From: Gemmatimonadaceae bacterium
Lineage (GTDB): Bacteria; Gemmatimonadota; Gemmatimonadetes; Gemmatimonadales; Gemmatimonadaceae
DNA length: 64,000 nucleotides
Direction of reading: 5' to 3'
NCBI GenBank assembly: GCA_030835125.1
Contig: JAUQWM010000032.1
Location: 1 to 64,000 of the forward strand
The notes beneath the pieces were generated by a model. It did no database searches. It worked only from the letters and a program-made list of their open reading frames with translations, and was not told the DNA's origin. Positions 1 to 64,000 of this stretch are shown here, piece after piece (position 1 is the stretch's first letter; each line of letters opens with the position of its first letter). A program made the position numbers and the translations under genes.

Positions 1-40
1 CGCGGCGGCCGGGCAAGGCCCGCCGCGCCGCTCCCCGAAT

Positions 41-673
41 CTAGCGACTGCCAGCCGAGTTCGGTCCCGCCAGGTACGCCGTCAGGGCGGCAATTTCAGC
101 CGGCTTGAGCCCTAGGTTGGGCATCTCGGGGCCGGTGGCGCGTCGCCGGGGAACGGAACGGGGATCGGCGAGGATCTGCCTCACGAACGCCGCATCGTAT
201 TCGCCGTCGCGAGGATCCGGGGCAACCTTCAACTCCACGTGACAGACCATGCACCCCTTCGACGCGAACAGGTGCCGTCCACGCTCCGCATCAGGCATCG
301 CCACGACGGGGCTGCCAGCCTTGGCCACCCTGAGCGGGACCATGGTCGTCTTGCCCGGCCCGAAGCCGCTGTGGACGGTGATCGTCCAGTCGCCGGGCTC
401 CGGGATCGTCAGTCGCGCGGTGTACTTCCCGGGCGCACCGCCCCTGGCGTCCGCCATCACGCGACGCGATCCCGACACCGCCTCCACCCGGCCCTTCATG
501 TCGGAGACGAGCGTGACCCCGTGTTGCCGAACGGTGTACTCCATCTCGTACGGCACACCCGCGACGAGCGCTTCCGGCGGATTCTCCACGGTGACGACCG
601 CCCAGCCGCCAAGTGCCACCGGCACCACGGGCACCACGACCAGTGCGGGGACGAGAAGCAGGCGCAGCTTCAT
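41..673 (-). CDS. Exported protein with C-terminal cytochrome c domain
   Basis: Predicted 210-residue exported protein. A hydrophobic N-terminal segment (residues 4-28) is a signal or anchor. Residues 30-115 look like a beta-sandwich domain. The C-terminal 80 residues carry the haem motif CMVCH at 141-145, and M184 in the sequence GPEMPNLGL is the likely distal methionine ligand, so this is a class I c-type cytochrome module. The start at 673 is chosen because AGGAGG lies just upstream; the same frame stays open further but looks non-coding there. The electron partner cannot be told from sequence. The next gene upstream on the strand is an amidohydrolase ending at 760, so the two may be co-transcribed. 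The N-terminal domain family was not recognised. Confidence 0.85.
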   Translation of the reverse strand: MKLRLLLVPALVVVPVVPVALGGWAVVTVENPPEALVAGVPYEMEYTVRQHGVTLVSDMKGRVEAVSGSRRVMADARGGAPGKYTARLTIPEPGDWTITVHSGFGPGKTTMVPLRVAKAGSPVVAMPDAERGRHLFASKGCMVCHVELKVAPDPRDGEYDAAFVRQILADPRSVPRRRATGPEMPNLGLKPAEIAALTAYLAGPNSAGSR

Positions 674-759
674 GGTTCCTCCTGCGGCGCGACGCCGCGG
701 AAACGGTTCCTCCCTTCGATGCCGGAACCGTCGCCGCTGCTGCATCGCCACCCGCGGAC

Positions 760-2721
760 CTACCGGCCTGCGACGGCCGCCCGGAGCGCCTGTGGTTCGT
801 AAAGCCTGCCGGCCCTCATCACCTGCTGGACCTTCCGCAGGTCGGAAACCCGCTCGAAAGGCTGACCGTCCACCACGATGATGTCGGCGACCTTGCCCAC
901 GGCGATGCTGCCGTATTCGCGATCGTCCTTCATGACGCGGGCCGCGTTGATCGTGGCGATCTGGAGGACCGCGGGCGCCGGGATGCCGCTGTGCTGGTAG
1001 AGTTCCAGTTCGAGGATGAAGGTCGACCCCGAATTGTTGTCGGTCCCCGCCACGATCGGCACTCCGGCATCGTAGAGGCGCTTCAGCAGCCTGGCGTACT
1101 GCGCCGCGCCCGGGTTCCCCTGCCCCGTCAATGCGCCCGCGCCCATCCACAGGTTGAAGGTCCCGTCGATCACGGTGCGTTTCGCCTTCAGGAGGTCGAT
1201 CAGCGACGTCATCGGCGGGGAATCGACGTCGAAGTTCGGTGCGACCACGCTGGCCACTGCAGAGTACGCGCGCATGGTCGGCCAGTAGAGCGAGTCCTGG
1301 TAGAAGTTCGAGAACAGGAAGGCGGCGTGATTGATCTCGTCGAAGCCAAGGTTGACGGCTGCCGGCACGCTCATGCCGCGCGGCACGTGGCCGCTCAGGA
1401 TCATGCCGCGCCTGTGCGCCTCCTCGGCGATCGTCGGGACGAGGTCGGGATGAGTGAGGTTGTACAGCTTGATCTGCCGGTAGCCCAGCGAGTCGTACAT
1501 CGCGACGAACCGGCGGGCCTCATCTTCCGTGCGGGCCAGGACGTCCGACGGACCGGCCCACGCCCCCGGTCCCTCGATGAAGCCGGCGAGGATCGTGCGC
1601 GGGCCGATCACCCGGCCAGCGTTCACGCGATCGCGGATCGACACCGCCACGTCGGTATCGGCGGCAAGGTCGCGGATCGTGGTGATGCCTGTCGCGAGTT
1701 GGAGGAGCGTGCCGGTGGACTGGCTGGTGAGCTGAAAGTGGGTGTGCATGTCCCACAGGCCCGGCAGCACCGCCTTCCCGGTCGCGTCGATGACCGTTGC
1801 GCCAGCGGGAACCGCGACGGCGTCGGCGGGACCGACGGCCTCGATCCGGTCACCACGAATCACCACCGTCGTCCGGGGCATCATCACGCCACGCTCGGCG
1901 TCGAAGACATCGCCGTTGCGGATGACGATCGGACCCACGGCCGGCTTCGTCAGGCGCTGGGCCAGGGCTTCCGCCTGACGGTTGCGCCAGGCAATCTCGA
2001 TCGCGCGAAGGACCGGCATCGCGCCCTCGCCGCCGCGGCGCACCGGGATGAACCACTCCACGTCGCCGGCGAAGAATTCGCCGCGCGCATCGATCCAGAC
2101 TCCCGAGGGCGCCCCCCCTGCCGGTCCGTGGAGCATCGCCAGGCGGAGACGCTCCCGCGAGCGTCCCACCGTGACGAAGGTGTCGGCGACGATCTCGACC
2201 CTGGCACGTCCACTGCCGGGGATGATCCGTGCCGAACGGTCCGGCTGGCGAAGGAGGTATCGCGCGAGGACAGCGTCATCCCACGGAACGCCAAGCCTGA
2301 AATAGGTCCCGCCCTCGAGCTTCACCGCGGTCGAGACCGGCCCCCGACCGGGGTTCGGACCACCCCGACCCCCGGTGCCGCCGCGCCCACCGGACGTCCA
2401 CCGCGCCGAGTCGCCGGTGACCTCATAGGCGATCAACGGCTCGCCGGCCACGCCGTCGGCGCCGATCCCGCGCTGGTCCGCGGCAATCACGTCGCCTGAC
2501 GAGTTGAAGCGATACCGCGCCTCGACCCGGCCGCCGCGATTCCGGTCGGTGTAGATGTAGCGCACGACGACCGATCCGCCATCGCGAACGACCACCATCC
2601 CGCCCGCCGGCCGCCCATGGTTGAAGACCGGATAGTGCGTGGTGTCCTGCGCGGCTGCCACGGGGATGGCGACCGGAAGGGATGACAGCGCGGCGGCGAC
2701 TAACGAGCGAAAGGCAGTCAT
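760..2721 (-). CDS. Secreted metal-dependent amidohydrolase (imidazolonepropionase-like)
   Basis: 653-residue protein with a signal peptide (cleavage probably after VAAAQ near residue 25). The C-terminal two thirds is an amidohydrolase superfamily TIM barrel: HTH at 326-328 in GLWDMHTHF, K418 in QIKLYN, H445 in SGHVPR, H465 in NHAAF and D561 in GTDNN are the expected metal and catalytic positions. About 240 N-terminal residues form an extra domain with a glycine-rich linker near 111-127; this region was not recognised. The start at 2721 is preferred over an in-frame codon at 2781 because it begins the signal peptide directly. The substrate is unknown; secreted relatives act on dipeptides or related amides, which is family knowledge rather than evidence here. 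Confidence 0.9.
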   Translation of the reverse strand: MTAFRSLVAAALSSLPVAIPVAAAQDTTHYPVFNHGRPAGGMVVVRDGGSVVVRYIYTDRNRGGRVEARYRFNSSGDVIAADQRGIGADGVAGEPLIAYEVTGDSARWTSGGRGGTGGRGGPNPGRGPVSTAVKLEGGTYFRLGVPWDDAVLARYLLRQPDRSARIIPGSGRARVEIVADTFVTVGRSRERLRLAMLHGPAGGAPSGVWIDARGEFFAGDVEWFIPVRRGGEGAMPVLRAIEIAWRNRQAEALAQRLTKPAVGPIVIRNGDVFDAERGVMMPRTTVVIRGDRIEAVGPADAVAVPAGATVIDATGKAVLPGLWDMHTHFQLTSQSTGTLLQLATGITTIRDLAADTDVAVSIRDRVNAGRVIGPRTILAGFIEGPGAWAGPSDVLARTEDEARRFVAMYDSLGYRQIKLYNLTHPDLVPTIAEEAHRRGMILSGHVPRGMSVPAAVNLGFDEINHAAFLFSNFYQDSLYWPTMRAYSAVASVVAPNFDVDSPPMTSLIDLLKAKRTVIDGTFNLWMGAGALTGQGNPGAAQYARLLKRLYDAGVPIVAGTDNNSGSTFILELELYQHSGIPAPAVLQIATINAARVMKDDREYGSIAVGKVADIIVVDGQPFERVSDLRKVQQVMRAGRLYEPQALRAAVAGR

Positions 2722-2781
2722 TGCGGATACGGGTTGGTTGACTGTGCCAATCTCGGCACGGTTCGCCGGGGCGGCAAGCAA

Positions 2782-2813
2782 ATGCGGGCCGGGAGTCTCC
2801 TCCCGGCCCGCAT
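2782..2813 (-). terminator. Strong hairpin terminator after the repeat lipoprotein gene
   Basis: A perfect 14-bp stem (2782-2795 with 2800-2813) closes on a TCTC loop. It lies 21 bases past the stop codon of the 2834-5674 gene. On the minus strand the stem is followed by a short T-rich stretch, so it is read as a Rho-independent terminator of that gene. Confidence 0.8.
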
Positions 2814-2833
2814 CTGACGGTGTGCGTCCTTCG

Positions 2834-5674
2834 CTACGGTGTGATCGTACCGGTGACCGCCGCGACAGTGCTCACCGCGCCCTCGAAGGCCTGCGTGCCC
2901 GTACCGACGCTCCAGGCACTGCCCCCGTTCGCGAGGAAGGTCCACTGCGTCTGGATGCCCGGCTGCAGTCCCCATGCCGCGTTGAAGCCGGCACCAAAGT
3001 TGGGAAGGTCCAGCGTCACCGGACCGCCGCCGAAGTAGCCGGCGGATCCCATGATCGAGACGGAGCTGACCGTACCCGAGTTCGGGTTGTAGTTCAACAT
3101 CCAGAAGTCATCGAAGTCGGCGCCCTGGACCGTCCACGAGCTGTTGATCGTGACGTACGGCGCGGTCCCCGTCACCTGCACGGTTGGCGGCGTGTTGATG
3201 TACGCCGGCAGCGTGTACGTCCGGTCCGCCGAGAAACGGTTGAACTGGGTGACGGAGCGGAAGGGGAAGCCCGTCATGTTTCCGGAGGGCGTCGCGATCA
3301 CCGACTGCATGTGCCAGTCGCCGGCGACGGTGTTCACATCCGGCACCCCGAGCCAGCCAAGCGTATTGCTGCCGCTGATCGGCGCAAAGGCACTGATGTT
3401 CGCTCCCGTCCCGTTCGAGGTGTTGAACAGTGACGAGAACGCGGCCTGGTCAGCACCCAGGTTGAGGACCGTGGCGGTGCGCCCGACAGGGTCGAGGGCC
3501 GTGGCGAAGTCCACGGTCCCGACACTTCCGCCATCCACGGGGTTCAGGCCGCGGCTGATGAAGACCTTGTTGACGAAGCCCGTAACGAAGGACGTCCGTG
3601 TCGCGAGCAGGTCCTGCAACCCGTCGCGCACACCGGTCAACTGGAACGGACCGCCCGTCGCGAAGAGCGTCGTCGATCCGCCACCCATGGCGAACGTGCC
3701 GAGGTCGGTTGCCGTCAGTCCTGCCGCCGTGCCGTTGACGGTCTTGGTCGCACCGGTGCCACCGCACTGGCTGCCGCCTCGCTGGTTGAGGTCGGCCACC
3801 GTTCCGTAGATCAACGTCAGGCTGGTCTGCCCGCCGTTCTGCGTCACCCAGGCCACCGCGCCCTTCGTGGTGATGTTGAACGAGTACACATTGCCGACAG
3901 GCGTCACCTGCGTCCACGCGCCGCCGAACGTCTGCGCCGCCAGCCAGAGTGGGACGCCGGACTGCGCACAGAACGTCATGACGACGCTGCCGCCGCCACC
4001 CGGGGCCGTCACGGTGACGGTGAGTATCGTGGTCGCCTCGGTGAGGCCTGTGCCGTTGCCGCGGATCGTGATCTGATGGTTGCCCGTCGCGACGGCTCCG
4101 CCCACGGTGACGGTGATGGTCGATGTATTGCCCGTCGTGCTCGCCGGATTGAACGCCACCGTCATCCCGGCTGGTGCCCCGGTTGCCGTGAGGTTCACCG
4201 TGCCGGTGAAGTTGGTGCGGGTGATGGTGAGGGCCGAGTTGTCATTCGCTCCCTGCTGGATCGAAAGGCCCGTGGGGAGGAGGTTCAAAACGATCGTGGG
4301 TGTGCCGCCCGGGATGGTGACCGTCACGGTCAGGATCGCGGTCGCTTCGGTCAGGCCGGTGCCATTCCCGCGGATGGTGATCGGGTAGATACCGGCACCG
4401 ACGGCGCCGCCAACCGTCACCGTGATCGTCGAGGCATTGGTCGTGGTGCTCGCCGGGTTGAATCCAACCGTCATGCCGGCGGGGGCACCGGTGGCGGTCA
4501 GGTTCAGCGTCCCCGCGAAATTGGTGCGGTTGATCGTCATCGCGGCGTCCATGCTCGCGCCCTGGTCGATGCTGAGGGCGACTGGCGAAAGGGACAGCGT
4601 GACGATGCCCTGAACCGCGGTGACGCTGACGGTGAGGATCGTCGAGGCCTGCGTGACCCCCGTGCCCGTCGCGTTGATCGTGACCTGGTGATTCCCGGTC
4701 GCCACCGCGCCGCCGACGTCGATGGTCACCGTGGAGGCGCTCGTCGTCGTGTTGGACGGGTTGAACGACACGGTCATGCCGGCTGGTGCGCCGGTCGCAG
4801 CGAGGGTGACCGCCCCGGTGAAGTTCGTCCGCGCGATCGTCAGTGCCGATGTGCCACTCTGCCCCTGCTGCACGGGGACCGTGCTTGGGTTCAGCGACAG
4901 GGAAATCGCGGGGACTGGCGCAGTGACCGTGACCGTGAGGACAGTCGTCACGTTCGCGACGCCGGCACCGGTCGCGGTGATCGTCACCTGATGGTTCCCG
5001 GTGGGAACCGCGCCCCCGACCGTAATGGTGATGGCGGAACTGGCGCCAGTCGCGCTGGCCGGGTTGAATGCCACGGTCATGCCGGCGGGCGCCCCCGAAC
5101 TGGTCAGGTTGACCGCGCCGGTGAAGCTGCCGTTCCGTGTGATGTTGAGGTTCGTGTTTCCCGTGCCACCCTGTCCGACTGACACCGTCGAGGGCTGCAG
5201 CGCGATGCCGATGCTGGGCGGCGCGTTGACGGTGAGGCCAACGTTTGCGGTCCTGGCCGTGACCCCGGTACCGGTCCCCCGTACGGTGAAGTTCTGGCTC
5301 CCGGCCGAGGCCGTGGCACCAGCGCTGATCGTCAGTGATGTCGAGGTGGCGCCGGCGGCGATCGTCGCCGTATTGGCCGTCACGCCCGTTGGCAGCCCTT
5401 CGACAGCGATGTTGACGGCGCCGGTGAACCCGCCGGTGCGGGTAATGGTGACGGTGAGGTTCCCGGAGGTCGCCGCGGCCTCAACCAGCGCCGCAGAAGC
5501 GCTCCCCTCACCGCCGGCCACGAAGCCGGACGGGATGTCCAGCGCCAGGCTGGAGGGACTGACCGACATGGTGAACGCGGGGGTGAGCCCCGTGCCATCA
5601 TCGCCACCACCCGAACACGCCGCGAGGACGAATCCCGCCGCCACCACCACCGCCAGACCAGTCTGCACTCGCAT
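2834..5674 (-). CDS. Large lipoprotein with five tandem Ig-like repeats
   Basis: 946-residue protein beginning with a lipoprotein signal, lipobox LAAC with the modified cysteine at residue 20, followed by a GGGDDG linker. Residues about 39-557 hold five repeats of about 100 residues with the recurring pattern TNFTGAV, ATGAPAGMTV, FNP, VGGAV and LTVTVTA; the first repeat is the most diverged. They look like beta-sandwich (Ig-like) domains. The last 390 residues form a different, non-repeated domain rich in G, T, S and N, with a possible disulphide pair near FCAQSG and GGSQCGG; I do not recognise it. Probable surface or outer-membrane-anchored protein of unknown ligand. The gene is monocistronic, with a strong terminator after it and a TTGACA promoter before it. 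Confidence 0.85.
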   Translation of the reverse strand: MRVQTGLAVVVAAGFVLAACSGGGDDGTGLTPAFTMSVSPSSLALDIPSGFVAGGEGSASAALVEAAATSGNLTVTITRTGGFTGAVNIAVEGLPTGVTANTATIAAGATSTSLTISAGATASAGSQNFTVRGTGTGVTARTANVGLTVNAPPSIGIALQPSTVSVGQGGTGNTNLNITRNGSFTGAVNLTSSGAPAGMTVAFNPASATGASSAITITVGGAVPTGNHQVTITATGAGVANVTTVLTVTVTAPVPAISLSLNPSTVPVQQGQSGTSALTIARTNFTGAVTLAATGAPAGMTVSFNPSNTTTSASTVTIDVGGAVATGNHQVTINATGTGVTQASTILTVSVTAVQGIVTLSLSPVALSIDQGASMDAAMTINRTNFAGTLNLTATGAPAGMTVGFNPASTTTNASTITVTVGGAVGAGIYPITIRGNGTGLTEATAILTVTVTIPGGTPTIVLNLLPTGLSIQQGANDNSALTITRTNFTGTVNLTATGAPAGMTVAFNPASTTGNTSTITVTVGGAVATGNHQITIRGNGTGLTEATTILTVTVTAPGGGGSVVMTFCAQSGVPLWLAAQTFGGAWTQVTPVGNVYSFNITTKGAVAWVTQNGGQTSLTLIYGTVADLNQRGGSQCGGTGATKTVNGTAAGLTATDLGTFAMGGGSTTLFATGGPFQLTGVRDGLQDLLATRTSFVTGFVNKVFISRGLNPVDGGSVGTVDFATALDPVGRTATVLNLGADQAAFSSLFNTSNGTGANISAFAPISGSNTLGWLGVPDVNTVAGDWHMQSVIATPSGNMTGFPFRSVTQFNRFSADRTYTLPAYINTPPTVQVTGTAPYVTINSSWTVQGADFDDFWMLNYNPNSGTVSSVSIMGSAGYFGGGPVTLDLPNFGAGFNAAWGLQPGIQTQWTFLANGGSAWSVGTGTQAFEGAVSTVAAVTGTITP
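4004..5560 (-). repeat. Coding tandem repeats (five units of about 300 bp)
   Basis: DNA encoding the five Ig-like repeats of the large lipoprotein. Units 2-5 are close to 300 bp each and share long identical stretches, for example the segment encoding GAPAGMTV. Unit 1 is longer and more diverged. Limits are approximate. Such near-identical units could expand or contract by recombination. Confidence 0.75.
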
Positions 5675-5702
5675 ATCTGCGTTCCGTTTGGGAGGGCGGG
5701 AC

Positions 5703-5729
5703 GTTCTAAGAGCGGGCCAATGTTGTCAA
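5703..5729 (-). promoter_or_regulatory. Candidate sigma-70 promoter of the repeat lipoprotein
   Basis: On the minus strand a perfect -35 box TTGACA (5724-5729) is followed 15 bases later by TAGAAC (5703-5708), about 30 bases upstream of the start codon at 5674. The spacer is shorter than the usual 17, so the -10 box is less certain than the -35. Confidence 0.4.
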
Positions 5730-5887
5730 GTAAGGGATGTGTCGCATGAATGGTCGGGCCGGCTGGGGGGAATCCTTCGCTGGGCGATGCCCATGGCCCG
5801 CCCGCCCCTCTGAAATCCTGTTTTCCTGGCCCTTGCCTCCCGAACGCCCAACACGGATTGTATGCGCTTCCTTGCACCGGACTCTTC

Positions 5888-7483
5888 ATGACTCAGCAGC
5901 AAGAACAGTGGGGAACCAAGCTCGGTGTCATCCTGGCCGTGGCCGGTTCTGCGGTCGGGCTGGGCAACTTTCTCCGGTTTCCGGGCCAGGCCGCGGCCAA
6001 CGGCGGCGGGGCGTTCCTCATCCCCTACTTCGCAGCCCTGCTCCTGCTGGGCATCCCGATCGGGTGGGCTGAGTGGGCCATGGGGCGGTATGGCGGGAAG
6101 AAGGGACTGCATTCCGCTCCTGGCATCATGGGCTTGATCGGGAAGGGGTCCGGCGCGCGCTACCTCGGCGTCATCGGCGTCCTCATCCCGTTGGGCGTCT
6201 CGTTCTACTACGTGTTCATCGAGGCGTGGACCTTCGGGTACTTCCTCAAGTACCTCACCGGTGGCATCGGAGTGGACACAGCTGCCCCCATCGCCGACCA
6301 GGCAGCAGCCGCGTCCAGCTTCTACACGACGTTCACCGGTTCGGAGCAGGATGGAGTGCTGTTTACCGGTGACTCCAAGCTGACAATCCTGTCCTGGATC
6401 ATCGTCTTCGCCCTCAACATCTTCTTCGTGTTCCGGGGATTGTCGAAGGGGATCGAGAAGTTCTGCTCGTACGCCATGCCCGCCATGGCGGTTCTGGCCG
6501 TGATCGTGCTCATCCGCGTCCTGACTCTGGGCACACCCGACCCGACCTTGCCCGACCAGAACGTCGTGAACGGACTGGGCTACATGTGGAACCCGGACTA
6601 TTCGCGACTGGGCAACTTCCAGACGTGGCTGGCCGCGGCGGGCCAGATCTTCTTCAGCCTGTCGGTCGGGTTCGGCGTCATCATCAACTACTCGTCGTAC
6701 ATGAAGCGGAACGACGACGTCGCCCTGTCCGGCCTGACGGCATCCGCCACCAATGAGCTGTTCGAGGTCGGCTTCGGCGGCATGATCACGCTGACCGCGG
6801 CGTTTGTCTTCCTGGGCGTCAGTGGTACCACCGCGGCCGTCGCAACGGGATCATTCGGCCTGGGCTTCTCGACCCTGCCGGTGGTCTTTGCGCACATGGG
6901 TGGCGCCGGCAACCTGATCGGCGCGGCCTGGTTCTTCATGCTCTTCCTGGCGGCCATCACCAGTTCGCTCTCGATGTACCAGCCCGCCGTCGCGCTGGTG
7001 AAGGAGTCCCTCGGATGGAACCACGGAAAGGCGACCGGTTCGATCGCCCTCCTGGGAACCGTCGGGGCGATCCTCACGCTGTGGTTCACCCAGGGCGGTG
7101 CATTCTGGAGCACGGTGGACTTCTGGGTCGGTACGTTCCTGATCTTCGTGATGGCCGGCGTCCAGATCATCTACTTCTCGTGGGTCTTCGGGATTGACCG
7201 CGGCTGGAAGGAGATCCACGCCGGGGCATCCATCCGGATCCCGCCGGTCTTCAAGTTCATCATGAAGTACGTCGCGCCGACCTACCTCATCGTGGTCTTC
7301 GTCGGATTCTGCATCCAGAACCTCGGAGCGTCGATCACGGCGGCATGGGCCAGTACGGGATCACGCGTGGCGATCATCGTTATCGTGGCGACCCTGCTCC
7401 TGCTGCTGATGGTGGTGCGCGCCGGCGAGGCCCGCTGGAAGCGTGAAGGGATCGACCTGAACGACACTCAACCCGCCGACTGA
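5888..7483 (+). CDS. Sodium-dependent NSS-family transporter (MetP/LeuT type)
   Basis: 531-residue integral membrane protein of the neurotransmitter:sodium symporter family. The first helix carries the unwound sodium/substrate motif GSAVGLGNFLRFP followed by NGGGAFLIPY, as in LeuT. At least eleven hydrophobic helices follow. The start at 5888 is chosen because the protein then begins about 10 residues before the first helix; the open frame extends upstream without family sequence. The stop codon sits 10 bases before a 42-residue single-helix protein of the MetS type, so the pair resembles the MetP-MetS methionine/alanine importer of Corynebacterium. The substrate is therefore probably a neutral amino acid, but this is by analogy. 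Confidence 0.92.
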   Translation: MTQQQEQWGTKLGVILAVAGSAVGLGNFLRFPGQAAANGGGAFLIPYFAALLLLGIPIGWAEWAMGRYGGKKGLHSAPGIMGLIGKGSGARYLGVIGVLIPLGVSFYYVFIEAWTFGYFLKYLTGGIGVDTAAPIADQAAAASSFYTTFTGSEQDGVLFTGDSKLTILSWIIVFALNIFFVFRGLSKGIEKFCSYAMPAMAVLAVIVLIRVLTLGTPDPTLPDQNVVNGLGYMWNPDYSRLGNFQTWLAAAGQIFFSLSVGFGVIINYSSYMKRNDDVALSGLTASATNELFEVGFGGMITLTAAFVFLGVSGTTAAVATGSFGLGFSTLPVVFAHMGGAGNLIGAAWFFMLFLAAITSSLSMYQPAVALVKESLGWNHGKATGSIALLGTVGAILTLWFTQGGAFWSTVDFWVGTFLIFVMAGVQIIYFSWVFGIDRGWKEIHAGASIRIPPVFKFIMKYVAPTYLIVVFVGFCIQNLGASITAAWASTGSRVAIIVIVATLLLLLMVVRAGEARWKREGIDLNDTQPAD

Positions 7484-7493
7484 GGAACCGACC

Positions 7494-7622
7494 ATGACCG
7501 CAGGTGGATGGGTGACCATGATCCTGTCGCTGACCTTCGTCTGGGGCGGCGTGATCTGGTGCTTCCGCAAGGTCCTGCAGAGCCCACAGGACGAGAAGGC
7601 TCCTCCGGGCTACGGTCCGTAG
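7494..7622 (+). CDS. metS: MetS-type small subunit of the NSS transporter
   Basis: A 42-residue protein that is easy to miss. It has one transmembrane helix (about residues 6-25, containing WVTMILSLTFVWGG) followed by a short charged, proline-rich tail ending in PPGYGP. The start codon has a GAGG Shine-Dalgarno that overlaps the stop of the NSS transporter, and the gap between the genes is 10 bases. In the MetP-MetS system the small subunit is required for transport by the large one; this is family knowledge. Position, size, topology and the WGG-V-WC pattern fit that family. A terminator follows directly, so the two genes form a complete operon. Confidence 0.85.
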   Translation: MTAGGWVTMILSLTFVWGGVIWCFRKVLQSPQDEKAPPGYGP

Positions 7623-7644
7623 GTTTCAGCAACGGGGCACGAAG

Positions 7645-7675
7645 AAATGGCCGGCGCGGAAGCGTCGGCCATTTT
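7645..7675 (+). terminator. Rho-independent terminator of the NSS/MetS operon
   Basis: AAATGGCCG (7645-7653) pairs with CGGCCATTT (7666-7674). The stem extends inward with one mismatch to a GGAA tetraloop and ends in TTTT. It lies 22 bases after the small-subunit stop codon. Confidence 0.85.
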
Positions 7676-7739
7676 CGTTCGAGGCGCAGCATCACCAGCC
7701 AGCCGGACGTGCCAGCCGCGCGATCGCAGCGCTCAGCGT

Positions 7740-8750
7740 TCAGCCTTCGGCGGTCCTCTGCCACATGACCCCGTACCCGAGTCGTTCACGCAGCATCCCG
7801 CTCGGCGGATCGAAATCGCCGGCCGACCGGCAGATGTCGCGGAGGATCGACCCCGCGCCGGTCATCAGCGCGTCGACATCGATCCCGGTGCGGACGCCCA
7901 TCCCCTCGAACAGCGCGACCAGCGCCTCGGTGGCGATGTTGCCGACCATGTGCCCTCCGGAACCCTCGGTGAGGCTCGCGGCCACGCTGCCGCCGACGCC
8001 GCCCACGGACGCATCGAAGATCCGCACGCCCTTTTCCCACGCCGCGTACGCGTTCGCGATCCCCGCGCCGTACCGATCGTGCAGGTGCACACCGACCCGT
8101 TCGAGGCCGCCCAGCGATTCCCCCACGGCATCCAGGACCTCACCCACCCGCGCCGGGTTGGTCGTGCCGTTGGTATCCGCGAGCGTGAGGTAGTCGCAGC
8201 CGTGGTCCAGGAGCAGCGCTCGACTCAGGCGCACCACCGTCTCCACGTCCGAGGGCTCGGTGGCGACGGCCATGTCCTGGAACGCCGCCGAGAGGTGGGC
8301 GCGGACACGGTATCCGTGGTCACGGCCGCGCTGCGCGACATGGGCCGCCATGGCCAGCACGTCATCGACCGCACGGCCATAGAAGTTCCGGCGCGCATGG
8401 GCCTCGCTCGCGGTGGGGAAGACGGCCACGACGTTCAGCCGCGTGGCGAGGAAGCGCTCGAAACCCTTGTCGTTAGGTACGAGGCCGGACAGTTCCAGCC
8501 CCGGAGTGACGGCAGGGTCGAGCCGGCGCCCCAGCGCGTCCGACAGCGCCATCTGAGGCGTCCCGCTCGGGGAGACGAACGACGCGACCTCGACATGCCG
8601 CACGCCGGCGTCGATGAGCGACTCGACCAGGCGCACGCGCTGCTCCAGCGGCACGATGCGGGCGGCCGCGACGTCGGCGCCTCCCAGGTACTGGAGGCCG
8701 TCCCGCGGGGACATCTCGCAGATCTTCACGTCCGGGGAAAGGACCGTCAC
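7740..8750 (-). CDS. HMG-CoA-lyase-like protein without the catalytic cysteine
   Basis: 336-residue DRE-TIM metallolyase. The start is a GTG at 8750 with GGAG seven bases upstream. Conserved features are SPRDG (R16, D17), VEVASFVSP (54-61), DTNGTTNP (192-199) and HLHD (H222, H224), then GN with N271: the arginine and metal ligands of HMG-CoA lyase. The cysteine expected in GG-C-P-A-G-GN is serine here (S255, codon AGC at 7986-7988), and the following loop is about seven residues longer than in known lyases. The fold and metal site look intact, but HMG-CoA cleavage is uncertain. It may act on another acyl-CoA or be a diverged aldolase. The GNAT gene upstream is 68 bases away on the same strand. 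Confidence 0.82.
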   Translation of the reverse strand: MTVLSPDVKICEMSPRDGLQYLGGADVAAARIVPLEQRVRLVESLIDAGVRHVEVASFVSPSGTPQMALSDALGRRLDPAVTPGLELSGLVPNDKGFERFLATRLNVVAVFPTASEAHARRNFYGRAVDDVLAMAAHVAQRGRDHGYRVRAHLSAAFQDMAVATEPSDVETVVRLSRALLLDHGCDYLTLADTNGTTNPARVGEVLDAVGESLGGLERVGVHLHDRYGAGIANAYAAWEKGVRIFDASVGGVGGSVAASLTEGSGGHMVGNIATEALVALFEGMGVRTGIDVDALMTGAGSILRDICRSAGDFDPPSGMLRERLGYGVMWQRTAEG

Positions 8751-8818
8751 GTCAATGCTCCGGGCTGTTCGTCTTGCCAACGCGCGCCCGGAACATAGAC
8801 GCGGAACGCCGTGCGCCG

Positions 8819-9373
8819 TCAGTGCGCCAGGCTGTCGAGTGCGCGCGTCATGCGGACGAACCGGAGCGGAACGCCGTCGGGAAGGACGTCGGTCACGTCC
8901 TCGACCTGTTCGAAGCCGAGCGTCGAGTAGAAGGGCACGCCCGGCAACGTGGCCATCAGGGTCAGCGCCCGGAATCCCGCTGCCCGGGCGGCCTCCTGGC
9001 ACTCCTCGAACAGCCTGCGACCTACCCCACGCCGTGCCGCCGAAGGGGCCACGAAGAAGGCCCGCAACCTCGCCGGCTCGGTGGCGGGATCGAGGAAGGA
9101 TGGCGTGCCGACTCGGCGCTGGTCGCCACCGTACAGGGCATTGCGACGGCTCCAGCCCCCACAACCGGCGAGTGCGCCATTCAGGGTCGCCACGTAGTAC
9201 GTCCGGTCCTCGATGAGCGCCGTGTCCACGCCGAAGACGTGCCGGATCGCCGACTCGACTTCGCGGTCGCTGTAGAATCCCCGGCTCAGCTGCCTCGCCG
9301 ATTCGCTGATCAGCGGCGCGAGGTGCGGGACGTCCGAGGGCGTGGCGACTCTGAGGAGGATTCCACCCTGCAT
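8819..9373 (-). CDS. GNAT-family N-acetyltransferase
   Basis: About 184 residues. Motif A of the GNAT fold is seen as LRAFFVAPSAARRGVGRRLF, with the acetyl-CoA-binding R-R-G-V-G-R, and motif B as FYSTLGFEQVEDV near the C-terminus. The first residues LLRVATPSDVPHLAPLI are the typical first strand and helix. Start choice is uncertain: 9373 puts the start six residues before the fold begins, while 9403 adds ten residues; neither has a clear ribosome-binding site. Acceptor substrate unknown. It is divergent from the serine hydrolase at 9502 and lies upstream of the lyase-like gene. Confidence 0.85.
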   Translation of the reverse strand: MQGGILLRVATPSDVPHLAPLISESARQLSRGFYSDREVESAIRHVFGVDTALIEDRTYYVATLNGALAGCGGWSRRNALYGGDQRRVGTPSFLDPATEPARLRAFFVAPSAARRGVGRRLFEECQEAARAAGFRALTLMATLPGVPFYSTLGFEQVEDVTDVLPDGVPLRFVRMTRALDSLAH

Positions 9374-9501
9374 GCGTGACGATCGATCGTGGAAGTCCCA
9401 CATTAGCCCGGCGACCCCCTGCCAGAAAGGGTCGATTCTTCCTTGCCGGCACATGGCGAGGTCGGCCATGTTCGGGAACCCCTGGCCCGCGGAGCCCCCA
9501 G

Positions 9502-11109
9502 ATGCGGATCGCATTTACCCTGGTTGTCGTTATGCCGGCTCTGGCCGTGGCCCAGGCGCCCGCCCTGGACTCGGTGGCCCATCGCGTCTTCGCGTCCTGG
9601 AATCGGGAGACCCCGGGCTGCGCCGTCGGCGTGGCGCAGGGCGGCAGGACGCTGCTCGAACGAGGCTACGGCATGGCCAACCTCGAGTCCGGCACGCCGA
9701 TCACCGCGGCGACGATCTTCGAGTCGGGATCCGTCGCCAAGCAGTTCACGGCCGCCTCCATCCTGCTGCTGATGTCCGATGGCAAGCTCCGCCTCGATGA
9801 TCGCGTGCAGCGTTTCGTGCCGGAGCTCCCGGAGTACAGCCGACCCCTGACGATCCGGCACCTGCTGTCGCACACCAGCGGCTTGCGGGAGTGGAGCAAC
9901 CTGGTCGCGCTCGACGGCTGGCCGCGAGGCACCCGCGTCCATACACAGCACGAGCTGCTCGACGCGGTCTTCGCCCAGCAGGCCCTCAACTATCCGGTGG
10001 GGGACCACTACTCGTACACGAACTCGGGGTACGGCCTCCTGGTGACCATCGTGGAGCGGGCGAGCGGCATGCCCTTCGTGCGGTTCACCGAGGAGCGAAT
10101 CTTCAAGCCATTGGGCATGACCCGCACGTCCTGGCGCGACGACTTCGAGCGGATCGTGCCGGGACGCGCGCAGGCCTATGAACGCCGCGGGCCCGGGTGG
10201 GCACTGGCCATGCCGTTCGAGAACGTGATCGGGCCCGGCGGGATGCTGACGACGGTGGGCGACTGGCTCCGGTGGAACGACGCGCTCGACCGGAAGACGT
10301 TAGGCAGCTGGCTGGTGGACTCGCTCGAGTCCCGGGCCACGCTCACCTCGGGCCGGACCATCACCTACGCCATGGGCGTGGTGGTCAACGACTGGCGCGG
10401 CGTCCGGGAGGTCGCCCACAGCGGCTCCACCGGCGGGTACTCCACCTACCTCATGCGGGTGCCGGCGCGTGGCATCTCGGTCGCCGTGCTGTGCAACGCC
10501 GCCGGCTCGAATGCCACCGCGTTCGCGCGGCAGATGGCCGAAGCGCTGATCCCCGACTTGGCCCCGGTGGCGCGCCCGGACACGGTGGCGGTGGATGGCG
10601 CGGCCGCGGCCGGGCTGTCGGGAGTCTATCGATCGTCGCGGACGCACGAGCCGTTGTACGTGGGCGTGGCCGGACCCGGCGCCGGGCGAGGCGCAGCGCC
10701 AGTCCGGGGCCTCCGGGGTGGCGGGTTTCTCGTCGGCAACAGCCGTGTCCTGGCCTCCGCACAGCCAGGCCGCCCGTCCTCACTCCGGGTTGTCCAGGGC
10801 GCCGACACGGTCGACTTCGTTCGGGTTGGCGATGCGCCGTGGAAGCCTGCGTCGTCGGACCTGGCCGCGTTCGCCGGACAATTCGGGTCGCGCGAGCTGC
10901 GGGCCACCTGGACGGTCGCGGTGGACAGTGGCCAGCTCACGCTCTCGTCGCGCCGTGGCCAGCGCATTCCACTCGTGCCGGCCTACCCGGACGCGTTCAC
11001 CGCGCCGGGACTGGGTACCGTGTGGTTCACGCGGGAACCCTCGGGGCGGGTGACCGCGCTGCACCTGAGCTCAGCGCGGCTGTGGAACCTCGGACTTCCC
11101 CGTCGCTGA
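9502..11109 (+). CDS. Secreted serine hydrolase, class C beta-lactamase family
   Basis: 535-residue exported protein; signal peptide about residues 1-19 (cleavage near AVAQA). The serine-hydrolase (Pfam Beta-lactamase) domain has S77-V-A-K80 as the nucleophile motif, Y172-T-N174 as the second motif, and H306-S-G in place of KTG. This pattern is typical of esterases and D-aminopeptidase-like peptidases more than of true lactamases. About 170 C-terminal residues form an extra beta-rich domain. The start at 9502 begins the signal peptide and has GGAG upstream. An in-frame TTA codon occurs at about 10300 inside CGTTAGGC. Substrate unknown. Confidence 0.88.
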   Translation: MRIAFTLVVVMPALAVAQAPALDSVAHRVFASWNRETPGCAVGVAQGGRTLLERGYGMANLESGTPITAATIFESGSVAKQFTAASILLLMSDGKLRLDDRVQRFVPELPEYSRPLTIRHLLSHTSGLREWSNLVALDGWPRGTRVHTQHELLDAVFAQQALNYPVGDHYSYTNSGYGLLVTIVERASGMPFVRFTEERIFKPLGMTRTSWRDDFERIVPGRAQAYERRGPGWALAMPFENVIGPGGMLTTVGDWLRWNDALDRKTLGSWLVDSLESRATLTSGRTITYAMGVVVNDWRGVREVAHSGSTGGYSTYLMRVPARGISVAVLCNAAGSNATAFARQMAEALIPDLAPVARPDTVAVDGAAAAGLSGVYRSSRTHEPLYVGVAGPGAGRGAAPVRGLRGGGFLVGNSRVLASAQPGRPSSLRVVQGADTVDFVRVGDAPWKPASSDLAAFAGQFGSRELRATWTVAVDSGQLTLSSRRGQRIPLVPAYPDAFTAPGLGTVWFTREPSGRVTALHLSSARLWNLGLPRR

Positions 11110-11117
11110 CGCGCCCC

Positions 11118-11185
11118 GGGTTCGAGGTCGGAGATCCGGGGTTCGCGCCCCTCAGACCTCAGACCTCGGACCTCCCACCTCACGG
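11118..11185. repeat. Heptanucleotide-period repeat between convergent genes
   Basis: The 70-base gap between the serine hydrolase and the RidA gene is built from 7-base units: GGGTTCG, AGGTCGG, AGATCCG, GGGTTCG, then CTCAGAC twice, CTCGGAC, CTCCCAC and CTCACGG. The RidA stop codon lies inside the last units. The AGGTC and GACCT parts are inverted relative to each other, so the segment can fold. Confidence 0.7.
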
Positions 11186-11566
11186 CACGTACGCCACACA
11201 GTCGATCTCCACGCGCAGGCCGTCGCCGGGCAGCGCCGCGGCCTGCACCGTGGTCCGTGCGGGACGGTGCGCCCCGAACATCCTCGCGTACGCCGCGTTC
11301 ATGCGATCGAACTCGCGCATGTCGATGAGGAAGACCCCGCAACGCAGCACGTGCTGGAGGTCAGAACCGGCGGCGCGGAGGATGGCGTCGATGTTGCGAA
11401 GGACCTGTTCGGTCTGCGCCTCGACACCATCCGGCATGGCCCCCGTCAGGGGATCACGACCGCCCTGCCCGGACACGAAGATGAGCCGGTCGAATCCGAC
11501 GGCCGGCGAGTAGGGGCCTAACGGCGTGGGGGCGGCAGCGGGGGAGATCAGTCGATGCTCGTTCAT
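11180..11566 (-). CDS. RidA family enamine/imine deaminase-like protein
   Basis: 128 residues, the full length of the RidA/YjgF family. The start LISPAAAPTPLGPYSPAV and the motif R104-T-T-V..E120-I-D match the active site, with the arginine that binds the substrate carboxylate. RidA proteins release ammonia from reactive enamine or imine products of PLP enzymes and act as trimers in the cytoplasm; that role is family knowledge. The gene is flanked on both sides by 7-base-period repeats. A TTA codon lies in CGTTAGGC near 11518. Confidence 0.93.
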   Translation of the reverse strand: MNEHRLISPAAAPTPLGPYSPAVGFDRLIFVSGQGGRDPLTGAMPDGVEAQTEQVLRNIDAILRAAGSDLQHVLRCGVFLIDMREFDRMNAAYARMFGAHRPARTTVQAAALPGDGLRVEIDCVAYVP

Positions 11567-11574
11567 GTGCGGGT

Positions 11575-11630
11575 GAGGTCGGAGGTCGGAGGTCGGAAGC
11601 CGGGAGTTACGGGTTCAGGGCCAGGGTGCC
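11575..11630. repeat. Heptanucleotide repeat between the RidA and ABC exporter genes
   Basis: Three perfect copies of GAGGTCG (11575-11595) are followed by degenerate 7-base units GAAGCCG, GGAGTTA, CGGGTTC, AGGGCCA and GGGTGCC. They run through the stop codon of the ABC exporter (11607-11609), so the exporter's last codons are repeat-derived. Confidence 0.7.
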
Positions 11631-13559
11631 CAGGGGACTGTCTCCCTCGGGCCCCCCGACGCGGTCGTGTTCCATCTGGCGCAACACCATCTCATGATAC
11701 ATGCCGCGGGCGGCCATCAGCGACTCGTGGGTCCCGCGCTCGACGATCCTTCCATCGTCCATGAGGAGGATCAGGTCGGCCCGCCGGATCGTCGACAGCC
11801 GGTGCGCGATGACGAACGTCGTCCGGCCCGACAGTAGTGACGCCATGGCTGCCTGGATCAGCTGTTCGCTCTCGGTGTCCAGGTTGCTCGTCGCCTCATC
11901 GAGGATCAGGATCTGCGGCCGGGCGGCGATGGCCCTCGCGATCGCGAGGCGCTGTTGCTGGCCGCCCGAGAGCTTCACGCCGCGCTCGCCGATGAAGGTG
12001 TCATAGCCCAGGGGCAACCGCACGATGAACTCGTGCGCGTTGGCCCGGCGCGCGGCGTCTTCCACATCCGCGTCGGTCGCGTCGAGCCGGCCGTAGGCGA
12101 TGTTGTCCCGCACCGAGCCATCGAACAGGAAGGTGTCCTGCTGGACGATCGCCAGCAGGTCGCGGTACGACTGCAAGCGGAATCCGCGGATGTCCTCGCC
12201 ATTGAGGAGGATTGCCCCGCGGGTCGGGTCATGGAAGCGCGCGACGAGGTCCGTCACCGTCGTCTTCCCCGCCCCGCTCCGCCCGACCAGCGCCACGACC
12301 GAGCCGCCCGGCACGGTGACGCTGAAGTCGCGCACCACCGGCTGGCCGGGGCGGTACGCGAACTCCACGCGGTCGAACCGCAACTCCCGCACGACCCGGG
12401 GCGCGTCCACCGCGCCGGGGGCGTCGGGCTTGTCGTCAGGCATGCCGAGGATCTCGAACACGCGCTCCATCGCGGCCAGCGATCGCTGCAGCTCGGAGAA
12501 CGAGTTGACGATCGACCAGACCGGGTTGAGCAGCAGGAACGTGAACCACTGGAACGCCATGATGTCGCCGATGGTCGCCCGCCCCGCCAGGGCGAGGTGC
12601 CCGCCGTACCACAGGATCACCACGTTCACGATGCCGAGGAGGAGCCCCCAGGACGTCCACAGCGCCATCTCGCGACGGTGGGCGAACATCTCCTTGCGCA
12701 GCACCGTGTGCCGGCCGCCGAGGTAGTCGGCCAGCTCGCGCCGCTCGCGGCCGAAGGCGCGCACCACGCGGATGCCCGAGAACGTCTCGCCGACGCGCCC
12801 GTCGATCTCCTCCACGTCCTTCCGCACCGAGCGATAGATCGGGCGGATGCGCCGGGCCGAGGCGAAGCTGATGAGCATCGCGCCGGGGATCACCGCGATC
12901 GCCATCAGCGCCAGGCGCCAGTTGAGGTTGAGCAGGATGACAACCGCCACCAGCAACCGGATGACCGCGATCGACGGCGAGATGACGGCCATCTGCAGCA
13001 GCCCGGTGGTCGTGTCGATGTCCCCCGTCAGGCGCGACAGGATGCCGCCGGTCTTCATGTCCCACAGCGTCGGCAGCGGCAGGTGCAGGAACCGGTCGAA
13101 CAGCGACCGGCGCAGCGACAGCATCACGCGCACGTTGAGCAGGCGCTGCCGGTAATCCTTCGCCATGACCATCAGGTTCGACAGGATGATCACGGCGAGG
13201 AACGTGCCGCCGACGAGGTTCAGTTTCGTCAGGCGCGTGGCGGGATCGAGGTCCGTGCGCAGGAGCACCTGGTCGACCAGGTGCCGCATGAACAGCGGCT
13301 CGATGAGCTGGAACGCCGCCGCCGCGATGGCCAGGAAGAAGACGAACCCGACGCGGTACCGATGGGGACCCAGCCAGCGCAGGTACTCGCGGATGTACTC
13401 GCGCCGCCTTCCCTTCCGCCGCGCGGCCTCCGTGGCGTCGCCGGCACCCCGGCGCGCGTCGGTCTCGAGGTCGAGCCGCGCGTGCCGGTAGTCCTCGACG
13501 AACCTCCGGTACCGCTGGCGGGAGGAGTGAGGCCGGGAAGTCGGGGGAAGGTCCGTCAT
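11607..13559 (-). CDS. ABC exporter half-transporter, MsbA/BmrA type
   Basis: 650 residues, fused permease and ATPase. After a basic N-terminus, six transmembrane helices (about 70-350) form a type 1 ABC exporter domain. The ATPase part has Walker A GRSGAGKTT, the signature LSGGQQQ, Walker B ILILDEATSNLD and a switch histidine in VIAHRLSTI. Such half-transporters dimerise and export lipids, peptides or drugs; which one cannot be told. It is a single gene on the strand, divergent from the GGDEF/EAL gene at 14131. The last residues ALNP are encoded inside a heptanucleotide repeat. Confidence 0.93.
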   Translation of the reverse strand: MTDLPPTSRPHSSRQRYRRFVEDYRHARLDLETDARRGAGDATEAARRKGRRREYIREYLRWLGPHRYRVGFVFFLAIAAAAFQLIEPLFMRHLVDQVLLRTDLDPATRLTKLNLVGGTFLAVIILSNLMVMAKDYRQRLLNVRVMLSLRRSLFDRFLHLPLPTLWDMKTGGILSRLTGDIDTTTGLLQMAVISPSIAVIRLLVAVVILLNLNWRLALMAIAVIPGAMLISFASARRIRPIYRSVRKDVEEIDGRVGETFSGIRVVRAFGRERRELADYLGGRHTVLRKEMFAHRREMALWTSWGLLLGIVNVVILWYGGHLALAGRATIGDIMAFQWFTFLLLNPVWSIVNSFSELQRSLAAMERVFEILGMPDDKPDAPGAVDAPRVVRELRFDRVEFAYRPGQPVVRDFSVTVPGGSVVALVGRSGAGKTTVTDLVARFHDPTRGAILLNGEDIRGFRLQSYRDLLAIVQQDTFLFDGSVRDNIAYGRLDATDADVEDAARRANAHEFIVRLPLGYDTFIGERGVKLSGGQQQRLAIARAIAARPQILILDEATSNLDTESEQLIQAAMASLLSGRTTFVIAHRLSTIRRADLILLMDDGRIVERGTHESLMAARGMYHEMVLRQMEHDRVGGPEGDSPLGTLALNP

Positions 13560-13671
13560 GGCTCGAGGCGGGTCCCGTTGCGGGGGCAGGGCCCATCAAA
13601 CTAGCACGACCGTCACGGGGATCGACTCCCCGCGGCCGGATCCCCGGCCGGCCACGGACCGACGACCTCCC

Positions 13672-13699
13672 TTGACAGCCTCAGCCAGGTCCCTATGGC
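13672..13699 (+). promoter_or_regulatory. Candidate promoter upstream of the GGDEF/EAL gene
   Basis: A perfect TTGACA box (13672-13677) is followed after 16 bases by TATGGC (13694-13699). If used, the transcript would have a 5' leader of more than 400 bases. Confidence 0.4.
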
Positions 13700-13862
13700 C
13701 AGGCAGCCTGGATGAGGCCCGTCCAACCGCCCCGGGCGCGGTCCCCGACACACTCGTCAGGCATTCCGGGACCCGGTCACCCGGGCGGCTCGTTAGGCCG
13801 GCGCCCATCCCGCATTAGGACCTTCAGATGTTTTGCGCACGCTGGCTGCCTGGCGTCGACAA

Positions 13863-13894
13863 GGTGCAGGCGGGAGCGGGCGCCCGTCTGCACC
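13863..13894. other. Stable hairpin in the GGDEF/EAL leader
   Basis: GGTGCAGGCGGG pairs with CCCGTCTGCACC (one G-T wobble) around an 8-base loop. No T-run follows, so it does not look like a simple terminator. Role unknown. Confidence 0.5.
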
Positions 13895-14130
13895 GACGCG
13901 CACGCCCCCAGTCCCACTCGCCCCTTCCCGAAGATGCCTTTTGTGGATCGGACCATCGCACTCCAGTCGCTCTTCCTCATGCCGGAGGTGCCCGTGCCCG
14001 CGCAATCGGCGCCCCCGGGCCACGTGTCGCGGTCGAGCCAGTCCCCCCGCATCACGTCCCCAGCAGCCGGCCAGGCGACGAAGGCCCGGGTCGGGCTGAC
14101 CGGCTCGTGGACCACTGTATGGAGTGGAGA

Positions 14131-16989
14131 GTGAACCCCGCCCTGGTCGCGTCCGCCGGGCCCGGGTTCGGCAAGTCCGCCGTTCCTCGCCACCACACCG
14201 TCCTCCGCCTCGCGCTGGACTGGATGGCCACTGCCGGGGGCCGCCTCGCCCTGGGAGCAGTCGTCCTCGCCATTCTGCACGCCGCGTGGTTGCTCTCCGG
14301 GGCCTCACCCGACCACCGGATCCTTGTCTCAAACCTCTTCAGCCTGCCGATCGTGCTGGCGGCCAGCGTCTCGTCTTTCCTCATGGCGCGTGTGCCCGGC
14401 GTCGAATCGCGGGTTCGACGCGCCTGGACCCTGACCGCCCTGGCGTTCGCGTGCTACTCGATCGGCAATGTCTGGTGGACGGTGCTGGAGTCCGCGAACG
14501 GCGGCATGCCGACCGCGGCGGCGAGTGACCTCGTCTACCTCGCCTACTACCCGCTGTTCTTCGCGGGGCTCATGTCCTTCCCGTCGGTGCGGCGCACGCG
14601 CGCCGAGGCGATCAAGCTGTCGCTCGACGTGAGCACCGTCGTCCTCGCAGGTGGTGCCGTGATCTGGTACGTGATCCTCGCGCCCGCGCTGAAGGTCACC
14701 GCGACGTCACCGTGGGAGACAGCCATCACCCTCGCCTATCCGATCGGGGACCTGGTCCTCCTGTTTGGCTCGGCGCTGGCGCTGCTCCACCGCCCGCCCC
14801 CGGCAAGCCGGCACGCCCTCGCGCTGCTGGCGTTGGGCGGACTGGTGATGTTCGTGACCGACCTCGGGTACGGGCACATCGTCCTTGCCCAGGGGAAATA
14901 CGTCAGCGGCCATCCCGTGGACCTCGGATGGCAACTGGCGTCGGTCCTGTGGTTCCTCGCCGCGCAATACCAGCGATTCAGTCTCACGCGCGCGCCCAGG
15001 CGGGTGGAGGTCGAGCCCCACTATCGGGGCATCAGCCTGCTGCCGTATGCGGCCCTGGCGGCCGGGTTCGGGCTGCTGATCGACGCGGCATTGCCGCTGT
15101 GGTCGACCTCCCTTGCGGTGATCGTCTGCGCAGTGCTGCTGATCAGTGCCACCGTCGTCGTCAGGCAGGTCCTGGCCGCGCACGAAGTGGCGCGGCTGGT
15201 GGCCGAACGCAACGCACGGGAATCCCGATTCAGTTCCCTGGTGCAGCATTCGTCGGACGTGATCTCGATCCTCGACCGGGCGGGAACGCTGCGCTTCGTG
15301 AGCCCGTCCGTGGGACGTGTTTTCGGCTGGCACTTCGAGGGCCTCGTGGGGCGGGACATCGCCAGCCTCCTCCACCCGGACGACATCGTCAGCGCCCGGG
15401 TCTTCCTGCGCAACCTCGCCGAGCAGCCGGGATCGAGCGCGTCGTTCGTGTGCCGCCTGCAGGACGGCGAGGGGGCCTGGCGTCACGTCGAGTCGATGGC
15501 CACGAGCCTGCTCAATGACCCGACCGTGGCAGGGATCGTGCTCAACACCCGCGACGTGTCCGACCGCACCCGCCTCGAGGCAGAACTGACCCGGCGTGCC
15601 TACAACGACCCGCTCACGGGCCTCGCGAACCGGGTGCGCTTCCATGCGCTGACCGAGCAATCGCTGCGACGGCCGCATCGCAAGGCGACGCACGTCGGGG
15701 TCATCTTCCTCGACCTCGACAACTTCAAGAACATCAACGACAGCATGGGCCACCTGCACGGCGACCAGTTGCTGATCGAGGTCGCGGCGCGGCTGCTCAA
15801 CGCGACCCGGGGATGCGACACCGTCTCCCGCCTTGGCGGTGACGAGTTCGCCGTGCTGCTGGAGAGTCTCGCCCACATGGAGGACGCGATCCCGGTCGCC
15901 GAGCGCATCACGCAGGCGATGAAGCGGCCGTTCACGCTCGGCGGGAGCGAGGTCGTGGTCGGCGCCAGCCTGGGGATCGCGATCTCCTACGGTGGCATCA
16001 CGGCCGACGAGCTGCTGCGGGACGCTGACGTGGCGATGTACGTCGCCAAGAGAAACGGCAAGGGAGGGTACGCGATCTTCGAGCCCGAGATGCAGGTGAC
16101 CATCCGGAACAACCAGGAACTCGAAGCAGACCTCCGCCATGCACTGGATCGCGACGAACTCGTCCTCGCGTTCCAGCCCATTGTCGATCTTCGAGACGGC
16201 CGGGTGGTGAGCGCGGAAGCACTCCTCCGCTGGGAACATCCCGTCCGGGGGTTCCTGCAGCCGGACGCCTTCATTCACACGGCGACGGAGTCGGGACTCA
16301 TCGTACCCATCGGGCGATGGGTACTCCGCGCCGCCTGCCAGCAGCTGGCGGACTGGCGGCTCGCCGACGAGAGGTTCGCCGACCTGTGCATCACGGTGAA
16401 CGTGGCGGGTCGGCAACTCCAGGCCGACTCGTTCCCCATGGAAGTGGCCACCGCGCTCGAGGTCACCGGGCTGCCCGCGAACCGGCTCGTCCTCGAAATC
16501 ACGGAGGGCGAGATCATGAAGGAGACCCAGAGCACTCTCGCCCGCCTCCACGCGCTGAAGGCACTCGGCGTCCGGATCGCCATCGACGATTTCGGGACCG
16601 GGTACTCCTCGCTCAGCTACCTGCAGCGATTCCCGGTGGACGTGCTGAAGATCGACAAGACCTTCATCGACCAGTGTGCGCACGAGGGCCATGGCCAGGC
16701 CCTCGCGCGGATGATCCTCGCCCTCGGGGAGACGCTGGGGATGATGACGATCGCGGAGGGCGTCCAGGACCGGAAGCAGGCCGAGGCCCTTCGGGCGATG
16801 CGCTGCGAACTTGCCCAGGGGTACTACTTCTCCCGCCCGCTGACGGCCACGCAGTTCAGTACGTTGCTCGGCCGGGGGCACCTCGAGAGTCAGCTCGTTC
16901 CCCTGGCGGATCCGGAGGATGCCATGGCGGGGCTGACCGCAGGCACCGCGATGGCCGCGATTCGGTCGCTTCGGGGGGCTGCGGCGTAG
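14131..16989 (+). CDS. Membrane PAS-GGDEF-EAL cyclic-di-GMP enzyme
   Basis: 952 residues from a GTG start with GGAG six bases upstream. An ATG 12 bases earlier lies within that ribosome-binding site. Residues about 35-350 hold eight to ten hydrophobic helices, a MASE-like sensor module I cannot name. A PAS domain follows (about 365-485, LVQHSSDVISILD). The diguanylate cyclase domain has an intact GGDEF at 569-573 and an inhibitory site RGCD at 560-563, five residues before it. The phosphodiesterase domain has EALLR at 696-700, ITEGE and DDFGTGYSS with D819 and D820, so both halves could be active. It probably adjusts c-di-GMP in response to a membrane or PAS-bound signal. No c-di-GMP riboswitch was recognised in its long leader. 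Confidence 0.93.
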   Translation: MNPALVASAGPGFGKSAVPRHHTVLRLALDWMATAGGRLALGAVVLAILHAAWLLSGASPDHRILVSNLFSLPIVLAASVSSFLMARVPGVESRVRRAWTLTALAFACYSIGNVWWTVLESANGGMPTAAASDLVYLAYYPLFFAGLMSFPSVRRTRAEAIKLSLDVSTVVLAGGAVIWYVILAPALKVTATSPWETAITLAYPIGDLVLLFGSALALLHRPPPASRHALALLALGGLVMFVTDLGYGHIVLAQGKYVSGHPVDLGWQLASVLWFLAAQYQRFSLTRAPRRVEVEPHYRGISLLPYAALAAGFGLLIDAALPLWSTSLAVIVCAVLLISATVVVRQVLAAHEVARLVAERNARESRFSSLVQHSSDVISILDRAGTLRFVSPSVGRVFGWHFEGLVGRDIASLLHPDDIVSARVFLRNLAEQPGSSASFVCRLQDGEGAWRHVESMATSLLNDPTVAGIVLNTRDVSDRTRLEAELTRRAYNDPLTGLANRVRFHALTEQSLRRPHRKATHVGVIFLDLDNFKNINDSMGHLHGDQLLIEVAARLLNATRGCDTVSRLGGDEFAVLLESLAHMEDAIPVAERITQAMKRPFTLGGSEVVVGASLGIAISYGGITADELLRDADVAMYVAKRNGKGGYAIFEPEMQVTIRNNQELEADLRHALDRDELVLAFQPIVDLRDGRVVSAEALLRWEHPVRGFLQPDAFIHTATESGLIVPIGRWVLRAACQQLADWRLADERFADLCITVNVAGRQLQADSFPMEVATALEVTGLPANRLVLEITEGEIMKETQSTLARLHALKALGVRIAIDDFGTGYSSLSYLQRFPVDVLKIDKTFIDQCAHEGHGQALARMILALGETLGMMTIAEGVQDRKQAEALRAMRCELAQGYYFSRPLTATQFSTLLGRGHLESQLVPLADPEDAMAGLTAGTAMAAIRSLRGAAA

Positions 16990-17078
16990 GGATCGAGCGT
17001 CGTCCGGGGTGTCGAATCTGTCGCGGACCCGCATATTGACCTCGCGAAGCGCCCCGTCCCCTGAACCGGAGTCGTCCC

Positions 17079-17438
17079 ATGTCACGGTTGTTCTCCTGCT
17101 TCATCCTCGCCGCCGCGGTCACGGCCTGCGCAAGCAGCGGCAGCACGGGCATGACCGGCGAACGCATCAGCACCGAGCAGCGGCAGGGAAGCGCCAACGT
17201 GATCACGGCAGCCGAGATCAAGGCGCAATCGTTCAAGAATGTCTGGCAGGCCATCATCTCGCTTCGTCCGGCGTGGCCCCAGATCGGGGCGTACGTCGAC
17301 CAGCGCCGGATGCAGTTCGAACGCCTGCAGGAGGTCCCGGCGGATTCCGTGAAGGAGATCCGGCTCCTGTCCCGCGAACAGGCGCGCGTGCGGTTCGGCC
17401 CCGAGGCGCAGCAGACCATCCACGTGATCACCCGGTAA
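17079..17438 (+). CDS. Small lipoprotein with TonB-plug-like sequence
   Basis: 119 residues with lipobox VTAC, cysteine near residue 18. The rest reads VITAAEIKAQSFKNVWQAI, LRPAW, then SVKEIRLLSREQARVRFG and IHVITR. The order I-A-E-I, L-R-P, I-x-x-L-x-x-x-x-A-x-x-x-x-G, V-I resembles the plug domain of TonB-dependent receptors without a barrel. Ribosome-binding site GGAG lies eight bases upstream. It leads a close-packed group with a DUF4159 protein and an M23 peptidase. Function unknown; the plug resemblance is an inference from pattern only. Confidence 0.75.
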   Translation: MSRLFSCFILAAAVTACASSGSTGMTGERISTEQRQGSANVITAAEIKAQSFKNVWQAIISLRPAWPQIGAYVDQRRMQFERLQEVPADSVKEIRLLSREQARVRFGPEAQQTIHVITR

Positions 17439-17460
17439 GCCCATCGGCGTGGCGTCGGGG

Positions 17461-18258
17461 ATGCCCCGGCGCCACCTTCCGGTCGTGCGACCCTCCGCCC
17501 TCGTCACGATCGCCGCCGCCGGTGCGGCCCTGGCCGCCACGCTGCTCGTCACCCGGCCGCAGGGCGCCGCCCATGCCAGGGTCCCGGCCGGCCAGGGATT
17601 CCAGCGCTTCGTCTGGGAGCCTAACGTCCCCTACGACGGCAGGTTCACGTTCGCGCGGATCCGGTACATCGTCCGTGGGCGCAGCGGGTGGGAGTACGAC
17701 TACCCCGCAATGGAACGCCACCTGATGACGATGCTCGAGGAGATCACCGAGCTTCATCCCCACCAGTCCGGCAGCAATATCCACGACCTCGACGATCCGG
17801 AACTGCTCAGGTACCCGGTCGCCTACCTGTCCGAGCCGGGGTACTGGTACCCGACCGATAGCGAGGTGCTGGGACTCAGGAATTACCTCGCCAAGGGAGG
17901 GTTCCTGATCGTGGACGACTTCATGCTGAACGAGTGGTACAACTTCGAGCGCCAGATGCTGCGCGTGCTGCCGGGGGCGAACATCGAGCACCTCGACCTG
18001 TCGCATCCGGTGTTCGATTCCTTCTTCAAGATCGAGTCGCTCGACATGCCGTACCCGGGCCGCAACAGCCTGCGCGCGGAATTTCTCGGCATTCACGAGG
18101 ACAATGACCCGAACGGGCGCCTGATGGTGGTCATCAACTACAACAACGACATCGGGGACTACATGGAGTGGTCGAACGAGAACTTCTGGCCCGTCAACAT
18201 CTCGAACGACGCCTACAAGTTCGCGATCAACTACATCATGTACGGGATGACGCATTGA
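17461..18258 (+). CDS. Exported DUF4159 domain protein
   Basis: About 265 residues with an N-terminal signal or anchor (VVRPSALVTIAAAGAALAATLL). The mature part matches the DUF4159 pattern: RIRYIVRG, a conserved YP-AYLSEPGYWYPT, LRNYLAKGGFLIVDDF, LSHPVFDSFF and a C-terminal KFAINYIMYGMTH. DUF4159 has a class I glutamine-amidotransferase-like fold and no known function. A GTG at 17449 is an alternative start. The stop overlaps a possible TTG start of the next gene (TTGA at 18255-18258), which suggests coupling to the M23 peptidase. Confidence 0.85.
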   Translation: MPRRHLPVVRPSALVTIAAAGAALAATLLVTRPQGAAHARVPAGQGFQRFVWEPNVPYDGRFTFARIRYIVRGRSGWEYDYPAMERHLMTMLEEITELHPHQSGSNIHDLDDPELLRYPVAYLSEPGYWYPTDSEVLGLRNYLAKGGFLIVDDFMLNEWYNFERQMLRVLPGANIEHLDLSHPVFDSFFKIESLDMPYPGRNSLRAEFLGIHEDNDPNGRLMVVINYNNDIGDYMEWSNENFWPVNISNDAYKFAINYIMYGMTH

Positions 18259-18290
18259 ATCGTCGTGGGACGCCGGTGGCCCGTCGGGGC

Positions 18291-19667
18291 ATGGCCGCGA
18301 TGATCCGGGCCCTCCGTGGCCCAGCGGAACGGAAGCCATCTCGCTGGCGCCTGGTTGCGTCGGCGGCCCTCGTCACCATGGCGGGATGCGACACGATCCG
18401 CGATGCCGCCGAGGGCCTGCTCGATCACCGCACCCCGCGGCAACGTTATGCGGACGCGCTCACGGCCGCCGGACTCGGGACCACGGCGCTGGCCGGCGAC
18501 TGGACGGGTGCCGGGCGCCGCGCCCTCGTGGACGCGCCCCTGGTGACGTCGCCGTACGAGGAGGAAGGGTACCTGTCGCCCGGCGAACCGGTGGCGATCG
18601 CGTTCCGGATCCGCGTCAGGCGCGGGCAGGAAGTTTCCCTGCAGGTGGAACTCCCGGGCGATACCTCCACCACGCTCTTTGTCGACGCCTGGGTGATGGA
18701 AGGCGATTCGGTCCCGGACTATGGGCACGTGGCATCGGCCGATTCCGGGGAGCGGAGCCTCCGCATCTCGCCTCGCCGGGACGGCGAGATGATCCTCCGC
18801 GCCCAGGCCGAGCTGCTCCGGGGGGGACGGTTCCGGGCGGTCGTGCGGCTGTCGCCGACGCTCGCGTTCCCGGTGAAGCCTGGCACCGAGCGAGATGTGG
18901 GCAGCCGGTTCGGCGCGCCGCGCGACGCCGGCTCCCGCAGCCACCACGGTATCGACATCTTCGCCGCGCGCGGTACGCCGGTCGTCGCCGCGGCGCCCGG
19001 CGTGGTGAACCGGGTGCAGGAAACGCCGATCGGCGGCAAGGTGGTCTGGATGCGCGACACGCTCGGGAATTCGCTGTACTATGCCCACCTCGATCGCCAG
19101 GCGGTGACGGCGGGCATGCGCGTCGGCCTCGGTGACACGCTGGGCTTCGTCGGCAACACCGGCAATGCCCGCACCACACCTCCCCACCTTCACTTCGGGG
19201 TCTATCGCCGGGGTGAGGGTCCCGTGGACCCCTGGTGGTTCGTCCACCGACCGCGAGGCTCCGCGCCGCGACTCGTTGCGGACACGGCGCGCCTTGGACG
19301 ATGGATCCGGCCCGCGAACCGCCGCGCCCTGCTGCAATCCGGTCCCAGCCCGCGCGCAGACACCGTGCGGTTCCTCATGCCCCACGCGGCGATGCGGGTC
19401 CTGTCGGCCGCCGGGGAATGGTATCGCGTGCGAATGCCGGATGGCGCCACCGGGTTCGTGAGCGCGCGCCACACCGAGTCCGCCGAGGTGGCCATTGGCC
19501 GCCTGCCCATCGAGGGCGCCGTCCTGGCGCGGCCTGCCCCGGCGACGGCGCCCTCCGATGTCGTCGCCGTGTTAGGCGGTGCCGATTCCGTCGCGGTGCT
19601 CGGCCGGTTCAACGACTACGTCCTGGTCCGTTCCCGCCGCGGCGTCGGCTGGGTGCAGCACCAGTAA
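18291..19667 (+). CDS. Lipoprotein M23 (LytM-type) metallopeptidase
   Basis: 458 residues from ATG 18291; a TTG at 18255 that overlaps the DUF4159 stop is an alternative. The N-terminus holds a lipobox-like VTMAGC. After about 190 residues of unknown domain comes the M23 endopeptidase: HHGIDIFAARGTPVVA supplies H and D of the zinc site, and PPHLHFGVY supplies the HxH motif. The zinc ligands look complete, so the enzyme should be active on peptidoglycan cross-links. The last 120 residues resemble two SH3-like modules (VRFLMPHAAMRVLS, VAVLGGADSVAVLG). A wall-remodelling role outside the inner membrane is inferred. Confidence 0.87.
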   Translation: MAAMIRALRGPAERKPSRWRLVASAALVTMAGCDTIRDAAEGLLDHRTPRQRYADALTAAGLGTTALAGDWTGAGRRALVDAPLVTSPYEEEGYLSPGEPVAIAFRIRVRRGQEVSLQVELPGDTSTTLFVDAWVMEGDSVPDYGHVASADSGERSLRISPRRDGEMILRAQAELLRGGRFRAVVRLSPTLAFPVKPGTERDVGSRFGAPRDAGSRSHHGIDIFAARGTPVVAAAPGVVNRVQETPIGGKVVWMRDTLGNSLYYAHLDRQAVTAGMRVGLGDTLGFVGNTGNARTTPPHLHFGVYRRGEGPVDPWWFVHRPRGSAPRLVADTARLGRWIRPANRRALLQSGPSPRADTVRFLMPHAAMRVLSAAGEWYRVRMPDGATGFVSARHTESAEVAIGRLPIEGAVLARPAPATAPSDVVAVLGGADSVAVLGRFNDYVLVRSRRGVGWVQHQ

Positions 19668-19675
19668 TCCGCGGG

Positions 19676-22600
19676 TCACGCCGCGGCGGACGCCGCCCGC
19701 CGTCGCGAGACCATCGCCCCGGCAAGGAACAGCACCGCAATGAGTACCAGTCCCAGTCCGTGACCGGCACGCTCCGTCGCGGTCGGAGCAGCGAGCGCGG
19801 AGCGCAGTTGCCCGATGCCGTCGATCAACAGCGCCGCCATCAGCCACGAGAGCACGCTGACGCGTCCCCACGCGTACAACGCGAGCAGGATCCCGCCGCC
19901 GCTCACGAGCCGCCACGCGAGCGGCACCACCGCGAACGACTTTGCACCCGTGAGTTCATCGGCGAAAAGCGCGCCGCCCACGAGGGCCAGCAGCAACAGC
20001 GCCATGGCTCCGCGCACCCGTCCCTTTCGGGGGAAGCCGGTGACCGAGAGCGCGGGAATCGCCACCGCGAGGACCATGACGACTGCACCCGGGATCACGG
20101 CCAGCGCCGGGGCCAGGACCGGCGCGATCAGGTCCAGTGCGGTCCCCGGTGAAGCGGGTACTCCATCGGGACGGACCCACTGCCCCGCCAGCGTCATGGC
20201 CGACGCCATGCCGCCGATGCATGACGCGGCCACCGTGTCGTCCGACCAGCGGCCGGAAGAGACACCGGCGAAGAACGGAATCCCTTCACGGCGCCGCAGG
20301 CCGTTCGTCAGCGACCAGAACAACCACATCATCAGGACGCCCACCAGGACGACGACCTGGGTCATCGCAATGGTCGTCAGGAACGCGCCCCAGGGCATGG
20401 AGGTGTCGTAGTTCGAGAGCTCCGCGGGAAGGGACTGCAGGCCGCTGCCGAGCATGGACAACGCGATGGCCGCACCGGCCGCCAGGAGCACGGGGCGTGC
20501 GAAGTCGTCGGCCAGCAGCAGGGGACGGCGCCGTCCGCGAATCACGCCCAGGATCACCAGGGTGATGGCCGCGACGCCGAAGCCGGTCATCACCGCGATG
20601 GACGTCTGCGCCGAACGCCGGGTCTCCCGCTCGAAGGTCTCGGGCAACGTGACGCCCCGGCGGATCTCGATGACCTCATCCCCGGCGATGGACACCCTCG
20701 CGCGCGCGCTGGCGCCCGCGGGGAGGACGACCGCCGAGTCGATGAACGTGATGGTGGCGTCGCGTCGCGCCGGACGGGGCTCGACGACCAGGTCCGTCTC
20801 GACCAGGCGATCATGCGCGTAGCCCGCCGCGCGAAGTGCCGCCGTCGCCAGGGTGCGGAGGGAATCGTTCGCGAGGGAAGCGCCGGGCGCATCCTCCGGG
20901 ACAATGTGACGGACGTCGAGCGGGCGACCGTCGGGATAGACGCGGGCGCGCCATTCTTCCGTGCGCTCGGCCAGCGACGTATCGGTGTGCACGTACCGCA
21001 CGACCCACCACGAGGGCACCGCGTAGGTGGAGGCCAGGGTCGTCGCGAGCGACTCGGCGTGCTCCCGCTCGAGGAATCGGCGCCATCCGCCGATGGTGTC
21101 ACCCGAGGTCGCGGTGAGCCGTCGCCACGTGTCCGGGTCGGCGCCCCGATTGCGGACGAGCGAATCCCCCACGGCGATCGCGCGATCGCGGGACGCGGTG
21201 AAGGCCGGCCCGAGCGGCGGCCTGGATGGCGTCGCGATCGCCAGCACCAGGGCGGTGAGCGGGAGCGCGATGGCGAGGGTGCGGGTACGGGCGCCGGCGG
21301 CGGCGCGCTCCTGGACGGGCTCCGGCGGGGCGGACGACGGTGCGGGCGTGGGCGGGCTCCAGCCCTGGAAGTACGCGTCCCCGCCTAACGTCAACCACCC
21401 GCCCTGCCGGAGGCGGGCCCAGAGGACCGCGAGGAGGGGTGAGAGCAGCACGAGCCCCAGCAGTCCCGTCGTGAGCTGGTACCGGGCCCCCGACCCACCA
21501 GTCGCAAACAGGCCGAAGAGCACCAGGTCGTAGAGGAAGTGCGCGATGACCGGCACCAGCAGCCCGTAGCGCAGGAACAGGACGCCCCACAGGCACGCCT
21601 CGAGGAAGATCTCCACGCCGCGCGAATAGGGCGGCCACGACGGGTAGTTCGAGTGCGCAAAGCCGAACAGCAGCGCGGTCCCCACGACCCCGGCCGCCAT
21701 CCATCGATCGCGATCCGCGCGCGGTGCGGCCCAGAGGGCGACGAGCGACAGCGGGATCGCCCGGAACAACGCCTCCTCCGAGACGGCCGCCTGGAGCGAG
21801 AGGGCGACGCCGGCCAGCCAGGGGAACGCCGTCGCGATCTGGTTCGGGTCGTCGATCATCTCGCTCGGCACCCACCAATCGAGCACGGTGCGCGTGACCA
21901 GGTAGAAGCCGGCCACGTAGGCGAATCCGACCGCCGCCATGACGTAGCCACCGCCGACGCGCGAGGCGACCTCGCGCGTTCCGCGGTAGCGCCAGAGCTT
22001 CCACCAGTCGAGGTGCCATGGGAACGCCTGGCGCGTGAGCACCTCCGCGGTGGCGAGCGTGAGCGTGAGCAGGAGCATCGTCCCGGCGCCTCCCACGATC
22101 GCGACCGCGACGCCGCCCAGCCTGAACAGGTCAGGGGACATCGCGGTGTCGTAGGCGATCCAGGCTGCCGGCAGGGCATTCAGCGTGGCCGCGGTCGCGA
22201 GGATCCCCCCGATCGCCCCGATGACCATCGGCGGTTTCCACCGGATGGCGTGCTCGCGCGCATAACGACGCAGCGACATCGCCGCCACGACGACCAGGGC
22301 CATCAGGCCGAGGGTAGAGAACGTGGCGAGGAGGTCGTTGGACGAGCGCATCTCGTCGTAGCGCCTCGCGAACGACTCCGGGATTTCCACGTACGACCGG
22401 GCCTCGGCCGGCAGGTCGCCGGCCATGACCACCGAGAACCGGAGCGGCGCACCGCCAACCCGCCGGTCCGACCGTTCCCACCGGAAGGTGCGATCGACCC
22501 GGCCGCTCGGGGACCGCGTGACGTGCGACGAGGCGACGAAGCCCCAGTCGCCGGGGAGGTCGCCCAGCCACGTCCTCCGGATGGAGTCCGCGAGTGCCAG

Positions 22601-23086
22601 GGCCGACGCGCTGTCGAGCGACGGGCGCGTCAGGGAGTCGGGGAGGACACGACGGAATGCCGTGACGCGCCCGTCGGGCGACAGCCTGAGCTGCACCTCG
22701 CTCGCCTCGCCAGGCACGAAGGCACGCACCTGCCAGCTGAAGAGCGGCGCATCCCGGCCGCGCAGCAAGGCATCCAGGGAATCCTTCCCGCCGCCTCCCA
22801 GTTCGATGAACGTCCGCAGCGAGTCATTGGACGCGAACATGATGGCTCGGCGCGCCGAATCCGGGGCCAGTTGGTGCGCGACGATGAACGAGTCCGCGCG
22901 CTGCAGCGCGATCGCGCGGTCGACCCGATCCTGCACCGCAACGATCGGGAACGCTCGCGGAAACAGCCACGTGGCGAGCGCGGCAGCGCCGACCCCGAGC
23001 AGGGCGAACCAGGAAGAACGACGGGCCACGACGGTGGGATTGGAGACGGGCCGCGGTGGCTGTGCCAGGAACGGGGTCCCGGACAT
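19676..23086 (-). CDS. Giant CPBP-family membrane protease with duplicated architecture
   Basis: 1136 residues from ATG 23086; a TTG at 23101 with a good GGTGAGG site is an alternative start. After one helix, about 200 residues form an extracytoplasmic domain, then seven or more helices carry the CPBP (CAAX protease/Abi) motifs: SEEALFR for EExxxR, FGFAH for FxxxH and HFLYD for HxxxD. After residue 600 the order repeats: one helix, an extracytoplasmic domain, then helices. AYDTAMSP in the first half matches NYDTSMPW in the second, but the second half lacks the EExxxR, FxxxH and HxxxD residues. So it looks like a duplicated protein with one active and one degenerate protease half. Typical CPBP proteins are 200-350 residues. 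Substrate unknown. Confidence 0.87.
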   Translation of the reverse strand: MSGTPFLAQPPRPVSNPTVVARRSSWFALLGVGAAALATWLFPRAFPIVAVQDRVDRAIALQRADSFIVAHQLAPDSARRAIMFASNDSLRTFIELGGGGKDSLDALLRGRDAPLFSWQVRAFVPGEASEVQLRLSPDGRVTAFRRVLPDSLTRPSLDSASALALADSIRRTWLGDLPGDWGFVASSHVTRSPSGRVDRTFRWERSDRRVGGAPLRFSVVMAGDLPAEARSYVEIPESFARRYDEMRSSNDLLATFSTLGLMALVVVAAMSLRRYAREHAIRWKPPMVIGAIGGILATAATLNALPAAWIAYDTAMSPDLFRLGGVAVAIVGGAGTMLLLTLTLATAEVLTRQAFPWHLDWWKLWRYRGTREVASRVGGGYVMAAVGFAYVAGFYLVTRTVLDWWVPSEMIDDPNQIATAFPWLAGVALSLQAAVSEEALFRAIPLSLVALWAAPRADRDRWMAAGVVGTALLFGFAHSNYPSWPPYSRGVEIFLEACLWGVLFLRYGLLVPVIAHFLYDLVLFGLFATGGSGARYQLTTGLLGLVLLSPLLAVLWARLRQGGWLTLGGDAYFQGWSPPTPAPSSAPPEPVQERAAAGARTRTLAIALPLTALVLAIATPSRPPLGPAFTASRDRAIAVGDSLVRNRGADPDTWRRLTATSGDTIGGWRRFLEREHAESLATTLASTYAVPSWWVVRYVHTDTSLAERTEEWRARVYPDGRPLDVRHIVPEDAPGASLANDSLRTLATAALRAAGYAHDRLVETDLVVEPRPARRDATITFIDSAVVLPAGASARARVSIAGDEVIEIRRGVTLPETFERETRRSAQTSIAVMTGFGVAAITLVILGVIRGRRRPLLLADDFARPVLLAAGAAIALSMLGSGLQSLPAELSNYDTSMPWGAFLTTIAMTQVVVLVGVLMMWLFWSLTNGLRRREGIPFFAGVSSGRWSDDTVAASCIGGMASAMTLAGQWVRPDGVPASPGTALDLIAPVLAPALAVIPGAVVMVLAVAIPALSVTGFPRKGRVRGAMALLLLALVGGALFADELTGAKSFAVVPLAWRLVSGGGILLALYAWGRVSVLSWLMAALLIDGIGQLRSALAAPTATERAGHGLGLVLIAVLFLAGAMVSRRRAASAAA

Positions 23087-23130
23087 GAGGCCACCAGCCA
23101 ACGCTGAACCTCACCCCATCCCGGGCGCCG

Positions 23131-23178
23131 TCAAGCAGCGACGCCGACCGGGCAGGTTTGCCGGTCGGCGTCGCTTGA
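23131..23178 (-). terminator. Terminator of the tmRNA gene
   Basis: A perfect 14-bp stem (23138-23151 with 23161-23174) carries an outer TCAA/TTGA extension across a 3-base bulge, just past the tmRNA 3' end. The symmetry lets it work in both directions. Confidence 0.8.
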
Positions 23179-23180
23179 AG

Positions 23181-23535
23181 TGGAGGCGCGGGGATTCGAA
23201 CCCCGGTCCGAAGAAGGATCGACCACAGCGTCTACGTGCGTATCTCACCGTTCAGGGTCTCCGGAAACTGGCCGATGAGCCGCCGATTCCCGGACAAGCC
23301 TTCTTTCATTTCGCCCGTCGCCAGAAGGCGTAGCGCCGGACTATCCCGATATTGCGATACCCACGGCGCCGCCTCGGGCGGGCTTCACCATGGGCAGGCG
23401 GTAACCCGAAGGTTACGCAGCCAGTGCCAGGTTGTTGTTGGCAGTTAAAGCGTTTCCCGAGTGTTTAACCAGGGCTCAGGAGTCCTGGGCACGCTGCCAC
23501 AGCTTCACCGACCCCGTCGAAGCCAAGTCGCCCCC
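23181..23535 (-). ncRNA. ssrA: Transfer-messenger RNA (tmRNA)
   Basis: One-piece tmRNA of about 355 nt. The 5' end GGGGGCG pairs with the 3' end CGCCTCC(A) to form the acceptor stem; the terminal CCA is encoded. The T-arm GGTTCGAATCC is present. The tag reading frame on the minus strand (23442 to 23413) encodes ANNNLALAA followed by TAA, a classic proteolysis tag. The tRNA-like 5' sequence GACTTGGCTTCGACGGGG is also typical. The RNA, with SmpB, rescues stalled ribosomes and tags incomplete proteins. The smpB gene is not in the window. Confidence 0.96.
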
Positions 23536-23624
23536 GTAGGTCTTGATCAAACGTACTTCATTCCTGACACAGATTCAACGGATCAGACGTACCAATCGAC
23601 GTGAAGTCAACGGTCCGAAATCCC

Positions 23625-24584
23625 ATGGAAGCAATGCCTTGGCCGATTCGCCGAAAGCTCCCGCTCATCGTCGCGTTCTGCGCGGCGTGCACGGGCTCCG
23701 ACGACCGTCCCCCTCCCGCTGACCGGTCCGGCGTCACGTCCGTGTTGAAGGTGGAAACATCTCTCAACAATCGGCTCGTGGAAAACTCGGTGGCGGTCAC
23801 AAGTGTGACTCAAGCGGGTATTGTCTTCGGGCTGAACGATTCGGGGCATGACCCGATTGTCTTCGCATTCGATTCCACGGGAGTCGCGCGCGGCTCGTGG
23901 GCGGTTTCCGGCGCCAGGAACCGAGACTGGGAAGCCGCAGCCCTGGGCCCCTGCACCGGTGACTCGGGTCGAAGCTGCCTGTACATCGGGGACGTGGGGG
24001 ACAACGACGCCCGGCGGCGTTCGGTCACCGTGTACCAGGTCCTCGAGCCCACGCTGACTCGCGGGTCGTCAATCGCCGGCGGCTCGGTCGAAATCCACGC
24101 GCGCCTCGAAGTGAGGTACCCGGATCGGCCGCACGACGTCGAGGCGATGTACGTCGCGAAGGACGGGACCCTGTTCCTCATCACGAAGCGCCGCCTCCTC
24201 GATCGCGCTGGGAGCCCGCGTCCGGCGCTGATCTTCCGGGTTTCCCCAGGCGCGTGGGACACGCGGGGGCCAGTGACCGCGACACTCGCCGACAGCCTGC
24301 CTGTCGTCCCGGGGTCCGCCCCGGGTCGTCAGGTGACAGACGCGGCGCTGTCGTCGGACGGGAAATGGCTCGCGGTCAGGACGTACTCGGAGGTGTTCAC
24401 CTTCCGGATCGACCAGGCCACGGGAATGCCGGCCCGCGAGACGCCACCGACGTCGTTCACCATCCTCGGCCTGGAGGAACGACAGGGCGAGGGGATCGGC
24501 TGGTGGTGGGACAGCCGGCGGCTGGTGCTCACCAGCGAAGGGCAGCGATCGCCCCTCTTCGTCGTGGAGTGCGGGAGGTCGTGA
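23625..24584 (+). CDS. Exported protein, probable beta-propeller
   Basis: About 319 residues from ATG 23625; a GTG at 23601 and an ATG at 23634 are alternatives. The N-terminus is hydrophobic with FCAACTG, which may be a lipobox. The body has repeated strand patterns such as AGIVFGLNDSGHDP, LYIGDVGDND and DAALSSDGKWLAVRTY, like a six- or seven-bladed beta-propeller. No enzyme motif was recognised. The stop codon is inside a 22-base inverted repeat, and larB ends inside the other arm. Confidence 0.75.
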   Translation: MEAMPWPIRRKLPLIVAFCAACTGSDDRPPPADRSGVTSVLKVETSLNNRLVENSVAVTSVTQAGIVFGLNDSGHDPIVFAFDSTGVARGSWAVSGARNRDWEAAALGPCTGDSGRSCLYIGDVGDNDARRRSVTVYQVLEPTLTRGSSIAGGSVEIHARLEVRYPDRPHDVEAMYVAKDGTLFLITKRRLLDRAGSPRPALIFRVSPGAWDTRGPVTATLADSLPVVPGSAPGRQVTDAALSSDGKWLAVRTYSEVFTFRIDQATGMPARETPPTSFTILGLEERQGEGIGWWWDSRRLVLTSEGQRSPLFVVECGRS

Positions 24585-24653
24585 CTCGTGATTCGTGATT
24601 CGTGACTCGGCACTTCCACTTCGGCCAACCTCGAATCACGAATCACGAGTCAC
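24581..24653. terminator. Bidirectional 22-bp inverted repeat between convergent genes
   Basis: The arms 24581-24602 and 24632-24653 are perfect reverse complements, with a 29-base loop. Each arm is made of 7-base units (GTGACTC, GTGATTC, GTGATTC). The stop codon of the propeller gene (24582-24584) and the stop of larB (24636-24638) both lie inside the arms. It probably ends transcription from both sides, although no clear T-run follows. Confidence 0.7.
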
Positions 24654-25385
24654 GATTCTCGTGGCTGCGGCCGCCGCCCCGAAACCGTTGTCGATGTTCA
24701 CCACGGTGACGCCGGCGGCGCATGAGTTGAGCATCGTGAACAGGGCCGCCAACCCGCCGAGGCTTGCGCCATAGCCAACGCTCGTGGGCACCGCGATGAC
24801 CGGGCAGGCGACCAGCCCACCCACCACCGACGGCAGCGCACCGTCCATCCCCGCCACGACAATCACCACGCCCGCCGAGGTCAAGGCCTCGCCTTGCGAG
24901 AGCAGACGGTGGATCCCGGCGACGCCGACGTCGTTCAGGCGACCGACGACATTGCCCATGGCCAGCGCGCTCTCGGCGGCTTCCTCGGCCACCGGCTGGT
25001 CGCTGGTTCCTGCGGTGATGATCAGGACCGGGCGCTTCCCCTTCACCGCGACGGGACCGACGCGCACCGTCCTCCCGACGTCGTTCGCGATCGCGTCTGG
25101 GAAGCGCGCGAGCAAGGCCACGCGTGTGGCCTCGTCGGTCCGCGTTGCCAGCGCGCCGCCCCCGTGGACAACGGTCCGCTCGGCGATCGCGACTACCTGC
25201 GACGGCGTCTTTCCCTCGGCGTAGATCACCTCGGGATAGCCCTGTCGCAACGCGCGATGATGGTCCACCGTCGCGAAGTCGAGCGTCTCGAACGGGGCCA
25301 TCGACAACTGTCGGAGGGCGATTTCCACCGTCACCGTGCCGCTGGCGACCTGGTGGAGCATGGCGAGCACGCGAGATCGATCCAC
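24636..25385 (-). CDS. larB: LarB, nickel-pincer cofactor biosynthesis carboxylase
   Basis: 249 residues from a GTG at 25385, with GGGAG upstream; an ATG at 25361 is an alternative. The C-terminal half matches the PurE-like fold of LarB: TAGTSDQPVAEEA, VVVAGMDGALPSVVGGL, VIAVPTSVGYGASLGGLAAL and VNIDNGFGAA. LarB carboxylates and hydrolyses nicotinate adenine dinucleotide to pyridinium-3,5-dicarboxylate mononucleotide, the first step of the lactate racemase cofactor. No larC, larE or larA lies in the window. The last residues RIVTRDS are encoded by an intergenic 7-base-period repeat, so its native end may have been replaced. Confidence 0.9.
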   Translation of the reverse strand: MDRSRVLAMLHQVASGTVTVEIALRQLSMAPFETLDFATVDHHRALRQGYPEVIYAEGKTPSQVVAIAERTVVHGGGALATRTDEATRVALLARFPDAIANDVGRTVRVGPVAVKGKRPVLIITAGTSDQPVAEEAAESALAMGNVVGRLNDVGVAGIHRLLSQGEALTSAGVVIVVAGMDGALPSVVGGLVACPVIAVPTSVGYGASLGGLAALFTMLNSCAAGVTVVNIDNGFGAAAAATRIVTRDS

Positions 25386-25404
25386 GAGTCTCCCGGCCCG
25401 CTGC

Positions 25405-26409
25405 CTAACCGGCGAGCGCTTCGATGGCGTCCGGGCGCTCGAGTCGGTCGAGATAATCCCGGAAGATGCCCTCCACCTCGGCGAGCGCATTGACGGCATG
25501 CAGGCGGCGGCGGAGGTCGGCCGAATCCGGCAACCCCTTCACGTACCAGCCCAGGTGCTTGCGGAACTCGATCGCGGCGCCGCGGGGATCGGCCTCGTAA
25601 TCGGCGGCCATCCGCGCGTGGCGCAGGGCGACGGCGAAGCGAGCCTCGATGGACGGCACGGCCGGGACCTCGCCCCCGTCGAGCATCGCGCGGGTCTGGG
25701 CAAAGATCCACGGCTGGCCGAATGACCCCCGGGCGATCATGATCGCATCGCAGCCGGTCGCCCGGTGCATGCGGATCGCGTCGTCCGCGGTCCTGATATC
25801 GCCGTTGCCGATGACTGGAATGTCGAGCGCCTGCTTCACCGCGGCGATCTCGTCCCACGACGCGGCCCCGGAGTACATCTGCGTCCGCGTGCGCGGATGC
25901 AGCGTCAGGGCGCGCGCGCCCGCGTCCTGGCAGCGCAGGGCAATGCCGACCGGGTCGCGCATCTGCTCGTTCCAGCCACTGCGGATCTTGACCGTGACCG
26001 GCAGGTGCGTGCCTGACGAGACGGCGCGGATCACGGCCTGGACCAGGTCGAGGTCCTTCAGGCATCCCGATCCGCCGTTGCGCTTCACGACCTTCTTGAC
26101 GGGGCAGCCGAAGTTGATGTCGATGAAGTCCGGCTGGAACACATCCGTCACGAGACGGGCGGCATCGTGCATCGCGTCGGGTTCGGCGCCGAAGATCTGG
26201 ACGCCGATCGGGCGCTCGTCGGGACCGAACCGGAGCTTGTCCAGCGTGGCCGCGTTCTCGCGGCGGATCCCTTCCGCCGACAGGAATTCCGTCACGACGA
26301 CGTCCGCCCCCCACGACCGGCAGATCCGGCGGAAGGGCGACTCCGACACCCCGGCCATCGGGGCCAGGATCACCGGGACGTCATGCTGGACGGGATAGGG
26401 AAACCGCAT
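25405..26409 (-). CDS. dusB: tRNA-dihydrouridine synthase, DusB type
   Basis: 334 residues, full length. The FMN barrel starts APMAGVSESPFR. The catalytic cysteine is C102 in INFGCPVKKVVKRNGGS. VIGNGDIRTADDA and DAIMIARGSFGQPW are the flavin-phosphate sites. The enzyme reduces uridine in the tRNA D-loop using NADPH. It lies 19 bases upstream of larB on the same strand. The stop codon is formed within a GCCTAACC sequence, a near match to the recurring octamer. Confidence 0.94.
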   Translation of the reverse strand: MRFPYPVQHDVPVILAPMAGVSESPFRRICRSWGADVVVTEFLSAEGIRRENAATLDKLRFGPDERPIGVQIFGAEPDAMHDAARLVTDVFQPDFIDINFGCPVKKVVKRNGGSGCLKDLDLVQAVIRAVSSGTHLPVTVKIRSGWNEQMRDPVGIALRCQDAGARALTLHPRTRTQMYSGAASWDEIAAVKQALDIPVIGNGDIRTADDAIRMHRATGCDAIMIARGSFGQPWIFAQTRAMLDGGEVPAVPSIEARFAVALRHARMAADYEADPRGAAIEFRKHLGWYVKGLPDSADLRRRLHAVNALAEVEGIFRDYLDRLERPDAIEALAG

Positions 26410-26519
26410 CCCTGAACCTAACTACGAATTGGGAGCGGGGTGATGGGAAGCCGGGGAACGGCGATGGTCGTCGCGTGCCAGGGTGTCGGAAAGCGTGCAA
26501 TTTGCGACGCCCCAATCAT

Positions 26520-26548
26520 TTGACGCGCTTTGGCGTACGGGCTAAGTT
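26520..26548 (+). promoter_or_regulatory. Sigma-70-type promoter of the PTS IIA-like gene
   Basis: TTGACG (26520-26525) and TAAGTT (26543-26548) are separated by exactly 17 bases and lie about 60 bases before the start codon. Confidence 0.6.
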
Positions 26549-26609
26549 GCGCCGTGGCGCCCATGTCCGGGCCGTTCATGCCGTTCCCCCCTTCTTCTTC
26601 TGTCCGCCC

Positions 26610-27062
26610 ATGGAGCTCCGCGAATTCTTCACTGAGGACGCCATTCAGCTGGAACTCAAGGGCGAGACGAAGGATGACATCCTGAAGGAGTTGATCGGGC
26701 TGCTTGGGCTCGACGACAAGAACCAGGCCACGCTGTTCAAGATGCTCAAGCGTCGCGAGAACCTCGGCTCGACGGGCATCGGCCGGCAGATCGCGATCCC
26801 GCATTGCCGGTCGCTGGTAGTGAACCGCCTCCGGGTAGCGTTCGGGCGCAAGAAGGCGGGCCTGGACTTCAAGGCGATCGATGAGAAGCCGGTGCGGTTC
26901 TTCTTCCTCATCGTGGCGCCGCCCCTCGAAGTCTCGAACCAGTACCTCCCGGTCCTCGGAAAGATCGCGCAGTTCAGCAAGGAGCCCGACATCCCGGATC
27001 GGTTGCTGGAGATCAGCGAACCGTCACAGTTCCTCGCCCTCCTGCAGGAAAAGGGCGTCTAG
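26610..27062 (+). CDS. PTS EIIA-like (PtsN/fructose type) protein
   Basis: 150 residues: the PTS EIIA type 2 fold seen in PtsN and fructose IIA. H65 in GRQIAIPHCRS is the phosphorylation site, and NLGSTGIGRQIAIPH matches the usual G-S-T-G-I-G-x-G-I-A-I-P-H pattern. The start at 26610 fits the family; the frame upstream does not. No sugar permease or HPr is nearby, so a regulatory PtsN-like role is more likely than sugar uptake. It ends 11 bases from the convergent ADOP permease. Confidence 0.87.
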   Translation: MELREFFTEDAIQLELKGETKDDILKELIGLLGLDDKNQATLFKMLKRRENLGSTGIGRQIAIPHCRSLVVNRLRVAFGRKKAGLDFKAIDEKPVRFFFLIVAPPLEVSNQYLPVLGKIAQFSKEPDIPDRLLEISEPSQFLALLQEKGV

Positions 27063-27073
27063 CGCGGAGGACC

Positions 27074-29743
27074 TCAGTCGGTCCGCAGCGCGGTCACCGG
27101 GTCCGCCCGGCCGGCGCGCCATGCCGGGGCGAAGGACGCCGCGGCGGCAATGACGAGGAGGGTCCCGGAGGCCACGGCCATCGCGCCGGGGTTCGTGGGT
27201 GACACGCCATACAGCAGCGACGTCACGATCCTCCCGAACGCGAGGGCCAGCAGCACCCCCGCCAGCACGCCAACGGCCACGGTGCGCACGCCTTCTCCGA
27301 CCACCTGGTTGACGATCACGCCGCCGGTGGCGCCTAACGCGATCCGCACGCCGAACTCGTGGGCGCGCTGGCTCACCGCGTAGGCCACCGAGCTGTAGAC
27401 GCCGATCGCCGCCACCAGCGCGGCCAGCGCGCCGAACAGCGTGAACAGCGACGCCCCGAGCCGCCACGGGCGATACTCCGGTTCCATCGCGGCGGCCATG
27501 GTGTTCGTCGAGACCTTGCTGCCCGGGAACTCGTCGCGCAGCACCTCGCGGACCTGCGCGAGGGCGGTCGACAGGCGCCGGGGATCCAGGCGCAACACCA
27601 CGTCACCAACGCCCCACCCTTCGATGGGCATGTTCGCGAGCGGCAGGTAGACGTGCGGTTCCGGCTTGTCCTTGAGGCCGATCTGCAGCGCGGTCTGCGT
27701 GACGCCAATGACCGCGTGGCAGGCCCCGTCGGCCTGGAACCGGATGCACCGGCCGAGCGGGTCCTGCGAGGGCCAGAGGGAGTCCGCGAGCACCGTGTTG
27801 ACGAGCACCGCGCGCTCCTCACGCCCCTGGGCGCCGCTCGCAAAGGTGCGTCCGCGCAGGATCCGCGTTCCCGTCGCCGCGAAGAATCCGGGTGACACGG
27901 CGCTGTAGAAGCCGCTCTGCTTCCCCCGGCCCGACTCGGCGTCAGGGAAGTATTCGGTGAACTGGATGCCCCATTTCGGCCGCATGGAGGTGTATGCCAC
28001 GCGCTCGACGCCAGGCAGGGCCGCGATCCGCTCCTCGAGCTGGAGCAGGCGATCCGAAATCTCCGCATTGCGCGCCTTGTCGGTCCCGCGTGCAACGGAG
28101 ACAAAGGCCAGCCGGTCGACGGCATAGCCGATGTCGACCTGGCGGGCGTTGTTCAGGCTCCGCACGAACAGCGCGGCACCGACGATGAGCACTACCGAGA
28201 GCGCAGCCTGGCTGGCGACCAGGAATCCGCGCAGGCGCTGCCGCCGGGCGCCGCCCTCACGGACACCAGCCTTGAGGGCCCCGGTGAGGTCGGGCGAACG
28301 CGCCTGCAGCGCGGGAATCAGGCCGGCAGCGGCGCCGGCAACGATGGCCAATGCACTTCCCGCAAGCAGTACCCGCCAGTGGAGCGGGTTTTCCGCCCAG
28401 GCAACCTCCGGCATCAGGAGCTCACGCAGCAGCAGCCCACCCCACCAGGCGGCGCCGAGTGCGGCCACGGCCGCGACCATCGAGAGCAGCACACTCTCGG
28501 TCACCAATAGTCGCACGAGCCGTGCCGACGAAATCCCCAGCGCGAGCCGGACCGCGATCTCGCGACGACGCCGGACAGCCCGGGCGAGCAGCAGGTTGAC
28601 CACGTTGGCAAACGCGATGAGCAGCACAATGAGTCCGACCCCGCCCGCGCGCTCCGCCACCTGCACCGCGTCAGCCACATCCCCCGGCCCGCGCGCCTTG
28701 ACGATGGAGCCGAAACGCGCAACGGTCGACGTATCCTGCTGGTATCCAATGTCGGGCTGGCGCAACGCCAGCGTCGCCCGCTGCTCGAGCTCGGCGAGGT
28801 TGACCGATGGCCGGGCCCGCAGGAATACCTGGAAGCCGTTGATGTTCGGGTTCCGGAACCAGTTCGTGAGCGTCTTCCCGCCGTACCCGGGATTGCTCGG
28901 GAGCGGCACCCAGGCGTCGGTGGCATCGAGTTCCACCCCGCTGAAGCCGGGCGGCATGACGCCGATGATCGTGTACGTCTTTCCCCCCAGTTCCATCGGG
29001 CGTCCGACCGCGTCCCGATCACCCCCGAACTCACGCCGGAAGAGGCGGTCGCTGATGACGGCTACCGGAGCGCCGGCCTCGAGCCGTTCCTCATCGGCCG
29101 CATAGAGTCGTCCCCACGCCGGACGGACGCCGAGCACCCTGAAGTAGGAGGCACTGGAGGCCGAGACGTTGATCTTCGGCAGGTCCTCGCCGCGTCCCAG
29201 GGACACCGGGTTCGGCCCGTCGAAGATCGCCAGGTCGGCCTTCCCGGCCAGCGACTGCTCGACGGCCGCGAAGCTCCCGTAATCGTATCCCGACCAGTAT
29301 TGCGCGCCGCTGCGAAACACGCGCAGGGACCACAGGCGTCGCAGGCCGCCCGGATCCTCCACGCCGGCCGGCGGGCGCAGGAAGATGACGTCGAGCAGCG
29401 AGAACATCGCCGCGTTGACGCCGAGGCCTAACGCAAGCGTCAGGACAATCGTGAACGACACCGTCGGGGTCCGCCACAGGGACCGGGCCGCGTAGGTGAC
29501 GTCCTGCCGCCACCCGTCGAGGACCTCGGTGCGTCCCCGCCGGCGCGCGACGCGGTCGTCGATGGCCTGCAGGTCCGAGCGCACGGCATCCACGTCCCCG
29601 AACTCGCCCACGGCGCGCGCACGGGCCTCGGCGGCGGTGAGGCCGTGGCCGACCAGCTCGGCGATGCGCGCGTCGAAGTGGAACCGCAGCTCCGCGTCGA
29701 TGTCCTTCTTCACGTCCGGTTTCCAGAAGCGAAAGACGCTCAT
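27074..29743 (-). CDS. ADOP-family ABC permease (MacB/FtsX-like), first copy
   Basis: 889 residues. The cytoplasmic N-terminal domain (about 1-70, IDAELRFHFDARIAELV) is the usual one of Acidobacterial Duplicated Orphan Permeases. One helix, a MacB-like periplasmic domain with the motif VAVISDRLFRREFGG, and FtsX helices follow; the pattern is then repeated (VGAALFVRSLNN.., second FtsX). No ATPase is adjacent. Its ATG shares one base with the stop of the PadR gene upstream (TGATG), so translation is coupled. Two in-frame TTA codons lie inside GCCTAACG octamers near 27335 and 29430. The exported substrate is unknown. Confidence 0.9.
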   Translation of the reverse strand: MSVFRFWKPDVKKDIDAELRFHFDARIAELVGHGLTAAEARARAVGEFGDVDAVRSDLQAIDDRVARRRGRTEVLDGWRQDVTYAARSLWRTPTVSFTIVLTLALGLGVNAAMFSLLDVIFLRPPAGVEDPGGLRRLWSLRVFRSGAQYWSGYDYGSFAAVEQSLAGKADLAIFDGPNPVSLGRGEDLPKINVSASSASYFRVLGVRPAWGRLYAADEERLEAGAPVAVISDRLFRREFGGDRDAVGRPMELGGKTYTIIGVMPPGFSGVELDATDAWVPLPSNPGYGGKTLTNWFRNPNINGFQVFLRARPSVNLAELEQRATLALRQPDIGYQQDTSTVARFGSIVKARGPGDVADAVQVAERAGGVGLIVLLIAFANVVNLLLARAVRRRREIAVRLALGISSARLVRLLVTESVLLSMVAAVAALGAAWWGGLLLRELLMPEVAWAENPLHWRVLLAGSALAIVAGAAAGLIPALQARSPDLTGALKAGVREGGARRQRLRGFLVASQAALSVVLIVGAALFVRSLNNARQVDIGYAVDRLAFVSVARGTDKARNAEISDRLLQLEERIAALPGVERVAYTSMRPKWGIQFTEYFPDAESGRGKQSGFYSAVSPGFFAATGTRILRGRTFASGAQGREERAVLVNTVLADSLWPSQDPLGRCIRFQADGACHAVIGVTQTALQIGLKDKPEPHVYLPLANMPIEGWGVGDVVLRLDPRRLSTALAQVREVLRDEFPGSKVSTNTMAAAMEPEYRPWRLGASLFTLFGALAALVAAIGVYSSVAYAVSQRAHEFGVRIALGATGGVIVNQVVGEGVRTVAVGVLAGVLLALAFGRIVTSLLYGVSPTNPGAMAVASGTLLVIAAAASFAPAWRAGRADPVTALRTD

Positions 29744-30093
29744 CAGGACGCGCCTCCCGGTTCCGGCGACGCGGCCATCACGCGGGCGACCGCCGCCACG
29801 TAGTCATTCCACGACTGGGTCTCGGTACGCAGGGCCCGGCGCCCTGCACTCGTCAGGCGATAGAACTTGGCGCGCCGCTTCTTGTCCGAGTTGCCCCACT
29901 CGGACTCGACCCATCCCCGCTCCTCCAATCGGTGGAGGGCGGTGTACAGCGCGCCGTCGAGGACCGTGAAGCTGCCGGTGGAACCGTGCCGGATGAAGCT
30001 GGCGACCCCATAGCCGTGCATCGGTCCGAAGGTGAGGGCCCGGAGGACGAGCACATCGAGGGTGCCCTGGAGGAAGTCGAGTTCACGGGTCAT
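29743..30093 (-). CDS. PadR-family transcriptional regulator, first copy
   Basis: 116 residues with a winged helix: FLQGTLDVLVLRALTFGPMHGYGVASFI, LDGALYTALHRLEERGWVESEWG and KRRAKFYRLTSAGRRAL. The C-terminal helix for dimerisation is short. It begins at 30093, where there is no Shine-Dalgarno sequence. The -10 box ends seven bases before the ATG, so the transcript is probably leaderless. It overlaps the permease by one base and most likely represses itself and the permease through the palindrome at 30117-30129. Confidence 0.9.
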   Translation of the reverse strand: MTRELDFLQGTLDVLVLRALTFGPMHGYGVASFIRHGSTGSFTVLDGALYTALHRLEERGWVESEWGNSDKKRRAKFYRLTSAGRRALRTETQSWNDYVAAVARVMAASPEPGGAS

Positions 30094-30100
30094 GGCGGCG

Positions 30101-30129
30101 AATGTACCCTCAGCATTTGATTGTATCAA
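30101..30129 (-). promoter_or_regulatory. Promoter of the first PadR/permease operon, leaderless
   Basis: On the minus strand TTGATA (30124-30129), a 17-base spacer and TACATT (30101-30106) form a near-consensus promoter. Only CGCCGCC lies between the -10 box and the PadR ATG, so transcription should begin at or beside the A of the ATG. Confidence 0.7.
30117..30129. promoter_or_regulatory. PadR operator candidate
   Basis: TTGAT-TGT-ATCAA is a perfect inverted repeat with a 3-base centre overlapping the -35 box of the PadR promoter. Confidence 0.6.
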
Positions 30130-30317
30130 GTGTTGAGGGGACGCTCGTCGGCGTCCCGCCGGCGCGGGGAAGCGGCGCGCGCCGCGCCGAGGCACCCGGG
30201 CAGGTTCCCGGCCGGGCGTGCATCTTCCAAAGGGGGGCGGAGCCACCCGGGATGGACCGGTGGCGCCCCACGTCTGGTACACAAGGGATGACCCCTGCCC
30301 GTGCTCGAGAACCTGCC

Positions 30318-31739
30318 ATGACCATGACCGATATGCAGCGCCATGCCGCCGAGGGAGGCTATACCCTCTCGGAAGCCGTGGACGCGCAGGTCCGCGCCCA
30401 TGCGGGTGCATCGGGGGTGGTCATGCTGCTCGACGGCCGCGACGCCTTTGCCGCCCGCGCCCGGCTGGCCGACGCCGCGGAGCGCACGCTCGACATCCAG
30501 TGCTACATCTGGCGCAACGACCGCTCCGGCAACCTGATGTTCGACGCGCTCCGGCGGGCCGCCGACCGCGGCGTCCAGGTACGGCTCCTCCTCGACGACA
30601 ACAACACGCAGGGCATCGACGGCCTCCTCGTCGAGCTGGAGACACATGCGAACATCAGCGTCCGGCTCTTCAACCCGTTCCGGCGCCGCCGATTCCGCGC
30701 CATCGAGTACCTGACCGACTTCTCGCGCGTCAACCGGCGGATGCACAACAAGGCGTTCACGGCGGACGGCAAGGCAACGATCGTCGGCGGGCGGAACGTC
30801 GGGGATGAGTATTTCAACGAGGCGGAAGGGATGCTGTTCCTGGACCTCGACGTACTCGCGGTCGGACCCGTGGCGACGGACGTCCAGGTGAACTTCGAGC
30901 GCTATTGGGCGAGCCCGATGGCGGTGCCGCTGTCGCGCGCGCTGCGTTCCCGCATTGTCGAGCAGCGACCTCCGACCCCGGAGCCGGACGATTCCCAGTC
31001 CCTGTTCGTCCGTGCCCTCCTCGCGGGGACGCTGGAGATGGAGTGGACGACGGTGACGATGGTGTCGGACGACCCGGCCAAGGCCACCGGGCGCCAGCCG
31101 GACCAGGGCAATGTGTGGCCGCGCATCACGGCGCTCCTCGGATCCCCGAAGCGAAGCCTGGACCTGGTCTCACCCTATTTCGTGCCGGGGCGCCGCAGCA
31201 TGCGCTACTTCGCCGAACTCGCGCGACGCCATGTCAGGGTCTCGGTACTCACGAACGCGCTGGAGTCGACGGACGTGGCCGCGGTCCATGCGGGGTACGT
31301 GAAGCGACGCCGCGGCCTCCTGCGCGCCGGCGTGCAGCTGTATGAACTCAAGCGCTCGGCGGCCCTCCCGGCGCCACGCCACCAGCGCTACATGGCCCGC
31401 GGCAGTTCACACTCGAGCCTCCACGCGAAGACGTTCGCGGTCGACGGCATACGCGCGTTTGTCGGGTCCCTGAACTTCGACCCGCGTTCAGCGCGACTCA
31501 ACACCGAGATGGGGTTCGTCATCGAGAGCCCTGCCATCGCCGGGGCGATCGCCGAAGCGTTCATCACGCGGGTTCCGGAGAGCGCCTATCGCGTGCGGTA
31601 TCACCGCTACCGCGGCCTCCATTGGCAGGAACGCGGCCCGGACGGGGATACGATCCACACCCGCGAGCCGGGCGCCGGATTGCTGCGCCGCGCCTTCGTG
31701 CGCGTGGTGTCATGGCTCCCGGTCGACTGGCTCCTGTAG
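30318..31739 (+). CDS. Phospholipase D family protein, cardiolipin-synthase-like
   Basis: 473 residues with two HKD motifs: H143-N-K145 with D150 (MHNKAFTADG) and H369-A-K371 with D376 (LHAKTFAVDG). Both are followed by the G-G-R-N / G-S-L-N-F-D pattern. Cytoplasmic family members such as ClsC/YmdC join phospholipids. No membrane helix is obvious near the N-terminus, only amphipathic residues near the C-terminus. It begins at ATG 30318; the open frame upstream overlaps the PadR operator region. A transphosphatidylase role is likely, but nuclease members also exist. Confidence 0.86.
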   Translation: MTMTDMQRHAAEGGYTLSEAVDAQVRAHAGASGVVMLLDGRDAFAARARLADAAERTLDIQCYIWRNDRSGNLMFDALRRAADRGVQVRLLLDDNNTQGIDGLLVELETHANISVRLFNPFRRRRFRAIEYLTDFSRVNRRMHNKAFTADGKATIVGGRNVGDEYFNEAEGMLFLDLDVLAVGPVATDVQVNFERYWASPMAVPLSRALRSRIVEQRPPTPEPDDSQSLFVRALLAGTLEMEWTTVTMVSDDPAKATGRQPDQGNVWPRITALLGSPKRSLDLVSPYFVPGRRSMRYFAELARRHVRVSVLTNALESTDVAAVHAGYVKRRRGLLRAGVQLYELKRSAALPAPRHQRYMARGSSHSSLHAKTFAVDGIRAFVGSLNFDPRSARLNTEMGFVIESPAIAGAIAEAFITRVPESAYRVRYHRYRGLHWQERGPDGDTIHTREPGAGLLRRAFVRVVSWLPVDWLL

Positions 31740-31743
31740 GTCG

Positions 31744-32118
31744 TCAGGTGACCATCCTCCGGATGCCATCGCGCAGCAGGTGCGGAACACTGAAGTTGAT
31801 CAGGAGGCCGGTCCGGTAGCCGCTCAACTTCAGGTATGAGAAGACCTGCGCCTGGTGGAACGGCAGGATCCTGCCGACGGCCTTGAGCTGGACCACCACA
31901 GTGTCCTCGACCACCAGGTCGACGCGACAGGCGTTCTGGATCGTGATCCCGTCATAGAAGACCGGCAAGGCCTTCTCAAGCTCCACCCGGAGACCGGATC
32001 TCTGCAGTTCCAGGGCAAGGCACAGGCGGTACGCGCATTCGGACAGCCCGGCACCAAGGGCGGCGTGCACCTTGAAGGCGGCGCCCAGGATGGTTCGGGT
32101 GAGATGGGGTTCTTGCAT
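31744..32118 (-). CDS. GxxExxY family protein
   Basis: 124 residues. Start MQEPHLTRTILGAAFKVHAALGAG, then GLSECAY (the GxxExxY site), VDLVVEDTVVVQLKAV and FHQAQVFSYLKLSGYRTGLLINF, all typical of PF13366 (PDDEXK-like fold). The family is widespread and often near repeats or transposons; its role is not established. It stands alone on the minus strand, four bases from the convergent phospholipase D gene. Confidence 0.87.
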   Translation of the reverse strand: MQEPHLTRTILGAAFKVHAALGAGLSECAYRLCLALELQRSGLRVELEKALPVFYDGITIQNACRVDLVVEDTVVVQLKAVGRILPFHQAQVFSYLKLSGYRTGLLINFSVPHLLRDGIRRMVT

Positions 32119-32232
32119 GCGGGAGACAGTGCGACGGCACCGTCACCTCGGCGTCACCTCACCCGGCGAACCCTGCCCTGGAGCGCCCCGCCGGCCGCCA
32201 GGCTCACCCTGGCCCCACCCGGTTCGGCGGCG

Positions 32233-34101
32233 TCAACGCTCCACCCGGACCGGGCGCTGTGCCTGACCGCCACGCGTGCTGTTCAGGTGCACCGTGAACG
32301 ACTTGTCCGCCTCACCCGCGCCCACGCGCAGGCGCAGGGTGATCACCTTCGTTTCGTTACCGGCGACGAAGAACTGCGGAAGCCGCCCCACGACCCGTGT
32401 GGCACTCCCGGCCGCCGGCTGGATGCTGACCTGGTCGGGTCGCACCATCTTCGTGCGCTTTGCCTGCTCGAGCGCCGTGGGGATGAAGCCCTGGTTGCGC
32501 ACCGTCACCTTGAGTTCATGCGTGGCCGAGTCGGCGCCGGCGCGCACGGGCGTCGTAGTCGCGTCGACGATCTCGAGCTTCGGCAACGCCTTGATCAACT
32601 CCAGGTTGAACTTCGCCTGGTTGCCGGCCCACTTCTCCAGGACGGAGGGCGGGCTGTTCTGTCCCCAGAACTTCGGGTTCGGTCCACCACCTTCGACCTC
32701 ACCGTGCTCCGGGTGGATGCCCTTCGTCCAGGGCAGCATGCACGTGCCGTTGAACGCCTCGTCGCAATACCGCAGCACTTCGTAGTTGTCGATGCGACCG
32801 TCGTTGTTGTAGTCCTTTTCCCGGCCGCCATTCCAGATCTCGTCACCGTACCAGACGATGCCGAGGGAGAAGTAGCCATACTCCGGGCCGTGGCCGAAGA
32901 GCGCCTGCGGATCGGCGAGCGCCGGGTTCGGGGCACCGCGGGTGGCGTAGGTACGGTACACATCGCCGGCCCACGGATATCCCGTGATCCGGAGCCCGAC
33001 CGTGTCGAAGTGCTGGTAGACCTTCAGGTCCTGCGGGTAGAAACACTCGCTCTCTTCGCAGGATGACGGCGCGCGCAGGTGCATCGGCACCGAGGTGTCC
33101 ATGCTGTTCGCTGCGCCGATATTCGGGTGCGCCAGGGTAAACAGGACCACGGAACGCGTTTCCGGCTCGGACAGTGGATACTCGCCGGCGCCGAACTGCG
33201 TATTGCCGCGCCCGGTCGCCTCGGTCATCGGATGCCAGTTGTACGGATAGTTGCGGTGCAGGTCGAGGCCGCCAATGCCATCCTCGTTGATGCGGCCATC
33301 CTTGTCATTGTCCCAGCCTTCCGGGTAGACCATATAGTCACCCTGGCCCATCGCGACGAAGCGCATGAGGCGCCCCTTGGCGTCGGCGGAGTCAATGACC
33401 GCATTGCCCTTCCCCGCCCCGACGAACTTCCGCAACTGGGTGATGTAGCCGTCACCGTTGACGTCTTCCGGCGGATCCTCGTCGAGCAAGCCGTCACCGT
33501 CGTCGTCGTACGGGCGCACGGTGCTGCGATTCGACTGCGCCGTGAGCCGGTACATGTCCGACCCGTCGGGATTGTTCAGCGGGCGGATGTACACCGCCTT
33601 GTCGTCGAGGATTCGGGTGATGACCGGATCCTTGCCGTAGTTCTCGAGCAGGTGCCAGGCCAGGTACAGCGAACTCTCGGTGCCGGAGATCTCGCCGGCG
33701 TGCCGACCGCCATCGAAGAAGGCCGCGGGCTTGTCGGTGTGCTTGCCGGTCGCCTTGTTCGTGAGCGTCATCTGCCAGACGTCGCGCTCGCCGAACGACT
33801 TCCCGACGACATAGAGGTCGACGAGGTTCGGGTACTGCGCCGCCCACTTGCGCATCCACTCCTCGATCTCGGCGGAGGTGTGGTAGTGCCGGAAGTCCAT
33901 CTGGCCGGGCACGACCGGCTGCGTCTCGGGGTAGTTCGTCAGCGGGAACACGCTCGTGCCGTCACGCTTGCCGGGGACGATGTGCACCCGCTTCACGGTG
34001 TCCCTGGGGGCCGCGCCACCACGACCACCGCCACGCTGGGCCAGCACGGGAGCGGCGAACATCGTGACGCACAGGAAGCCGGGAAGGATCGACACACGCA
34101 T
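32233..34101 (-). CDS. Secreted M14 zinc carboxypeptidase with EF-hand-like loops
   Basis: 622-residue exported protein; signal peptide about 1-21. The M14 domain has H134-A-G-E137 (HxxE), NPDG at 177-180 and DLHRNYP. Inserted acidic loops look like calcium-binding EF-hand or dockerin loops: DDDGDGLLDED (about 199), DVNGDGYI (about 213), DNDKDGRINED (about 264) and DYNNDGRID further on. The C-terminus is a beta-rich domain of about 90 residues. It likely cleaves C-terminal amino acids of peptides outside the cell and depends on zinc; a calcium requirement is inferred from the loops. Confidence 0.9.
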   Translation of the reverse strand: MRVSILPGFLCVTMFAAPVLAQRGGGRGGAAPRDTVKRVHIVPGKRDGTSVFPLTNYPETQPVVPGQMDFRHYHTSAEIEEWMRKWAAQYPNLVDLYVVGKSFGERDVWQMTLTNKATGKHTDKPAAFFDGGRHAGEISGTESSLYLAWHLLENYGKDPVITRILDDKAVYIRPLNNPDGSDMYRLTAQSNRSTVRPYDDDGDGLLDEDPPEDVNGDGYITQLRKFVGAGKGNAVIDSADAKGRLMRFVAMGQGDYMVYPEGWDNDKDGRINEDGIGGLDLHRNYPYNWHPMTEATGRGNTQFGAGEYPLSEPETRSVVLFTLAHPNIGAANSMDTSVPMHLRAPSSCEESECFYPQDLKVYQHFDTVGLRITGYPWAGDVYRTYATRGAPNPALADPQALFGHGPEYGYFSLGIVWYGDEIWNGGREKDYNNDGRIDNYEVLRYCDEAFNGTCMLPWTKGIHPEHGEVEGGGPNPKFWGQNSPPSVLEKWAGNQAKFNLELIKALPKLEIVDATTTPVRAGADSATHELKVTVRNQGFIPTALEQAKRTKMVRPDQVSIQPAAGSATRVVGRLPQFFVAGNETKVITLRLRVGAGEADKSFTVHLNSTRGGQAQRPVRVER

Positions 34102-34313
34102 GGGACGGGGCGCTGGGGTTCACGTTCCGCCGCCCGGACCGGACGGCTCCTCCGCGGGAAGCTACCTCATGCACGTCGGATTGGCACGCCTGCGGCCTCT
34201 TCTTCGGGTCCCGTACCCGCCCGGGTTGGCCAACTGACCATGTCACATGGAGGAACGCGATGACGAGCACGTCGCCAAGCACGCGCGCTGACGGATCGGG
34301 AACGCCATGTCAG

Positions 34314-35194
34314 GGACGCGGTGCCAATTTCAAACCGCATTTGACCACAGGGGTCACGGAGGTCACGGAGGAACGGCACCGACGGGTTTGCTCTTCAAGG
34401 CCTGCATGCTTTCCGTGATGGGGGACCGTGGTCGCCGCTTCCCGCCAGAAGAATCGCGATCGGGAGCCCCTGGACAGCTCGGCGCAGCCCCCCGTGATCT
34501 CCGTGTCCCCTGTGGTGAATAATCTGTGGTTAGGCTTGTCAGGTCTGCGGTCCCATTCCCAGAACAGCATTTCACCACAGGGGTCACGGGGGTCACGGAG
34601 GAACCGCACCGACGGTTTGTTCTTCAAGGCCTGAATGCTTTCCGTGATGGCGACCGTGGTCGCCGCTTCCCGCCAGAAGAATCGCGATCGGGAGCCCCTG
34701 GACAGCTCGGCGCAGTTCCCCGTGATCTCCGTGTTCCCTGTGGTGAATACTCTCTGGTTAGGCGTTGCAGGTCCGCGGTGCCATTCCCAGAACAGCATGT
34801 GACCACAGGGGTCACGGAGGTCACGGAGGAACGGCACCGACGGGTTTGCTCTTCAAGGCCTCAATGCTTTCCGTGATGGCGTGGTCGCCGCTTCCCGCCA
34901 GAAGGATCGCGATCAGGACCCCCGGATGGCTCGGCGCAGTCCCCTGTGATCTCCGTGACCCCGGTGGTGAATACTCTGTGGTTAGGCGTTGCAGGTCCGC
35001 GGTGCCATTCCCAGAACGGCATGTGACCACAGGGGTCACGGAGGTCACGGAGGAACGGCACCGACGGATTTGCTCTTCAAGGCCTGAATGCTTCCGTGAT
35101 GGCGTGGTCGCCGCTTCCCGCCAGAAGCATCGCGATCGGGACCCTTGGACGGCTCGGAGCAAGCCTGTGTGATCTCCGTGGCCCTGTGGTGAAT
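34314..35194. repeat. Four-unit tandem array of inverted-repeat-bounded elements
   Basis: Units at 34341-34520, 34571-34748, 34800-34972 and 35024-35194 (180, 178, 173 and 171 bases), separated by three conserved spacers of 50-51 bases, with a partial spacer before the first. Each unit begins CCACAGGGGTCACGG and ends with the near reverse complement CTCCGTG..CCTGTGGTG, so each is a palindromic element. A shorter internal hairpin (GGCGACCGTGGTCGCC) is present in unit 2 and eroded in the others. Within the starts the period is 9 bases (GTCACGGAG twice), so short reading frames in it look artificially repetitive. No gene is supported between 34102 and 35381. Confidence 0.85.
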
Positions 35195-35334
35195 CGCACG
35201 GTGGTCAGGCTCCTCCGGTGTGGTGCGCCGGAATGGTGACTGGGCCTGCGCGATGCAACCCGAATCGCTGGCCGGCGACCCCCTGCGCATGGATCGTCAC
35301 CGAGCGGCGGCAGTTGGCCGCAGGCCAGATGCAC

Positions 35335-35366
35335 GAATGGCGCGGGCCGTCAGGCCCGCGCCATTC
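35335..35366 (-). terminator. Terminator of the coiled-coil lipoprotein gene
   Basis: A perfect 14-bp stem (35335-35348 with 35353-35366) around GTCA lies 15 bases past the stop codon of the gene starting at 36317. Confidence 0.75.
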
Positions 35367-35381
35367 ACGCCCGGATCCTGC

Positions 35382-36317
35382 CTACTTCTGGACGAGGATC
35401 AGGAACTTGGACGGTGCCCAGAACTTCTCCGGGTCCGTCACGCTCAGGGTCCCCTTCACCAGCGGGTCACGCGGGTCCATCGAGTCGGTGTACTCGAGGT
35501 TCTGGCGCGACACCAGCCGGTACTCCTTGTCCGCCTTCGGCAGGGTGATGGTCAGGTCCTTCGACTTGGACATCACCTGGAAGTCCTCGACCTCATAGGC
35601 GCGGGCCGGCACGATCGTCTTGCCCCGACCGAACGCGAGCAGCGTCCCACCCTCGCGCCGGATGATGCCCTTCTCGGTCAGCTCCTTCTCCGTGCCGATG
35701 GCGATGAACACGGAGTCCTCGTGCGCCTCCATGGCGGTGTTCTTCGCGACCAGGGCAACGTTCTCACGGCCCATGCTGTCGACCTGCGCGCCCAGTGTCG
35801 CGATTTCCCGCGTCTGGTTCTCCACCGTCAGCCGCAGGCCGGCGATCGACTGCTCGTACTCGGCCAGCTGCGTCGCCTGGGTGGCGTTCAGCATGGTACG
35901 CGCCACGCTGTCCGACCGCATGCGACGGATGCGGCTCTCGCTGGCCGTCAGGCGCTGCAGCACCACGTTGACCTTCTTCTGGACACGGGCCAGCTGGTCC
36001 GACGCGTTCTCGATCGCGGACTCCGGTGCCGGGCCGTCCTCCTTGACCTCGATCCGCGCCTTGGCCAGGTCGCGATCGATCTCGGAGATGAGCCGCGCGC
36101 TGGTGGCGGCATCGCCGATGAGCTGGCTCTGGTAGCTCAACTGGCGCTCCTTCACCGCCAGCAGACTGTCCTTCAGGATGATGAGCGAGTCCTTCGCGCG
36201 CCCGGAACGGGCGACGGCGAGGCCGGTGTCCGCGCCGGCATAGCGCTCGGGGACGGCATCGTTGCATGCCGCGGCGACGACGATCGTGGCGGCGGCGAGG
36301 AAGCGGTATCGGTTCAT
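35382..36317 (-). CDS. Lipoprotein with long coiled coil, unknown family
   Basis: 311 residues. The N-terminus has lipobox VAAAC (cysteine 18). Residues about 40-220 are alpha-helical with heptad spacing of hydrophobic residues: a long coiled coil. The last 90 residues are globular: FIAIGTEKELTEKGII, then LAFGRGKTIVPARAYEVEDFQVM, and end in EKFWAPSKFLILVQK. Proteins with this layout occur in several phyla, but I cannot name the family. Likely anchored in a membrane facing the periplasm. Confidence 0.75.
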   Translation of the reverse strand: MNRYRFLAAATIVVAAACNDAVPERYAGADTGLAVARSGRAKDSLIILKDSLLAVKERQLSYQSQLIGDAATSARLISEIDRDLAKARIEVKEDGPAPESAIENASDQLARVQKKVNVVLQRLTASESRIRRMRSDSVARTMLNATQATQLAEYEQSIAGLRLTVENQTREIATLGAQVDSMGRENVALVAKNTAMEAHEDSVFIAIGTEKELTEKGIIRREGGTLLAFGRGKTIVPARAYEVEDFQVMSKSKDLTITLPKADKEYRLVSRQNLEYTDSMDPRDPLVKGTLSVTDPEKFWAPSKFLILVQK

Positions 36318-36547
36318 GACGGATCCCTCCGTTCTGCCCCCGCGGTTACCGCGCCGGCGGTCCGGCGAACTGCCGACCGATGTTCGGGCGCGGGCTCTTC
36401 CGCGATGAGGCGGAACCTGCTACACGCGTATTCCGCAGGCGATCCGGGCAGGGTGGGCACGCATCGCGCCGCACGATTTTCCCGTGATGCGCGGCACACT
36501 GCGCCGTCCCCCTGCCTGACGAGTGCTTCGCGGGCGCCGGCGCGCCC

Positions 36548-37105
36548 TCAGAACGAGAGGCCGACGCCGGGGAGGATGAGCTGGCGCGCGCCAGCCAGCG
36601 GCGATGCCAGTTGCAGCACCCGGATGCCGACGGTGGGTGCAAACCGGTTGCTGGTGCGCGGGACCAGGTCGATGCCGAAGAGCAGCGCCCCGGTGGACCG
36701 GCGGCCGAATCCCTCACCGCCCGAGGCGTTCACCACGCCGCCGCCGGCCGAGAGCCGCAGTGGACTGTCGCCGGCGAAAACATAGCCGGAGACCAGGCCA
36801 CCGCTGAGGAGGTTGGGCGTCGACGTGGAAATGCACGAAAACCCGGCCACGCAGTCAGCCATGGCGGAAGCGCCACCCATGGGCGCGAGGACGAATCCCG
36901 CGAGTTCAGCGCCCGTGTAGCGGGAGAAGTCGCGGCTCACGCTCAGCCGCGCCACCGCGGCCGGGAACCCGCCACCATACCCGGCGAAATCGACGAACCC
37001 CGGGCTTACCGTCAACGTGACGCGTGTCCCGGTATCCTGCGCAGCCACCGGCACCGCGGCGAGCAGCGACAAGCCGGCAAGGCAACGGGCGAGGGATCGC
37101 GTCAT
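36548..37105 (-). CDS. Small predicted outer-membrane beta-barrel protein
   Basis: 185 residues, signal peptide about 1-22 (AVPVAAQD). The mature part is rich in G, S and alternating hydrophobic residues, contains DCVAGFSC, and ends in F (GVGLSF), as do many eight-stranded outer-membrane proteins. No family was recognised. It is divergent from the second PadR gene. Confidence 0.65.
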   Translation of the reverse strand: MTRSLARCLAGLSLLAAVPVAAQDTGTRVTLTVSPGFVDFAGYGGGFPAAVARLSVSRDFSRYTGAELAGFVLAPMGGASAMADCVAGFSCISTSTPNLLSGGLVSGYVFAGDSPLRLSAGGGVVNASGGEGFGRRSTGALLFGIDLVPRTSNRFAPTVGIRVLQLASPLAGARQLILPGVGLSF

Positions 37106-37206
37106 GGTCGCTCCTTGGGTGGTGGACTGACAATTGTCCCGGACACCCGGCGGCGCAACCCACCTGACGCGAGGGACCCGTACCCCGATGCAACGGTCGG
37201 TCCCGA

Positions 37207-37235
37207 TTGCGTGTCTGACATAGACAATCTATGCT
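37207..37235 (+). promoter_or_regulatory. Promoter of the second PadR/permease operon
   Basis: TTGCGT (37207-37212) and TATGCT (37230-37235) are separated by 17 bases, 19 bases before the start codon at 37254. Confidence 0.6.
37219..37233. promoter_or_regulatory. PadR operator candidate in the second operon
   Basis: CATAGA-CAA-TCTATG is a perfect 6-bp inverted repeat with a 3-base centre, placed between the boxes and overlapping the -10 box of the promoter. Confidence 0.6.
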
Positions 37236-37253
37236 ACTCGCAATCCACAACCC

Positions 37254-37598
37254 ATGCGCGAAGACATTCCCCAAGGCACGCTCGACCTGCTGATCCTCCG
37301 GACCCTCGCAGGGGCATCGGACCGACCGCTGCACGGGTTCGAGATCGCCAACGCGATCGAGAGCGTGTCGGGCCGCGTGTTCGTCGTCGAGGAAGGCTCC
37401 CTGTACCCGGCCCTCCAGCGCATGCTCGTGCAGGGATGGATCGCCGGCGAGTGGGGGCGAACGGCCGACAACCGCCGCGCGCGCTACTACCACCTCACCG
37501 CCGCCGGACGACGCCAGCTCGAGCGCGCCCTGAAGTCCTACGACCGCGTGCGGCAGGCCATCGCCGCGATCCTGAACCCCTCCCCCCGGGGGACCTGA
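37254..37598 (+). CDS. PadR-family transcriptional regulator, second copy
   Basis: 114 residues. Winged-helix pattern as in the first copy: IPQGTLDLLILRTLA, HGFEIANAIE, EEGSLYPALQRMLVQGWIAGEWG and RARYYHLTAAGRRQLE. Its first helix matches better the classic PadR QGTLDLLIL sequence than the first copy does. It stops two bases before the permease start, so the two form an operon. Autorepression through the adjacent palindrome is inferred. Confidence 0.9.
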   Translation: MREDIPQGTLDLLILRTLAGASDRPLHGFEIANAIESVSGRVFVVEEGSLYPALQRMLVQGWIAGEWGRTADNRRARYYHLTAAGRRQLERALKSYDRVRQAIAAILNPSPRGT

Positions 37599-37600
37599 CC

Positions 37601-40255
37601 ATGACGGGCACGTTCTGGCGCCGCCTGGCGTTGCTCTGGTCGCGCAACCGGGCGACCGCGGACCTCGAGGAGGAGATGCGGCTGCACCGCGCGCTTCGCG
37701 CCGAGGCGATGCAACGCCACGGACACCCCGATCCCGATGCCGGGGCCGCTCGACGCTTTGGCAGTTCGCTGCGGCTCACCGAGGAAAGCCGGGAGGCGTG
37801 GGGATTCGGGTCGGCCGATGCCGCCTGGCAGGACATTCGTTATGCAGCCCGTCGCCTGCGCCAGCGCCCCGGGTTCACTGCCTCCATCGTCGGCATCCTG
37901 GCGCTCGGTATCGGCGCCACGACCGCCATGTTCAGCGCCGTCGACGCCGCCATGCTGCGTCCGCTCCCGTTCACGCGGCCCGAACAGCTCGTCGTGCTCA
38001 ACCGGCTCGGCATCCCGTTCGTCCGCGCCGGGGGACCGCCCCGGGCCCCGTCGTTCGACATCACCTCGGCAATGGCGATGCGCGACGTCTTCAGTGGCGT
38101 CGCGGCCTACGCGTCAGGCGGCATCAACCTGGCCGACGCCGAGCATCCGCGCCGCCTGAAGGCGGGCGTGGTCACGGGCAACTTCTTCGCGACGATCGGC
38201 GTCCAGGCGGCGAGGGGACGCACGATCGCGCCGGCCGATGGGGAGGCGACCGCCTCGCGGGTCGTCCTCCTGTCCTGGGAACTGTGGCAGTCCGCGCTCG
38301 GTGGACGGGACGTGATCGGCACGACCATCCCGCTCAATGAGGCACGGTACGAAGTGATCGGCATCATGCCACGGGGCTTCTCGTTCCCCAGCGCCAGCGA
38401 CGTGTGGATCCCGATGAGCGTGCCGTCGACGCCGGCGACGTTCGAGCCGTTCCGGGGCTACCTGCCGTCTACGGTGATCGCGCGGATCACGGCCCCGCTG
38501 GAGGTGGCGGAGGCGCGGATGCGGGATGCGTGGCAGCGTGCCGTGTCGAATCTGCCCCGGAGCCCCGGGCAGAAACTGGGGATCGATGAGACCCTCGAAC
38601 GGGTGCTGTCCGACGGCGCGACCCAGCCACTCCGGTCTACGCTGGTCGCCGACCGCAAGACGGCCCTCCTGGTGCTCCTGGCGACGACCGGCGTCCTGCT
38701 GCTCATCGCGTGCGCCAACGTGACCAACCTGCTGCTGTCGTATGGCGCATCGCGGGCGCGGGAACTGGCGGTCCGCACGGTGCTCGGCGCCACGCGCGGG
38801 CGCGTGCTGCGCCAGCTCCTCGCGGAAAGCGTGTTGCTCTCGGTGGGAGGCGCGGCCGTCGGCGTCTCGATCGCCCCGCTGGTGCTCGGGGCGCTGCGCA
38901 CGGTGATGCCGGCCCGGCTCGCCGGCCTGGCCCCGGTTCAGCTGGACTTGCGGGTGCTGGCCTTCGCGAGCCTCCTGGCCGTCGTCACGGGAATCCTCTT
39001 CGGGTTGTGGCCGGCGTTCGGGGCCACGAGGGGATCGAGTGTCGCGGCCATCAAGTCCGGCGGAGGCCACGGGGCGAGCGCGTCAGGCACCCGTCGTTCC
39101 CAACGTGTGCTGGTGGGCGCGGAGATCGCGCTCGCGGGGGTCCTGCTGGTGGGCGCGGGCCTCATGCTCCGTTCCTTCGAGCGCCTCGTTGCCATCGACA
39201 CCGGCATGCAGTCGGCATCGGTCGCGACACTGGAGATGAGCTTCCAGCGGGCGGTGCGCCAGGAGACCCGCATCCAGCGCCTCGCGGCGATCCTCGATGA
39301 GCTGCGCCGGCAACCCGGCATCGTGGCGGCCGGCGCGGTCAACGACCTGCCGCTTCGCGGAGGAGGGGGAATCGGCATTTCGGTGACCGTGTCCGGGGCG
39401 CCGAAGTCGTCGGAGAACACCTACCCCCGATACCTGGTGGCCACGGCGGGTTACTTCGACGCCATGGGGATCGCGTTGCGCCAGGGCCGTGACTTCTCGT
39501 CAGGCGACGGCACGGGCAGCGTCGCGGTCATCAGCCAGTCGATGGCCAGGACGTACTGGCCGGAAACGGATCCGGTCGGCCGGACGTTCCTGTTTGGCGG
39601 GGATGGCCCGCCGTTCACGGTGATCGGGGTAGTGGACGACGTGCGCGAAGCGGGCATGGAATCGGAGCCCGGTCCCCAGATGTACCTGCCGGCGCGCACG
39701 AACCTCGATGCCAACCTCGCGATCGTCGCCCGCGGCGACGGGACCATGGCGAAGGCCACGCTGCTGGCCGCCCTCACGCGGGCCGTCCGCAACGTCGATC
39801 CGGCGCAGGCCGTGTACAACGTGCGGATGATGGACGACGTCATCGGGGCCTCGCTGGCAGCGCGGCGCGCCAACACCACCCTCATCGCGCTTTTCGGCCT
39901 GCTGGCTGTCGTGATCGCGGTGCTCGGTGTCTATGCCGTCGCAGCGAACGCGGTGGCACAGCGATCCCGGGAGTTCGGGATCCGCGCCGCGCTGGGGGCA
40001 ACCCGGCGTGACCTGTTGCGGCACGTCGGGGGTGAGATGGTGCTGGTGGTCGCGGCGGGCGTGGCGGCCGGGGCGGCGATCGCCTGGGGTGCCTCACGAG
40101 TGATGACCGGGATGGTGTACGGGATTTCCGTCCGCGATCCCGGCGTGTTCGCCACGGTGCCGCTGGTCCTCGCGCTGGCCGCCATGGCGGCAACGCTCGT
40201 GCCCGCGCGCCGCGCCATGCGGGTCGAGCCCGTGGAGGTCATGCGGGAGGAATAG
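37601..40255 (+). CDS. ADOP-family ABC permease (MacB/FtsX-like), second copy
   Basis: 884 residues, same plan as the first copy: short N-terminal domain (MTGTFWRRLALLWSRNRATA..), helix, MacB periplasmic domain (VVLLSWELWQSALGG), FtsX helices (NVTNLLLSYGASRARELAVR), and a second MacB/FtsX half. No ATPase is adjacent. The two copies are clearly diverged. Substrate unknown. Confidence 0.9.
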   Translation: MTGTFWRRLALLWSRNRATADLEEEMRLHRALRAEAMQRHGHPDPDAGAARRFGSSLRLTEESREAWGFGSADAAWQDIRYAARRLRQRPGFTASIVGILALGIGATTAMFSAVDAAMLRPLPFTRPEQLVVLNRLGIPFVRAGGPPRAPSFDITSAMAMRDVFSGVAAYASGGINLADAEHPRRLKAGVVTGNFFATIGVQAARGRTIAPADGEATASRVVLLSWELWQSALGGRDVIGTTIPLNEARYEVIGIMPRGFSFPSASDVWIPMSVPSTPATFEPFRGYLPSTVIARITAPLEVAEARMRDAWQRAVSNLPRSPGQKLGIDETLERVLSDGATQPLRSTLVADRKTALLVLLATTGVLLLIACANVTNLLLSYGASRARELAVRTVLGATRGRVLRQLLAESVLLSVGGAAVGVSIAPLVLGALRTVMPARLAGLAPVQLDLRVLAFASLLAVVTGILFGLWPAFGATRGSSVAAIKSGGGHGASASGTRRSQRVLVGAEIALAGVLLVGAGLMLRSFERLVAIDTGMQSASVATLEMSFQRAVRQETRIQRLAAILDELRRQPGIVAAGAVNDLPLRGGGGIGISVTVSGAPKSSENTYPRYLVATAGYFDAMGIALRQGRDFSSGDGTGSVAVISQSMARTYWPETDPVGRTFLFGGDGPPFTVIGVVDDVREAGMESEPGPQMYLPARTNLDANLAIVARGDGTMAKATLLAALTRAVRNVDPAQAVYNVRMMDDVIGASLAARRANTTLIALFGLLAVVIAVLGVYAVAANAVAQRSREFGIRAALGATRRDLLRHVGGEMVLVVAAGVAAGAAIAWGASRVMTGMVYGISVRDPGVFATVPLVLALAAMAATLVPARRAMRVEPVEVMREE

Positions 40256-40318
40256 GGCACTGGCGGACGGGCCGGCCGCCGGGGCATCCTTCGCCACCAC
40301 CAGCGAGATGGCCGGTCC

Positions 40319-41212
40319 TTGTCCCTCCTCGTCAGGCTCCTTGTCGTCGCCACCTGCCTCGTGCTCGCTCCGCGCGAGGCCAGGGCGTGGAGTCGTGACG
40401 GCCATCGCATCGTCTGCCGGATCGCGTGGCAGTTGCTCGACCCGGCGCACCGCAGCGAGATCGAGCGCCTGACGAGTACCTACCGGGCGCCGAACGGCCA
40501 GCCGGTCGGGTCGTTCCCCGATGCGTGCAGCTTTGCCGACGAGGTGCGCAGCCGGGCGCGCGGCGACGACGCCGGCTGGAGGCGGCTGGCCTCGCTCGAA
40601 TCCTGGCATTACGCCAACGTCCCCAGGACCACCACGCGCCTCGAGGCACCCGCCTGCGCGGGTCCGTGCGTCATCACCGCCGTGCACGCGCATGCCGACT
40701 CGCTGCGCAAGGCGCGCGGGGACGCGTCGAGGGCAGAGGCGCTGTTCTTCCTCGCGCACTGGGTCGGGGACCTGCACCAGCCCCTGCACGTGGCATATGC
40801 CGACGACCGTGGCGGCAACAGCGTGCGGCCCATCGAGGGCGGCTACTACGATGTGCCCAACCTCCACGCCCTGTGGGATTCCGGCCTGCTGACGAAGGTC
40901 CTGGGTGGCGACTCGTGGGAAGCCCTCGCCGACCGACTCGCCCGCGACGCCACCCCGGCCATGCAGGCCACATGGATGCTGGGCACGGCGACGGACTGGG
41001 CACAGGAATCGTACAACCTCATCACGTCGCCAGCCGCGCAGTACTGCGACTGGCGATCGTCAGGCAGCGGATCCGAGTGCCTGGCACGCGAGGGCGGGCG
41101 TACGCTCGGTGCGCCCTACCAGGCGGCGTTCGCGGACGCGGCCGTGACCCGGCTCCAGCAGGCAGGGGTGCGACTCGCCGGGCTGCTCCGGCACAACCTG
41201 CGCCTCCCATGA
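40319..41212 (+). CDS. Secreted S1/P1-type zinc nuclease
   Basis: 297 residues. It starts with TTG; a signal peptide ends before W24. Mature residues match the S1/P1 trinuclear zinc site: W24, H29 (GHR), D74 (SFADEVR), H97 (WHYANVP), H147 and D151 (AHWVGDLHQPLHVAYADD), H157 and the HALWDSG sequence. All expected ligands seem present, so it should cleave single-stranded nucleic acid outside the cell. The C-terminal 50 residues lack family matches. Confidence 0.89.
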   Translation: MSLLVRLLVVATCLVLAPREARAWSRDGHRIVCRIAWQLLDPAHRSEIERLTSTYRAPNGQPVGSFPDACSFADEVRSRARGDDAGWRRLASLESWHYANVPRTTTRLEAPACAGPCVITAVHAHADSLRKARGDASRAEALFFLAHWVGDLHQPLHVAYADDRGGNSVRPIEGGYYDVPNLHALWDSGLLTKVLGGDSWEALADRLARDATPAMQATWMLGTATDWAQESYNLITSPAAQYCDWRSSGSGSECLAREGGRTLGAPYQAAFADAAVTRLQQAGVRLAGLLRHNLRLP

Positions 41213-41261
41213 TGCGCCGGGAGGGACGGCGGGCCTGGACCTCAACGCGGCACGGGTGCCG

Positions 41262-41861
41262 ATGCGACTGACCGACGAGGAGTTGCGAGATGTCCTGGCG
41301 CGCGCGGAGGAGATCCAGCGCTCCTCACGCACGCCCGCGTCGATGCGATCGGAGTTCGAGGCGGTCCTGAGCGCCGGTGAGGCGGTAGGCCTTGACCGAC
41401 CGGCCGTCGAACGCGCGCTGCGCGAGCGCATTGACGTGATGGCGTCGCCGCCGGCCCCGGGCGAACTCGTCTTCGCGCGGTCGGCAGATGGCAGGGCGTA
41501 TGTCGCCGAGGTCAAGTCCGTGGACGACCACGCCGTGCGCGTGCGGTTCCTGCGCGGCAGCGAAGGCACCGTGACCCACGAGCAGGTCCAGTCCTGCGAA
41601 TTCCTCCCCGGGGAACGGCTGACCGTCGAATGGCCCTGGTGGGGACCCTGGACCTGCACGGTGGTCTCCTACATCGCCGAGCGCGGGCTGGTCGAGCTCA
41701 CCGATGGGTGGGGCGAGACCAAGTGGTTCCCGATCGCCGAGGTCTGGCGCAATCCCCGGAAGGCAACAGGACGCGGGCGGATCTCGGCCACGCTGCTGGG
41801 CATCGGGGCAGCGGCCGGGGCAGCGATCGGGTCGGTGGTGACGTTCCTGCTGATGCGGTGA
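41262..41861 (+). CDS. Tail-anchored protein of unknown function
   Basis: 199 residues from ATG 41262 (a GTG at 41256 gives 201). The first 60 residues are helical and charged (RLTDEELRDVLARAEEIQ), the middle is beta-rich with a GERLTVEWPWWGPW stretch, and a single helix at the C-terminus (ATLLGIGAAAGAAIGSVVTFLL) likely anchors it in the membrane. Not recognised. Confidence 0.7.
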   Translation: MRLTDEELRDVLARAEEIQRSSRTPASMRSEFEAVLSAGEAVGLDRPAVERALRERIDVMASPPAPGELVFARSADGRAYVAEVKSVDDHAVRVRFLRGSEGTVTHEQVQSCEFLPGERLTVEWPWWGPWTCTVVSYIAERGLVELTDGWGETKWFPIAEVWRNPRKATGRGRISATLLGIGAAAGAAIGSVVTFLLMR

Positions 41862-41894
41862 GCGGTCGCCGGTGGCAGGGTCGGCCTTCTGGGC

Positions 41895-43247
41895 TCATTC
41901 CAGCCGTCGCAACTCCCCACCGATGATCACGTGGACCCGCCAACCGAGGAGGGCCGCCACCGCCGCCAGGCCCGCCACCAGGCCCCACCAGATTCCCGGG
42001 GCGCCCCAGCCACGCGAGAAGGCCAGCCAGGCGCCTAACGGGATGCCGACGAGGGCATAGCCGGCCAGGTTCGACCACATCGGGACTCGCGTGTCTCCCG
42101 CGCCCCGGAGGATGCCACCCGACACCCCCTGGATCCCGTCAAACACCTGGAACACCCCGGCAATGGGGATGAGGACGGTCGCGGCGGCGACGATCCCCGG
42201 GTCCGGCGTGAACGCCCGGGCCAGCCACGGGGCCCCGAGGATGAGCCCGACCGCCGAGACCGACATGAATCCCACCCCGCAGGCCAGCGCGGCACCGGCC
42301 TCGCGCCGGGCTGCTTCCGGGTCGCCGCGCCCGACCGCGTGGCCGACCAGCACCGCGGCGGCGCCCGCAACGCCTAACGGGACCATGTACGTCAGCGCGG
42401 CCAGCATCAGCGCGATCTGGTGGCCGGCCAGCGGGAGCGTCCCCAGGAGGCCCACCAGCAGCAGCGCCACACTGAAGGCGGTGAACTCGATCCACAGCTG
42501 CAGGCCGATGGGAAACCCCAGGCGCAGCATCCGCCACAACGGCCCCGGCGCGAGGTCCTCGCGGCTCCAGCGACGCAGGAACGGGACGATGGCCTGGCGG
42601 CTTCCCCAGAGCAGGACCAGGAGCATGACCCACCGGCAGATGGTGGTCGCCCACCCGGACCCCACGGCGCCAAGCGCCGGGAACCCGAGCTTCCCGAAGA
42701 CGAGGGCCCAGTCCAGCACGACGTTCGCGAGGTTCGCGACGACCACGGCGGTCACCACCGGCCTGACGAGCGTGAAGGCCTGGACCGTCTGGCGCAGCGC
42801 AATGAAGGCGAGGTACGGGAGCACACCGGGAATGCAGGCGCGCGCATACCGCGCCGCGAGTGGCACGACATCCGCCGGCTGCCGCAGGGGCCCGAGCAAT
42901 GCCTCACCGGGGATGAGCAGGAGCGATACGGGAATGGTCAGCAGTGCGCAGAGGAGGAGGCCCCGCTGCAGGGCACGTTCGATCGCGGCGCGGTCCTTTG
43001 CGCCGACGGCCTGGGCCACGAGCGGATCGAGGGCCATGAGCGTTCCCTGGCCGATCGTGACGAAGCTGTTGAAGTAGACGTTCCCCAGCGCCACCGCCGC
43101 GAGTCCCTGCGCGGAATGCCGGGCGACGATCGCGGCGTCCACCACCCCCATCAGCATGAGCCCGACCTGCACCACCACGATCGGCGCGGACAGGCGCGCG
43201 ACATCGCGGACCTCGGACCTCGTGGGAATGCGAAGGGCGCGCCCCAT
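41895..43247 (-). CDS. MATE-family multidrug/cation antiporter
   Basis: 450 residues with twelve hydrophobic helices in two halves. MATE patterns include LSAPIVVVQVGLMLMGVVDAA in the first helix and the pseudo-symmetrical GFPIGLQL in the seventh. It exports drugs or metabolites in exchange for sodium or protons. It ends a long minus-strand gene run, 42 bases after guaA. Two tandem GGACCTC heptamers occur in its N-terminal codons, and TTA codons occur in GCCTAACG at 42033 and 42372. Confidence 0.9.
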   Translation of the reverse strand: MGRALRIPTRSEVRDVARLSAPIVVVQVGLMLMGVVDAAIVARHSAQGLAAVALGNVYFNSFVTIGQGTLMALDPLVAQAVGAKDRAAIERALQRGLLLCALLTIPVSLLLIPGEALLGPLRQPADVVPLAARYARACIPGVLPYLAFIALRQTVQAFTLVRPVVTAVVVANLANVVLDWALVFGKLGFPALGAVGSGWATTICRWVMLLVLLWGSRQAIVPFLRRWSREDLAPGPLWRMLRLGFPIGLQLWIEFTAFSVALLLVGLLGTLPLAGHQIALMLAALTYMVPLGVAGAAAVLVGHAVGRGDPEAARREAGAALACGVGFMSVSAVGLILGAPWLARAFTPDPGIVAAATVLIPIAGVFQVFDGIQGVSGGILRGAGDTRVPMWSNLAGYALVGIPLGAWLAFSRGWGAPGIWWGLVAGLAAVAALLGWRVHVIIGGELRRLE

Positions 43248-43289
43248 CAGGCGGCGCTCAACGCGGCAAGGCGGGTCGCGGTCCGGCGG

Positions 43290-44849
43290 CTACTCCCACT
43301 CGATCGTCGCCGGGGGCTTCGACGACACATCGTAGACGACCCGGTTCACGCCCTTCACCTCGTTGATGATGCGCGACGAGATCCGCGCCATCGTCTCGGT
43401 CGGGAACGGGAACCAGTCCGCCGTCATCCCGTCTGTGCTCGTGACGGCTCGCAACGCGACCACGTTCTCGTAGGTCCGGTAGTCGCCCATGACGCCCACC
43501 GACCGGACCGGAAGCAGCACCGCGAACGCCTGCCAGATGTCGTCGTACAATCCCGCGGCCCGGATCTCCTCGAGGTAGATCGCGTCCGCCTGGCGCAGGA
43601 CGTCCAGCTTCTCGACGGTGAGGTCCGAGAGCACCCGGATCCCCAGCCCCGGTCCCGGGAACGGGTGCCGGCCCACCATCTCCTCCGGCAGGCCCAGCTC
43701 CCGGCCGACGTTGCGCACCTCGTCCTTGAAGAGCTCGCGCAGGGGCTCGATGAGCGCGAACGGCATGTCGGGACGGAGTCCGCCAACGTTATGGTGCGTC
43801 TTGATCGTCACCGACGGCCCGCCGCGCGGCGACACACTCTCGATGACGTCGGGATACAGCGTGCCCTGCACCAGGAACCGCACGTCGGCGCCCACGTCCT
43901 TCGCCGCCGCCTCGAAGACGTCGATGAAGGTGTGCCCGATGATCCGCCGCTTCTGCTCGGGATCCTCGACGCCGGCGAGCGCCGACAGGAATCGATCCTC
44001 CGCCCGCACGGTCACGAGGTTGATGCCGTGATTGGCGCGAAACATCCGCTCGACCTGGTCGCGCTCGTGGAGGCGCAGCAACCCGTTGTCCACGAAGATG
44101 CAGGTGAGCTGGTCGCCGATCGCGCGATGGACCAGCATGGCCGCCACCGACGAATCCACCCCACCGGACAGGCCGCAGATGACCTTCGAGGATCCCACGA
44201 GGGTCCGGACCTTCTCCACCTCGTCGGCGATGAACGCCCCCGGCGTCCAGGTCGGCTTCGCGCGACAGACGCCGAACAGGAAGTTCGCGATCATGTCCTT
44301 GCCGCGGAGCGAGTGCGCGACTTCGGGGTGGAACTGCACGCCATACACCGGCCGGGTCGCATGGCGGAAAGCGGCGTACTTGCTGCCACCGCTCCGGCCC
44401 ACGGGCACGTAATTGGCGGGCAACTCGGCGACCTGGTCGCCGTGGCTCATCCAGACCTGGGTCTGCTCACCTGCCTCGAACCCGTCAAACAGCCCGGATG
44501 GCTCGACGACATCCAGCATCGCGCGGCCGTACTCGCGCTCCTGCGCCGGCGAGATGCGCCCGCCCTCGAGGTGCACGATGAGGTTCATCCCGTAACAGAC
44601 GCCGAGCACGGGGGCGATGTCGAGGATCTCCCTGGGAGCCATCGGCGCGCCCTCGTCGTAGACCGAGTTCGGTCCGCCGCTGAGGATGATCCCGGTGGGC
44701 CTCCAGGCACGGATCCAGTCCAGTGTCACGTGCGGCGGGTGGATCTCGGAATACACGCGCGCCTCGCGGACGCGGCGGGCAATCAACTGCGTGAACTGGG
44801 AGCCGTAGTCGATGATGAGGATACGGCTGCCACTGGTCGGATCGGTCAT
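43290..44849 (-). CDS. guaA: GMP synthase, glutamine-hydrolysing
   Basis: 519 residues, full length. The amidotransferase domain has nucleophile C85 in GVCYGMN and H/E in QFHPEV. The ATP pyrophosphatase P-loop is GLSGGVDSS, and the protein ends PPATIEWE, as expected for GuaA. It converts XMP to GMP. Its ATG overlaps the stop of the phosphoesterase gene by four bases. Confidence 0.96.
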
Positions 44850-45343
44850 GCCGTGGGCAACTGGAGGAACTCCACGCGCCGGGTGTCGAGGTCGAGGACC
44901 GCAGCCGAGGGCGGGCCATACAGCCACCCGCAGGCCTCCCCGGGATTGACGATGAGCGTGTCGCCGCGGGACTTCATTTCCTCGCGGTGGGTGAAGCCGT
45001 GCACGACGATGCTGTGCTGCTCGATGGATCGCGTCGAGACGTCGCCGAGGTCGTGCACCAGCAGGACGAGCTGTCCGCCGACGTCCATGCTGTGCGGCGA
45101 CTCGAACAGCTCGATACCGAGTCCCGAGGCGGCGTAGGCCTTGAGGCCTTCGTGGTCGCCATCGTTGCGCCCGAAGACCCCGGCCATGGTGACGTTATGC
45201 TCCAGCAGCGGACGCAGCGCAAAGGGGGAGCAATAGTCCCCGGCGTGCAACACCATGGCGACGCCGCGCTCCAGCATGAGGCGGACCAGCCCGTCGATGG
45301 CCGGAAGGCGATCGTGCGTGTCGGACAGCAACCCGATCAGCAT
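44846..45343 (-). CDS. YfcE-like metallophosphoesterase
   Basis: 165 residues. Metal motifs are [21 protein letters not shown] and VVHGFTH, matching the MJ0936/YfcE phosphodiesterase family. The start at 45343 has GGAGG eight bases upstream and shares one base with the lysA stop (TGATG). Substrate unknown; family members hydrolyse phosphodiesters with manganese. Confidence 0.88.
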
Positions 45344-46629
45344 CAGGTGGTCCTCCATTCGAGGGCGTGGCGCTCGAGACGGATCAGGTCCGCGTACTCT
45401 TCCCGCTCCGTCGTCACGGCGTAGCGATCCCCGTCGACCAGGACCTCGGCGGCACGTGGGCGTGCGTTGTAGTTGGACGCCATGCTGTAGCCGTAGGCGC
45501 CGGCCGTCCGCACCACGAGCAGGTCGCCGGCCTCGATATCCGGCATCTCGCGGTCGAGCGCCAGGAAGTCACCGCTCTCGCAGACCGGGCCGACGACGTC
45601 GATGCGGACGGTCACGCGCTGGCGTGGACGCACGGGCTCGATGTGGTGATACGCCTGGTAGTGCGACGGGCGCAGCAGCTCGGTCATCCCCGCGTCGGTG
45701 ACGGCGATCTCGCGCCCGCCGCTGCGCTTCCGGTAGAGCACGCGCGTGAGGAGTGATCCCGCATCGGCCACCAGGAAACGCCCGGGCTCGACGAGCAACT
45801 CGAGTCCGGTGCGCCGCGTCGCGTCGCGGACGATCCTGCCATAGGCGCGGAGGTCGGGCGGCGCCTCGTCCTCGTACGGCACCGCCAGGCCGCCGCCGAT
45901 GTCGAGGTATCGCACGGAAGAGATGCCCTCGCCCCGAATTGCCTCGAGCAGCCCGAGGACGCGCTCCAGTCCCCGCTCGTACGCGTCGAGCTCGGCCAGC
46001 TGCGACCCGACGTGCATGTCGAGCCCCGCCAGCTCCAGCCACGGCAGGGACGCGGCGAGGCGCGCCGCCGACAATCCCTCGTCCCAGGGGATGCCGAACT
46101 TGTGCCCCTTGCCGCCCGTGCGGATGTACGCGTGCGGCGAGTCGACGGTGATCTCGGGGTTCAGCCGCAGCCCGACCGGGACCTTCCGCTTCCGCTCGCA
46201 CGCCAGGCCGTCGAGGAGCCGGAGTTCCGCTTCCGACTCCACGTTGATGAGCCGGACCCCCGCCTCGACGGCTTCGGCCAGCTCGCGGGCGCTCTTGCCC
46301 ACGCCGCCGAACACGACGTCCTCCGGGGCGAACCCGCCTTGCAGCGCGCGGTACAGCTCCCCACCCGAGACCACGTCGGCGCCGCCACCTAACGATCGCA
46401 CCAGGCGGAGGATGGCGGCGTTGGCGTTGGCCTTGAGGGAGTAGTGGATGCGGTGGGGGATCCCCGACAGGGCCCTGTCCAGTCGCTCGAACTGCCCCCG
46501 GATCGCCGAGGACGAATAGACGTAGGCCGGCGTCCCCACCGCCTCCGCGATGGTGTCGAGGGAGACCCCTTCGCAGGCGAGGGACCCTTCGCGGAGTTCG
46601 AGGACGGGGTTCAATAGGCCCTCGCCCAC
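45343..46629 (-). CDS. lysA: Diaminopimelate decarboxylase
   Basis: 428 residues. K66 in HYSLKANAN is the PLP-binding lysine; CESGDF and GAYGYSMASNYN are the active-site motifs near the C-terminus. It makes lysine from diaminopimelate. The GTG start at 46629 overlaps proS by 19 bases. A TTG at 46614 overlapping the proS stop by four bases, with GAGGG just before it, is an alternative. Confidence 0.95.
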   Translation of the reverse strand: MGEGLLNPVLELREGSLACEGVSLDTIAEAVGTPAYVYSSSAIRGQFERLDRALSGIPHRIHYSLKANANAAILRLVRSLGGGADVVSGGELYRALQGGFAPEDVVFGGVGKSARELAEAVEAGVRLINVESEAELRLLDGLACERKRKVPVGLRLNPEITVDSPHAYIRTGGKGHKFGIPWDEGLSAARLAASLPWLELAGLDMHVGSQLAELDAYERGLERVLGLLEAIRGEGISSVRYLDIGGGLAVPYEDEAPPDLRAYGRIVRDATRRTGLELLVEPGRFLVADAGSLLTRVLYRKRSGGREIAVTDAGMTELLRPSHYQAYHHIEPVRPRQRVTVRIDVVGPVCESGDFLALDREMPDIEAGDLLVVRTAGAYGYSMASNYNARPRAAEVLVDGDRYAVTTEREEYADLIRLERHALEWRTT

Positions 46630-48080
46630 ACGACCTCGTGCTGCGCGGGTTCCCCGGTCACCATGCAGCGCTGCGGCGCCGGCGTGGTCCGGAATTCCGT
46701 GTCAGGCAGGCAGCGGATGGTGGCCTTGGTCTCGGCCTTGACGCGCGCCTCGACAGCCGGGTCCCCGTTCCAGCCGGCGTAGACGAATGCCCCCTCCCCC
46801 TCCATCAGCTCGCGGAACCGGTCGTAGGTGACCGGCTCACGGATGCTGTTCGCCTCGCGACGCGCCCGCGCCGCCGCGAGCATGGACACCTGAATGTCCT
46901 CGAGCAGCGCGCCGATCGCCGGCGCGAGGCCGTCCAGGGGCAGCGTGACCTTCTCCCGCCGGTCCCGCCGCGCCGCGACGCAGGCGTTCTTCTCCAGGTC
47001 GCGCGGGCCCAGTTCGACCCGCAGCGGCACGCCACGCAGTTCCCACTCGTAGTACTTGGCGCCCGGCTTGATGCCCTCCCGCGAGTCGATCCGCACGCGA
47101 ATGCGATCGTCGCCACGGCCGCCCCATCCCGTGAGGTGGTCCCGCAGCCGCGCGGCCGCCTCGAGCAGGCGGGCGCGCTCCTCGTCGCTCTTCCAGATCG
47201 GCACGACGACGACCTCGATCGGGGCCAGGCGCGGCGGCGTGCGGAGGCCGTTGTCGTCCCCGTGCGTCATCACGAGGCCGCCGACGAGCCGCGTCGAGAC
47301 CCCCCAGCTCGTATTCCAGGCGTGTTCGATCGCGCCGGACTCGCCCTGGAACTTCAGGTCGAACGCCTTGGCGAAATTCTGGCCCAGGTTATGGGATGTC
47401 CCGGCCTGCAGCGCCTTGTTGTCCTGCATCATCGCCTCGCAGCCATAGGTGCGCAGCGCACCGGCGAACTTCTCGGACTGCGTCTTGAGCCCGGTCACCA
47501 CGGGCATGGCCATCCACTGCTCCATGAACTCGCGGTAGATCCCGAGGATGAGGCGCGTTTCCTCCTCGGCCTCGTCGTGCGTCGCGTGCGCGGTATGCCC
47601 TTCCTGCCACAGGAACTCCATGGTGCGCAGGAACAGCCGCGTGCGCATCTCCCAGCGCACCACGTTGGCCCACTGGTTGATCCGGATCGGCAGGTCGCGG
47701 TAACTCTGCACCCACTTCGCGTACATCGAGTAGATGATGGTCTCGCTGGTGGGCCGGACCACCAGCGGCTCCTCCAGTTCCTTGCCCCCGCCGTGAGTGA
47801 CGACGGCCAGCTCCGGCGCGAAGCCCTCGACGTGCTCGGCCTCCTTGTGCATGAAGCTCTCGGGAATGAACAGCGGGAAGTACGCGTTCTCATGCCCGGT
47901 CGCCTTGAACATTCCATCGAGGGCGCGCTGCATGCGCTCCCAGATGCCGTAGCCGTTGGGACGGATGACCATGCACCCGCGCACCGGCGAATAATCCGCC
48001 AGCTCGGAGCGCAGGACGAGCTCGTTGTACCAGGCGCTGAAGTCGGCCTGGCGGGTCGTCAGCTTCTTGTCGTCAGCCAT
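46611..48080 (-). CDS. proS: Prolyl-tRNA synthetase, short (eukaryote-like) form
   Basis: 489 residues, ProRS type without the bacterial editing insertion. Class II motifs RPTSETIIYSMYAKWVQSYRDLP and FLRTMEFLWQEGHTAHAT are present; the latter is typical of the archaeal/eukaryal-type enzyme. It charges tRNA-Pro. The start at 48080 is preceded by heptanucleotide repeats in the 46-base gap to hisS. Confidence 0.94.
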   Translation of the reverse strand: MADDKKLTTRQADFSAWYNELVLRSELADYSPVRGCMVIRPNGYGIWERMQRALDGMFKATGHENAYFPLFIPESFMHKEAEHVEGFAPELAVVTHGGGKELEEPLVVRPTSETIIYSMYAKWVQSYRDLPIRINQWANVVRWEMRTRLFLRTMEFLWQEGHTAHATHDEAEEETRLILGIYREFMEQWMAMPVVTGLKTQSEKFAGALRTYGCEAMMQDNKALQAGTSHNLGQNFAKAFDLKFQGESGAIEHAWNTSWGVSTRLVGGLVMTHGDDNGLRTPPRLAPIEVVVVPIWKSDEERARLLEAAARLRDHLTGWGGRGDDRIRVRIDSREGIKPGAKYYEWELRGVPLRVELGPRDLEKNACVAARRDRREKVTLPLDGLAPAIGALLEDIQVSMLAAARARREANSIREPVTYDRFRELMEGEGAFVYAGWNGDPAVEARVKAETKATIRCLPDTEFRTTPAPQRCMVTGEPAQHEVVWARAY

Positions 48081-48089
48081 GTCCCCGTG

Positions 48090-48117
48090 ATTCCTGAATC
48101 GTGAATCGTGACCCGGT
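48090..48117. repeat. Short heptanucleotide repeat in the hisS-proS gap
   Basis: ATTCCTG, AATCGTG twice and ACCCGGT at 7-base spacing. The core GTGAATC is close to the GTGATTC units of the inverted repeat at 24581-24653. Confidence 0.55.
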
Positions 48118-48126
48118 GGTGCCCCT

Positions 48127-49503
48127 TCATGCCTCTGTCCGCACGGTGAAGTCGGGGCGAACCGCACGCGGATGCGCGCGGATCACCTTCATGAGGTCGC
48201 CCGGTTCCAGCAGGGTGTCCCCCAGCACGTCACCCAGCGTGCGCTCGTTCGACACGGCGCTCACGAATCCCGCCCCGGCGCCGTCGCGCACCACGATGCG
48301 CTGCCCGTCCGGCGTCGGGCGCACCTCGACGATGTAGCTGGCGGCGGCGCTCCAGGCCGCCTTGCGCTGCTTGCTGAGCGAACCGCGCCGGAACGCGTAC
48401 TCGACCGAGGCGCCCAACCCGCGCAGTTCGGTCGCCAGCCGGACGACGTCCACGTCTTTCACCGGGTCTTCGGCCGCGATGAAGAAGTCCGTCCCCCGCT
48501 GCTCCGAGGGCATGAGGCCGCGCGCCCGGAGCAGCTCGCCCAGGACCACGTCCCCCATGCCGAACCCGAGCGCGGGAAGGTCGGTGTCACCCAGGTCGCG
48601 CAGCAGGTTGTCGTACCGGCCGCCGCCGCAGATGGCACGGAACTCGCCCTTCCGGTCGAACAGTTCGAAGACGATGCCGGTGTAGTAGGCGAGCCCGCGG
48701 ACGATCGACAGGTCGAACTGCACCCAGTCGCGCAGCCCGTGCGCGTCCATCAACGCGAGGTACGCCTCGATGCGGTCGAGCCCCTCGGCGACCGCCGGGA
48801 TCACGTGATGAGCCGCGCGCAACTCGGCGATGTCGGAGCGCACGACGGCCTCGAGGATCGCGCTCGCCGTGCCCTCCGCAATGCCCGCCTGCCGCATCCG
48901 CTCCACGAGCACCGGTCGCGGGTCCCGGTCGACCTTGTCGATGGCGGCGTACGCCGCGGGGACTGCGTCGTCAGGCACGCCCCAGGCAGCCAGCAGGGAC
49001 GACAGCAGCCGCCGATCCGACACCCGGGCCACGACGTCGTCCACCGACAGGCCACACTCCCGCATGACCTCCAGCGCCACCGCCAGCAACTCGGCGTCCG
49101 CCGACAGCTCGGACTCGCCGACGATATCGACATTCAGCTGGAAGTGCTCGCGCAGCCTTCCCTTCTGCTGTCGCTCGTAGCGGAAGAGCTGCGGCAGGGA
49201 ATACCAGCGGACCGGCTTGCGCAGGGCATTGGCGCGCGCCGAGACCATCCGGGCGAACGTCGGCGTCATTTCGGGGCGCAGCGCCACCTCGCGACCGCCC
49301 TTGTCGGTGAAGTTGTACAGTTGGGTGACGATCTCTTCGCCGCTCTTCCGGGTGTACAACTCGAGCGCTTCCAGCGGCGGACCGTCGTACTGCTCGAACC
49401 CGAACCGGCGCGCCACGGCATGCCACGCGCGAAAGACGTACTCGCGTTCGGCCAGTTCCTTCGGGTAGAAATCGCGAAATCCGGGGAGCGCTCCGGCTGA
49501 CAT
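48127..49503 (-). CDS. hisS: Histidyl-tRNA synthetase
   Basis: 458 residues. Class II motif 2 reads FRYERQQKGRLREHFQLNVD, the histidine-specific motif is IVRGLAYYTG (the aspartate usual at the A position is alanine), and motif 3 is PALGFGMGDVVLGELL. It charges tRNA-His. It starts nine bases after the folC stop and ends 46 bases before the proS start. Confidence 0.95.
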   Translation of the reverse strand: MSAGALPGFRDFYPKELAEREYVFRAWHAVARRFGFEQYDGPPLEALELYTRKSGEEIVTQLYNFTDKGGREVALRPEMTPTFARMVSARANALRKPVRWYSLPQLFRYERQQKGRLREHFQLNVDIVGESELSADAELLAVALEVMRECGLSVDDVVARVSDRRLLSSLLAAWGVPDDAVPAAYAAIDKVDRDPRPVLVERMRQAGIAEGTASAILEAVVRSDIAELRAAHHVIPAVAEGLDRIEAYLALMDAHGLRDWVQFDLSIVRGLAYYTGIVFELFDRKGEFRAICGGGRYDNLLRDLGDTDLPALGFGMGDVVLGELLRARGLMPSEQRGTDFFIAAEDPVKDVDVVRLATELRGLGASVEYAFRRGSLSKQRKAAWSAAASYIVEVRPTPDGQRIVVRDGAGAGFVSAVSNERTLGDVLGDTLLEPGDLMKVIRAHPRAVRPDFTVRTEA

Positions 49504-49512
49504 TGGGGAAAG

Positions 49513-50802
49513 CTACCCGGCAAGCGGATCGACCTGCAAGCGAGCCATCGCGTCGCCGACCGTGTGGAACGATCCCGTCACCAGGACGGTCGCCGCGAGT
49601 CGCGATGCCGTCTCGAGTGCCCGATCGAAGTCGTTCTCCAGGACGGCCTCCCACCCCCTGGCGTGGGCATATGCGAGCGCCTCGCTGGCGTTCCATGCCC
49701 GGCTGGCCGGCGCGGTCGGGGCCGAGGTGAGCACGAAGACGTCGACCACCGGGGCGAGGGCACCCATGACCCCGCGCCAGTCCTTGTCGGTGAGCACGGT
49801 GAGGAGCGCGGCCACCGGCCGCGGCACGTCGACCGCCGTCACGGTCGCCGCGAGCACGGCGGCCCCGTCCGGGTTGTGGGCGACGTCGAAGATGAAGCGT
49901 CCCTCGCGATGAAACCGACCCGGCAACCGTACCGCCCGGAGCGCCAGCGCTGCCTCGGCGAGGCTGGTGAACCACGTCGCGCCGGCGGCATGGAGCATCA
50001 GGAGCGCCAGGGCGGCATTCGAGGCCTGGTGCGCGCCGGCCAGCGGGGTCTGCAGGCGGGCCGATTCGCCACCGAGCGTGACGTCAAAGGACGTCCCCGC
50101 GACGGTGACCTCGACCTGCCGCGGCGGACAGTCGCGCCACACGCTCACGAAGGGGGTGGCGCCGATCGCCATCGCATGCTGCGCGAGCAGGGCGCCGACC
50201 GCCGGGTCCGGCTCGCCGATGGCCGCGGGAGCGCCGGGCTTGAAGATGCCCGCCTTCTCGAAGGCGATCGACTCCCGCGTGTTCCCGAGGACCTCGACGT
50301 GGTCGATGCCGATGGACGTGACGCCGGCGACGACGGGCCTAACGACGTTGGTCGAGTCGAGGCGGCCGCCGAGGCCGGTCTCGATGACGGCCACGTCGAC
50401 GCCCGAGCGGGCGAACCAGTCGAAGGCCATCGCCGTCGTGGCCTCGAAGAAGGTCGCGCCGGTGCGTTCGACCGCCGGCGTCCATCGCTCGATGAACTCG
50501 ACCACGGACTGCTCGTCGACCGGGCGCCCGTCCACCAGGAAGCGCTCACGGAAGTCCACGAGGTGCGGTGACGTGTACTTGCCGACCCGCAGGCCGCGAC
50601 GGCGCAGCACCGCCTCGAGGGTGGCACACACGCTGCCCTTCCCGTTCGTGCCGGCCACGTGGAACACCGGGACCCCGAGGTGCGGGTCGCCAAGCGCGGC
50701 GAGCAGCGCCGCCGTGCGCTCGAGCCCGAACCGTGATCCGCCGGTCGTGCGCTCGAACAGGGAGTCGAGCGCGGCGCGATAGCCGCTCAGGCGGTGGTCC
50801 AC
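49513..50802 (-). CDS. folC: Folylpolyglutamate/dihydrofolate synthase
   Basis: 429 residues. ATP loop GTNGKGSV at 51-58, then KYTSPHLVDFRERF, ETGLGGRLDSTN and FDVAHNPDG, as in FolC. It adds glutamate to folates and may also form dihydrofolate. The GTG start overlaps accD by 16 bases. An octamer GCCTAACG falls out of frame here (GTC GTT AGG). Confidence 0.94.
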   Translation of the reverse strand: MDHRLSGYRAALDSLFERTTGGSRFGLERTAALLAALGDPHLGVPVFHVAGTNGKGSVCATLEAVLRRRGLRVGKYTSPHLVDFRERFLVDGRPVDEQSVVEFIERWTPAVERTGATFFEATTAMAFDWFARSGVDVAVIETGLGGRLDSTNVVRPVVAGVTSIGIDHVEVLGNTRESIAFEKAGIFKPGAPAAIGEPDPAVGALLAQHAMAIGATPFVSVWRDCPPRQVEVTVAGTSFDVTLGGESARLQTPLAGAHQASNAALALLMLHAAGATWFTSLAEAALALRAVRLPGRFHREGRFIFDVAHNPDGAAVLAATVTAVDVPRPVAALLTVLTDKDWRGVMGALAPVVDVFVLTSAPTAPASRAWNASEALAYAHARGWEAVLENDFDRALETASRLAATVLVTGSFHTVGDAMARLQVDPLAG

Positions 50803-51647
50803 CCCGCAACGGCGGGCTTGCCGCTCATGTGGCGCAGGAGACGGCCGACGGTGGCCTTGAGGTCACGGCGATGCACGACCGCGTCCACCATCCCGTGGTC
50901 GAGCAGGAACTCCGCCGTCTGGAAGCCCTCGGGCAGGTCCTGGCCTAACGTCTGCTTGATGACGCGCGGGCCGGCGAAGCCGATGACCGCGCCCGGTTCC
51001 GCCAGGATCGCGTCGCCCAGCATCGCGAAGCTCGCGCTGACGCCGCCCGTGGTGGGGTTGGTGAGGATCGAGACGTACGGGATGCGGCGTTCCGCCAGCT
51101 GCGACAGCACGGCGCTCACCTTCGCCATCTGCATCAGCGACAGTACGCCCTCCTGCATGCGCGCGCCACCGGATGCCGAAATGACGATCAACGGGTGCTT
51201 CTTCTCGAGCGAGCGCTGGGCAAGGCGCGAGATCTTCTCGCCCACCACCGAGCCCATCGAACCGCCCATGAACGCGAAGTCCATGATGCCGATGCCCACG
51301 GGCATCTCGGCCATGGTGCCGTGCGCGGTGAGGATCGCGTCGTAGTCGGCCACGCCCCTGGCCTTCTTGACCCGGGCCGCGTAGTCGGGGAACTGGAGGG
51401 GGTCCACCGACCGGATGTCGGTCTCGGTCTCGGTCCACGAGTTCTCGTCGAACAGCAGCCGGGCGTACTCCACGGCGCGGATGCGGCGGTGAAAGTCGCA
51501 CGCCGGGCAGACGTTGAAGCTCCGGATGAACTTTTCGCGGATGTCGGTATGGCCGCACGCTTCGCACTTCTCCCAGACATCCGGCGGGATCTCGAGGCGT
51601 TCGGTGCGCGGGGCGCGGGGTTTCTTTTCCTTCCGGAACCAGGCCAT
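50787..51647 (-). CDS. accD: Acetyl-CoA carboxylase carboxyltransferase, beta subunit
   Basis: 286 residues. The zinc ribbon uses C28, C31, C47 and C50 (EACGH, NVCPAC). The carboxyltransferase part has SASGGARMQEG, PTTGGVSASFA and GFAGPRVIKQTL. It works with AccA, AccB and AccC to make malonyl-CoA; accA is not in the window. The start at 51647 fits the family. A 7-base-period repeat lies upstream. Confidence 0.95.
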   Translation of the reverse strand: MAWFRKEKKPRAPRTERLEIPPDVWEKCEACGHTDIREKFIRSFNVCPACDFHRRIRAVEYARLLFDENSWTETETDIRSVDPLQFPDYAARVKKARGVADYDAILTAHGTMAEMPVGIGIMDFAFMGGSMGSVVGEKISRLAQRSLEKKHPLIVISASGGARMQEGVLSLMQMAKVSAVLSQLAERRIPYVSILTNPTTGGVSASFAMLGDAILAEPGAVIGFAGPRVIKQTLGQDLPEGFQTAEFLLDHGMVDAVVHRRDLKATVGRLLRHMSGKPAVAGWTTA

Positions 51648-51668
51648 GGCCGAAAGATGGGGGCCGTC

Positions 51669-51717
51669 GAGGGCAGAGGGCAGAGGCAAGCGAGCGCCAG
51701 GCGCAAAGCGCAAGGCA
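51669..51717. repeat. Heptanucleotide-period repeat upstream of accD
   Basis: Seven consecutive 7-base units: GAGGGCA twice, GAGGCAA, GCGAGCG, CCAGGCG, CAAAGCG and CAAGGCA. They fill the gap between rodA and accD. Confidence 0.6.
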
Positions 51718-51754
51718 CCATGGGGGTTACCCCCGATCCCCGTGCACGAAGACC

Positions 51755-53008
51755 CTAGCCCAGCGGCAGTTCGCCGGCTCGTCCCCGACCCTCGGCCGAG
51801 ATCCGCACCAGCATGCCCACGGCAATCCAGCAGGCCAGGAGGAACGACCCCCCGTACGAGAAGAACGGGAGCGGGATCCCCGTGATCGGCATGAGATTGA
51901 CCGTCATGCCGACGTTGATGATCACGTGGACGAACCAGCTCCCCGCCAACCCGAAAGCGACCAGGCTGCTGAAGGAGTCGCTCGCTCGTGTGGCGACCCG
52001 GATGACGCGCAGGAAGAGGAACAGGAACAGGAGGAGCGCCGCCGACACGCCCAGGAACCCCAGTTCCTCACCGAGCACCGAGAAGATGAAGTCGGTGTGC
52101 TGCTCGGGCAGGAACGCCAGGCGTTTCTGGGTGCCCGCGGTGAAGCCCTTGCCGGTCCACCCTCCCGAGCCGATCGCGATGCGGGACTGCAGGACCTGGT
52201 ATCCGGACGCCATGGGATCTCGTGACGGGTCCAGGAAGACCAGGAGCCGATCCTGCTGGTGAGGCTTGAGCTGATCCCAGAGGATCGGCGCCGCGACGCC
52301 CATCATGACGTTCGCGACGACCAGCAGCACACCTTCCACGACGTACGGCTTGACCAGCCAGACCGTGACCAGCAGGAGGATGAACCAGGTTGCCCAGAGC
52401 CAGCGGCTGCCGCCGAGCACGAGACTGATGGCGGGGCTGGCCGCGAACAGCAGCAGCGTGCCCGAGACGCCGCTCCAGAACAGCATCGCAAAGAACAGCC
52501 CGATGAAGACGAGCCCGGTCCCGAGGTCCGGCTGCGCCATGACGAGCACCCAGGGCACGAGCACGACGATGGCGGGCTTGATGAGTTCGACGAGCGATCG
52601 CGGTGCCACGCGGTATGACGCGAGCACCTTCGCCAGCATCAGCACCACCGCGATCTTCGCCAGCTCCGACGGCTGCCCCAGTCGCCGCCCACCGATGGTC
52701 AGCCAGCCCTTCATGCTCTCGGCGGTCCCGGCGCCGGATCCGATGACCAGCGTGACGGCGAGCAGGGCAAGGGCGAGGAGGTAGGCGGGCAACGCCGCCC
52801 ACTCCAGGAATCGCACGGACAGTCGCGTGATGACCATGAAGGCCACGACGCCCAGCGCCAGCCACGTCAGCTGCCGCACCCACGCGCCCTGCACCGCGGA
52901 CACCGGCAGGTCCGTCTGCCCGGCGCTGTACACGACCGCGATCCCGAAGGCGGTCAGCAACAACGCGATCATCGCGAGCGGGTAGTCCGCGATGGTCTTC
53001 CGGATCAT
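51755..53008 (-). CDS. rodA: Rod-shape SEDS glycosyltransferase RodA
   Basis: 417 residues, ten helices. SEDS motifs include LGQPSELAKIAVVLMLAKVLA and the segment around GKGFTAGTQKRLAFLPEQH, which holds the catalytic aspartate region, then TDFIFSVLGEELGF and GIPLPFFSYGGS. RodA polymerises peptidoglycan with PBP2. Its ATG overlaps the mrdA stop by four bases. Confidence 0.95.
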   Translation of the reverse strand: MIRKTIADYPLAMIALLLTAFGIAVVYSAGQTDLPVSAVQGAWVRQLTWLALGVVAFMVITRLSVRFLEWAALPAYLLALALLAVTLVIGSGAGTAESMKGWLTIGGRRLGQPSELAKIAVVLMLAKVLASYRVAPRSLVELIKPAIVVLVPWVLVMAQPDLGTGLVFIGLFFAMLFWSGVSGTLLLFAASPAISLVLGGSRWLWATWFILLLVTVWLVKPYVVEGVLLVVANVMMGVAAPILWDQLKPHQQDRLLVFLDPSRDPMASGYQVLQSRIAIGSGGWTGKGFTAGTQKRLAFLPEQHTDFIFSVLGEELGFLGVSAALLLFLFLFLRVIRVATRASDSFSSLVAFGLAGSWFVHVIINVGMTVNLMPITGIPLPFFSYGGSFLLACWIAVGMLVRISAEGRGRAGELPLG

Positions 53009-54771
53009 CCGCCGGTCACGTTCAGCGGCTGGATGACCGCCTGCTTGAGGTAGCGCTCCATCATCTTGGACGCGATGCGCGCCGCGAGGTAGCCGTGCTC
53101 GCCGAATTCCAGCAGCACGGCGACGACGATCTTCGGGTCCTCCTTGGGAGCGAATCCGACGAACCACCCGTGGTCCTTGCCGGCGTTCTGGGCGGTGCCG
53201 GTCTTCCCCGCCACCTCCACGCCCTTGATCGCGGCACTCGCCGCGGTGCCGCGCGCGGAGACCACGCCGTGCAGCGCCTCGCGAAGCCCCGCGAGCTGCT
53301 GAGGTGTGAGGTCGAACAGCTTCTCCCGCTCCACCGGCCGGTCAACGACGTGCGGGCGCACCGCCTGCCCGTCGGTCGCCAGCGCGGTGTAGAACCGCGC
53401 CATGGTCAGCACCGTCTGGGTATTCTCTCCCTGGCCGATCGACAGGTTGAGCGTCACGGCATTGGTCCAGTTCCCCTTGCCGTACATGCTGTCCAGGTAG
53501 GCCGTCGTGGTGGGCCACAAGGGCGTCTTCTCGTCCGGGAGGTCGACTCCGGTCGACCTGGTGAAGCCGAGTTCCACGCCGCCGGCGAGGAACTTCTCCA
53601 GCCCGAGCCGCAGCCCGAGCTGGTAGAAGTAGACGTCGCAGGACTTCTCGATCGCCTGGGCCAGCGTGAGCGACCCGTGTCCCTTCTTTTCCCAGCAGCG
53701 AAAGGGTCGCGACCCGAACTGGTAGGCTCCATCACAGCCCTCGGGCATGCGGTCATCCAGGCCCACGATGCCCAACTGCATCGCGATGATCGCGGTCGCG
53801 AGCTTGAAGGCGGACGCCGGCGGATACCGACCCTGGAGCGCCTTGTTGTACAGCGGGTTGCGCGGGTCCTCGCGCAACGCCCGGTACTTCGCCGACGAAA
53901 TCCCGCCGATGAAGTCGTTCGGGTCGAAGATCGGCGCGCTGTGGAGCGCGAGCACGGCACCCGTCACCGGGTCCATCGCCACGGCCCCGCCCTGCATGGT
54001 GGAGTCGAAGAGGGTCGCGGTGTAGCGCTGGAGGTCGATGTCGATATTGGTATGCAGGTCACCACCCGACTCGGGGAGGCGATCCGGCCGCGCGCCCGCC
54101 TGCCTGACGACGCGGCCCCTCGCGTCGACCTCGACGAACCGCGAACCGTCCTTGCCGCGCAGCACCGACTCGTATTGCCTCTCCAGTCCCGTCCGGCCGA
54201 CCTGCTGGCCCGGGCGGTAGTCCGCGTAGCGCTCCAGCGCCAGTTCGGCCTCGTTGATCTCGCCGGTGTACCCCACCAATGCGGCGACCGCCGCGCCATC
54301 GGGATAGTGTCGCTTGGGCGTCGCCTGGATCACGAGGCTGGGAAACCGGCTCCGCTCTTCCTCGAGCAACGACACCTGTTCGAAGGTCGCGTCGGTCAGG
54401 ATGACCGCGGGTCGTGCAGGTGCCGCGCGGTAACGCTTGACGATGACCGCAACCTGGCTGTCGCTGAGCGGCAGCACGGACGACAGCCGCGCGAGTGACG
54501 CGCGCAGCGAGTCGGCGCGGGGACTGAGCATGGACACCGTGTAGCCGGGGATGTTCTCGGCGATCACCTGCCCGTTGCGGTCGAGGATCATCCCCCGCGG
54601 GGCCGGAAGCGGCACTTCGTTCAGCCGGTTGTCATCGGACTGCAGCGCGTACCCGGCATGTTCGAGCACCTGGGCCCGGAAGAACGCCGCGAGCAGCACG
54701 CCAAGGGCGATGGTGACCAGGATCCCGGCAGTGCGTCCACGCCGTTGCACGGCGTTCGGGTGAAGGCTCAT
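53005..54771 (-). CDS. mrdA: Penicillin-binding protein 2 (class B transpeptidase)
   Basis: 588 residues. One N-terminal helix, a pedestal domain, then transpeptidase motifs: PPASAFKLAT (SxxK, active serine), SCD for SxN, and GKTGTAQ. It cross-links peptidoglycan for cell elongation together with RodA and MreC. Its ATG overlaps mreD by four bases. Confidence 0.95.
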   Translation of the reverse strand: MSLHPNAVQRRGRTAGILVTIALGVLLAAFFRAQVLEHAGYALQSDDNRLNEVPLPAPRGMILDRNGQVIAENIPGYTVSMLSPRADSLRASLARLSSVLPLSDSQVAVIVKRYRAAPARPAVILTDATFEQVSLLEEERSRFPSLVIQATPKRHYPDGAAVAALVGYTGEINEAELALERYADYRPGQQVGRTGLERQYESVLRGKDGSRFVEVDARGRVVRQAGARPDRLPESGGDLHTNIDIDLQRYTATLFDSTMQGGAVAMDPVTGAVLALHSAPIFDPNDFIGGISSAKYRALREDPRNPLYNKALQGRYPPASAFKLATAIIAMQLGIVGLDDRMPEGCDGAYQFGSRPFRCWEKKGHGSLTLAQAIEKSCDVYFYQLGLRLGLEKFLAGGVELGFTRSTGVDLPDEKTPLWPTTTAYLDSMYGKGNWTNAVTLNLSIGQGENTQTVLTMARFYTALATDGQAVRPHVVDRPVEREKLFDLTPQQLAGLREALHGVVSARGTAASAAIKGVEVAGKTGTAQNAGKDHGWFVGFAPKEDPKIVVAVLLEFGEHGYLAARIASKMMERYLKQAVIQPLNVTGG

Positions 54772-55253
54772 GGCCGTGACTCCATGGAAAGGCGAAATGT
54801 GAGCACGATCAGCACCCCCACGATGCCGGTCAGGACCGCGGACAGCGGCGACCAGAGCAACAGCTGCACGGCCATGTCGCCGACACCCAGTCGCCGCTCG
54901 GCGACGAGGTACAGCACGTCGAACGACCACTTTCCGGCCGCGAGGAAGACCGCCTGCAGGAACATGTTGTCACCGAACACCGCCGCCTTGAGCCAGGACG
55001 CGGAAAACCCCACGGCGCTCATGGCGAGCGCCCCGGCGCCAAAGGACAGTGGCGACAGGGAATCGGCGACCAGCCCGGTGATGAACCCGATCACCGCCGC
55101 GGCGCCCGGGCGCACATGGACCGCGGTCAGCAGGACGGCGATGACGAGGAAGTCCACCGACACGCGCGTACCAAGCAGCGGACGCACCGTGTAGTGGAGC
55201 ACGACCAGCAACAGGAAGACGACGACGGCCTTCAGCAGCGAGAACGACTTCAT
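54768..55253 (-). CDS. mreD: Rod-shape determining protein MreD
   Basis: 161 residues, five hydrophobic helices, starting LLKAVVVFLLLVVLHYTV; SVDFLVIAVL and GFITGLVADSLSP match MreD. The four-base overlap with mreC and with mrdA shows a coupled operon. Confidence 0.9.
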   Translation of the reverse strand: MKSFSLLKAVVVFLLLVVLHYTVRPLLGTRVSVDFLVIAVLLTAVHVRPGAAAVIGFITGLVADSLSPLSFGAGALAMSAVGFSASWLKAAVFGDNMFLQAVFLAAGKWSFDVLYLVAERRLGVGDMAVQLLLWSPLSAVLTGIVGVLIVLTFRLSMESRP

Positions 55254-56182
55254 GGCCGCCTCGTCGTGTCGCGAGGCATCGTGTCGCGCCGCGCCGCCGC
55301 CGCCAACGAATCGGCGTGCCGATTGACGTTCAGTCGCAGCGAATCGGCGGCGGCGGGCGATGTCCACGCCGACTCGAGGTTGGCGGTGACCGGCAGCAGC
55401 ACCATCACCACGGTGACGTCGGCCGGCATGACCGCCGGCCTCACCAGGTAGCTCCTGGCGTATGCGCCGGAGGCCGTGATGTCGCGCAGGACCGTCCCGA
55501 CCGGGATGCCACGCGGAAACACGCTGCCGAGCCCGGAGCTGCGCACCTCGGTGCCCGGCATGAGCGAATCGCGGAAGGCGACGCCATGCATCTCGAGCAG
55601 GAACCGTTCGGCGCCCTCGCCGAGGTGCGGCGTGATGGTGCCGAACACGCGTCCGTCGGCGCTCATCGCGCTGACGCGGAAGTCGGGGTGGGTCCAGAGG
55701 ATGGCCGTGCTCGTGGCGTCCTCGGTGGAGACGACCTTACCGATCAGCCCCTCGGGAGCCACGACCGCCGAGCGTTCCACCACACCGACCCGTCGTCCGG
55801 CGGTGACGAGGATCGTCTGCGCATCGCCCATCTCCGGCCGGTGCAGCGCCTCGGCGGCGACGAATCCCGTGCGCAGCCGCGCGCCGAGACCGAGGAGCCG
55901 TCGCAGTTGCTGGTTCTCGTGCTCCATGTCGCGCAGGTCGGCGTTCCGGAGGACGAGGCTGTCGAGTCGGGCCGCGGAGATGTCGCGTGACACGAAGGCG
56001 CCGCGGGCTCGCTCCGCCTGGAGCTGCAGGGCGATCAGCGGTCCGACGACCGTCTCGCGAATGGTGCCGGCGAGGGAGCGGCGGGTCGCCGCCGGGAGCA
56101 CCATGGCGACGAGAGAGAGGGCGACGCAGGCGGCCAGGACGGCCGTGTCGGTGCGCGTTCCCGAGCGGGTGGCCCGCGCCAC
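55250..56182 (-). CDS. mreC: Rod-shape determining protein MreC
   Basis: 310 residues. One N-terminal helix, a coiled coil near residues 70-100 (LRDMEHENQQLRRLLGLG), then a beta-barrel domain with GVVERSAVVAPEGLIGKVVS and SGLGSVFPRGIPVGTV. The GTG start lies seven bases after the mreB stop. The last 35 residues are low-complexity and charged. Confidence 0.93.
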   Translation of the reverse strand: MARATRSGTRTDTAVLAACVALSLVAMVLPAATRRSLAGTIRETVVGPLIALQLQAERARGAFVSRDISAARLDSLVLRNADLRDMEHENQQLRRLLGLGARLRTGFVAAEALHRPEMGDAQTILVTAGRRVGVVERSAVVAPEGLIGKVVSTEDATSTAILWTHPDFRVSAMSADGRVFGTITPHLGEGAERFLLEMHGVAFRDSLMPGTEVRSSGLGSVFPRGIPVGTVLRDITASGAYARSYLVRPAVMPADVTVVMVLLPVTANLESAWTSPAAADSLRLNVNRHADSLAAAARRDTMPRDTTRRP

Positions 56183-56189
56183 GGTTCGG

Positions 56190-57227
56190 TCAGGTCGACA
56201 GGACGGACCAGTACTTCTCCTCGTCGTCGAGGATGCGCCCGGTCCCGCGCACCACGCAGGTGAGCGGGTCCTCGTCGACGTGGATCGGGAGTCCGGTTTC
56301 CTGGTGCAGCACGAGGTCGAGCCCCCGGATCAGCGCGCCGCCGCCGGTCATGACGATGCCGCGGTCGACGATGTCGGACGCGAGTTCGGGCGGCGTGATC
56401 TCGAGCGCGCGCCGGACCGCATCGACGATCTGCTGGATCGGCTCCTGGATGGCCTCGCGGATCTCGGACGAATGGACGCGCACGGTCTTTGGAATGCCGG
56501 AGACGAGGTCACGTCCCTTGACGTCCATCTCCTTCTCGTCGCCGACCGGGGCGGCGGACCCGACGTTGACCTTGATCTGCTCGGCGGTGGGCTCGCCGAT
56601 GAGCAGGTTGTAGTTCTTGCGCATGAACTGGACGATCGCGGTGTCCAGCTCGTCGCCGCCGGTGCGGATGGAGGTGTCGGAGACGATGCCGGAGAGGGCA
56701 ATGACGGCGATCTCGGTGGTGCCGCCGCCGATGTCGATCACCATGTTGCCGGTGGGGGTCTCGATGGGCAGGCCGACACCGATGGCGGCCGCCATGGGCT
56801 CGGCCACCATGAACACCTCCTTCGCGCCCGCGCCTAACGCCGAGTCGCGGACGGCACGCTTCTCCACCTCGGTGATGCCGGAGGGGACGCAGACGATGAC
56901 GCGCGGCTTGATCTTGAACATCCGGTTGCGGATGATCAGCTCCAGGAAGTAGCGGAGCATCTTCTCGGTCACGTCGAAGTCGGCGATGACGCCGTCCTTC
57001 ATGGGGCGGACGGCGATGATGCCGTCGGGCGTGCGGCCGAGCATGCGCTTGGCTTCGAGGCCGACGCCCTTGACGCGCTTGGTCTCGCGGTCGATCGCGA
57101 CCACGGAGGGCTCGTTGAGGACGATGCCCTCACCTTTCACGTAGATGAGCGTGTTCGCGGTTCCCAGGTCGACCGCAATCGCGTGGGCGGGAATGAATCC
57201 CCCCGCCTTCAGGAATGGCCAGCGCAT
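56190..57227 (-). CDS. mreB: Actin-like rod-shape protein MreB
   Basis: 345 residues. [22 protein letters not shown], then [13 protein letters not shown] and [16 protein letters not shown] are the phosphate and adenosine loops. It guides the elongasome as membrane-bound filaments. The start at 57227 gives a normal length; the open frame upstream is not coding. It carries an in-frame TTA in GCCTAACG near 56835. Confidence 0.96.
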
Positions 57228-57669
57228 GTATCGAGCGGGAGACGCAACCGCGCGTCGGAATTCGAGGGATGAGTCGGGAGGACGGGCATAAGCTAGCGGC
57301 GCCCTTCCAGCGGTGCAAGACGTTGAGTTTTCACGACCTAAGCCAACTCGGTTGAGGCATTGCTGGAGGCACCGAAGTAGGACGCGCGAGCATGGGGAAT
57401 AGGAACAGGATGGGCTCGCTTCGATGTGGATCGCATCGATTTGTGATATCGGCTTACGGCCGTCGCCCCTCGTCCCGGGGGCGGGCGACGCTCCCCGGGG
57501 GTGCGCCGCCCACGGTCGGGGCTGCCTAACGTTTACCCCTCCGGGTGATGCACGACGCGGCACCGGTGGCGCACGTTTCGACATCGTGGACACGGCACCC
57601 TGACCCCGCAATGCCGTCTGCCGTGCCTCCAGCGCAGCCGCGGGGCGCTGCGCTCCAGCCGGAGAACCC
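57228..57669. other. 442-bp divergent region without a supported gene
   Basis: Between mreB and the small secreted protein. It holds the candidate mre promoter, an 8-bp stem (57461-57468 with 57483-57490) and a GCCTAACG octamer at 57524-57531. No coding sequence or known RNA was recognised. Confidence 0.5.
57290..57318 (-). promoter_or_regulatory. Candidate promoter of the mre operon
   Basis: On the minus strand TTGCAC (57313-57318), 17 bases, then TAGCTT (57290-57295), 63 bases before the mreB start. The spacing is ideal but the -10 box is weak. Confidence 0.45.
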
Positions 57670-58095
57670 ATGACTCGCTCCCTGATTGCCGCCGCGTTCC
57701 TGGCCGGTTCGCTGCCGCTGGTCGCGTCGGGCGCCCAGGACACGGTGCGTCGCGCCGGCATGCTCGCCCGCCAGCCGTCGTACTCCTCACTCCTTTCGGC
57801 GATCGCCGCCACGGCGTCCGCCACGCAACGGGTCACCTCGCGCGCCGTCACCGCCGCGGAGATCCGCGTCGTCGACGCCAGCAACGTGATCGGGGCGGAC
57901 AACGATGAACCGGTGCGCTCGGCGCTCGAGACGAACAAGGACCTGATCGCCGCCCTCCGGACCGCCGTCGGCAACAACGCGTCCTACACGTCGGCGCTGG
58001 CCGCCCACCGGGACCGGCCCACGATGAATGACGTCATCGCAGTCGACATCCTGGCCAGCGGTGACGTGCTGGTGTACTTCCGCAAGGCGCCATAA
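57670..58095 (+). CDS. Small secreted protein of unknown function
   Basis: 141 residues, signal peptide about 1-22 (LVASGAQD), preceded by GGAG. The body is rich in A, T, S and has two short conserved-looking parts, [16 protein letters not shown] and [16 protein letters not shown]. No family recognised. It converges on dut. Confidence 0.7.
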
Positions 58096-58120
58096 CAGGC
58101 ACCTCTGGTCGGCCTCCGGG

Positions 58121-58143
58121 GTCCGCCGCGCCCAGGCGCGGAC
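58121..58143. terminator. Hairpin between convergent genes
   Basis: GTCCGCCGCGCC-CA-GGCGCGGAC folds with a small bulge, between the ends of the secreted protein gene and dut. Confidence 0.45.
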
Positions 58144-58174
58144 GAGGCCCCGGCCGCCACCATGGCGCCGCGTC

Positions 58175-58615
58175 CTACCGGCCGGTGCTGCCGAAGCCGC
58201 CTGCGCCCCGCGCCGTTTCCCCCACCGCGTCGGCCTCGACCAGTGACGGGGACTCGTGGCGGGCAAACACGAGCTGGGCGATGCGGTCGCCCCGGCGGAA
58301 CATGACCGGCTCGCTGCCCCCGTTCTGGAGGATGACCTTCAGCTCGCCCCGATAGTCGGCGTCGATGGTCCCGGGCGCGTTCGGCAAGGTGATGCCGTGC
58401 TTCAGCGCCAGGCCGCTGCGCGGCCGGACCTGCATCTCCCATCCTGGTGGCAGCTCGAACGTCAGCCCGGTGGCGACGGCGCGCCGCTCCCCGGGCGCCA
58501 GCACGAAGTCCGGCTCGCACGACGCCACGTCGTACCCCGCGGCGCCGTCGCTCTGGCGCGACGGGAGGGGGAGGTCGGGGTTGGCGGTGAGGCGGGTGAT
58601 GCGGATGGAGGACAT
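58175..58615 (-). CDS. dut: Deoxyuridine 5'-triphosphate nucleotidohydrolase
   Basis: 146 residues with all five dUTPase motifs: [36 protein letters not shown] and [11 protein letters not shown]. The trimer turns dUTP into dUMP. The start at 58615 fits the family. The upstream frame that continues into a TSTS-rich repeat is not considered coding. Confidence 0.95.
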
Positions 58616-58620
58616 GTCAG

Positions 58621-58807
58621 GCTGCGTGCTGATTGCTGCGGGCTGGTGCTGCCCCAGCATGCTGGTGCTGGTGCTGGTGCTGGTGCTGGTGCTGGTGCTG
58701 GTGCTGGTGCTGGTGCTACGTGCTGGTGCCAGATGGCTTGTGCGTGGCCCACTGCTCCAGCCCATGCTCGCAGCGGCAGCAGCAGCCCGCAGCAATCAGC
58801 ACGCAGC
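58621..58807. repeat. 25-bp inverted repeat around a GCTGGT microsatellite
   Basis: Arms 58621-58645 and 58783-58807 are perfect 25-base reverse complements. The left arm has 7-base units (CGTGCTG, ATTGCTG, CGGGCTG). Between them nine perfect GCTGGT copies run from 58661 to 58714. The element fills the gap between ald and dut. Confidence 0.8.
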
Positions 58808-58812
58808 TCCCC

Positions 58813-59928
58813 TCACCCAAGAAGCTTCGACGGATCGTGCAGCTCGAGCCCGAAGGCTTCGGCCACGCCCGGATACGTCACCTTCCCCTCCGAGATATTC
58901 AGGCCCTTCAGCAGCGCCTCATTCTCGCGGAGCGCGCGCTTCCATCCCTTCCCCGCGAGCTGCATCGCATACGGGAGGGTCGCGTTCGTCAGGGCGAGCG
59001 TCGACGTGCGCGGGACGCCACCGGGCATGTTCGCCACGCCGTAGTGAATCACCCCATCCACAACGTACGTCGGGTTCTCGTGGGTCGTCGGCTTGATCGT
59101 CTCCACACAGCCGCCCTGGTCGACCGCCACGTCCACGATCACCGACCCGGGCTTCATCCGCTTCAGGTCCTCGCGACGCACGAGCTTTGGCGCCTTGGCC
59201 CCGGGGATCAGCACGCCCCCAACCACGAGGTCCGCGGTCTCGATCGCATCGAGGATGTTGTGCCGGTTCGAGTGGATGAGTTGCACGTTCGCCGGCATCA
59301 CGTCCGACAGGTACCGCAGCCGCTCGAGCGACAGGTCGAGGACGACGACCCGCGCCCCCATGCCCGCGGCCATCTTCGCAGCGTTGATACCGACAATGCC
59401 GCCACCCAGGATCACGACCTTGGCCGGGGGCACGCCGGGGACGCCGCCGAGCAGCACGCCGCGGCCGCCGTACAGCTTCTCCAGGTACTTCGCGCCTTCC
59501 TGCACGGCCATCCGGCCGGCGACCTCCGACATCGGGATCAGGAGGGGCAGGTCCCGGTTCGGAAGTTCCACCGTCTCGTACGCCACGCAGACGGCGCCGC
59601 TGTCGATGTGGGCACGGGTGAGCGCCTCGTCGGCCGCGAAATGGAAATAGGTGAAGACGAGCTGGCCCCGCTTCATGCGCTTCCACTCCGGCGCGATGGG
59701 CTCCTTCACCTTCATGATCATGTCCGCCGCGGCCCAGGTGACGTCGGCGTCCGCGGCGATCTTCGCGCCCACCGCCACGTACTGCGCATCCTCGAACCCG
59801 CTGCCCTCGCCGGCGCCCTTCTCCACCAGCACCTGGTGGCCGGCCGCGACCAGCGCCTCGGCCCCGGCGGGCACGAGCGCAACACGGTTCTCGTTCGTCT
59901 TGATTTCCTTCGGGACGCCGATCTGCAT
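58813..59928 (-). CDS. ald: Alanine dehydrogenase
   Basis: 371 residues, full length. MQIGVPKEIKTNENRVALVP start, FTYFHFAAD, and the NAD fold VVILGGGIVGINAAKMAAGMGA all match Ald. It interconverts alanine and pyruvate with ammonia. The start at 59928 is right after a CGTTAGGT motif. Confidence 0.95.
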   Translation of the reverse strand: MQIGVPKEIKTNENRVALVPAGAEALVAAGHQVLVEKGAGEGSGFEDAQYVAVGAKIAADADVTWAAADMIMKVKEPIAPEWKRMKRGQLVFTYFHFAADEALTRAHIDSGAVCVAYETVELPNRDLPLLIPMSEVAGRMAVQEGAKYLEKLYGGRGVLLGGVPGVPPAKVVILGGGIVGINAAKMAAGMGARVVVLDLSLERLRYLSDVMPANVQLIHSNRHNILDAIETADLVVGGVLIPGAKAPKLVRREDLKRMKPGSVIVDVAVDQGGCVETIKPTTHENPTYVVDGVIHYGVANMPGGVPRTSTLALTNATLPYAMQLAGKGWKRALRENEALLKGLNISEGKVTYPGVAEAFGLELHDPSKLLG

Positions 59929-59957
59929 AGTCGTTAGGTACCGCTCGAGGGTGGAGG

Positions 59958-61342
59958 TCAGGGAAGGTCGGACCGGCCCAGCGTCACGACGGTCTGGCGG
60001 TCCGGGGCAAACAGGTCATGGCAAGCCTCGGCGACCTGCGCGGGAGTCACGGCATCGATCCTGGACAGGGTCTCGTCCAGTGCGAGGAACGGCTGGCCGT
60101 ACAGGGCCGACGAGGCCACGCGGAACATGCGCGAGGCGGGCGATTCCAGCGAGAGGGTCAGCTGGCCCTTCAACTGGTTCTTGCCCGCCTCGATCTCGTC
60201 CTCGGGAAACCCCTCGCGGGCCACGAGCGCCAGTTCCGACCGGATTTCCGCCAGGGCGCGGTCCGCGGTCTCGGCCGACGTGCCCGCGTAGATCCCGTGC
60301 AGGCCGGAGTCGTGGTGGAACGACTGGAAGGAGTACACGGCGTACGCCAGGCCGAGCTCCTCGCGCACACGCTGGAAGAGCCGCGACGACATGCCGCCGC
60401 CGAGCATGAGGCCGACCAGGGACACGGCATACCGGCGCGCGTCCCCATAGGCCACGGACGGACTGCCGATGACGATGTGGGTCTGATGCCCGTCGCGATC
60501 GACATGCCGGCGCACGGGGGACTCGGGGACGGGCACCGGCACCGACGCCTCGTCGCCATCGTCGTTGCCGCCGCCCACGGCATCCCAGCCGGTCCGCGAC
60601 AGGACCTCCAGCAGGGCCTCGTGCTCGACGCGGCCCGCGGCCGCCACGACCATGTGCCGCGGCCGGTAGGCCGACGCATGCAGGGCCCGCACTGTCTCCA
60701 CCGTCATCGCGCCGACGGTCTCCCGCGTGCCGAGGATCGCGTACCCGTACGGGTGGCGGCCCCAGAGCGTCTCGTTATGCAGCTCGAAGACGAGGTCGTC
60801 CGGCGTGTCGTCGACCATCGCGATCTCCTCGAGGATGACGTTCCGCTCGAGGTTCAGGTCGGACTCCCGCAAGGCCGGCCGGAAGATGAGGTCGCAGAGC
60901 ACATCGGCCGCCTGGGGCAGGTGCTCATCGAGCACGCGCGCCTGGAACGAGGTGTGCTCGCGGGACGTGAAGGCGTCCAGCGAGCCGCCGAGGCTCTCGA
61001 GCGCCAGCGCGATTTCGCGGGCGCTGCGGTTCGCGGTGCCCTTGAAGACGAGGTGCTCGAGGAAGTGCGAGACACCCATCTCCTCGCGCCGCTCGTGGAT
61101 CGACGCCCGGCGCACCCAGACGCCGAGGGCCACCGACCGCACGCTCGGCATGTACTCCGAGACGACGGTCAGGCCGTTCGGGAGCGTGGTGCTCCGGAAG
61201 CCGGCGCCCGGCACATCCGCCGGGGCCGTGACGTCAGGGACCGCCGAGATCAGCCCGCGCGAGACGGCATGCCCCCGCGCGGCCGACGGGGGCATGCGCC
61301 CCGCCGACGATCGTGGGCTGCGCCCACGCGGAGGAACCACGC

Positions 61343-61346
<4 letters not shown>
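59958..61346 (-). CDS. M16-family zinc peptidase
   Basis: 462 residues from a GTG that overlaps the pnp stop (GTGA). The inverted zinc motif HFLEH is at 94-98, in MGVSHFLEHLVFKGT; GGSLDAFTSREHTSF and ELGLAYAVYSF follow. The first 50 residues are poorly conserved, so a later start is possible. Cytoplasmic peptidase of the processing-peptidase family. Confidence 0.92.
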
Positions 61347-63592
<2,246 letters not shown>

Positions 63593-63624
63593 TCTGTTTT
63601 TCAACCCTCAGGGTTCGCTGCGTG

Positions 63625-63643
63625 CGGACGCGGAGTGCGTCCG
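63625..63643 (-). other. Hairpin in the rpsO-pnp gap
   Basis: CGGACGC pairs with GCGTCCG around GGAGT in the gap between rpsO and pnp. In other bacteria this gap holds a processing or attenuation site; that role is not shown here. Confidence 0.4.
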
Positions 63644-63723
63644 GAGCGTAGGGACGCTACCGGGAAACGCAAATCGCGCGAGCCGAGTCCTCCTGCCCGC
63701 GCGAATGGGTTGCCCGATGCGTG

Positions 63724-63984
63724 TTAGTGGCGGAGGCCAAGATCCGTGATGATCTGGCGGTACCGCTCGACGTCGTTGCGCTTGAGGTACGTCAGCAACC
63801 GGCGACGCTTGCCCACCATCTTGAGGAGGCCGCGGCGGCTATGGTTATCCTTGACGTGACTCTTGAAATGTGCAGACAGGTAGTTGATCCGCTCGGTGAG
63901 GAGCGCAATCTGCACCGGTGGCGATCCCGTATCGTCGGCGTTGGCCCGGTACTTGGCGATCGTCGGTGCCTTTTCAAAACTCAT
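63724..63984 (-). CDS. rpsO: Ribosomal protein S15
   Basis: 86 residues: [40 protein letters not shown] and LGLRH are the full S15 pattern. It binds 16S rRNA in the small subunit. The window ends 16 bases upstream, so its promoter is not seen. Confidence 0.97.
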
Positions 63985-64000
63985 GACGTATATTCTCCGC

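Follow-up and report, generated by a model that had tools for sequence, protein, structure and literature searches.

Introduction

In HMG-CoA lyases a cysteine acts as the general acid, and its replacement strongly slows the enzyme. This loop cysteine is treated as a mark of HMG-CoA lyases, and yet genomes are annotated with the name whether or not the residue is there. Within the window, by which we mean the whole stretch of 64,000 nucleotides of Gemmatimonadaceae DNA that was analysed, one gene encodes a protein resembling HMG-CoA lyases with a serine at the position of this cysteine. The question arises whether its product is an ordinary HMG-CoA lyase, a working relative with an altered active site, or an enzyme that has ceased to function.

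The gene carries an intact reading frame with a GTG start and it lies on a 156 kb contig of a 4.48-Mb genome (G000) that is 99% complete. The features of the gene and its neighbours are listed in Table 1. Scans for promoters and terminators over positions 7400-9600 gave no match. Elsewhere in the window, a tmRNA gene was detected on the minus strand at 23178-23535 (150 bits).

Table 1. Features of the metallolyase gene and adjoining genes, in window coordinates; residue equivalences refer to human HMG-CoA lyase
Feature	Position	Strand	Basis
HMGL-like DRE-TIM metallolyase gene, 336 aa	7740..8750	-	PF00682, NF004283, AlphaFold2 model
GGAG, Shine-Dalgarno-like, 7 bases 5' of the GTG start	8758..8761	-	sequence
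Arg16 and Asp17 (human Arg41, Asp42), kept	8700..8705	-	alignment
7-residue insert after RDGLQ (residues 21-27, YLGGADV)	8670..8690	-	alignment
Glu54 (human Glu72), kept	8589..8591	-	alignment
His152 codon at catalytic Tyr167 position	8295..8297	-	alignment
Residues 158-166 (QDMAVATEP) replacing the G-CPYEG segment after strand 5	8253..8279	-	alignment
His222-x-His224 metal ligands (human His233, His235), kept	8079..8087	-	alignment
Ser255 codon AGC at catalytic Cys266 position	7986..7988	-	phmmer, MAFFT
Extended loop, residues 256-270 (VAASLTEGSGGHMVG), +7 relative to human HMGCL	7941..7985	-	alignment
Asn271 metal ligand (human Asn275), kept	7938..7940	-	alignment
GNAT acetyltransferase gene, upstream of the metallolyase gene, same strand	8819..9514	-	Pfam, synteny
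Sodium-dependent transporter (SNF-type), convergent neighbour in both species	5750..7483	+	Pfam

Family Assignment and Predicted Fold

The protein matches PF00682 with 95.6 bits, the Pfam cut-off being 29, and this was its sole Pfam match at E 0.001, a level at which PF03328 (CitE-like) did not appear. Against NF004283, the NCBI model for hydroxymethylglutaryl-CoA lyase, it scores 209.6 bits and remains under the curated cut-off of 246. The six top-scoring solved sequences in phmmer searches were all HMG-CoA lyases, and the lyase score of 137.6 bits compares with 38.3 for other DRE-TIM members.

An AlphaFold2 model built on 47 aligned sequences (mean pLDDT 89.2; less confident at the extended loop, with block means of 80 and 68 for residues 251-270) predicts a TIM barrel with an RDG and HxH metal site in which R16, D17, H222, H224 and N271 are all present. 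When the model was compared with solved structures using VIA-align, the eight best rows were HMG-CoA lyases (Z 37.0-40.6, 1ydn giving 40.6 and human 2cw6 giving 40.0) and the next neighbour below them was a methylthioalkylmalate synthase (Z 31.1); Foldseek agreed that HMG-CoA lyases are the nearest structures. The barrel is shared with the solved lyases of human (2cw6/3mp5), P. aeruginosa (2ftp), B. subtilis (1ydo) and B. melitensis (1ydn), at Z 38.6-40.6 and 31-34% identity, together with the metal ligands and the equivalents of Arg41, Glu72, Ser75, Arg165 and Asp204. Unlike these enzymes, the protein carries Ser for Cys266 and His for Tyr167, its loop is longer by seven residues, it has an insert after DGLQ and it has lost CPYEG. 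The A. baumannii HMG-CoA lyase 6nds, titled with CoA and 3-methylmalate, also has the same fold (Z 37.0, 29% identity).

Rv2498c of M. tuberculosis, a CitE-like (R)-HMG-CoA lyase, is described as cleaving HMG-CoA despite having no sequence similarity to the classical lyases (PMC6689899). That enzyme belongs to PF03328, unlike the protein considered here, and G000 contains a single match to PF03328, weak and partial (35 bits).

In the tree, the protein and its ortholog from a second species lie among the HMGL-like rows on a long branch of their own (1.54; support 99/100), placed at an unresolved fork below 53 of them. Two residues that define the HMG-CoA lyases are replaced in the protein and its score falls short of the curated one; we therefore class it as an HMGL-like DRE-TIM metallolyase and do not call it an HMG-CoA lyase.

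These comparisons also bear on whether the substrate could be a non-CoA or much smaller compound, in which case the protein, like others of the DRE-TIM group, would be an aldolase or a condensing enzyme and not an acyl-CoA lyase. Remodelling around the active site, with the insert after DGLQ and the loss of CPYEG, would suit such a role, as would the ADT and DTNG strings, which we take to be reminiscent of condensing enzymes, and the structures ranking next after the lyases are those of alkylmalate synthases and hydroxy-oxovalerate aldolases (Z about 30). We nevertheless consider it improbable, given that HMG-CoA lyases are clearly closer both in bit score and in structure (Z 37-41 as against 31) and that G000 has one aconitase-family gene, so that no LeuC is evident to follow a leuA-like step. 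With just this one aconitase-family gene, a role as leuA itself is unlikely. Since the metallolyase gene is the only PF00682 gene in G000 and the aconitase-family gene is also single, neither leuA nor leuC is recognisable, and the organism probably lacks the usual pathway of leucine synthesis.

Kept and Replaced Residues of the Active Site

A review names Arg41, Glu72, Tyr167 and Cys266 as the lyase residues most critical for catalysis, and Asp42, Asn275, His233 and His235 as the metal ligands (PMC6941031). An earlier note on this DNA had stated that the metal and arginine residues were kept, and alignment bears this out, with D17, H222, H224 and N271 falling on the human ligands, and the catalytic R16 and E54 on Arg41 and Glu72. 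The other two of the four critical residues are replaced in both copies of the gene, Cys266 by Ser255 and Tyr167 by His152. The assignment of S255 to the catalytic cysteine, likewise proposed earlier, was reached by two methods: in the phmmer alignments residue 255 falls on the cysteine of GGCPY or GGCPF in the human, Pseudomonas, Bacillus and Brucella lyases, and MAFFT puts it at human C266. The following loop is indeed about seven residues longer, as had been claimed, with 15 residues from GG to GN as against 8 in the human enzyme, and 16 (+8) in the second species. The change of Tyr167 to His152, the loss of CPYEG and the seven-residue insert after DGLQ had escaped the earlier note; relative to HMG-CoA lyases, three active-site loops are altered.

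Among 51 other HMGL-like rows, column 266 holds Cys in 49 and His in two, and the 24 Gemmatimonadota HMGLs tabulated apart from the query pair all have Cys. Cys and Tyr occupy columns 266 and 167 in all 80 viral-contig relatives. Chance can be excluded as the source of Ser255, because the cysteine is present in 49 of the 51 rows and in every one of these viral-contig relatives. Column 167 is more variable (Tyr in 29 rows, Ser in 11, Thr in 7, Gly and Val in two each), and the loss of Tyr167 on its own says little, since Tyr occurs in just 29 of the 51 rows and is also missing from Cys-bearing relatives. Histidine at this position was found in none of the 51 and is therefore confined to the query pair. 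Seven HMGLs from the same family (L004, L011, L012, L015, L033, L034 and L047) keep Cys266 and carry Thr at the place of Tyr167.

A Second Species

A second Gemmatimonadaceae species of the same genus (G001) carries a 67% identical gene. The codon at the Ser255 position is AGC there also, and a sequencing error at position 7988, which the earlier note had raised as a possible cause of the serine, is ruled out by this agreement with an independent genome. His152, the loss of CPYEG and the insert after DGLQ are common to both species.

The gene is under purifying selection, since dN is 0.25 and dS 0.89 for the pair (NG86, 311 codons; dN/dS about 0.28), and nucleotide differences number 152 at third codon positions as against 74 and 51 at the others. 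Thirteen active-site positions (R16, D17, E54, S57, R150, H152, T189, D192, H222, H224, S255, N271 and E275) are identical in both species, compared with 67% identity overall. The extended-loop residues E262 and H267 are shared as well, and their conservation, like that of H152, is weak evidence because the type is represented by two sequences. In favour of a decaying or catalytically dead relative are the loss of two catalytic residues and the faster evolution of the gene compared with its neighbours, the SNF transporter and amidohydrolase genes being 82% and 73% identical between the species. The dN/dS ratio, the reading frame intact in both species and the retention of all metal ligands together with the Arg and Glu argue against decay, which we regard as very improbable.

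The block common to both species comprises genes for a YtkA-like protein, an amidohydrolase, a 946-aa protein, the SNF transporter, the metallolyase and a GNAT protein; in G001, the GNAT match consists of 51 residues at a contig end and an nhaD gene lies between it and the metallolyase gene. This synteny rules out a contaminant contig. The neighbourhood gives no pointer to the substrate. In the second genome, an HMGL fragment (L058:1-450; G001:C36) lies beside CoA-transferase and tricarboxylate-receptor-like frames and, judged by eye, looks like a contaminant.

Leucine Breakdown in the Host Genome

The protein could alternatively be an ordinary HMG-CoA lyase that serves leucine breakdown in this organism, with the serine, if more slowly, or His152 replacing the thiol. 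It is, after all, the sole PF00682 gene of a 99% complete genome, and the closest non-sister relative in our set is a plasmid lyase (L186) adjoining a gene annotated as an acetyl/propionyl/methylcrotonyl-CoA carboxylase alpha subunit. A carboxyltransferase of G000 (L064; L071:8648-10300) has methylcrotonyl-CoA carboxylase beta as its best solved relative (404.6 bits). However, this carboxyltransferase is encoded close to methylmalonyl-CoA mutase and MeaB genes and it occurs in 161 of 177 family genomes, most of them lacking an HMGL, which is present in any form in 26 of the 177 (E 1e-30); given this location and wide occurrence, it does not tie the metallolyase gene to leucine.

The acyl-CoA dehydrogenases are also unhelpful to an ordinary lyase. 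There are eight genes (nine matches) in G000, and for the three that were compared with solved structures the best relatives were a general acyl-CoA, a SCAD-like and a short/branched-chain enzyme, with isovaleryl-CoA dehydrogenases scoring lower; the other five were judged by eye. A search of G000 for CoA_trans (PF01144) found no gene. The genome evidence on leucine breakdown is thus ambiguous and, with two catalytic residues replaced in the protein itself, we consider an ordinary HMG-CoA lyase unlikely.

A Cys-less Clade on Plasmids

All seven plasmid proteins examined from another clade (L048, L189, L203, L204, L205, L206 and L208) carry GGHP in place of GGCP and a longer loop, the loop motif being GGHPxxxxYG, whereas L207, included for comparison and 42% identical, has GGCP. 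They resemble the Gemmatimonadaceae pair in lacking the cysteine and in the longer loop, but they have His where the pair has Ser, their loop is extended by four residues, CPFEG is kept and Val stands at position 167 in the two rows tabulated. Four annotated neighbourhoods of this clade contain enoyl-CoA hydratase/isomerase and CoA-transferase genes, followed in three of the four by an AMP-binding or acyl-CoA ligase gene.

The possibility that our protein is a member of the His-type clade was rejected, because its matches to the members reach at most 111.1 bits as against 171.5 for the best Cys-bearing relative, and the tree separates them (100/100). As judged from sequence, the thiol has thus been replaced in one further clade at least, and there too the loop is longer. 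Since these His-type relatives lack it, the cysteine is not strictly required for membership of this branch of the superfamily.

Proposed Reaction

The explanation that we prefer, with a probability of roughly 0.55, is that the gene encodes a functional TIM-barrel lyase which descends from the HMG-CoA lyase lineage, depends on a divalent metal and has had its proton-transfer site rebuilt. It is likely to perform a metal-dependent C-C cleavage like that of HMG-CoA lyase, and its preferred substrate is probably not HMG-CoA itself, because several of the differing segments flank the active site. The metal and Arg16 would hold and polarise a 3-hydroxy acyl-CoA, or a related 3-hydroxy acid, the hydroxyl proton would be taken by a base and the C2-C3 bond would be broken in a retro-Claisen step. 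In place of a loop thiol, the donor of a proton to the resulting enolate would be His152, one of two residues of the extended loop (His267 or Glu262) or water, and Ser255 would do no more than position this donor; the choice of donor is a guess based on the residues present.

The earlier note suggested that a different or a slower reaction is possible. This idea gains from the two replaced critical residues and the three changed loops, and among the sequences searched none that shares the loop is a proven HMG-CoA lyase. It loses some force from the ambiguous leucine context and from the Cys-less His-type relatives.

More tentatively, the protein may represent a new DRE-TIM lyase activity confined to one Gemmatimonadaceae genus, with thiol-free protonation of the enolate via His152 and the extended serine/histidine loop. 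If this is true then, taken together with the His-type plasmid clade, the acid of the mobile loop would have been replaced at least twice, with a longer loop each time, as substrates changed. The natural Ser and His enzymes would provide ready-made tests of the role of the thiol and would draw attention to enzymes that are probably mis-annotated and act on other substrates, although the consequence for this bacterium alone would be small.

Distribution

The Ser type occurs in two of 179 family genomes, both belonging to one genus (g1), and in no other genome of a 395-genome draw from the phylum, where G001 was absent from the matches. A narrow-pattern scan, including DGLQYLGG, of the contigs of 84,980 species (genome_contigs) matched only the G001 contig; the patterns are very specific and distant Ser-type relatives may therefore exist outside the family. 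The same narrow query found no relative among viral contigs. The best plasmid matches to the protein are about 35-38% identical, and three phage records match it at no more than about 35%. Among the papers searched, none was found to deal with lyases mutated from Cys to Ser or Ala, or with a Gemmatimonadota protein of this kind.

Two records labelled Acinetobacter phage MD-2021a (CAKLQH020000001.1 and CAKLQF020000001.1, about 330-380 kb) carry an HMGL gene adjoining accC, and they look more like bacterial or plasmid DNA than phage. HMGL-like proteins are encoded on 173 IMG/VR viral-contig stretches, and the 80 that were kept (L102-L181) all have GGCP and Tyr167. The occurrence of HMGCL in magroviruses is already published (PMC10160649). 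Fourteen viral-contig HMGLs that were sampled formed one clade at 100/100.
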